Source: an uncultured Methanobrevibacter sp.
Lineage (GTDB): Archaea; Methanobacteriota; Methanobacteria; Methanobacteriales; Methanobacteriaceae
DNA: 32,651 bases
Direction: 5' to 3'
Assembly: GCF_902774605.1 (NCBI RefSeq)
Contig: NZ_CACYJE010000014.1
Coordinates: 1 to 32,651, forward strand
This document shows, one piece after another, positions 1 through 32,651 of this stretch (position 1 is its first letter; each line of letters starts with the position of its first letter). The position numbers were made by a program, and so were the translations under genes. The notes beneath the pieces are model-generated. The model saw only the letters and a program-made list of their open reading frames with translations, was not told the origin of the DNA and searched no databases.

Positions 1-1
1 T

Positions 2-1222
2 TATCTTCTGATTACCCCTGCATACGATATAAAATACAATCTGAACAGCGGTCTTGTTCTGCCGCCGGATGCGAATCCGTCCACTTATTCCCGTGTGGAT
101 AAATTCACGCTGACAAATCCTACCCGCTATCTCTATAATTTTAGTGGATGGACTGGCAGCAACGGCACTACGCCCCAAACAGAAGTCACCATCGATGGAT
201 CGGTTGCAACGGGCAAGAGGACGTATACGGCCAACTGGGATGGGCAGCCATTCACTGTTTACTTCTTCTCCAATTTTGAACCGGGCACATATCAAACCCA
301 GACCTTCAAATATGGGGAAGAAAAGGCGCTGAACGCGAATCCCTTTACCCGGGAAGGCTATGACTTTATCGGATGGAACACCGTCGGCCAGCCAACCTCG
401 GATAACCCCGGAACATCCTACGCTGACAAGGGGAACCTGCTTATTAATACAGCTTTGGATGAGAATCAATTGAAGCTCTGGGCACAATGGCGTATCCGGT
501 CGCACACGATTTCCTATGCTTATTCCAATTCTGCGCCTGACGGCGCGCCGGCTGTTCCGGCCAGCGCCACGGTTGCTTATGGCTCTGGCCAAACCGTTGC
601 CGCCGCGCCGACGCTGATCGGCTACACGTTCAGCGGGTGGAGCGGAAAAACCAAAACAGACGGCGCTGCTTTGACGGTGGATGCGAACAATGCCTTCACC
701 ATGCCCGATGACGACGTGGAATTCACCGGCGCATGGACGGCGAATACTTATACCGTCACATTGGTGACGAATGGCGGCGCGATCAACAGCGGGAATGTAA
801 CCGGCTATACCTATGGCGTTGGAGCCACACTGCCCGCAGACGTGACGCAGACCGGCCACACCTTCCTTGGGTGGTTTGACAATGAAGGATTGACGGGCAC
901 ACCGGTAACGGCCATTTCCACAGAGGAAACCGGCGATAAGGAATTTTGGGCGAAGTGGACGCCCATTGCATATGCCATGTCCTCACGGGACATTTCCAAA
1001 TCGTACCTGCGAGACCACCAACCCATATATGATTCAAACAGTTCATCAGAAACTATTGTATATCCGTATACGGGATGTCTTGCGCGTTTTAGGATGGCTT
1101 CATTGATGGCCGGTGCCACCTTGAAGTCCATGTCGGCCACCCACATCGGCAGGTCATCATCGAACCAGTCCCATTTGACGCAGTCGGTATTGTGCCTGTC
1201 TATGACGCTTTCAAAATCATAA
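2..1222 (+). CDS. 5'-truncated InlB B-repeat (Flg_new) surface protein fragment, chimeric 3' end
   Basis: The frame is open from base 2, so the gene enters from outside the window; the first GTG at 95 is not a true start. Up to about base 975 the product is four consecutive Listeria-Bacteroides (InlB B-type) repeats. Each has an aromatic-rich strand, a G-Y-x-F-x-G-W core (for example NFSGWTGSN, DFIGWN, TFSGWSG, TFLGWF) and an ending like ANW, AQW, AWT or AKWTP. Such repeats occur in secreted or cell-wall proteins of Firmicutes and relatives. The DNA is clearly GC-richer than everything after 1 kb, with codon use unlike the neighbours. The residues after AKWTPIAY (bases about 976-1222) are antisense readthrough of the patB-like gene, so the stop at 1220-1222 is accidental. 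Repeat identity is confident; its true membership in this genome is doubtful. Confidence 0.75.
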   Translation, partial: YLLITPAYDIKYNLNSGLVLPPDANPSTYSRVDKFTLTNPTRYLYNFSGWTGSNGTTPQTEVTIDGSVATGKRTYTANWDGQPFTVYFFSNFEPGTYQTQTFKYGEEKALNANPFTREGYDFIGWNTVGQPTSDNPGTSYADKGNLLINTALDENQLKLWAQWRIRSHTISYAYSNSAPDGAPAVPASATVAYGSGQTVAAAPTLIGYTFSGWSGKTKTDGAALTVDANNAFTMPDDDVEFTGAWTANTYTVTLVTNGGAINSGNVTGYTYGVGATLPADVTQTGHTFLGWFDNEGLTGTPVTAISTEETGDKEFWAKWTPIAYAMSSRDISKSYLRDHQPIYDSNSSSETIVYPYTGCLARFRMASLMAGATLKSMSATHIGRSSSNQSHLTQSVLCLSMTLSKS

Positions 1223-1236
1223 TCAGTATTTTTCAT
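958..1236 (-). pseudogene. MalY/PatB-type PLP aminotransferase (cystathionine beta-lyase family), N-terminal fragment
   Basis: The reading frame starting at ATG 1236 gives MKNTDYDFESVIDRHNTDCV, then KWDW, LPMWVADMDF and a GYT motif. This is the N-terminus of the MalY/PatB class of fold-type I PLP enzymes, which cleave cystathionine or cysteine. Family members are about 390 residues long. Here recognisable homology stops after about 93 residues, at AYAMGV, where the foreign InlB-repeat DNA begins; the frame then runs meaninglessly to 811. The PLP lysine and all the rest of the enzyme are missing. ATG 1236 is preferred over the in-frame ATG at 1254 because a GAGG ribosome site sits 12 bases before it. 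The start overlaps the end of the nitroreductase gene by 14 bases, so the two genes were translationally coupled. The truncation may be an assembly artefact rather than a real pseudogene. Confidence 0.75.
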
Positions 1237-1741
1237 AGTGTATTCTTTCCTCATCGAACTTGTCCATGTACTTGTTTTCCCAGCCTTCGGCAGGGTATCC
1301 TATTGTGATTATGCAGTACGGTTTGGTTTCGGTTATGTCATCTATACCGATGATTGCACCTATCTTGCTCATTCTTTCCTCTTCCGGTGCCACACCGTTC
1401 CATAGTGCTCCCAGTCCAAGGTTGACGGCTTCAAGAAGCATGTTTTCAGCGGCTGCACCCATGTCCTGTTGCCATACTGTCTTGTAGAATGCCCTTTCAA
1501 TGTTGGCCACAAGAACTATTGCCACCGGTGCGTTGGTTACGCGTGGCTTGATTTCTCCGAGTTTCGCAAGTGTTTCCTTATCCTTCACGATTACGAATTC
1601 CCATGGCTCCGCACCGAGCCTTGATCCTAGCGCCTGCATTCCTGCCCTGATTATTTTTATGATGTCTTCATCGCTGACTTGCTTGTCAGCGTATTCCCTG
1701 ATGCTTCTTCTGGTATTTATTATTTCTTCAAAATCAGTCAT
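1223..1741 (-). CDS. Nitroreductase family FMN oxidoreductase
   Basis: This is a compact nitroreductase-fold protein of about 172 residues. The N-terminal motif NTRRSIREY is the FMN-phosphate-binding start typical of the family. It is followed by the conserved AEPWEFVIV strand, the GAAAENMLLEAVNLGLGALW helix region and the C-terminal IGYPAE segment. Members reduce nitro compounds, quinones or related substrates with NAD(P)H; the substrate here cannot be told. The frame continues upstream to ATGs at 1762 and 1765. ATG 1741 (MTDFEEIINTRRSIR) fits the usual family length better, and a TATA-like stretch near 1763-1775 would place transcription start close to it, possibly giving a leaderless message. 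The gene lies immediately upstream of and overlaps the patB-like gene, so a common transcript is likely. Confidence 0.85.
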   Translation of the reverse strand: MTDFEEIINTRRSIREYADKQVSDEDIIKIIRAGMQALGSRLGAEPWEFVIVKDKETLAKLGEIKPRVTNAPVAIVLVANIERAFYKTVWQQDMGAAAENMLLEAVNLGLGALWNGVAPEEERMSKIGAIIGIDDITETKPYCIITIGYPAEGWENKYMDKFDEERIHYEKY

Positions 1742-1875
1742 ACATTTAGATAAATTTTTCATCATATAAATAATTACTTAACGTTCATAGGTGAAAATCA
1801 GGGATTGATTGCCATAATCTGGCATTAGCCCAGGTGATAAGGGGAAAGTACTTTAACAATACAAAAAAAATGTGA

Positions 1876-1962
1876 AGACTTGGTTAATTGACAGCAACCT
1901 TTTTTCCAACCATCACCACAAAAACAGAAACACAAAACAAAAATGCCCAAATAACCAAGTCT
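1876..1962. repeat. 11-bp perfect inverted repeat flanking a 65-base loop with a micro-ORF
   Basis: AGACTTGGTTA at 1876-1886 is the exact reverse complement of TAACCAAGTCT at 1952-1962. On the minus strand the loop holds a 24-codon frame (1958 to 1884, TTG start) encoding a mostly hydrophobic peptide (VIWAFLFCVSVFVV core). A GGAG lies just before the start. The start codon is in one arm and the stop codon in the other. Whether it is translated is unknown. The rest of the 1766-2066 intergenic region shows no other gene. Confidence 0.4.
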
Positions 1963-2021
1963 CCTGGATTTTATTCAAATCCGGTTAGTAGTTATGTGCA
2001 TGGTTTTTAATATAAGTATTT

Positions 2022-2051
2022 GAAGTGTGCAAAAGTGCTTCTGCACACTTC
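2022..2051. repeat. 10-bp inverted repeat (hairpin) downstream of the 2067-2849 gene
   Basis: GAAGTGTGCA at 2022-2031 pairs with TGCACACTTC at 2042-2051 around a 10-base loop. It sits 16 bases past the stop codon of the leftward gene. No T-run follows it on that strand, so it is a 3' hairpin or protein site rather than a classical terminator. Confidence 0.5.
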
Positions 2052-2066
2052 CAAAAGGTTTATATG

Positions 2067-2849
2067 CTATTCAAGGAAAAGTGAATTTTGCATTGTGCAG
2101 AATTCGATTTCATTTTCCTTGCAGTGCTCCTCGACATGGTTGAGGATTTCTGCGATATCATCTTTTGAGTATTCGTTTTTGAAGTAGTATACGACCGGTT
2201 CCGCATTGGTGTAGACTCCAATTGAGATTACCTGCTCATCATATACCCTTATTATTTGAGTGTTGTATATTTGAATGTCTCTTATGATATCGTTTTTCGC
2301 CTTTGCTGTTGAGGTCTCATTGCCTATGCTCTTCACTTCTGATCTTTCGTACTTCTGTTTCAATTTTAGGAGTTTGTCCTGGTCGGTTAGAACGCCATTG
2401 TCCGGTTTCATTTCACCGAGCTTTTCCTTGAAGAGTTTCGCATTGTGCAGTTTTTCCTGTATTTCTGCTAGTTCATTTTCCAGTTCTTTTTCCTCTTCCA
2501 GCAATGAGTTTATGAAGGCTTCGCTTCCGTTGTTGAATTCCTCATACATCTCCAGGACTTCCCTTGGGGAGAGTATTGAGTGGTTCTTGAAGAATTCCTT
2601 CGTGTGGGGTTTCACGCGTATGCTCAATGGCTTAAGGTTCTGTTTTCTTTTTTTGTCATTGTCGAAGAATTCCTCCTTAAGGTTGTGCCCTCTCTTGTAT
2701 AGGGAGTTCATTCGTTCGTTGAAGATTCTTTCGAAGTCTTCACGGGTCATGTCTTCAGGGAAGTTTATTTCGAATTCCCCTGGAGTGTATGATCCTCCAA
2801 ACTTTTGGTTTCCGAATATGAATTTTCTGGTTCTTTTTTGGTTTGTCAT
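2067..2849 (-). CDS. Coiled-coil protein of unknown function, possible DNA-binding autoregulator
   Basis: The product has 260 residues and I do not recognise a named family with confidence. Residues 1-60 are basic and polar (KKRKQ near 65-70). Residues about 75-105 (LSIRVKPHTKEFF then SPREVLEMYEEF) look like a ribbon-helix-helix strand and helix. Residues about 110-165 are a strongly charged coiled coil (EEEKELENELAEIQEKL). The C-terminal 90 residues alternate beta strands and a final helix. It has no signal peptide or membrane segment, so it is probably cytoplasmic. It is monocistronic. Its promoter region holds three TTGTA/TACAA palindromes around the TATA box, which would suit autoregulation by a dimeric DNA-binding protein. 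That role is inference; the protein could also be a plasmid- or virus-derived accessory protein. Confidence 0.7.
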   Translation of the reverse strand: MTNQKRTRKFIFGNQKFGGSYTPGEFEINFPEDMTREDFERIFNERMNSLYKRGHNLKEEFFDNDKKRKQNLKPLSIRVKPHTKEFFKNHSILSPREVLEMYEEFNNGSEAFINSLLEEEKELENELAEIQEKLHNAKLFKEKLGEMKPDNGVLTDQDKLLKLKQKYERSEVKSIGNETSTAKAKNDIIRDIQIYNTQIIRVYDEQVISIGVYTNAEPVVYYFKNEYSKDDIAEILNHVEEHCKENEIEFCTMQNSLFLE

Positions 2850-2866
2850 TGTATCACCTAAAATTA

Positions 2867-2953
2867 TTGTATTACAAATTAGGTTTTTGTATACAATATT
2901 ATATTGCGAGGAAGCAGTATATAAATGTATTCATTTTTAAAAATTGTATACAT
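2867..2953 (-). promoter_or_regulatory. Promoter with three TTGTA..TACAA palindromes
   Basis: TTGTATTACAA (2867-2877), TTGTATACAA (2887-2896) and TTGTATACAT (2944-2953) flank a minus-strand TATA box (TTTATATACT, about 2917-2926). Transcription would start near 2890-2895, on top of the middle palindrome, leaving a leader of roughly 45 bases before ATG 2849. Two copies lie downstream of the TATA box and one upstream, an arrangement typical of repressor operators. Confidence 0.55.
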
Positions 2954-2981
2954 GAATTTTTGCAAAAAAAAATAATGAAAA

Positions 2982-3587
2982 TTATCTGCTCAAATCAGCA
3001 GCGATTTCAAAAACAGTACTTAAATCATGATGAAACTGCTCTTCTTTCAGCTTAAGCTCATCTTCATCAGATTTGGATGAAACATTCCTTGAAATATTAG
3101 AAAAAGACTCAATGACAACTTTACCATTCAACATTCCAAGCAAATCCTCAGATTGCTTAATGTGAGGCCTGACTGACTTTTCAAAATAATCCATAGGATA
3201 ATTGATAGTGTAAAACAAAGCGACATTGACCTTGCCCCTGAACTTGTTGCCAGACTCATAGGAAACCATTGAATATATTAATCTTTCAAGCAATGCCATG
3301 TACTGGCTGGTTGGCTGTGAAAAAAATATCGGAGCGGCAACCAATAGAGAATCAGCATTGAAAATACTTTCAATAACAGGGGACAACTCATCTCTCCAGT
3401 AACACTTGCAAACATCCTCATCATTCTTGCAAATCAGACACACCCTGCACCCAGACATGTCAAGCCCATACAAATCAAAGTATTCAACTTCCGCACCAAC
3501 TGACTCCGCACCTTTAGCTGCAGACTGTGCCAATTGCGCATTGACATCCTTCCTTTTTGGTCCCGCATTGATTACAACAGCCTTCAT
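2982..3587 (-). CDS. Iron-sulfur flavoprotein / NADPH-dependent FMN reductase family (copy 2)
   Basis: This 201-residue flavodoxin-like protein starts with the strand-loop MKAVVINAGPKR that binds FMN phosphate. It carries the compact cysteine cluster C47-x2-C50-x2-C53 with C60 and C62, as in methanogen iron-sulfur flavoproteins (Isf) that hold a 4Fe-4S cluster beside FMN. The segment LLVAAPIFFSQPTSQYMALLERL is the usual flavin-contacting region. Isf proteins transfer electrons, and in methanogens have been linked to O2/H2O2 detoxification; the partner is unknown here. The start codon overlaps the stop of the upstream paralogue by 4 bases (ATGA), so the two are co-translated. It has about one third to one half identity to its neighbour by eye, indicating an old tandem duplication. 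Confidence 0.85.
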   Translation of the reverse strand: MKAVVINAGPKRKDVNAQLAQSAAKGAESVGAEVEYFDLYGLDMSGCRVCLICKNDEDVCKCYWRDELSPVIESIFNADSLLVAAPIFFSQPTSQYMALLERLIYSMVSYESGNKFRGKVNVALFYTINYPMDYFEKSVRPHIKQSEDLLGMLNGKVVIESFSNISRNVSSKSDEDELKLKEEQFHHDLSTVFEIAADLSR

Positions 3588-4219
3588 TTTTTACTCAACC
3601 TTGCACCGATTTCAAATGCCTTCTCCAAATCCTTAGGGAATTGAAGTATCCATTGCTTTTCCTTAGCTTCCTGTGAAAACCCTGCCATATTAAATTTAGA
3701 ATAGTCACTAACCTGTATTGTATCACAAACCGGATATGTTACGATTTCACCGTTAAGAAATGAAAACAGATACTCTGTTGTGGCCAAGCTGTCCTTCATT
3801 GACTGCTCATAGAACTCCAGTGGAGCATTCATGGTGTAAAAGATTCCGACATTGACCTTTCCGGTGAAATAGCTTGAACCGTCATCATATGACATTATGC
3901 AGAATATCAGCCTTTCAATCAGTGCCCTGAACTCGCTTGTCGGCTGGCCGAAATAGATTGGCGAACCTATCAAGAGGCAATCAGCATCCAAAATCTTTTC
4001 GATTACCGGTGTGAGGTCATCCCTCCAGTAGCATTTCCCCTTGGTTTTCTCCTTCAGCTTGCATGCAAGGCAGCTCCTGCAACCCTTGAATACAAGATCA
4101 TACAAGTTATAATATTCTGTTTCAGCACCTGCTGATTCGGCACCCTTCTGGGCGGCCTGCATGATTTCTGCAGTGTTCCATTTCTTACGCGGACTTGCAT
4201 TAATAACGATAGTCTTCAT
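3584..4219 (-). CDS. Iron-sulfur flavoprotein / NADPH-dependent FMN reductase family (copy 1)
   Basis: This is the 211-residue first gene of a two-gene operon. The N-terminal MKTIVINASPRKKWNT is the FMN phosphate loop. Cysteines 47, 50, 53 and 63 form the C-x2-C-x2-C-x9-C cluster motif of iron-sulfur flavoproteins, and LLIGSPIYFGQPTSEF is the second flavin-contacting segment. It is likely a soluble homomultimeric redox protein moving electrons between ferredoxin-type donors and an unknown acceptor. A GGGGAT ribosome site stands 5 bases before ATG 4219, and a TTTAAAT box about 40 bases upstream is the probable promoter. It overlaps the downstream paralogue by 4 bases. The paralogues differ in the cysteine spacing, so their clusters may not be equivalent. 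Confidence 0.87.
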   Translation of the reverse strand: MKTIVINASPRKKWNTAEIMQAAQKGAESAGAETEYYNLYDLVFKGCRSCLACKLKEKTKGKCYWRDDLTPVIEKILDADCLLIGSPIYFGQPTSEFRALIERLIFCIMSYDDGSSYFTGKVNVGIFYTMNAPLEFYEQSMKDSLATTEYLFSFLNGEIVTYPVCDTIQVSDYSKFNMAGFSQEAKEKQWILQFPKDLEKAFEIGARLSKK

Positions 4220-4261
4220 TTAAATCCCCACATATGTTATATGATAATATTGGATTTAAAT

Positions 4262-4314
4262 GCTTAAAAAAGTAATGCTAAAAAAATAAGAAAAAATAAG
4301 GTGTTTAAACCCTA
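4262..4314 (-). terminator. T-rich terminator with imperfect hairpin after adhesin gene 1
   Basis: On the minus strand the stop codon TAG lies in AAAATAGGGT, followed by a short loop and CACCTTATTTT, then several T-runs (TTTTTT around 4290-4296 and further to 4265). This imperfect hairpin plus oligo-T ends the very long 4312-11466 transcript before the flavoprotein promoter. Confidence 0.55.
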
Positions 4315-7300
4315 TTTTTTGACTTTCGCTTTTTGCTTTACAGTGTCTTTCAGGTAGGTTGCCTGGATTTTCACTTTCTTGCCGGCTTTGAGCTTCTTGA
4401 GCACCTTGGACTTGATGGTGAATTTGGCCACACCCTTCTTGTTGGTTTTGGCTTTGAATTTCTTGCCGTTGAACTTGAGGGTGATCTTTTTGCCCTTCAG
4501 GTACTTGCCGTTGACCTTCTTGAGTGTCGCCTTGATTACAAGCTTTTTGGCTGAGCGTTTCACTTTGGCCTTTTTGAGTGTCAATACATGGTTCACCTTA
4601 AGGTTTTTGGTGACGCTTACTCCTAAAGCCTTTGAAGTTATCTTATAGCTTCCAGGGTTGCTTGAAATGACAACTGTAGCTATTCCCTTGGCATTGGTTT
4701 TCACGGTCTTGTAAGCCTTATTGTTTATCATGAAACTTACGGCAGTGTTGGCTGCAGGATTGCCGTTTGGACTGTAAACTGTGACTGAATACTTGGAATT
4801 TGAAGAATACATTACAGTCAAGTCTTTAGCGGTTATTTTTGCGGCTTTATGCACAATATTCAGGTAAGCAGTGGTTGTGGATGAGGAATGCTTTTTGTCC
4901 CCTGAATATACGAAAGTGAATGTGCCTGATCCGGATTTAAACTTGTCCATCGGAACATTTACAATACCGTTGTTAACCTCCACAACTGCCTCAAGAACGC
5001 CATCACGGTATATTTCAACAGTACCTGTAGCATTAGTTAACGGATTGCCGTCCTCATCATATAACTGATATGACACATAGCCTTCTTTAGCTTCAACTTT
5101 AGCCACTGACTTGATTGGAAGCAGATTCATGTAATATTTGACAGGAACGTATCTTCCAGTTTCATCAACGGTGTTCAGCACGTCAGGGTCAAAGCTGTTT
5201 CCGATGTACATGAATGTTACTGAGTGGTTTCCGCAGGAGTAGTCCTGTGTCTTGAATGTGTAGTTGACTGTACCGTTGTCCAGTTCTTCAAGTATTGGAG
5301 ATATTCCGTCAATGATGATGAGCAAATGGCCTGTGGCATTATCCAAATCAACAAAGATTACAACATCCTCGCCGATGATTTCATCCTGTGCGATGACCAC
5401 CTTAGGCATCACCTTGAATGGAGGATGGGTGAACTGTTTGACCTCGTAGTCTTCACCATCGTAATAGGCACGGATTTCATATATTCCGACTGTCAAGTTA
5501 TTCAAATCGACTAAAGCCCTTCCTTCACTTATTGCCTGAACGTAGAGTATTTCCCTTCTGTTTTCATTGTAAACTACAAGGTTTCCTGTTGCATTGACAG
5601 GCAGAAGCAGGCTTACGGTCTTTTGAGTGTCTGTAATATCGCCGATTACCGCATAATGGTTAATGTCAAATAGTGTTTCATAGCTGTCCTTAGGGTATTT
5701 TGCATCTCCATTGTAGGATATTTTCAGTTTATGCACTCCGAAACCTAATCTCTTAATTTCAAATACTGCTTTTCCATCCTTTACCGGACTTATGTAAACA
5801 TCAACAGTATGTGAATTAGGTTCTACTCCCAGTATGTCATTGCCCGGAACGTATTGACCACCATCAACAACCAAAGTAACGTTTCCGGTAGCATCGTTAG
5901 GCAAAATAACTGTAACAAGATATGAGTCTTTTAAAGGATATCCTTCAGTGATGATGTCATCCCTGAATATGAATTTAACCTCGAACTCACCGGATTGTGA
6001 AACTCTTTCATGAGTATCGTCACCGTTATATGTGATTGTGAAGTTGTGTTTTCCGAATTTTAAATCAGTCAATCTGACTTTACCCGCACCATTTTCCAGG
6101 ACAATGGTGTCGTAAAGCTTATCATCAATCATTACTGTAACGTTACCTGTTGCATCATCCAAATTAAATGTTATGATGTCATCGTCATCTAATACTATAG
6201 GATAAGGCATGTCAAGCCAGCTTTCATACTCAACGCTGATTGTAATGTAGCCGTTATAAAATGAGATGTTTCCATCGCCAAGCAATACCTCATAGAAAAT
6301 GCCCACAGTATGGTTTCCATGAGCCAGGACTCCCAAATCAATAGTGTTGACTCCTTTAGTCAATTCATGAGTTGTTTTTTCACCGTTGTCGATTTGGATT
6401 ATTGCTGAAGTGTCATTTGCAACATCAATTGTTATAATGGAATGTTTGCCTTCCCTAACAGGGTTTTCAAATGTCACACTGGTATCGTCGGATTGGGTTA
6501 AAACCTCAAACTCCTTAGTTAGTGTAGCTACAACTGAACCATACTCGTCATAGGCTTCAATTCTTGCTGTGTGAATGCCCGGAGTCCAATCAGGAGATGA
6601 AGTGAATGTTATTAAACCTTCAACGAATATCTTATGGCCATATTCCGCTCCGTCAATGAAGAGTTTGGCATTTGAGGAACTTGTTGGCTCGAATATTTTA
6701 ACGCCTGCGAAAGGCATGTCCTTGGTGAATCTTGAAGTTTCATCGATTGTAATGTTTACATCCGGTGAAAGCGCAACGGCCAAGGTGTTATTGGTCACGT
6801 TGAGATACTCGCTTTTATCAACGGTGAATTTAACGTCAACAATATAATCTCCATCCTCTTCATAGAATCCCAGATCGGACAATGACAATGCCAGCTCGCC
6901 GTTGGCGTTTGTTTTGATGTCTGCAACATTGAATACATACACTGCCCTGCTACCATAGTCTGTGGAGACGTTCATGTTTGAAATGTTGGCGTTAGGGTTG
7001 TTGTTGAATGTTACTGTAACTATGATTTGACCTGCGGTTATAAGGTCTGGAATTTGAAGACTGACGAAATTGCCGTAGTAATCGTTCACGTCATCATCAA
7101 CTGTAAGGTTAAAGTCGCTTGTGTCAACATCCTTCCAGGTTACATTGACTGTAGTGTTGCCGCTTCTCTCGTTACCTTCATATATTAAAGTTATCTTGTC
7201 TGTGAAGTTCTTGTTTTTAAAGTCAGAGTATTTCAGGTAGTATCTGCCATTGTCGGATGACAGTTTTGAAATGTCTGAAATGAACAGTATCTCTTCACCG

Positions 7301-10300
7301 TCTGAGTTTAGAACTGTAATGTTTCCGGTTACGTCAGTGATGTTGCCGTAATATGTGTCCAGGTACAATAGTACAGGGTCCATACCGAAGCCTGTGAACA
7401 CTTCTGAGGTTACATTGTCGACCTTGACGTTGGAGGTTAATGTAATGTTCTGGTTGAACAGTTCTGTTTCCACAGTTGAACTGGTTTCATGACTAGAAGG
7501 TTGATGTGTGACTCTAATATTGTACTGACCATTGTCAGTGATGTTTAAATCAGACAAGTAGATAACTACTTTTGTTGAACCGTCACCTGAGACACGCTGT
7601 AAAAGGAAGAGTTCAAGTTCTGTTTCACCGTCTAATCCGACCAGTCTTCCGAGATTTTCAACCTTTTTGCCATTAACATATACAACGAAGTAACCTCCAC
7701 CAATATCGATGTTTATACTTTGTCTGTTGGCATTGTCTGTTGCTTCAATGATAATCGCATTATCAGAACCGTTAATCAATATTCCTTCAGAAAGAGTTAC
7801 CTTGTAAAATTCCGCCACATTTTCAGGAGTGGTGATTCTGTGCAGCTCATCACCTTCCCTAACACCTCTTGCATACACTTTAGTGGCATTACCATAGGCA
7901 AATGAAACATCAAAAGGCACATTCTGTTCAAATATACCATAATTAAAATCCTCATCTCCAATCCAATAATCATAAGATTGAATGCCTTGAGAAGAGTTTT
8001 CACCAAACTCGGACAATGATTTAGAAAATATCACATTACCATTTTCATCAGTGATTATTACTGCTCCGTCAGTGATGTTCAAGTATTCAGGAATACTCAA
8101 TTCAATTATAGTGGAAGCTTTTTCGCCTTGTCCGAATTGAAGGTCACCTACCTTACCGTAATGGAATGTTAAACCGATTGAATCTTCAAAGTAATCGATA
8201 CACCAATTTTCCTCCTCATCTAAAAACATGAAGAAGTTCCTAAAACCTATTAAATCATCATTTGAGGTCACTGAAACATTTACTATACTCTTTTCTTTGA
8301 GACTTTCAGTGTTTAAGTCAGTTAATAAAATATAGTAGTATACTGCTAAGTTATCGTAGTTAAATTCATTATATAATTCATTTAAATTTTTGGTTATTTC
8401 AGTGTCTCCATATCTAATATGAACCAAAGCGGTTTCGTGAATGTTCAATGAGTCCGGCACAATGATTCTTACAAGCTGATCATCACCGGATTCGGAATTT
8501 TCCTCTTCATCTTCTTCTGCTTCTTCTTCATCCTCATTGTGAGCCAGTTTAATTTTTATTAAATCAACGCGCAGACTTTCATATTCATATAACCTTATAT
8601 AATCATCATTTTTCTCAACGGCATATGTTATCATAGGACTCCCTCTGTAGGCAAGGGATTTTAAATCACCTGTATCATAACCTATTAAAACCTTATCCTT
8701 ATCATTAAGATTGGCGAATAATGAATCTAACATCTGACGGGTGATGGAGTATTTGTAACCACCATTTACCCATTCATAATCTCCAAGGTCAGTGACATTT
8801 ACACTGAATGAATCATTTCCACCTGTAATATTGACAGTATAATTGTTATCGGTAGTATCTGCATAAATCCATAATACAATATCTTCATCAGCAAAAATTT
8901 TCTCCTCAGTTACTTTAAAGGAATTTTCCTCATTGCCTCCAAATGTAACATATGAATAATCCACATAGATTTCTTCACCGTCTATGCTAATCTCAACACG
9001 GTCAGCGTCAGCATTCATGTAATCTGATATCATGACCCATTTATTCCAGTATGATTCATCAAGTTCAATTGTTGTACTGCTGTCAATGACTTCCTCTTCC
9101 AAATCGTCATCCCAATATTTAAAGGTCAAATTAACAATTCCGGTTTTACCTTCAGGAGTGAATAAATAAAGATAGAATGGTTCATCATACCTGTTGACCT
9201 TTGCCCTGAAAGTATTGTTGTCAAAGTCCTGAACATCTAAAAGGTATTCCTTAACTGTCTGTTCACCATCAACTACAAATTTAAGTGTAACATTATAAGT
9301 TCCTGCATCTGTGATTCCTAAATATTTCAAATCCCAGTCATAACCTCCAACATCATCATACAAATGGTTTTCAGAAGTGACGATTGTATGATATTTCACG
9401 GTACCGTCAACAATGACATCCAACATTCCGGACATGCCTTCAGGATATTCAACATGAATTACAGTGCCTACAGTGTCAGTGTAAAGAGGACATTCCTCGC
9501 TGTCCCATACATCAACCCGGAACTCTTTAAATACATCAACATACAGCCATGCATCACATAAATAACCCTCCTCATTTTCAAATCTAATACTATATCCATC
9601 GTTTTCCTCAATTCCCAAATCTTTTAAGGTCCAACTCATCCAATTGGACTCAATAGTAACCTCCTCAAAGAAATCATCCCCTATAAACATGCTAATTGTT
9701 TCTCCAATCTGACCATCAGGGGAGTAAAGATATAGTACAGGATTTTCGAGCGAATCATCCTGTATTTCAAATGGTGAATATGCTCTAAACCAGTCCATTT
9801 CCTCGAAAACATTTAAATTGAATGTGAAATTATCAACAACTTCACCGTCATCATAGGCGACAATAGTGATTTTATAATCTCCAACAGAAGTGATATCCAA
9901 GTCATCCAAGGTCCAGGAAATTTGACTTACATCTTCAATGATATATGGCTCATCCTTACCGTTAACATAAACTTCCACATAAACCTCATCATAAACTCTT
10001 ATAATCTCAAATGAACAATCCTTATAAAAATCACCTTCACGAATATTGTAATTGAATTGAGTTAATGTAAATTCATACTCACCCAAATCAATCTCAACAT
10101 CATCTTTGACATATTTTAAAGAAATTTCATAAGTTCCGACTTCATTAAGAACCTCATTATCCCTTAAATCTTCCAATAACCAGATAATATCATTATTCTC
10201 ATCACTATCCTCACCGAATGACTTCTCATCAGTGAAAATAATTGAACCATCCTTAGAAATTGTAAGTTCAATTTTCCCATCCTGAACAATATCATCACCA

Positions 10301-11466
10301 TGAACATTAACTATATCTGGGTTCCAATCAGCATCTACAGGCTCATGAGTTGACACCCGAGTATCGAAGCTATCTTCACTTAAGAAACCTGCAACATCCA
10401 AGTCACGATTAAAAATTTCCCTTCCATCAGGGTTTTCATCATCAACATATGATATTGACACGGAATACCTTTCATTCTGATCTATTCCCAAATCATCTAA
10501 GGTTAATTCGGCCCAGTTGTCAGTGAATTCCAACTGAGTTTCAATTTCTTCACCATTCACGTTTATTTTAAATTCGCCGCCCTTGCCTTCCGGGCGATAA
10601 ATCAATATGACCGGATTTGCAACATCATAAATCTGATAAACATTTGAAAATACTGCAAAATCAGATTCACCAAGATCATAAACATTTAAAACATATTCAT
10701 ACTCGTCAAACAGCTCTTCATCCTCATCATATGCTTCTATGCGAACGGAATATTCACCAGCCTGCTGAATCTCCAAATCAGATAATGACCAGGTAGTTGA
10801 ATCACCTTCTTTTTCCTTTTGAGAACCGTTAACATAAACTAATATATCATACTCATCATTCCAGATTTTTATGATGTCAAAGGGATTATCTAAAACAGTT
10901 TCTCCCTCACAATTGAAATTCAGCTTTGTCAAAATGAAAGTAAAATCACCAAAATCAAACTCTGTATCATCTTTGATGTATTTTAAAGAAATATTATAAG
11001 TTCCAGCATCATTAAGAGCACCATTATTCCTTAAATCATTCAATGACCAGATAATATCATTATTCCCATCACTATCCTCACCGAAGAACTTCTCACCAGT
11101 GAAAATAATTGAACCCTCCTGAGAAATAGTAAGTTCAATTTTCCCATCCTGAACAATATCATCACCATGAACATTAGCTATCCAAGGATCCCAATCAGCA
11201 TCTACAGGCTCATGAGCTGACACCCAAGGATTGAAGTTATCTTCAGTTACTGAATCCTCAAAAATATCCTCATCTGAAGATGCAATCAAATCATCACTAT
11301 CTTCAGATATTGCATTCTCATTTAAAGAAGCATCAAGTGACACTTCATCCACATTATCAGCAGTTAGCGTTTCGTTAAAGTCAACATCATCAGATGCGCT
11401 AACAGCACCAATTGTTAAAACTGCCAATAAAATGAACATTATTAGCATTATCTTTTTAAAATTCAT
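4312..11466 (-). CDS. Giant secreted adhesin-like protein with Ig-like repeats and Lys-rich C-terminal domain
   Basis: The product has 2384 residues. Residues 1-24 are a Sec signal peptide (FKKIMLIMFILLAVLTIG core, cleavage after AVSA). Residues 25-1000 are very acidic beta-rich repeats. One module of about 105 residues (81-184) recurs at about 370-473, exactly 289 codons later and still near-identical at DNA level. An EEEAEEDEEE stretch lies near residue 975. From about 1770 to 2190, Ig-like units with a TGN-(V/L)-x-V start recur every 86-100 residues. A Big-type Ig domain follows at about 2209-2282, then a 95-residue tail extremely rich in lysine. No transmembrane anchor is seen. Methanobrevibacter adhesin-like proteins have this plan and are thought to bind host, bacterial or pseudomurein surfaces. 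The ligand is unknown. Retention by the basic tail on the anionic wall is my inference. Confidence 0.9.
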   Translation of the reverse strand: MNFKKIMLIMFILLAVLTIGAVSASDDVDFNETLTADNVDEVSLDASLNENAISEDSDDLIASSDEDIFEDSVTEDNFNPWVSAHEPVDADWDPWIANVHGDDIVQDGKIELTISQEGSIIFTGEKFFGEDSDGNNDIIWSLNDLRNNGALNDAGTYNISLKYIKDDTEFDFGDFTFILTKLNFNCEGETVLDNPFDIIKIWNDEYDILVYVNGSQKEKEGDSTTWSLSDLEIQQAGEYSVRIEAYDEDEELFDEYEYVLNVYDLGESDFAVFSNVYQIYDVANPVILIYRPEGKGGEFKINVNGEEIETQLEFTDNWAELTLDDLGIDQNERYSVSISYVDDENPDGREIFNRDLDVAGFLSEDSFDTRVSTHEPVDADWNPDIVNVHGDDIVQDGKIELTISKDGSIIFTDEKSFGEDSDENNDIIWLLEDLRDNEVLNEVGTYEISLKYVKDDVEIDLGEYEFTLTQFNYNIREGDFYKDCSFEIIRVYDEVYVEVYVNGKDEPYIIEDVSQISWTLDDLDITSVGDYKITIVAYDDGEVVDNFTFNLNVFEEMDWFRAYSPFEIQDDSLENPVLYLYSPDGQIGETISMFIGDDFFEEVTIESNWMSWTLKDLGIEENDGYSIRFENEEGYLCDAWLYVDVFKEFRVDVWDSEECPLYTDTVGTVIHVEYPEGMSGMLDVIVDGTVKYHTIVTSENHLYDDVGGYDWDLKYLGITDAGTYNVTLKFVVDGEQTVKEYLLDVQDFDNNTFRAKVNRYDEPFYLYLFTPEGKTGIVNLTFKYWDDDLEEEVIDSSTTIELDESYWNKWVMISDYMNADADRVEISIDGEEIYVDYSYVTFGGNEENSFKVTEEKIFADEDIVLWIYADTTDNNYTVNITGGNDSFSVNVTDLGDYEWVNGGYKYSITRQMLDSLFANLNDKDKVLIGYDTGDLKSLAYRGSPMITYAVEKNDDYIRLYEYESLRVDLIKIKLAHNEDEEEAEEDEEENSESGDDQLVRIIVPDSLNIHETALVHIRYGDTEITKNLNELYNEFNYDNLAVYYYILLTDLNTESLKEKSIVNVSVTSNDDLIGFRNFFMFLDEEENWCIDYFEDSIGLTFHYGKVGDLQFGQGEKASTIIELSIPEYLNITDGAVIITDENGNVIFSKSLSEFGENSSQGIQSYDYWIGDEDFNYGIFEQNVPFDVSFAYGNATKVYARGVREGDELHRITTPENVAEFYKVTLSEGILINGSDNAIIIEATDNANRQSINIDIGGGYFVVYVNGKKVENLGRLVGLDGETELELFLLQRVSGDGSTKVVIYLSDLNITDNGQYNIRVTHQPSSHETSSTVETELFNQNITLTSNVKVDNVTSEVFTGFGMDPVLLYLDTYYGNITDVTGNITVLNSDGEEILFISDISKLSSDNGRYYLKYSDFKNKNFTDKITLIYEGNERSGNTTVNVTWKDVDTSDFNLTVDDDVNDYYGNFVSLQIPDLITAGQIIVTVTFNNNPNANISNMNVSTDYGSRAVYVFNVADIKTNANGELALSLSDLGFYEEDGDYIVDVKFTVDKSEYLNVTNNTLAVALSPDVNITIDETSRFTKDMPFAGVKIFEPTSSSNAKLFIDGAEYGHKIFVEGLITFTSSPDWTPGIHTARIEAYDEYGSVVATLTKEFEVLTQSDDTSVTFENPVREGKHSIITIDVANDTSAIIQIDNGEKTTHELTKGVNTIDLGVLAHGNHTVGIFYEVLLGDGNISFYNGYITISVEYESWLDMPYPIVLDDDDIITFNLDDATGNVTVMIDDKLYDTIVLENGAGKVRLTDLKFGKHNFTITYNGDDTHERVSQSGEFEVKFIFRDDIITEGYPLKDSYLVTVILPNDATGNVTLVVDGGQYVPGNDILGVEPNSHTVDVYISPVKDGKAVFEIKRLGFGVHKLKISYNGDAKYPKDSYETLFDINHYAVIGDITDTQKTVSLLLPVNATGNLVVYNENRREILYVQAISEGRALVDLNNLTVGIYEIRAYYDGEDYEVKQFTHPPFKVMPKVVIAQDEIIGEDVVIFVDLDNATGHLLIIIDGISPILEELDNGTVNYTFKTQDYSCGNHSVTFMYIGNSFDPDVLNTVDETGRYVPVKYYMNLLPIKSVAKVEAKEGYVSYQLYDEDGNPLTNATGTVEIYRDGVLEAVVEVNNGIVNVPMDKFKSGSGTFTFVYSGDKKHSSSTTTAYLNIVHKAAKITAKDLTVMYSSNSKYSVTVYSPNGNPAANTAVSFMINNKAYKTVKTNAKGIATVVISSNPGSYKITSKALGVSVTKNLKVNHVLTLKKAKVKRSAKKLVIKATLKKVNGKYLKGKKITLKFNGKKFKAKTNKKGVAKFTIKSKVLKKLKAGKKVKIQATYLKDTVKQKAKVKK

Positions 11467-11479
11467 ATTTTCAACAACT

Positions 11480-11524
11480 CATATTAATTTAATATGGAAG
11501 TATTTTTGTTTTTATAAAAATATA
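11480..11524 (-). promoter_or_regulatory. Promoter and start-proximal palindrome of adhesin gene 1
   Basis: A TATA-like run (TTATATTTTTATAAAA on the minus strand, about 11509-11524) precedes the palindrome CATATTAA-T-TTAATATG at 11480-11496 (8-bp arms, one central base). The palindrome lies 13 bases before ATG 11466 and near the expected transcription start. It could be an operator or a 5' mRNA hairpin. The rest of the 11497-11803 gap is AT-rich with no gene seen. Confidence 0.5.
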
Positions 11525-11803
11525 AGTCGATTAAAGTTTTTTATTTATAGAAGAAGAGAATATCTAAATTAATTTACAATAATCAAAAAAAGTAGTCGTG
11601 AATATTCAAGACAAGGGGAAAATGCTGGATGCTAATCAGCATAACTAATGGAATTTCCAAACTAAATACTTGAATAGACCTACAGCATCTAAAAAATAAT
11701 CACAAAAGAATAATATTACTAAATGGTAAAAAAATTAACCAATAACTTATAATATCAGATTATTTTTAAAAATAAAGCTATAAAATTATATTTTCAAAAT
11801 TTT

Positions 11804-11844
11804 AAAAAAAAAATAATATAAAATAGGTATTAAAAACCTATTTT
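11804..11844 (-). terminator. Intrinsic-type terminator of adhesin gene 2
   Basis: AAAATAGGT (minus strand, 11836-11844, containing the TAG stop) pairs with ACCTATTTT (11820-11828) over a 7-base loop. A run of ten T residues (11804-11813) follows. This is a 9-bp stem plus U-tract that overlaps the stop codon. Confidence 0.7.
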
Positions 11845-14800
11845 ACTGTCAATTTTACTTTTTTAGTAACTGCATTGTAGTACTTGTTACCTGCAAACTT
11901 GATTGTTGCTTTGAATTTACCTTTTTTGGTTAATTTCTTAAGGTTAAATGTTGCTTTACCTTTAGCGTTGGTTTTTACAGTAATTTTGATTTTTTTACCT
12001 TTGAATTTACCGGTTAAGGTAACTTTAACCTTTTTCAAAGCTTTTTTCTTGTCTGTTTTTAAGGCAACAGTGTATTTTTTGGCTTTTTTAACCTTGAAGG
12101 TTTTCTTTTTAGCGGTTAAAACTGGTTTTGCCTTGTTGACTGTAACTTTCACAGTACCTGTTGACTTGACATAGTTTGCGTCGCCTGCAAATGACAATGT
12201 TACAAGATATGCCTTAGGAGCTAAAGCTGTTCCGATTGCAAGTGTTGCTTGACCTTTATCGTTTGTTTTGACGATTTTAGTTGCACCGTTTAAAACAATG
12301 ATTACATCCTTGCCGGTTAAGGCATTGCCGTTGGAATCCTTTAAGGTAACAATAATGTTTTTGGATGTGGCATAAGTGGTTGTTAGTGCTGATGCAGTGA
12401 TAGCGGTTGCGACTTTTGCTTTTACAGTAAATATTGTGTTTTTCTCACTTGCAAGGAATGCATCTGTAGCTTCAAATATTGCAGTGGCATTGTGGGTTCC
12501 AACAGCCAAACCTGTGACCTGAGCAGATCCTGTACCGTTAACCACACTTACAGTATAGTTAGCGGTTTCTATTTTAACTAGAACATTACCATTGAATGTT
12601 TCATTGGTTGTAATGGTGATTACCGCACTAGCGCCTTCTGTAATGTTGGAGACACTAATTGTCAATGCAGGATCAACAGGTGAAATGACTTTAATTGGAA
12701 TTAAATCATGGAATGCAAAGACTGCATCATCATCCTCCAGGTAATCATCTCTAGATTCGTATAAATAATACTCGACACAGATATAATTGGTTCCAAGTGG
12801 AAGTTTTCCTATGTTGACTGTGAATTTACCATCCTTGATCAATTCAGCCACTTCTTCACCTTCAAATACTTTTTCCCAGTCTTCATCGAAGAATGGACCC
12901 ATGTAACCCCATCCTAATGTTTTTTGTACATATACTACAGGATAGTATTCACCAGGGTCTTGAGCATCAAATGAAATTGTGATATTCTCATCCTCAAGGT
13001 AACTGTCCTTATCGGCAGTCATGTTCAATGATTTGATGGAGAATTTGCCTGCAAATAGGGTGGATGATTCATTTTCACCGTCGAAGAAGGTTATATTAAC
13101 ATCATAATCTCCAATTTTCAGGAATTTAACATCATCACCCTCTCCATCACCCCAAATTAGATCATAGAATTTGTCATTGGTGATTACAATACCGTCAGTG
13201 GAATATTTTCCTGCCAATTCATCATTAAAGTAGATGTTGTAGTATTGTCCGGATGAAAGAGGAGTGCTTATTGTGAATTTGATGGTATCGAATATCTCGG
13301 CAGTGTAGTATGCATCATTAAATTCAACAGTATTTTCTCCCACTGTCACAAGAATGTTGAATTCCTTTTCATCAATCAATCCGCCATTTTCATCATATAT
13401 TGTCATATTTATTGTGTAGGTGCCGGATTTTTGGATGTTCAAATCGTTTAAAAGTATTTGACGGCCGTTACTTGGAGGATGGCCTGGGTCATACTTAAGG
13501 TCATCAAAGTCAAACACAATAGGATCATTATCATCAATGGTCAGGTTTACGGAACCTTTGATAGCTTCTGAAATCCTCAGGACCACTACAATCTCATCAA
13601 CGCTTGTGAACTCTCTAAGTTCAGACTCTGGGTCATCATCCTCATAGTTATGAATGCGAATATCCATTTCACGATTGACGTTAAGGTTTCCAGTGTATTT
13701 TAACTCTTCACTGAATTTGACTGTGATTTCATAATAACCGATTTCAGTGATTCCCAAATCTTTTTTAAAAGTGAGCGCATACCATAGTCCATCTTCCTCA
13801 TCTAAATTTTCGAGTTGTGAGAATTTGAAGGTTTTTACAATTGCATCCCCACCTTCTTTTTGAATGGTTACATTGAACTCATCAACGCCATCTGGAATTT
13901 CCTGGAATGTAATTACATCATCATCATAATTAAATAGTGAAGCCTCATCATAGATAAATGGACTGTTGTAAATATAAATGCCCCCATCTTCAAATGTTTG
14001 AGCATAATATATAGGATCACCGTTTTCATCATAGAACTGGACAATAAGCTCAACTTCGATACCTTCACCTATTTCCAACTCTTCAATGCCCAAATCATTG
14101 ACTCGGATATAGTATGAACTGTCATCATGCTGCAGTTCATCTAATCTCACTCCAGTATGGATTTCATCATCATCAGTTATGACAATGACGCTAAATTCAT
14201 TTGCGATGTCCTGAGGGAAGTCTGCCATAGGAATTACAACAACAACATCATTGGTTTGTGCATTTGCATTTCTGAATTCCACTCCTTCAAGCACTTCGCC
14301 TTCACCGCTAGGTTCCTCATCTCCATTATCCTCAACAAATCTTATGATTTTATCATTCTCTTCATCAACTAGAATGTAATATGAACTGGAGTCGATTTCA
14401 CCTTCTTCATCTGAAAAGTCGATTGTGAAATATCCCCATTCAACAAATTTATCCAAATCATTAATATCTTTTAATGAAATGTAATACACTGTGAATCCAT
14501 CATGATCAACATCCTCTTCTTTATCGGTTATGGAACTTAAACCTTTTTCAAAGAAAACAATATCCTCCATTGACTCATCATCATAAGCAGATATTGTAAT
14601 GGTTCCTGAAAGTTCATCTGAAATGGAAACATAAGCGAAAGGACGTGCTAAATCTTCATCATTTTCTAAATCAAAACCATCTTCTGAAACGTCAATGATG
14701 ACACCGTCTTCAGCATCTTCATCTCCTTCTTCCTCATCTTTTACGGTGAATTGAAGAGTAGTGTCTGTTTTGCTAACATCTGCAAATTTAGTTAATGATT

Positions 14801-15677
14801 CCATTTCATCACCATCAGCATTCCTGAACCAGAATTTAAGATAGTCCATATCAGAAATTTGATTTAAAAATTCCTCATTCAAATAGAAGTCACCATGAAT
14901 GTTTCCATCCTCTCCAATGTACCAATTTCCACCTTCTTCAAATGCTTCCGGAATATCAGATGTGAAGATATCAACATCCTCACCCTCATCACAACGTGAG
15001 ATTATGAATGTTCCGGTTGTTTCATCTGGAAGGATTATTGATGCAAAATCCTGATTATTCTCTAAGTTTTCAATATCCATTTCATTTTCATTTACAGATA
15101 TGTAGAATTCATCCACATCTGTTTTCTCAGTGAATGTTATGCTGTCGTCACTCACATCAACATCATATGACTTAACGACAAAATCCTCACCACCATATTC
15201 CAAGACAAACCTGAAACACTTATCACTTGCATCAAAAATGTCATAGAAGTTCTTTTCAGAATCAATATTTGAAGCGATATAATTATTTACATCATTTAAT
15301 GATACACCGAAATGATATTCATTAAATTCACCTACATAGTACTTATCACTAGAGGATAAATCCTGTCTGTACACTTCAACGGTATTGTCACCTTCGCCTG
15401 TGCAGATTACATAATTTCCTGATTTTTCACTAACGGTAATTTCAGTAAAATTATAATTTCCATAATCATCTTCGGTTCTATCAATATCATCCACTTCAAT
15501 ATTGACTTCATCCGCATTCATATCCCCTAATTCATCATCTTGGGAAACATCAATGACATCCCCCTCATCACTAACTGCCAAATCGTCTGATATTGCATCA
15601 TCAGCCGCACTGGCAGCACCGATTGTTAAAACAGCCAGTAACAGTATAGTTACCATCATGAGTCTTTTAAACTTCAT
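11838..15677 (-). CDS. Secreted adhesin-like protein with Ig-like repeats and Lys-rich C-terminal domain
   Basis: The product is about 1279 residues, starting at ATG 15677 (MKFKRLMMVTILLLAVLTIG). The frame extends to a TTG at 15689, but that codon is part of the GAGGG ribosome site, so ATG 15677 is chosen. A signal peptide ends at about residue 25 (AASA-ADD). Residues 25-1000 are strongly acidic, Asp/Glu-rich beta modules. Residues about 1003-1088 and 1089-1183 are two Ig-like (Big-type) domains, the second with a clear SKNIIVTLKDSNGNALTGKD pattern. The last 95 residues are a lysine-dominated Ig-like module that parallels the tail of the 2384-residue neighbour. No membrane anchor is seen. It is likely a cell-surface adhesin. 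The two genes are tandem but each has its own promoter and terminator. Confidence 0.9.
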   Translation of the reverse strand: MKFKRLMMVTILLLAVLTIGAASAADDAISDDLAVSDEGDVIDVSQDDELGDMNADEVNIEVDDIDRTEDDYGNYNFTEITVSEKSGNYVICTGEGDNTVEVYRQDLSSSDKYYVGEFNEYHFGVSLNDVNNYIASNIDSEKNFYDIFDASDKCFRFVLEYGGEDFVVKSYDVDVSDDSITFTEKTDVDEFYISVNENEMDIENLENNQDFASIILPDETTGTFIISRCDEGEDVDIFTSDIPEAFEEGGNWYIGEDGNIHGDFYLNEEFLNQISDMDYLKFWFRNADGDEMESLTKFADVSKTDTTLQFTVKDEEEGDEDAEDGVIIDVSEDGFDLENDEDLARPFAYVSISDELSGTITISAYDDESMEDIVFFEKGLSSITDKEEDVDHDGFTVYYISLKDINDLDKFVEWGYFTIDFSDEEGEIDSSSYYILVDEENDKIIRFVEDNGDEEPSGEGEVLEGVEFRNANAQTNDVVVVIPMADFPQDIANEFSVIVITDDDEIHTGVRLDELQHDDSSYYIRVNDLGIEELEIGEGIEVELIVQFYDENGDPIYYAQTFEDGGIYIYNSPFIYDEASLFNYDDDVITFQEIPDGVDEFNVTIQKEGGDAIVKTFKFSQLENLDEEDGLWYALTFKKDLGITEIGYYEITVKFSEELKYTGNLNVNREMDIRIHNYEDDDPESELREFTSVDEIVVVLRISEAIKGSVNLTIDDNDPIVFDFDDLKYDPGHPPSNGRQILLNDLNIQKSGTYTINMTIYDENGGLIDEKEFNILVTVGENTVEFNDAYYTAEIFDTIKFTISTPLSSGQYYNIYFNDELAGKYSTDGIVITNDKFYDLIWGDGEGDDVKFLKIGDYDVNITFFDGENESSTLFAGKFSIKSLNMTADKDSYLEDENITISFDAQDPGEYYPVVYVQKTLGWGYMGPFFDEDWEKVFEGEEVAELIKDGKFTVNIGKLPLGTNYICVEYYLYESRDDYLEDDDAVFAFHDLIPIKVISPVDPALTISVSNITEGASAVITITTNETFNGNVLVKIETANYTVSVVNGTGSAQVTGLAVGTHNATAIFEATDAFLASEKNTIFTVKAKVATAITASALTTTYATSKNIIVTLKDSNGNALTGKDVIIVLNGATKIVKTNDKGQATLAIGTALAPKAYLVTLSFAGDANYVKSTGTVKVTVNKAKPVLTAKKKTFKVKKAKKYTVALKTDKKKALKKVKVTLTGKFKGKKIKITVKTNAKGKATFNLKKLTKKGKFKATIKFAGNKYYNAVTKKVKLTVK

Positions 15678-15690
15678 AATTTCCCTCAAA

Positions 15691-15706
15691 TATTCAATAT
15701 TGAATA
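15691..15706 (-). promoter_or_regulatory. 16-bp perfect palindrome upstream of adhesin gene 2
   Basis: TATTCAATATTGAATA is perfectly self-complementary. It ends 13 bases before ATG 15677, directly upstream of the GAGGG ribosome site. A TTAATAATTTTTTTTAG stretch just upstream may be the TATA region. The position matches the palindrome before adhesin gene 1, although the sequence differs. Confidence 0.5.
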
Positions 15707-15897
15707 CTAAAAAAAATTATTAACGGACCAGATTGAACAGAATAAAAAAAATCATTTAAAAGCATAGCTAATAGTTATAAACCTTGCATTTCACCTGCAA
15801 CTATCATACTTAACTTTAAATAGCATTTTAAACATAAATAATTAATGTTACTACTAATCATTCAATCTGTCCAGTTTGTTTGTTTTTTTAGTAACGT

Positions 15898-15968
15898 GTG
15901 AAAGTGCAGTTTAATATTGTGTTGGGGCACTCTATTAAACGATTCACTTTCACGATGTCTATCTTTTT
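15898..15968 (+). ncRNA. Strong two-part hairpin with trailing T-run, possible small RNA or orphan terminator
   Basis: GTGAAAGTG (15898-15906) pairs with CACTTTCAC (15945-15953). Inside it, GTTTAAT (15909-15915) pairs with ATTAAAC (15934-15940), leaving a small 2/4 internal loop and an 18-base apical loop. A T-run follows at about 15961-15968 on the plus strand. No frame covers it. The hairpin sits in a 455-base gap between divergent genes. A TTTAAATA box near 15815 could drive it. Apart from promoter elements, the rest of the gap shows nothing. Confidence 0.4.
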
Positions 15969-16132
15969 TTAAAACTATCCTATTGAATAATTTATCCAAA
16001 AGACATATACATTTTTATTTGAAATCATATTTAAATTATGCAAATGTTTTTCTTTAATCGAGAAACATCAAAAAATTCTATATACCATTACAGCCAAAGT
16101 ATACATAACAACAAAATTTCAGGTGATAATAA

Positions 16133-16813
16133 ATGGAATACAAGATCATAGGCGGAGCGTTCCCAATGGTTGTGTGCACCCTCAGAAAGGGCGAGACAAT
16201 GCAGGATGAAACCGGCGCAATGTCCTACATGACAGAAGGCATCAAGATGGAGACCAGCACAGGCGGAGGTCTTTTGAAAGGGCTTGGAAGGGCATTGTCC
16301 GGCGACACAATATTTCTGAACTACTTCACAGCAGAAGAGGACAATGCGGAAGTGGCATTCTCATCATGCTACCCTGGAAAGATCATCCCGATTGAGCTGA
16401 ACGGCAATTCAATCATCGGTCAGAAAAACGCTTTCCTAACCGCTACAAAAGACGTTAAGCTTGAAATGCACTTCAGAAAAAAACTGGGTGCGGGAATATT
16501 CGGAGGCGAGGGATTCATCCTTCAGAGATTCTCAGGAAACGGAACACTGTTCCTTGAAATCGACGGGGACGTGATCGAGAAGACACTGGCTCCCGGTGAA
16601 AGGCTTCTGGTTGACCAGGGCCATGTCGCAGCGATGGATGATACAGTGGACTTTGACATTCAAAGGGTGAAAGGAGTTAAGAACCTGCTCTTTGGTGGTG
16701 AGGGATTGTTCTTCGCTACAGTGACCGGTCCGGGAAGGGTCTGGCTGCAGACCATGCCTGTGAGCAAATTGGCTGAGGCAATCATACCATTCATTCCAAC
16801 AAAATCAGACTAG
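16133..16813 (+). CDS. TIGR00266 / AIM24 family protein
   Basis: This 226-residue protein belongs to the AIM24 superfamily of small beta-rich proteins, which often form trimers; the molecular function is not established. Family hallmarks are the N-terminal YKIIGGAFPMVVCTLRKGE, the MSYMTEGIKMET segment, the glycine-rich GGGLLKGLGRALSGDTIFLNYF, the GEGFILQRFSGNGTLFLE strand pair, and the GPGRVWLQTMP C-terminus. Length is normal. An AGGTGAT ribosome site lies 7 bases before ATG 16133, and a TATA box (CTATATACC, about 16078-16086) lies about 50 bases upstream. It is monocistronic and divergent from the adhesin genes. Eukaryotic AIM24 is mitochondrial, but nothing here points to a membrane location. 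Confidence 0.85.
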   Translation: MEYKIIGGAFPMVVCTLRKGETMQDETGAMSYMTEGIKMETSTGGGLLKGLGRALSGDTIFLNYFTAEEDNAEVAFSSCYPGKIIPIELNGNSIIGQKNAFLTATKDVKLEMHFRKKLGAGIFGGEGFILQRFSGNGTLFLEIDGDVIEKTLAPGERLLVDQGHVAAMDDTVDFDIQRVKGVKNLLFGGEGLFFATVTGPGRVWLQTMPVSKLAEAIIPFIPTKSD

Positions 16814-16856
16814 TTGAAAAGTTTATTTTATTATAAACTTTTTCAAATTTTTTTAA
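16813..16856 (+). terminator. Terminator of the AIM24-family gene
   Basis: Just after the stop codon, TTGAAAAGTTTAT and ATAAACTTTTTCAA form an almost perfect hairpin. It is followed by ATTTTTTTAAG. Confidence 0.65.
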
Positions 16857-16869
16857 GAATTTTAATGTA

Positions 16870-16906
16870 AAAATAAGCAAAAAAAGTGTTAAAAAATAAC
16901 ACTTTT
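16870..16906 (-). terminator. Terminator of serS
   Basis: AAAAGTGTTA (16882-16891) and TAACACTTTT (16897-16906) form a 10-bp stem with a 5-base loop. Read on the minus strand this comes 10 bases after the serS stop and continues into a T-run. Together with the neighbouring hairpin it separates two convergent genes. Confidence 0.7.
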
Positions 16907-16916
16907 GAATTTAAAA

Positions 16917-18194
16917 CTATTTTTTAGCTTCAATGACTGTTTTTCCATTCATATAAGGAACCAGCACTTCAGGAACCTTCACGCTGCCGTCAGCCTGCTG
17001 ATAGTTTTCAAGGATGCAGCACATTGTACGCTCGGTTGCAATGGCTGTACTGTTTAATGTGTGTAATGTTTGAGCATCACCGGAACCTGCCCTACCAACA
17101 CGTGTCTTTGTCTTACGGGCCTGATAGTCCTTACAGTTTGTGCATGAAACGAGCTCACGGTAGGTTTCAGATCCAGGGAACCATGCCTCAAGGTCGTATT
17201 TTATGGCCGCATTGTCGTTCAATGCTGATGATACGATGGCTATGACCTGATATGGGAGGCCTAATTTCTGATAAATCCTTTCAGTTACCTCCATTAGCTT
17301 TTCATGTTGGTTTTTGGAGTCTTCAGGTGAGGAGTATATGAACTGTTCGATTTTCTCGAACTGATGAACCCTGAAAATGCCTAAAGTGTCCTTTCCGTGT
17401 GAGCCTGCCTCTTTTCTGAAGCATGTTGACAGTGCACAGTACCTTAACGGCAGTTCGTCAGGGTTTATGATCTCGTCACGATGAAGTGCTGCGAGGGTTT
17501 GCTCAGCGGTTGCAATCAGGTACATGTCCTCGTTTTCAACTTTATATAATGTCTCTTCAAACTCTCCGAGTTCAGAGGTTTCCGCAGCAACATCCCCTTT
17601 GACAAAGAATGGTGTCTGCATTGGAATATATCCTTCAGATTCCAATTCAGATAATGCAAATTGAATTAAAGCCAAATTTAAATGTAGAATGTCACGTTTG
17701 AGGTAGTAGAATCTTGCCCCTGCGATTTCAGCGGCGGTTTCAAGGTCAGCGCCGTCAATCTTGTTAATCAGGTCAACATGGTTGAGGGCTTCAAAGTCAA
17801 ATTCAGGCTTGTCGCCGTAGGTTCTCACAACCACATTGTCGTCTTCAGTGTCTGAAATCGGCACGTCCTCGTCGATGACGTTTCCAACCTTGTACCTGTA
17901 ATCGTCACGTAATTTAAGGTAATCGGCATTTTTTGCGGTCAGTTCCTTGATTTCAGCTGCCACTTCCTTTGACCTTGCAATCACTTCTTCAAGGTTGCCT
18001 TCCTCTTTTGCTTTCTTGAATGATTTTGATAACTTGTTCTTTTCTGATCTTAGGGAGTTGAGTTTTCTTTCTCCTTCTCTCCATAATGTATCGTATTCTA
18101 TTACTTTTTCCACGTTCACGGTGTCTCTGAATCTTTTCTTTTCAGAGTCTATGATTAATTCCGGATTTTCCCTGAATAATTTTATATCTAACAA
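16917..18194 (-). CDS. serS: Seryl-tRNA synthetase (conventional class II type)
   Basis: The 425-residue enzyme charges tRNA-Ser with serine in the cytoplasm. The N-terminal 110 residues contain the long antiparallel coiled coil that contacts the tRNA variable arm. The catalytic core shows TAEQT (about 229-233), class II motif 2 FRKEAGSHGKDTLGIFRVHQ (259-278), and motif 3 near the C-terminus (HTLNSTAIATERTMCCILEN). Length and order match the bacterial/eukaryotic-like SerRS, not the longer zinc-dependent SerRS known from several methanogens. The start is a TTG at 18194 with a GGGGA ribosome site 7 bases upstream; no ATG fits as well. The gene follows the asparagine-synthetase-like gene by 73 bases and has its own strong terminator. 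Confidence 0.95.
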   Translation of the reverse strand: MLDIKLFRENPELIIDSEKKRFRDTVNVEKVIEYDTLWREGERKLNSLRSEKNKLSKSFKKAKEEGNLEEVIARSKEVAAEIKELTAKNADYLKLRDDYRYKVGNVIDEDVPISDTEDDNVVVRTYGDKPEFDFEALNHVDLINKIDGADLETAAEIAGARFYYLKRDILHLNLALIQFALSELESEGYIPMQTPFFVKGDVAAETSELGEFEETLYKVENEDMYLIATAEQTLAALHRDEIINPDELPLRYCALSTCFRKEAGSHGKDTLGIFRVHQFEKIEQFIYSSPEDSKNQHEKLMEVTERIYQKLGLPYQVIAIVSSALNDNAAIKYDLEAWFPGSETYRELVSCTNCKDYQARKTKTRVGRAGSGDAQTLHTLNSTAIATERTMCCILENYQQADGSVKVPEVLVPYMNGKTVIEAKK

Positions 18195-18267
18195 TATCTT
18201 GTCCCCTGAAATATTTTATACAATATTAATTTTGATTGTCCTGTTTTTTAAATGTAATCCCTAAAAA

Positions 18268-19722
18268 TCAGTTTTTTGATAGGAATTTTGAAATGTCAGT
18301 GTCTTTCAATATTTTCTTGCGCAGTATCTTATCTATTCCTGTTCCGTATTGGGCTGCCTTTTTGGGGCGGTATGCTATTTCATAGTCAAGCCCTTCCTCA
18401 AATGCGAGTTTTCGCAGTATGCTTTTTCTCATGTCATCGTGCATTGACACGATTTTCTTGTTGTCTGGAATGTTCAATGCCAATTCAACAAGGTTCTTGT
18501 CCAGAAACGGCAGTCTCAGCTCCACTCCATTGAGCATTGAGCAGGCATCATCCCTTTCAAGGTTCACATGATACATGTTTGACATGTCCTCTCTGATGTC
18601 GTAGTTCAGGGTGTCGTTCACGAAGCTTTCAAGGTAGCGCTTGTATCCTCCGAAGAGCTCGTCAGCGCCCTGGCCTGAGAATGCGACCTTGATGTTGTCT
18701 TCTGCCACCATCCTTGTTGCGAAGTATGTTGTGAGTCCCACTCCTATTTTCATGAGGTTGTCGTCGCCTATTGCACTGACGACACTTGGCAAGGCTTGCC
18801 TTATCATTTCCTCGGTGATTTCGCATGTTTTCAACTCGAGGTTGAGGAATTTTGATGCGTATTTTGCGGCTTCAAGGTCATGTGAGTTTTCCCTTCCCAC
18901 GGCGTATAGAGTTATCTTGAGTCCTGTGATGTCGGATATTTCCTTAAGCAACAGTGCAATGTATGAGCTGTCAACTCCCCCTGAGAATATTACACCGACC
19001 TCGTATAATTCCTCCACTCTTTTGGTGATGCTTAGTTTTAATAGCTTGTCTATTTTAATTACATCACCCTCGAAGATTTTTTCATATATTGGTTGCGCTG
19101 GAGCTATATCCTCCCAGTTAAATAGGATGTGTTCGGGCTTTAATGTTTCAATATCCTCAAAGCCAACCTCCTCAAGGGCATTTCTGCTTGATGCAAAACC
19201 CTTGGCATCATCACTTTTAGCATAGAATAGCGGCTTGACTCCCAATGGGTCGCGCACCAGGGCCATGTTTTCCCCGTCCCAAAGGGCAAATGCATAATCC
19301 CCATCAGCCAGTCTTGTCGCCATCTGGATGGCCTTGACCATGTCCCCGTTATTGTAAAAGTCGATCAGATACAATAACGCCTCGGCGTCAGACTTGATTT
19401 CAGCCTCAACCCCAACCTTATGGACGAGATTGCGGATTGTCCTGAAATTATACAACACCCCATCGAAAACCAGTACAAGATCATCATTGCCAACAGGCTG
19501 CGGCCTGCTTTCGCGCTCCTCAGTATCATAAACGGACAGCATGTTATGGCCAAAAGCCACCTGGTATTCACCATCGTCATTGAACTCATCCAAATCAACA
19601 TCAGTGAAAATCCCATCCAGATAGATTCCTGATGAATCAGATCCCCTGTTCCTGGTGGATTTTAACATTTCAACAATATCTTGTGCCTTAACATTACCCT
19701 GCAAACCTACAATTGAAGACAT
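18268..19722 (-). CDS. Asparagine synthase-like protein lacking the glutaminase cysteine
   Basis: The 484-residue protein has the two-domain plan of glutamine-hydrolysing asparagine synthetase (AsnB). Residues 1-165 form a class II glutamine amidotransferase fold. From about 240 there is a PP-loop ATP pyrophosphatase domain with SGGVDS (247-252), and then FSGQGADELFGGYKRY, both diagnostic. The synthetase half looks intact. The glutaminase half does not. The nucleophile Cys at position 2 is Ser (MSSIVG), the usual N-G oxyanion motif reads D87-G88, and the usual GHRRL reads GHNML. RG (26-27) and SDAE (111-114) remain. The enzyme may use free ammonia or be fed by another protein. DNA reads TCT at codon 2, so this is not a start-site error. 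It could still make a different amide. Confidence 0.85.
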   Translation of the reverse strand: MSSIVGLQGNVKAQDIVEMLKSTRNRGSDSSGIYLDGIFTDVDLDEFNDDGEYQVAFGHNMLSVYDTEERESRPQPVGNDDLVLVFDGVLYNFRTIRNLVHKVGVEAEIKSDAEALLYLIDFYNNGDMVKAIQMATRLADGDYAFALWDGENMALVRDPLGVKPLFYAKSDDAKGFASSRNALEEVGFEDIETLKPEHILFNWEDIAPAQPIYEKIFEGDVIKIDKLLKLSITKRVEELYEVGVIFSGGVDSSYIALLLKEISDITGLKITLYAVGRENSHDLEAAKYASKFLNLELKTCEITEEMIRQALPSVVSAIGDDNLMKIGVGLTTYFATRMVAEDNIKVAFSGQGADELFGGYKRYLESFVNDTLNYDIREDMSNMYHVNLERDDACSMLNGVELRLPFLDKNLVELALNIPDNKKIVSMHDDMRKSILRKLAFEEGLDYEIAYRPKKAAQYGTGIDKILRKKILKDTDISKFLSKN

Positions 19723-19791
19723 ACTATCACAAACACTCCAAAGACTTTATTTCTAGAATTAAATATTTAATAAATTGATTAATATAATTAG

Positions 19792-20226
19792 CTATTTCAT
19801 CGGATTGAAACCGAACACCTTCGCCGCCAACTTGAACGCCAAAGGATTGACCGCCTGGCTCACTATGAAATAAGCCACCACCCATCTCACCGGCCATAGG
19901 TAAATCAGCAAGTCAACAGGCAGTTGCCCAATCGGGACGCCGAATATCAAAGGCATGATGAGGCTCATGATAAGGCTTATGAAGAATGCCAATGGATTCC
20001 ACAATCCGGTCTTCATGCCCAGCTTAAAGCCGAACACCTTGCCTGCCAGCTTCAATCCCAATGGGTGAACTATCAGATTGACCAAAAAGTAGGCCACGAC
20101 CCATCTCACAGGCCACATCAAAAAGCAAATCTCCACGGGCATCCCCATGGGTGTTGCAAATATCAACGGCATTATTATGCTCATTATCAAGCTTATGAAA
20201 AATGCTATCGGATTCCATAATTTCAT
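19792..20226 (-). CDS. DUF2798-like four-helix membrane protein, internally duplicated
   Basis: The 144-residue protein consists of two near-identical halves, residues 1-69 and about 75-144. Each half holds two membrane helices. Each contains LWNP(I/L)AFFISLIMS, a turn, then WPVRWVVAYF and a closing KL-A-KVFGF. This resembles DUF2798 units, which normally occur as one two-helix unit per 70-80 residues. Function is unknown. A GGAG ribosome site precedes ATG 20226 by 8 bases. It is the last gene of a leftward cluster (azlC, azlD, PAP2, this gene) with gaps of 0-12 bases, so co-transcription is likely. Confidence 0.75.
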   Translation of the reverse strand: MKLWNPIAFFISLIMSIIMPLIFATPMGMPVEICFLMWPVRWVVAYFLVNLIVHPLGLKLAGKVFGFKLGMKTGLWNPLAFFISLIMSLIMPLIFGVPIGQLPVDLLIYLWPVRWVVAYFIVSQAVNPLAFKLAAKVFGFNPMK

Positions 20227-20238
20227 TTTATTACTCCA

Positions 20239-20802
20239 TTACAATCTTAAAATTGTGAAAATATTATCCTTAAAGTAGTTCACTATCAATGCGCCTGATA
20301 TTCCAATCAATGCCCCTGCCAATACGTCAAACGGATAATGCACGCCACAGTAGACTCTTGAAAACATGATGATAACTGCAAAGACAAGCAATGCGATATC
20401 GATGACCACATGATATTTCTTAACCAAATCATCCATATTCAAAAGGAACACACTTACAACCGCCAGTGTTGATGTTGCATGTCCTGACGGGAATGAATTC
20501 GGATCGTTTTCAGCGATTATGAGATGCACATTTTTCAGAGCCATGAATGGCCTTGGCTCATGAACATAATTCTTTAAGAAAACCGCTATCAAATCTGAAA
20601 GCAAAAGTGCAACCAGTGCAATGATCGCCACTCTCTTGAGGGTTCGCCTTTTTGTCAAATGCGCAAATATCAACAATGCGAACACTGCCAAAATCAGGAT
20701 TATGAAACCGCCAAGATCTGTTATTCCAGACATTATCATATCCAATGTCGGGTTTTGCAAGTGCTGATTAATATAAATAAATAATGCTTCATTAATGTCC
20801 AT
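20239..20802 (-). CDS. PAP2-family membrane phosphatase
   Basis: This 187-residue integral membrane protein has about five to six helices and all three PAP2 signature motifs. These are K77-x6-R84-P85 (KNYVHEPRP), PSGH at 105-108, and SR(148-149)-x5-H155-x3-D159. The two histidines and the arginines form the phosphohistidine-based active site facing the outside. Likely substrates are polyprenyl or other lipid pyrophosphates, for instance recycling of the lipid carrier for pseudomurein or glycans; this is inferred from family use. A GGTGAT ribosome site lies 3 bases before ATG 20802. The gene starts 9 bases after azlD. Confidence 0.9.
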   Translation of the reverse strand: MDINEALFIYINQHLQNPTLDMIMSGITDLGGFIILILAVFALLIFAHLTKRRTLKRVAIIALVALLLSDLIAVFLKNYVHEPRPFMALKNVHLIIAENDPNSFPSGHATSTLAVVSVFLLNMDDLVKKYHVVIDIALLVFAVIIMFSRVYCGVHYPFDVLAGALIGISGALIVNYFKDNIFTILRL

Positions 20803-20811
20803 TAAATCACC

Positions 20812-21126
20812 TTAAAAGAAGGGTACAATTGAGTAAACTCCTATTAAAATCACCACTGTCAATATCACAATGGCTCCGAGAGGAACCTTCTTCCAGGCAA
20901 GTCCAGCTGCCACGATGGCTCCTATCAATCCTATATACCATAGCTGATTGTCCACTGTCAACACTCCCGGACATATCAGGGCCGCCAATGCAGTGTATGG
21001 TATCAGGTTCAGGAATTTATCGACTTTAGGAGAGAAGTCAAGCTTGTCTATGAACAGTGCCGGTATGACCCTTGGAATGAACGTCACCAGTGCGCATCCT
21101 ATAATCACAACAGCCATGTAATCCAT
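20812..21126 (-). CDS. azlD: AzlD family branched-chain amino acid transport subunit
   Basis: This 104-residue protein has four hydrophobic helices. The family-typical opening is VVIIGCALVTFIPRVIPALF, followed by the LNLIPYTALAALICPGVL segment. AzlD is the small partner of AzlC; together they form an exporter of branched-chain amino acids. ATG 21126 follows the azlC stop codon with no spacer, so the subunits are translationally coupled, as usual for this pair. A GGAGATGG ribosome site lies inside the end of azlC. Confidence 0.9.
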   Translation of the reverse strand: MDYMAVVIIGCALVTFIPRVIPALFIDKLDFSPKVDKFLNLIPYTALAALICPGVLTVDNQLWYIGLIGAIVAAGLAWKKVPLGAIVILTVVILIGVYSIVPFF

Positions 21127-21819
21127 TTAACCATCTCCCCCAAGAATATATTCATCATCGACAATGTACATTCCAATTCCAGCTCCGAGAAGTGTTGAAA
21201 CGATGAGTGACCAGTTTCCAAGGAACTGCCCCAATACAATGTTCAAAACTGCAGTTACCAATACCAATAATGCAATTTGCCTGCTCTCCTTTATTGCAGG
21301 CACCAATATCGCCACAAATAATGCATATAATGATATGTTGAAACTGTTTGCCACGATGACTGGCAGTATGTCCAGTATCACAACGCCTATCCATGCTCCA
21401 AGACACCAGCTCAGCCATGCTGTGATTGCGATTCCAAGATATATCCAAATGCTTGAATCCTCGCTCAAGGAAAACATTGCGAATGACTCGTCCACGGTCA
21501 CGTGGGCCGCCAGTATGTTCAATGGAGTGTTTGACTCCTCAACCTGGTTCAGCACACAGGTCGACATCACGAAATACCTTAGGTTGACCACGAAATTGGT
21601 CAGGATGATTGCCATTGCAGTTGCACCGCTAAGCACCATGGATGCGGCGATAATCTGTCCTGCTCCGGCATAAACCAGAAACGACATTGATATTGTTTCA
21701 AGCGGAGTCATTCCTGCCTTTATTGCAATTGCGGCATACCCTATGCCCATCGGAACATATCCGAAGGTAATCGGTATGCCCTTCTTGCACCCATCTATGA
21801 ATTTATCCTTCCTTGACAA
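21127..21819 (-). CDS. azlC: AzlC family branched-chain amino acid permease
   Basis: This 230-residue permease has the AzlC/YgaZ signature near the N-terminus (GIPITFGYVPMGIGYAA) and FLVYAGAGQIIAASM. It has several further membrane helices, including LTNFVVNLRYFVMS. Together with AzlD it probably exports branched-chain amino acids or analogues across the cytoplasmic membrane. The start is a TTG at 21819 with GGGAG 8 bases upstream. A TTTATAAAAG box at about 21849-21858 is the likely promoter of the azlC-azlD-PAP2-DUF2798 cluster. Confidence 0.9.
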   Translation of the reverse strand: MSRKDKFIDGCKKGIPITFGYVPMGIGYAAIAIKAGMTPLETISMSFLVYAGAGQIIAASMVLSGATAMAIILTNFVVNLRYFVMSTCVLNQVEESNTPLNILAAHVTVDESFAMFSLSEDSSIWIYLGIAITAWLSWCLGAWIGVVILDILPVIVANSFNISLYALFVAILVPAIKESRQIALLVLVTAVLNIVLGQFLGNWSLIVSTLLGAGIGMYIVDDEYILGGDG

Positions 21820-21904
21820 AACAATGACTCCCTAATGTTAAAATAATACTTTTATAAAAAATAGTTTATAAAATTAATCCAAAAAAAGTGAAATTGTTAG
21901 TAAT

Positions 21905-23371
21905 TTAGCTTAGTAAATTACTAATTTGATCTGTTGTAATCAATCCCAGAACCTTCATGTCCTCATCAACAACCGGAAGACATGAAATGTCGAATTTCCT
22001 CATCATACGAGCGATTTCCTCAATAGTATTGTATGCATGACAGTACTTGACGGTTGTTGTCATGATGTCTCTTAGGCTATCCGAATTGGTTGCAATAGCC
22101 TTTGACAGATCCCAGCTTGTAACGATACCGATCAGCTTATAGTCGTCAGTAACGACAGGTATGTGGGTCACATGCTTGTCAAGCATAAGCTTTGCGGCAT
22201 CCTGCACCTTGGCATTTTCACGGATTGTAGCGATTTTCTCCATCATCAAGTCCTCAACAACGTTTTCAGCCAGGAATTTTGACAGTATATGGTTCAACTG
22301 TCCCTTTTCAAGCAGGAACGCATCATGACCGTAATTGGATTTTATCTCGGAAAATGACACTTCCACCTCATTTGCATTGAGGGAATTCACGATTTCAGTG
22401 CTCTGCTCTGTAGGGTACAGCCAATCTGAATCAACTGAAATCACTTCGATTTTTGCCTGAACATCCTTGAATCCGTCAATCAGAGAATTGTTCACTCTCA
22501 AGTCGAACAGGTCAACCGCTTTTGTAATGAAAAGGTAACTGTTGGCATCGAATCTTTTGACGAATGACTCACCCTGATGCTTAAGGTAGCTTTCAATCTG
22601 GAAATCGATTGAGAAATCATAGCTTATCTCTTCCTTGTCCTGAAGGCCTCGTCCGAACTTGATGTCCATTGACTCGTCGCTTAAATATGTGATGTGCGCT
22701 ATCATCCTTGCAAGTGAAAGGCCGTTTTTCGGCACTTTTCCGGTTTCATAATAGTTTCCGCTGTTCCAATCGGGATCGGAAAATATTGCCTGACGACCAA
22801 CATCGTTGAATGCTATCTGCTGTGGAGATGACATTGCAGTGGTTGCTATCGGAATTGCCTTCTTCATCATTTCAGGGTATTTCACCATCCATTCGAGGAC
22901 TTGCATTCCACCCATTGATCCTCCGATGACTGCAGTCAGCTGGTCTATTCCGAATGAGTCAATGAGCTTCTTTTGGACCGTGACCATGTCGGCGATTGTG
23001 ATTACTGGAAACTCAAGGCCGTATTCATTGCCTGTTTTTGGGTTTATTGAACTTGGACCTGTTGTTCCTTTGCATCCTCCAAGCACGTTTGAGCAGATTA
23101 TGAAGTATTTTTCAGTGTCAAGAGCCTTTCCAGGACCTATCACTATCTCCCACCATCCCGGCTTCTTGTCACCCTTATGCCATCCTGCCGCATGGGCGTC
23201 ACCGGTCAGTGCATGACAGACTAGAATAGCGTTGGATTTTTCCTTATTGAGCTCACCGTATGTTTCATAGGCTACTGTGACTTCCTCCAGGACTTTTCCA
23301 CTATCCAATTCTATGGCATCTTCAATGTTGAAGTATTTTGTCTCTACAATACCTATGGATTCCTTATTCAT
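21905..23371 (-). CDS. metX: Homoserine O-acetyltransferase with C-terminal CBS pair
   Basis: This 488-residue fusion has an alpha/beta-hydrolase MetX domain at residues 1-370. It shows the oxyanion/nucleophile region GGSMGGMQ (Ser152), the acid residue in SDWLYP (Asp316) and the base in YGHDAFL (His349). Other family marks are [14 protein letters not shown] and [13 protein letters not shown]. It transfers an acetyl group from acetyl-CoA to homoserine for methionine/homocysteine synthesis. Related enzymes can use succinyl-CoA or serine, so specificity is inferred. Residues about 375-488 are two CBS motifs (ITHIPVV-type cores, HVTHIPVV and FDISCLPVV), which usually bind adenine nucleotides or SAM and would allow feedback control. 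ATG 23371 directly abuts the rnc stop codon, so the pair is co-transcribed; GGGAG is the ribosome site. Confidence 0.92.
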
Positions 23372-24043
23372 TTACTTTCTCCCGATTCTTAGTTTGTACA
23401 TTGCGCCTTTTGCAGCAGACTGTTCGGCTTCTTTTTTATTTTTTCCTCTTCCGACACCCATTCTCTCGCCGTTTATTAGGCAGGCCATGATGAATGTCTT
23501 GTCATGTGGCACGCCGTATTCCTTCAGGACCTCATAGCTTATGGACAGTTCTTTTGCATCTCCATATTCCTTTATTGCTGATTTGTAATCCTCAAAGAAT
23601 ACTCTTTTCTGGTCTATATATTTGAAAATTGCATTTGATACGAATTCCTTTGCATACTCCATTCCCTTATCTATGAATATTGCTCCCAGGAATGATTCAA
23701 AGAGGTCTGCGGTTATTGATATGACTTCGTTTTTAGTCAGGTTCGATTCCTCCTCGGATACCTTGAGATAATCTTTCAATCCAAGTTTGTGCGAGTAGTA
23801 TATCAATGCGTTTTGGCATACGAAGTTTGATCGTATTTTTGTAAGTTCTCCTTCCTCGTATTGAGGGTATTTGTTGTATATGTATTCTGATACTATTAAA
23901 CTTAGAACTGAATCTCCTAGAAATTCCAATCTTTCATAATTGTAATCCAATTCGTGAACTGTGGAGTATGATGCATGTGTGAATGCTATTTCATATAAAT
24001 GTTCGTTTTCAGTCTCTATATTAAATTTTTCAAATAAATTCAT
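23372..24043 (-). CDS. rnc: Ribonuclease III
   Basis: This 223-residue dsRNA endonuclease contains the RNase III signature ERLEFLGDSVL. All metal-binding acids are present (E37, E40, D44, D113, E116 by alignment with the E. coli order). A C-terminal double-stranded RNA-binding domain covers about residues 153-220 (KELSISYEVLKEYG to GKNKKEAEQSAAKGAM). The protein should cleave structured RNA in the cytoplasm. ATG 24043 (MNLFEKF) is chosen; the frame extends upstream to 24118, but that stretch is AT-rich promoter DNA encoding Ile/Asn-rich residues. RNase III is rare in archaea, so this is probably a lineage-specific acquisition from bacteria. It is transcribed with metX. Confidence 0.93.
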   Translation of the reverse strand: MNLFEKFNIETENEHLYEIAFTHASYSTVHELDYNYERLEFLGDSVLSLIVSEYIYNKYPQYEEGELTKIRSNFVCQNALIYYSHKLGLKDYLKVSEEESNLTKNEVISITADLFESFLGAIFIDKGMEYAKEFVSNAIFKYIDQKRVFFEDYKSAIKEYGDAKELSISYEVLKEYGVPHDKTFIMACLINGERMGVGRGKNKKEAEQSAAKGAMYKLRIGRK

Positions 24044-24125
24044 TTTGAAAGCCCAGATTAAATTATTAATAATATTATTAATTATATAATCGAACTTATA
24101 TATAAGTATATATAACAATAGTTAT

Positions 24126-24168
24126 AAATATTACTAATCAAACGCTCTCTCGCACTTTCCATTTATAT
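24126..24168 (+). promoter_or_regulatory. 43-bp shared promoter element, copy A
   Basis: Bases 24126-24168 match 26184-26226 at 38 of 43 positions. The constant parts include ATTACTAATCAAA, GCTCTCT and CACTTT, and the element ends in a TATA box (ATTTATAT). It lies about 40 bases before the start of the downstream small gene, where an activator site plus BRE/TATA would be expected. It also sits in the divergent gap with rnc. Confidence 0.6.
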
Positions 24169-24208
24169 ATGGAACACCAAACTAGAATTAAAAAAGGATT
24201 TGGTAAAA

Positions 24209-24544
24209 ATGATATTAAACTGGAAAGAAGAAATGACAAAAATAGACCCTGACATGAAATTCAGAGCACAGGGCGGATGGCTAAAAACCGTGGAACAATT
24301 AGATAAAAGCGTTAAAAACGGATACTCCCTAATGGGAGACTTTGTAGAAGCAGGCGACTTCGAACATGAGTACGATGAAGGAATCTACCTTGACTGCAAC
24401 AAGGAAGGAACCGCCAAAAAAGCACAGCTTGACTATCGCCTATTCCGCTTCAGGGACGGTAAAGTGAGATTGCTCGACATGGTGATCGACGGAAAGCAAG
24501 GATGGGCAGTCGACCTTTGGGATGCACTGGAAGGAGAACTCTAA
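24209..24544 (+). CDS. Small acidic protein of unknown function
   Basis: The product has 111 residues, starting MILNWKEEMTKIDPD. I do not recognise the family. It is soluble and mixed alpha/beta. The N-terminal amphipathic half ends in GGWLKTVEQLDKSVKNGYSL. A beta-rich half follows, with LDYRLFRFRDGKVRLLDMVIDG and a Trp-containing end (GWAVDLWDALEGEL). It has no cysteines beyond one (DCNKEG). The frame opens at a TTG (24200), but that lies only 3 bases from the AGGA, so ATG 24209 is preferred. Its promoter shares a 43-bp element with the Panacea gene at 26271. Its 3' end overlaps the convergent gene by 4 bases. Confidence 0.7.
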   Translation: MILNWKEEMTKIDPDMKFRAQGGWLKTVEQLDKSVKNGYSLMGDFVEAGDFEHEYDEGIYLDCNKEGTAKKAQLDYRLFRFRDGKVRLLDMVIDGKQGWAVDLWDALEGEL

Positions 24545-24927
24545 TAATAAGTGTCATCCTTCAGCTTGAACCTTGAAAATCCGGTTAGCTGAATATTCTC
24601 TCGGGGATCCAGATTGACCGGCTCCTGCAGGAGAATAATCCTATGCTCTAGATTTTCAGGCAACTCCTTGCCCCTGCCGTCAACCATTCCCATGAACCTT
24701 ACAGCCACATCACCGGTATCCGAAATGTTCATCATCACCTCTTCACTGGTGAGAACCCCATCAAAGAAGTTCTCAATGTCCACCGCTTCAAAATAAGGTG
24801 CAACATAACTTATAGCCATCAGACCATTCTCGTTTTCACGGATATGAATTCTGCTTTGATCCAATTCAATGCTGTTGCCGCCATTCAAGGTTATCCTGAT
24901 TGTATTTGAGAATTCCTCATCAATCAT
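24541..24927 (-). CDS. Conserved-looking protein of unknown function
   Basis: This 128-residue soluble, acidic, beta-rich protein has no cysteines, signal peptide or membrane segment. It reads as strand-rich from ITLNGGNSIELDQSRIHI through the VAPYFEAVDIENFFDG and VAVRFMGMVDGRG segments to a final LTGFSRFKLKDD. I cannot assign a family. It follows the 136-residue gene by 9 bases on the same strand, so the two form an operon and may act together. Its stop overlaps that of the convergent 24209 gene. Confidence 0.65.
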   Translation of the reverse strand: MIDEEFSNTIRITLNGGNSIELDQSRIHIRENENGLMAISYVAPYFEAVDIENFFDGVLTSEEVMMNISDTGDVAVRFMGMVDGRGKELPENLEHRIILLQEPVNLDPRENIQLTGFSRFKLKDDTYY

Positions 24928-24936
24928 CTTGCTTCA

Positions 24937-25347
24937 CTATCCGATGTGGCAGAATTCACAGCATGCGCATGTAGGTGCAAAATATGAGTCATCCGGTTCC
25001 ACAATGGCCTTTTGAGCAAACAGTGTTACGTTGAATTTAGGCTCATATTCACTGCTGACCTCTTTGGTCACAGGAGACAAGCCCCTATAGTACACCGGCC
25101 TGTATCCGGTCTGTGAAATATCAAAGTAGAATTTCTCACCAGTTGCGAATTTGTTGAAGTACTCTTCAAGTTTCAATGCTTCCTTTGGAGTGATTGAGAA
25201 TGTGAAACCCATGGTGTCATCACTTCTTTGTCTTATTCCAGCATTTGATATGTCAACGGCCAATATGTCATCGTTTCCTCTTACGAAGACTACACAGTTT
25301 TCTAAATCTACATCGTTTTGTTCAGCTATGTCTTTCAATTCAGTCAT
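24937..25347 (-). CDS. Unknown protein with C-terminal cysteine cluster (C-x-C-C-x2-C)
   Basis: This 136-residue protein has an N-terminal alpha/beta part (about 1-70). A central beta part includes FYFDISQTGYRPVYYRGLSP. The short C-terminus reads PTCACCEFCHIG, placing C127, C129, C130, C133 and H134 together as a likely metal- or cluster-binding knuckle. No known family is recognised. The strong GGGAGG ribosome site 7-9 bases before ATG 25347 supports the start. It is the first gene of a two-gene operon with 24541-24927. A TATA-like AT-rich stretch lies at about 25375-25395. Confidence 0.7.
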   Translation of the reverse strand: MTELKDIAEQNDVDLENCVVFVRGNDDILAVDISNAGIRQRSDDTMGFTFSITPKEALKLEEYFNKFATGEKFYFDISQTGYRPVYYRGLSPVTKEVSSEYEPKFNVTLFAQKAIVEPDDSYFAPTCACCEFCHIG

Positions 25348-25440
25348 GATAATGACCTCCCAAGGATAATTTAGTTATACCTTAATTATAATTAAAAATA
25401 GTTAATAAAGTTATCTAAAAACAGTGATTGAAATTATATG

Positions 25441-25481
25441 AAAAAAAAGTGATTTGAAGGAAGATTAATTGAATAATCTTC
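25441..25481 (-). terminator. Terminator of the lsm-rpl37e operon
   Basis: GAAGATTA (25460-25467) and TAATCTTC (25474-25481) form an 8-bp stem. On the minus strand a run of eight T residues (25441-25448) follows shortly after it. Confidence 0.65.
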
Positions 25482-25496
25482 GCGATAATTGCCAAC

Positions 25497-25685
25497 TTAT
25501 ACTAGTCTTTGTCTAGTAGTTGGTTTTTTGTTTTGCCAGCTGTATCTCCTGAGTTTTTTGGATTTACCAAATCCGCAAGAAGCACAGACTTTTTTGCGTA
25601 TGTGATAAGTGTTTCTACCACATCTTCTGCATCTGATATGGGTCTTTTTATTCTTCTTACCCATTGATGGAGTTCCCTTTGACAT
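25497..25685 (-). CDS. rpl37e: 50S ribosomal protein L37e
   Basis: This small basic zinc-finger protein (62 residues) of the archaeal/eukaryotic large ribosomal subunit has the opening [20 protein letters not shown]. Zinc ligands are C19, C22, C34 and C37 (CRRCG and CASCG), and an Arg/Lys-rich end follows ([13 protein letters not shown]). Length is exactly as expected. A perfect GGAGGTG ribosome site stands 6 bases before ATG. It lies 58 bases after the LSm gene, the arrangement common in euryarchaea, and has its own downstream terminator. Confidence 0.97.
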
Positions 25686-25743
25686 TGATACACCTCCTTA
25701 ATTTATCGTAAAAATATAATCTCGAAAAGTATTGGAATAATAC

Positions 25744-25983
<240 letters not shown>

Positions 25984-26183
25984 TTATATTATTACAATTT
26001 TTAGTTTTTTAATATGAATAGAGTATTTCCATACTCACTATTAGACATAATATAATCAAGTTAAGATAAGACAAAACCTAATTAAAACTAATACTATTAA
26101 TTATAACTAACCTACTATATAAAGGTTACCTTATTTTAGGTTAAAAATAGCAAAAATTTAACAATTCAGTTAAGAATAAACTG

Positions 26184-26226
26184 AAATATTACTAATCAAA
26201 TGCTCTCTTACACTTTACATTAATAT
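26184..26226 (+). promoter_or_regulatory. 43-bp shared promoter element, copy B
   Basis: This is the second copy of the element at 24126-24168 (5 differences in 43), in the same orientation. The TATA-like end (CATTAATATT) lies about 45 bases before ATG 26271. It lies in the divergent gap with lsm. The rest of the 25975-26183 gap is AT-rich, with a TATA-like TATATAAAGG/CCTTTATATA near 26114-26123. Confidence 0.6.
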
Positions 26227-26270
26227 TAACCCATACAAAAATATTTCCACTCAACCATCATCGTGATAGA

Positions 26271-26762
26271 ATGCAATTTGACCGTGAAAAATACATCAAC
26301 CTAATCATGTACATACTGAGCCAATGCTACAACAAGCCAAACTTCGGCAAGACGGTGCTCTGCAGCATACTGTACTTCATTGATTTCGGATACTATGAAA
26401 GATACGGTGAATTGATGACAAACGAAACATACATAAAGTCAAAAAGAGGAATCCAGCCAGAACACTTCATGGAAATAAGCCAGGATTTGATTTCAAAAAA
26501 CCAGCTCTTCCTCAAGAAGGAACCATACTACCAGCACACGATACACCGCTACTACCCCATGATCATCCCATTGATGACATTCAAGCCGGAGGAGCTTGAA
26601 ATAATAAACCTCTCCATCGACAGATTAAGCAACAATAACGCAAGCACAATCACGAAGTATGCAATAAACGATCCCCCGATACATGCCGCCGGCCTGGGCG
26701 AGAGGATAGATTCGAGATACGTGTTTTCAAGGAATGAGAAATACTCCCTATTAAACAAATAG
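26271..26762 (+). CDS. Panacea-domain (DUF4065 / SocA-like) protein
   Basis: The 163-residue protein matches the Panacea/SocA family, best known as antitoxins that neutralise diverse toxins. Residues 5-40 give the family opening FDREKYINLIMYILSQC, followed by GKTVLCSILYFIDFGYYERYG. TYIKSKRGIQP follows, and the ending PIHAAGLGERIDSRYVFSRN corresponds to the usual H-x-D-x-P-W ... G-E-x-I-D-Y-x-x-V-F-Y-R pattern. A GTGAT ribosome-like site lies 3 bases before ATG. No toxin gene is adjacent: the next gene is a PUA protein 54 bases on. It may therefore act alone, pair with a distant toxin, or pair with the gene sharing its promoter element at 24209. Confidence 0.8.
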   Translation: MQFDREKYINLIMYILSQCYNKPNFGKTVLCSILYFIDFGYYERYGELMTNETYIKSKRGIQPEHFMEISQDLISKNQLFLKKEPYYQHTIHRYYPMIIPLMTFKPEELEIINLSIDRLSNNNASTITKYAINDPPIHAAGLGERIDSRYVFSRNEKYSLLNK

Positions 26763-26816
26763 GTTTATTTATGCCGAATATATAATATTATTCAATAAAA
26801 GACTATTGGGATAATT

Positions 26817-27299
26817 ATGGCTATAAAAGTTAAAAAAAGAAATTTCCTGAAAAAAAAGAAAATTAAAGAGATAAAAGCGGAATTAGGCGAATACGGCGGA
26901 TTGCTTCAAGGCAAGAAGAATGTTGAGATACTTGAAGCGGAACCTAATTCATTCATATTGGTGGACGGGGAACCATACATCATCATTATCGACGACAAAC
27001 CATTCCCAACACTCAAGGCAGCGCTTGCCAATGAAATCGATGCCAAAACAGTCACCGTCGACATGGGAGCCATACGCTTCGTAAGCAACGGTGCAGACAT
27101 CATGAGTCCAGGAATAGTCGATGCCTCAGAAGGCGTTGAGGCAGGAGACATCGTGCTAATCATTGACGAAACCTATGGAAAGCCATTGGCGATAGGCGTG
27201 AGCCTAATCAGCGGAGAGGAAATGGTTGCAAACGATTCCGGAAAGGCAGTTGAAACCAAACACTATGTCGGCGACGACATATGGAACTTCGAACTCTGA
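26817..27299 (+). CDS. PUA-domain RNA-binding protein (archaeal MCT-1 / DUF1947 type)
   Basis: The product has 160 residues. A basic N-terminus (VKKRNFLKKKKIKEIK) is followed by a small alpha/beta DUF1947-like domain to about residue 75. A PUA domain occupies residues 78-155, with MGAIRFVSNGADIMSPGIVD, then GDIVLIIDETYGKPLAIG. This is the archaeal counterpart of MCT-1/Tma20, which acts with eIF2D/DENR-like factors on ribosomes; an RNA or ribosome role is inferred. GGGAT lies 6 bases before ATG 26817. The next gene, arfB, begins 12 bases after the stop. Confidence 0.88.
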   Translation: MAIKVKKRNFLKKKKIKEIKAELGEYGGLLQGKKNVEILEAEPNSFILVDGEPYIIIIDDKPFPTLKAALANEIDAKTVTVDMGAIRFVSNGADIMSPGIVDASEGVEAGDIVLIIDETYGKPLAIGVSLISGEEMVANDSGKAVETKHYVGDDIWNFEL

Positions 27300-27311
27300 G
27301 GAATGATAAGG

Positions 27312-28004
27312 ATGGCTGAGTTAAGATACAGGGCAGGAAAGATAAGGGACCCTGGAGTTCACAAAATCGGCATAATAGCACTCGGGTCACACCTGGAAAA
27401 CCATGGCCCTGCACTGCCGATTGACACCGATGCAAAAATCGGAGCCCACATAGCATTCCAGTCAGCTCTTGAAACCGGCGCCAAATTCCTGGGAATAATA
27501 TTTCCCGCTTACGAACTAGACACAATCGACCATGGAGTGCACGTTTCACTGGAAGTGTTAAAGGAAAACGTCATAAACACATTGAACCAGGCAAAGAAAT
27601 TCCTTGACATCGAAAAGGTGGTTATCGTCAACGCCCATGGGGGAAACATTCCGCTGATGGCTGAACTGTGGGAAATTGAAGATGAAACTGACATGGCGAT
27701 AACATTCAACAATAAGGTGATATCATCAGAAGGCCCCCACGGAGGAAGCGGCGAACTGTCAATGGCTAAGGTTTTAGGCATCGTCAATGAGGATGAGCTT
27801 GAAAACCAGGCAGATGTCAGCAAGTATGAGGAAGTGGGATTATACGGATTCAAACAGGCACGCAAGGATGATCCCAACATTGAAGAGGGCGCCAGGGACG
27901 TTGAAGAAAACGGAGTCTACATTGATGAGGAATACGGTGAAAGACTGTTTAGCCTAGCCATAAATTCCGTCATACTGGACGTTGAAAAACTATTAGATTT
28001 CTAA
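27312..28004 (+). CDS. arfB: Creatininase-family deformylase ArfB (FAPy deformylase)
   Basis: This 230-residue metal hydrolase has the creatininase-fold ligands E29, H31 (SHLENHGPALPIDTD), D40, H109 (VNAHGGN) and E148 (GPHGGSGELS). Archaeal members hydrolyse 2-amino-5-formylamino-6-ribosylaminopyrimidin-4(3H)-one 5'-monophosphate to formate and the diaminopyrimidine. This is the second archaeal step from GTP towards riboflavin and the deazaflavin F420. The frame opens at ATG 27303, but its ribosome site would be 1 base away. With ATG 27312 (MAELRY), the GAGG at 27298-27301 is correctly spaced. It is probably co-transcribed with the PUA gene. Confidence 0.88.
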   Translation: MAELRYRAGKIRDPGVHKIGIIALGSHLENHGPALPIDTDAKIGAHIAFQSALETGAKFLGIIFPAYELDTIDHGVHVSLEVLKENVINTLNQAKKFLDIEKVVIVNAHGGNIPLMAELWEIEDETDMAITFNNKVISSEGPHGGSGELSMAKVLGIVNEDELENQADVSKYEEVGLYGFKQARKDDPNIEEGARDVEENGVYIDEEYGERLFSLAINSVILDVEKLLDF

Positions 28005-28020
28005 AAAAAAAAGAAAAGAA

Positions 28021-28488
28021 TTATTCAGATGTAGTAGTCTCTACATCTGAACCACTGCCACTGCCGGATGAAGTGTCTGTTGTGGTTTCGACATTAGAAC
28101 CGGATGAGCCACCTGAACTTGAACCGCCACTGCTAGAAGAGCCACCACTGCTGGAGGAACCTCCACTTGAAGAGGAACTGCTTCCGGAGCTTGAACTTCC
28201 TGAGGAAGACGAATCTGATTTTGAAGAGTCATCAACTGTTGTCTCCACACTTGAAGAATCATCAGATGAACTGTCATCATAATCCTGGTAATCGGACTGG
28301 TAACTGTAGTCACTGCTGCCAGTGTCAATGTTTTCAAGGGCTGAAAGATTATCCAGCACTCCACCCGATTCGGTTTCATTAGGTAAAATTGATATCGGTC
28401 CGGTCATGGATGCAAATACGCTTGCAAAGCAGAATGCAATGACTGCAACTATGAAAATGACCAAAACTGTAGCTGATCTACTTGACAA
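28021..28488 (-). CDS. Secreted or membrane-anchored Ser/Gly-rich low-complexity protein
   Basis: The product has about 155 residues. An N-terminal hydrophobic segment (TVLVIFIVAVIAFCFASVFA) is a signal peptide or anchor. The middle is acidic with Tyr/Ser. From about residue 90 onward the chain is almost only Ser and Gly, broken by two VETTT motifs near the end. Such a tail is likely extended and exposed, perhaps glycosylated, outside the cell. Function is unknown. The frame reaches a GTG at 28497, but GGTG stands 6 bases before the TTG at 28488, making that the better start. The tail is encoded by degenerate trinucleotide repeats and could vary in length between strains. Confidence 0.7.
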   Translation of the reverse strand: MSSRSATVLVIFIVAVIAFCFASVFASMTGPISILPNETESGGVLDNLSALENIDTGSSDYSYQSDYQDYDDSSSDDSSSVETTVDDSSKSDSSSSGSSSSGSSSSSSGGSSSSGGSSSSGGSSSGGSSGSNVETTTDTSSGSGSGSDVETTTSE

Positions 28489-28557
28489 ATTTAACACCTT
28501 TCATAAAATTAATTAACATTAATATGTTTGATTAAATATATAAATATATTGATAAGC

Positions 28558-29157
28558 ATGAAGACCATTAAAAAACCAGTTCAAGTGGAGATAAATGTTA
28601 AGAAATCACAGTTCATATGCTCACTGTTTCCAACCCGGACCAAAAAGGAATCCAAGGAAATCATCCAAAAATTGAACCAGCAGTACAGTGACGCCACCCA
28701 TAACTGCACAGCATATATCGCCAGCGACGGCGAGGGATTTGACGATGACGGAGAGCCTGGAGGAACAGCAGGAAAGCCAATGATCAATGTCTTAAGGAAA
28801 AATGAGCTTCACAACATCACGGCAGTCGTGACAAGATACTTCGGCGGGATAAAGCTTGGTGCCGGAGGGCTTGTCAGGGCATATTCGAAATCGGTCATGG
28901 AGGCCATCGGCGAAGCTGAGATAGTTGAGATTGAGGAGTATAGTGTTTTTGAACTTGTTTTTGAATATTCCAACATCAAGACAGCGGATATGGAAGTCAG
29001 AAACAATAATCTGGAAACCATCGATAAGCAGTATTCAGATAAGGTGTCCTATGAGGTCATCTCAAGGGACAATCGTGATGTTGAGAAAATATTCGAGAAG
29101 TACTCCGGTAAAATACGCGTGAGTTTTAAAAATAAGCAGTTTCTAGAAAAAATTTAA
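28558..29157 (+). CDS. YigZ / IMPACT (UPF0029) family protein
   Basis: This 199-residue protein has the UPF0029 N-terminal domain: KSQFICSLFPTRTKKE, the DATHNC motif, then SDGEGFDDDGEPGGTAGKP, and the signature VVTRYFGGIKLGAGGLVRAY. A short ferredoxin-like C-terminal domain (DUF1949-type, about 130-199) follows. The eukaryotic relative IMPACT regulates translation via GCN1/GCN2; prokaryotic function is not established. ATG 28558 is chosen. An earlier ATG at 28528 adds only an AT-rich leader. No clear ribosome site is visible, and a TATA-like ATATATAAATATAT 10-25 bases upstream suggests a short-leader or leaderless message. Confidence 0.9.
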   Translation: MKTIKKPVQVEINVKKSQFICSLFPTRTKKESKEIIQKLNQQYSDATHNCTAYIASDGEGFDDDGEPGGTAGKPMINVLRKNELHNITAVVTRYFGGIKLGAGGLVRAYSKSVMEAIGEAEIVEIEEYSVFELVFEYSNIKTADMEVRNNNLETIDKQYSDKVSYEVISRDNRDVEKIFEKYSGKIRVSFKNKQFLEKI

Positions 29158-29168
29158 AGTGAAGAACG

Positions 29169-29279
29169 TTATTGTTCTTCAAAGTTAGCTGCAGGTACAC
29201 CGCAGACTGGGCATACGTAGTCTTCTGGCAATTCATCTTCTTCTAAGACGAATCCACATACTTTACAGACATAAGCCAT
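29169..29279 (-). CDS. Rubredoxin-like mini protein, 36 residues
   Basis: The product is MAYVCKVCGFVLEEDELPED, then YVCPVCGVPAANFEEQ. It has two C-x2-C knuckles (C5, C8, C23, C26) that can hold one iron, as in rubredoxin. The 15-residue loop that normal rubredoxins (about 52 residues) have between knuckles is missing. It is probably a small electron carrier or a metal-ribbon protein. GGGTG 7 bases before ATG 29279 supports expression. It is the second gene of a pair with the 39-residue homologue 11 bases upstream. Confidence 0.85.
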   Translation of the reverse strand: MAYVCKVCGFVLEEDELPEDYVCPVCGVPAANFEEQ

Positions 29280-29290
29280 GTTAAACACCC

Positions 29291-29410
29291 TTATTCTACT
29301 TTTTCAAACATGTCAGCGGTTGCGCCACACATTGGACATTTGTAGTCTTCTGGGAGTTCATCGAATTCTTCGGTTACGTATCCGCATAATTTACATTTAA
29401 ATTTTGCCAT
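29291..29410 (-). CDS. Rubredoxin-like mini protein, 39 residues
   Basis: The product is MAKFKCKLCGYVTEEFDELP, then EDYKCPMCGATADMFEKVE. The C6, C9, C25, C28 knuckles fit a single-iron rubredoxin site, but the chain is shortened in the loop like its neighbour. GGAG lies 10 bases before ATG 29410. A TATA box (TTTATATAAT on the minus strand, about 29467-29475) gives this pair its own promoter, separate from the full-length rubredoxin upstream. Confidence 0.85.
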   Translation of the reverse strand: MAKFKCKLCGYVTEEFDELPEDYKCPMCGATADMFEKVE

Positions 29411-29464
29411 TTTTAACAATCTCCTTAAAATAATTTTTTAAGTATAATAGTATTTTGTATGATA

Positions 29465-29477
29465 GTATTATATAAAA
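29465..29477 (-). promoter_or_regulatory. TATA box for the two mini-rubredoxin genes
   Basis: GTTTTATATAATAC on the minus strand lies just past the stop of the 53-residue rubredoxin. It predicts a transcript starting near 29445 with a leader of about 35 bases. Confidence 0.45.
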
Positions 29478-29639
29478 CTAATCTATTTTTTCAAACATTG
29501 CCTTTGCCATTCTGCATTTCGGACATTTGAATGAAGCTGGAAGGTCATCGAATTTGGTTCCTTCCGGAATATTCAATCCTTCTTCAATATCATCTTCATC
29601 AAAAACATATCCGCAGATTTTACATTTATATTTAGCCAT
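29478..29639 (-). CDS. Rubredoxin
   Basis: This 53-residue protein is of normal rubredoxin length. It starts MAKYKCKICGYVFDEDD, continues with the loop IPEGTKFDDLPASF, and ends KCPKCRMAKAMFEKID. Ligands are C6, C9, C39 and C42. It carries single electrons in the cytoplasm, in anaerobes often to rubrerythrin or flavodiiron oxidases for oxygen defence. The glycine normally after the last cysteine is arginine (CPKCR), which may shift redox potential. GGAG lies 9 bases before ATG 29639. It follows the acyltransferase gene by 17 bases and may share its transcript. Confidence 0.92.
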   Translation of the reverse strand: MAKYKCKICGYVFDEDDIEEGLNIPEGTKFDDLPASFKCPKCRMAKAMFEKID

Positions 29640-29656
29640 AATCGCAATCTCCAATC

Positions 29657-30508
29657 TTAAAACCTATTAGGAACCTTCAAATGATCAGGAAGCGGCTTGA
29701 TACGTGCAGGTGTTCCGATTGCAAGGTAGAATGGCGGAACTGAATGAATCACTATAGCTCCGGCCGCAACAATGGATCCTTCACCGACTTCAACGTTGGA
29801 CAGGAATGTTGTGTTTCCTCCGATTGAAGCTCCGCGCCTCACTTTCGGTCCTTGAAGTTCATAATTAATTCTTACAGGATACTTATCGTTAGTAAAACAA
29901 GCGCAAGGTCCGATAAACACATTGTCCTCAATCACGGAATTGGTTGGAATGTAGACGTTGGATTGTATGCTGACGTCATTTCCGATTATGACATCCCCCT
30001 CGATTACTGTATTGGTTCCGATCAGCACGTCATCTCCGATGTTTGTGTTTTCACGGATTACCACATTGTGTCCGGTTCTGAAATTGTCCCCTATGACCAC
30101 ATCATTGTAGATTATGGAGTTTGAGCGGATTGTGTAGTTCTTGCCTATTACCGGCGGCTTTGAGTTAGGGGAGTATTCGACCCCGAACTGAATATTCTGG
30201 TCTTTTGGAAATGTCAATTCCGGTTTTGAGTAGTCTGGCTGGATTGACTCATGCTCTATTTGAGGCTTTTCATAGATTATCTCTGCCGGCTCCATCCTTT
30301 GCGGCTGGGCATAGATATTGTCCTCTGGATAAACTGGTCTTTGAACCGGGTTTGGCCTTGGAGGTTGAGCATACAGTCTGTCATCCCTAGGCATCTGGGC
30401 AACTCGTGGTTGTTCCTGCTGATAATGCTGATTTTCCACAGGTTGCCTATAAGGATTTCCTCGATTCTTTGATTGTTTATCATCAAGAGTTTGTGAAAAT
30501 CTAACCAT
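29657..30508 (-). CDS. Hexapeptide-repeat (left-handed beta-helix) acyltransferase with disordered N-terminus
   Basis: This 283-residue protein has two parts. Residues 1-105 are Pro/Gln/Arg-rich and lack structure-forming residues, with recurring YAQP, RPVY and PRP motifs (disordered). Residues about 115-270 are hexapeptide coils ([47 protein letters not shown]). They end in a [22 protein letters not shown] cap and the closing [11 protein letters not shown] typical of sugar O/N-acetyltransferases (WbbJ/VatD-like). The catalytic His is probably in RTGHNVV or the INYEL loop; this is uncertain. It may act on nucleotide sugars for surface glycans. It lies directly upstream of a rubredoxin gene. 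Confidence 0.85.
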
Positions 30509-30567
30509 AATATCAAACCTTTATTCAATTAAATTTAATTTAGTAATGACTTTATTTATGTTGTTCA

Positions 30568-30583
30568 TTAGTATATATACTAA
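30568..30583. promoter_or_regulatory. Palindromic TATA region upstream of the acyltransferase gene
   Basis: TTAGTATATATACTAA is a perfect 16-bp palindrome about 60 bases before ATG 30508. It can serve as a TATA box on the minus strand and possibly in both directions. The remaining 30584-30680 stretch shows no gene. Confidence 0.45.
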
Positions 30584-30681
30584 GTGGTTTGAAAATATGA
30601 TTTTTTTGAATAAACCCGCAACAATATTTACTCAAACTTGTTAAAAACACCCAATAATTATAATTCCAAATTAAAATCAAT

Positions 30682-30713
30682 ATTGTAAGTATACAATAGC
30701 AATTAATATATAT
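30682..30713 (+). promoter_or_regulatory. Palindrome and TATA box before the 35-residue gene
   Basis: ATTGTA-AGTA-TACAAT (30682-30697) is followed by AATTAATATATATTA (about 30701-30714). The TATA centre lies about 25 bases before ATG 30735, so the message would be leaderless. The palindrome resembles the TTGTATACAA sites near 2.9 kb. Confidence 0.4.
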
Positions 30714-30734
30714 TATGAAGATTAATTGAATTTT

Positions 30735-30842
30735 ATGACAAGAAAAAGCATTTTAGATGAGTACAATTATGAAAAATTGAAAAAAAGAAAACAAAGAGAA
30801 AATGACACAATATTAAGTTATAAAAATATAAAGAAAATTTAG
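30735..30842 (+). CDS. Possible 35-residue basic protein
   Basis: The frame reads MTRKSILDEYNYEKLKKRKQ, then RENDTILSYKNIKKI. It is basic, probably one helix, with no recognisable family. Support is limited to a well-placed TATA box and an upstream palindrome; there is no ribosome site. It converges on the antitoxin-like gene, with a 4-base overlap of the ends. It could be a regulator or micro-toxin, or a chance frame in AT-rich DNA. Confidence 0.35.
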   Translation: MTRKSILDEYNYEKLKKRKQRENDTILSYKNIKKI

Positions 30843-30994
30843 AGATCAAACCCTATTAAAGGGACATCTCTTGCATTTCTAACTTTTTCCTTATATTCTT
30901 TCTCTTTTTCAGTTAAAGGAGCATTCATATCGTCAATTAAGTCTTTTAAATCTTCTCCTTCAAAAATTGGGGTTGGTGCGATAGGTTTCGCCAT
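30839..30994 (-). CDS. Small antitoxin-like protein, 51 residues
   Basis: The frame reads MAKPIAPTPIFEGEDLKD, then LIDDMNAPLTEKEKEYKE, then KVRNARDVPLIGFDL. The opening PIAPTP-x-F/L-x-GED followed by an acidic helix, P-x-T-E-K-E-K-E and a basic helix resembles a family of small archaeal antitoxin-like proteins. This is from memory of the pattern, not a search. A GAGGTG ribosome site lies 6 bases before ATG 30994. A palindrome (31060-31073) lies in its promoter. No toxin gene is adjacent in the same operon, so it is an orphan here or pairs with the tiny convergent gene. It is a real gene with good probability; function is uncertain. Confidence 0.65.
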   Translation of the reverse strand: MAKPIAPTPIFEGEDLKDLIDDMNAPLTEKEKEYKEKVRNARDVPLIGFDL

Positions 30995-31059
30995 AATAAC
31001 CACCTCTTTCAATTTAATTTGAAAATACTTTTACATGAAGTATTCAATCAATAATATAT

Positions 31060-31080
31060 TAGTTAAATAACTATATAATG
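31060..31080 (-). promoter_or_regulatory. Promoter with palindromic operator for the antitoxin-like gene
   Basis: TAGTTA-AA-TAACTA (31060-31073) sits between a minus-strand TATA box (CATTATATAG, 31071-31080) and the expected transcription start near 31045. This is a repressor-like position. The rest of the gap to 31198 shows no gene. Confidence 0.45.
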
Positions 31081-31198
31081 TTTGTTAATTAAGTGGATTC
31101 AACAAACTGCAATATTGATTTGAGTTCATGTTAAACAAAGCTAATTTCATGCTCTAAAATCAATTAAACACTTTCAATGCAAAATTTCAAACATCATG

Positions 31199-31822
31199 TT
31201 AAATGTTCTGTCTCAGGAAATAACCCAGATAGACGCCGAAATAGGCAGCTACAGGAATCAGCAGTATGAAGAGAATTATTTCAAATATGATGTTCAAGTT
31301 AACGCTTGGAGTGTAAGATGGAACTGTTGGCTGATATGCTGCCCCATAAGGTGAATTATTGCTTAATGATGAGAATGCTGAGGATATTGTGGCGATTATT
31401 CCCATTGAAAAAGCGAATATCAAACCCATGCCGCTCAACACAACTGCAAATATGCTTCCAACAAACATTGTGAAGTTTGGAACCACATATGACCTGTCCC
31501 TGCATCCAAAGTATCCTATGAACATTCCGGCGAAGAACACTGAAAGCACGACTGTCAAAAGCAGGTATGTCACCATGTCGATTGATCCGTTGGACAGGAA
31601 TGCTGACCAGAATATGGAGCCTATGAATAGGAATGCTCCAAATACAACAAATGAGAATATCACTATCGCCACATTGGTTTTTTCGGAGATATTGTCAAAG
31701 AATCCTTTTGAATCATTAGCTACAGGTTTTCCAAGCAGATTATATCCGCATTCTGTGCAGAATTCAATGTCATCATCTGATATCACACTGCCGCAGTTCG
31801 GACAGTGCCTGATTATTGGCAT
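31199..31822 (-). CDS. Zinc-ribbon membrane protein of unknown function
   Basis: The product has 207 residues. An N-terminal zinc ribbon has C7-x2-C10 (HCPNCGS) and C22-x2-C25 (FCTECG). A linker and four hydrophobic segments follow, at about residues 50-75, 85-105, 115-145 and 180-205. A Pro/Tyr/Ser loop precedes the last helix. This zinc-ribbon plus membrane-helix plan is common in Methanobrevibacter proteins with no known function. ATG 31822 (MPIIRHC) is chosen because the GTG at 31831, in frame, is part of the GGAGGTGA ribosome site 8 bases before it. Confidence 0.8.
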   Translation of the reverse strand: MPIIRHCPNCGSVISDDDIEFCTECGYNLLGKPVANDSKGFFDNISEKTNVAIVIFSFVVFGAFLFIGSIFWSAFLSNGSIDMVTYLLLTVVLSVFFAGMFIGYFGCRDRSYVVPNFTMFVGSIFAVVLSGMGLIFAFSMGIIATISSAFSSLSNNSPYGAAYQPTVPSYTPSVNLNIIFEIILFILLIPVAAYFGVYLGYFLRQNI

Positions 31823-31899
31823 GATTATCACCTCCCTTGTTACTATATTATTGAAAAGTTGTTAATAAATTTTAGTGTGGGAGGGCTTAGGTTTTTGAC

Positions 31900-31932
31900 T
31901 GTGAAAAAAAGAAAAAAAGGTTAAGAAACTTA
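31900..31932 (-). terminator. T-run terminator of the Asp-rich protein gene
   Basis: Directly after the stop codon on the minus strand, TTAAGTTTCTTAA (a short palindrome) is followed by two long T-runs (about 31904-31919). Confidence 0.5.
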
Positions 31933-32651
31933 AATGAATACGAATGCAACAAGAACAAGCACTAATGCCAACACTAGAATATTGTCCCAGCCATAATCAT
32001 CATGATGTGCCGGAGGAGCAATATACTCAACATCACCGGTTGAAGTGATATTAACATCCGTGCTGTTGGTTAAAACTGCGCTGAATGCATTATTCAAGTT
32101 TCCTAAAGCATTATGATAGTTTGAGACATTGCATTTGTATGATGCTAATCCCAGTATGCAAGTATCCAAAACCCAGGGGTTGAAGTAATCGAACCCGTCT
32201 TCGGTTTCATTCCATGTATAGTTTGCACTTACATTACCATAATTGTTCAGGTAGAATATTATCAGGAATTTCAAGTATTCTGTTTCGTTTTCAGTTATAT
32301 TGTAGTCCTTGAATGTGGAGGTTATTGAATCATATATCTTCAAGTATGTTTGATATCCTTCCGCACTTTCGTTTAATGTGTAGTTTGAGGGGTTTTTCAG
32401 GTATAATTGGTAGTCATTTATGAATCTTTCTGAGCTTGTCCAGTTTTCATCTGTGCAGTTTCCATATTTTTCAAGGTATCTAAGGATTTTGAATTCAAGA
32501 TAGTCATAGTCGGACATGTTGATATCCAAGTCAGTGTCATTATATTCGTCCAAGTCATCATCCAAATCATCATCGATGTCTTCATCATCACCCAAATCAT
32601 CACCCAAATCATCGTCTAAATCCTCTTCGATGTCCTCATCATCATCTAAAT
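31930..32651 (-). CDS. Asp-rich secreted protein with C-terminal membrane anchor, 5' end outside window
   Basis: The frame is open to the right edge; the TTG at 32607 is only an internal codon, so the N-terminus is missing. The visible 239 residues begin with an Asp/Glu repeat region of units like LDDD, LGDD and IEED, about 45 residues long and encoded by GAT/GAC-rich tandem DNA. A Tyr/Asn/Ser-rich part follows with many N-x-S/T sites (NCTDENW, NYTLNES, NVSANYT, NVTS-type), so it is likely extracellular and possibly N-glycosylated. The chain ends in a single hydrophobic helix (ILVLALVLVLVAFVFI) at the extreme C-terminus, a membrane anchor without a cytoplasmic tail. The ligand is unknown; the acidic stretch could bind cations. 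Confidence 0.75.
   Translation of the reverse strand, partial: LDDDEDIEEDLDDDLGDDLGDDEDIDDDLDDDLDEYNDTDLDINMSDYDYLEFKILRYLEKYGNCTDENWTSSERFINDYQLYLKNPSNYTLNESAEGYQTYLKIYDSITSTFKDYNITENETEYLKFLIIFYLNNYGNVSANYTWNETEDGFDYFNPWVLDTCILGLASYKCNVSNYHNALGNLNNAFSAVLTNSTDVNITSTGDVEYIAPPAHHDDYGWDNILVLALVLVLVAFVFI

Follow-up and report, generated by a model that had tools for sequence, protein, structure and literature searches.

The closest described systems are the type II toxin-antitoxin (TA) systems in which a GNAT acetyltransferase is paired with an RHH (DUF1778) antitoxin, namely TacAT, KacAT, AtaRT and GmvAT, whose toxins, as described in PMC9177977, attach an acetyl group to the amino acid of charged tRNAs and arrest translation. 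Other modules with a GNAT are the GNAT-DUF4065 pair VcaA-VcaT (PMC9177977) and the GNAT-Xre pairs, a 2009 prediction of Makarova et al. (PMC2701414). In its account of GNATs outside the "true TA clade" (DUF1778), PMC9177977 (2022) reports that they are preceded by short divergent ORFs without a DNA-binding domain, and leaves open there whether such GNATs are toxins with "yet unidentified antitoxins". Among the titles and abstracts of open-licence PMC papers, none was found on the family presented here or on a convergent GNAT TA pair, and no link between this family and the Bacteroides fragilis "GNAT-XAT" element was established from passages of PMC9138018.

The locus studied here is like the GNAT-RHH systems in enzyme sequence, predicted fold, catalytic tyrosine and adjacent or overlapping genes, and the bacterial relatives of the family also place the small gene first. 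It differs from them in its small protein, which is mostly 45 to 54 aa long and has no RHH domain or family match, in the genes of Methanobacteriaceae, which converge and form no operon, and in the deletion of the enzyme in the window. Since the RHH antitoxin is absent, the module is not a member of the GNAT-RHH group; in the layout of its parts and its type of enzyme it resembles one, and, to judge by sequence, it would work like one. With the GNAT-DUF4065 pair of PMC9177977 it shares a GNAT with a non-RHH partner, but the small protein gave no DUF4065 match; with the GNAT-Xre pairs as predicted in PMC2701414 it shares the two-gene module with a GNAT, but no HTH domain was recognised in the small protein. 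The GNATs with short ORFs are those that the family fits by the description given in PMC9177977, a comparison made by description and not by the tree of that paper.

The window, i.e., the whole analysed stretch of 32,651 nucleotides, is contig C14 of a draft genome (2.14 Mb, 108 contigs) whose nearest named relatives are Methanobrevibacter records. Its relevant features are as follows.

29657 to 30508, minus strand: flanking gene, hexapeptide-repeat-like (by eye), in the same position in the orthologous locus, where it anchors orthology.
30681 to 30698, no strand: inverted repeat TATTGTA-AGTA-TACAATA with 7-base arms, at chance level and non-conserved.
30735 to 30842, plus strand: 35-codon ORF, by comparison with the orthologue what remains of a convergently oriented gene for a GNAT acetyltransferase, its first ~17 and last ~18 codons fused in frame.
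30766 to 30794, plus strand: deletion-junction zone inside the 35-codon ORF (by alignment), with the identical 10-base repeat at 30766-30775 and the best breakpoint by matches at 30790-30793.
30839 to 30842, no strand: 4-base, tail-to-tail overlap of the two ORFs at their stop codons, present also in the orthologue and in 10/43 intact convergent pairs.
30839 to 30994 (stop counted), minus strand, start at 30994, stop at 30839-30841: 51-codon ORF, antitoxin-like, of the MAKPIxxTPxLxGxDA family (from sequence, relatives and dN/dS).
31000 to 31006, minus strand: GAGGTGG, Shine-Dalgarno-like, 5 bases upstream of the ATG of the 51-codon ORF (from sequence).
31060 to 31073, no strand: inverted repeat TAGTTA-AA-TAACTA with 6-base arms, at chance level and non-conserved.

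An earlier note on this DNA had described two tiny convergent genes, each with a palindromic operator at its promoter. The ORFs, the strong ribosome site of the 51-residue gene, the 4-base overlap and both palindromes are real; the operators are not supported, and the 35-codon ORF is no independent gene. Markov-1 simulations that kept the composition and the size of each region gave at least one inverted repeat with 6-base arms in 66% and 73% of cases for the two palindrome regions, about 1.8 to 1.9 being expected per region, and a 7-base-arm repeat in 36% of those for the region of 30681-30698. The density in other intergenic stretches of the window is similar (0 to ~8 per 200 bp), and the orthologous locus, which has other inverted repeats, lacks both palindromes at the corresponding positions. 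Neither palindrome exceeds chance or is conserved, and neither is counted as an operator.

The nature of the 35-codon ORF emerged from the orthologous locus, JAUNXN010000030.1 (L110) of another Methanobrevibacter, with which locus L006 was taken as the same place because their proteins agree. There, beside the same flanking gene, the nearest relative of the 51-aa protein (82-84% identity) is encoded by a gene that overlaps, also by 4 bases, that of a 176-aa GNAT acetyltransferase. In a blastn comparison, the window and the orthologous locus share two blocks that end and restart within the 35-codon ORF, and without gaps the ORF follows the start of the GNAT gene to nt 56-59 and then its last part. 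When the two GNAT ends were joined as a chimera, it matched the ORF at 83/108 nt, against at most 59 in 2000 shuffled versions of the GNAT gene. An identical 10-base repeat occurs in both GNAT ends, 423 bp apart, which is the exact missing length (141 codons), and the part lost from the remnant, GNAT residues ~18 to ~158, includes the acetyl-CoA site and the catalytic tyrosine. By this alignment, the 35-codon ORF is the two ends of a ~176-aa GNAT gene joined in frame by a 423-bp deletion. Our best reading, to which we assign a probability of about 0.78, takes the locus to be the relic of a convergent, non-RHH GNAT TA-like module, in which a TacT/KacT/AtaT-like toxin was lost through this deletion between short repeats and the 51-aa antitoxin-like protein was left orphaned. 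It draws on what the sequences show, which is the deletion, the orthology of the two loci, the pairing of the two genes, the class of fold and the tendency for the enzyme, rather than the small gene, to be lost. The minimal TA-like module of the earlier note survives here in part, in the antitoxin-like character of the 51-aa gene and in the convergent two-gene module from which the locus descends.

The family of the 51-aa protein has no name; its members are in most cases 45 to 54 aa long, with the consensus MAKPIxxTPxLxGxDA, in which M, P4, I5, T8-P9 and G13 are conserved. At E up to 0.01, it gave 76 matches in the genus set, where 40/67 genomes were positive, and a profile search of the phylum set found it in 71/151 genomes. 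A named genome collection yielded 41 loci, 37 from Methanobrevibacter or Methanosphaera records and 4 bacterial (L147-L150). In a draw of 198 genomes of one bacterial order, which we take to be Bacteroidales from the Prevotella record used as its centre, the small protein is sparse, since only 9/198 genomes were positive. Searches of Pfam, NCBIfam and PADLOC with the 51-aa protein gave no significant family match and no RHH or HTH domain, unlike the known GNAT antitoxins, and the known antitoxin families were rejected for it. From the PDB, a profile search retrieved only a cyclodipeptide synthase, one helix of which matched weakly over 30 positions (E 7e-4), and this was taken as not meaningful. 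AlphaFold2 predicted, from 20 sequences, an extended N-terminus followed by two helices, with no strand and no RHH (mean pLDDT 85.7, pTM 0.44). DUF4065 proteins are far longer than this small protein. Between the window and the orthologue, the small gene has dN 0.11 and dS 1.08, a dN/dS of ~0.10 (ratio bootstrap 0.02-0.26), and judging from this ratio it was under constraint since the split from the orthologue, for a time that in part predates the deletion. Two other small-protein loci are unusual. At G000:C28:13058-13204 (L003, 1501-1647), a decayed small-protein gene with internal stops and without a GNAT lies between genes that by eye are histidyl-tRNA-synthetase-like and shikimate-dehydrogenase-like; at G056:C4:88218-88946 (L065, L141), near a contig end, the small-protein gene is found three times in tandem, one copy with an early TAG, and no GNAT was found nearby.

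Adjacency of the small gene to a GNAT gene, as in the two-gene modules of type II, was found at 57/76 copies in the 67 genomes of the genus, 33/40 loci of other genera and 17/19 bacterial loci. In the genus, these 57 copies have the GNAT within 1 kb and all gaps are <200 bp; 53 of the pairs are convergent and 4 same-strand, and the other 19/76 copies have no GNAT match within 1 kb. When all 76 were classified by HMM, both genes were intact in 45 (43 convergent, 2 GNAT-first), the GNAT was broken in 13 and absent in 15, and the small gene was broken in 3. The stop-to-stop distance of the 43 intact convergent pairs ranges from -30 to +160, with 39 of them within -30..+30, ten at -4 and six at -9. 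Outside the genus, where the 40 loci are part of those found by the phylum profile search, 32 of the 33 pairs are convergent and 1 is GNAT-first, and 14 of the GNATs are broken. At the bacterial loci, which come from the four named genomes and the 198-genome draw, all 17 GNATs are downstream of the small gene on the same strand, and 3 are broken. The same-strand, antitoxin-first operon usual for TA systems is thus the layout of the bacterial relatives, and the present pairs of Methanobacteriaceae depart from it, being convergent and rarely GNAT-first. A tree of 82 GNATs places the 14 bacterial proteins (small gene first) apart from the 68 archaeal proteins (63 convergent, 5 GNAT-first), the split having support 100/99, and requires 3 layout changes in all; because its root is arbitrary and it contains several long bacterial branches, the direction of change is one that we infer. 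By these counts, the pairing of the small gene with a GNAT is widespread in methane-making archaea and some bacteria, and it represents a putative TA-like pair, so far unnamed.

The GNAT partner scored above the Pfam cut-off for three GNAT families. In a phmmer search of the PDB, KacT (1.1e-10) and 6g96 (1.8e-10) came at the top, followed by further acetyltransferases. Its fold, predicted with a mean pLDDT of 90.7 and a pTM of 0.84, had chains of GNAT toxins as its first 38 matches (KacT, AtaT, AtaT2, TacT1-3, GmvT and 7byy, an entry titled only "bacterial toxin"), at E 2e-12 to 7e-10, and the next GNAT at 1.1e-7. Tyr141 aligns with Tyr145 of KacT, of which 5xun is titled the Y145F mutant, and is invariant in 24 GNATs. 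A TacT/KacT-like GNAT with its catalytic tyrosine is therefore encoded by the orthologue and the relatives, and not by the 35-codon remnant of the window.

At the 65 loci away from contig ends, both genes are intact in 39, the GNAT is broken in 11 and undetected by HMM in 13 (with an intact small gene in all of these), and the small gene is broken in 2; no broken small gene stands beside an intact GNAT. Broken small genes are under-counted in this tally because the loci were collected through the small gene, a bias which the check from the GNAT side covers only in part. Nine GNAT matches initially seemed partnerless: a profile recovers the partner of three (G018:C106, G025:C3 and G022:C6), G029:C68 has its partner cut by a contig end, G029:C16 has both genes broken, G016:C146, G056:C50 and G024:C34 are near contig ends, and G030:C6 has no partner and, by eye, also lacks the usual catalytic motifs; away from contig ends, this check thus found no partnerless GNAT except the motif-less G030:C6. 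These tallies indicate that the enzyme, and not the small gene, tends to be broken or missing. Among the GNAT-less loci, tblastn shows clear remnants in the window and at G037:C66. In other genera, the GNAT next to an intact small gene is divided into two frames at L162, L166, L169, L172, L176, L180 and L188, the position of the split varying between these loci, and L169 being in a single-contig genome. The GNAT homologue at G030:C6:45922-46266 (L159 1737-2285) has an acetyl-CoA loop and FY motif unrecognisable by eye. In G016, a coding stretch that by eye is a TnpB-like C-terminus (L009 1-264) adjoins the orphan small gene, and the GNAT is close to one end of a different contig, so that an insertion may separate the two.

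The earlier note had proposed a minimal TA pair whose toxin is the 35-residue basic peptide. The ORF is open and in frame, its product is basic and its overlap with the 51-codon partner is kept, yet its two halves match the ends of the 176-aa GNAT, no obvious or strong ribosome site is seen upstream of it by inspection of the sequence, and over its 35 codons dN is 0.24 and dS 0.62, with a ratio bootstrap of 0.08-1.39 that is indistinguishable from neutral. Searched against its own genome, the 35-aa frame matched only itself, with no second copy, and elsewhere the 51-aa gene is found with a full GNAT instead, which in substance is what the earlier note had named as evidence against its proposal. 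In the only comparable internal-deletion remnant, G037:C66, the frame is lost. The peptide was rejected as a toxin, and we regard this explanation as barely tenable. A misassembly in place of a real deletion, with a full GNAT still present in the living cell, is in keeping with a draft of 108 contigs and a junction at a repeat; against it, the identical repeat has only 10 bases, shorter than usual assembly words, and many GNATs are independently broken at related loci, including one in a single-contig genome, which leaves this explanation very improbable.

A different alternative accepts the pair but not its TA character, the GNAT being an ordinary acetyltransferase, of metabolism or of proteins, which the small protein serves as substrate, activator or adaptor. 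We consider it unlikely: the nearest folds are all tRNA-acetylating toxins or their close kin, the patchy distribution (40/67 genomes) and the one-sided decay suit an antitoxin better, and a needed adaptor should decay together with its enzyme.

Under our preferred reading, that of the relic of a TA-like module, the intact GNAT would, by analogy with the named families, acetylate charged tRNAs and so stop translation, and the small protein, predicted as an extended N-terminus with two helices and no DNA-binding domain, would bind and block it. Since such a domain is absent and the promoters are separate, the conditional repression of a single operon that is usual elsewhere is an unlikely mode of control here; antisense control or transcript overlap through convergent transcription, which the earlier note had raised, is possible. 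In the host genome, a search with the GNAT found a copy on contig C23 and the remnant in the window (E 3e-4). The C23 copy, 45% identical, is the only intact form of the enzyme in that genome and has its own small partner; the orphan of the window may still neutralise it, or may simply not yet be lost.

More tentatively, and with somewhat less than even odds, MAKPIxxTPxLxGxDA could represent a new antitoxin family without a DNA-binding domain, common to archaea and bacteria, for GNAT toxins outside the DUF1778 clade. The operon would have become, in Methanobacteriaceae, a long-kept convergent and often stop-overlapping pair, resulting in separate promoters and antisense transcripts, and the enzyme would have been lost repeatedly, with the antitoxin staying as an anti-addiction gene. 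With its dozens of intact pairs, the family offers a definite antitoxin candidate, which makes it directly testable whether GNATs with short neighbours of this kind are toxins. If the proposal is true, a tail-to-tail TA pair without an antitoxin-first operon needs another way to keep the antitoxin ahead, and the window illustrates the end of such a module, with the toxin lost first.

Far from this locus, positions 1-1500 of the window have a G+C of 0.47-0.58, against ~0.36-0.42 in the next 3 kb, and contain frames that by eye are repeat-protein and aminotransferase-like; this stretch is possibly a foreign or chimeric contig end.
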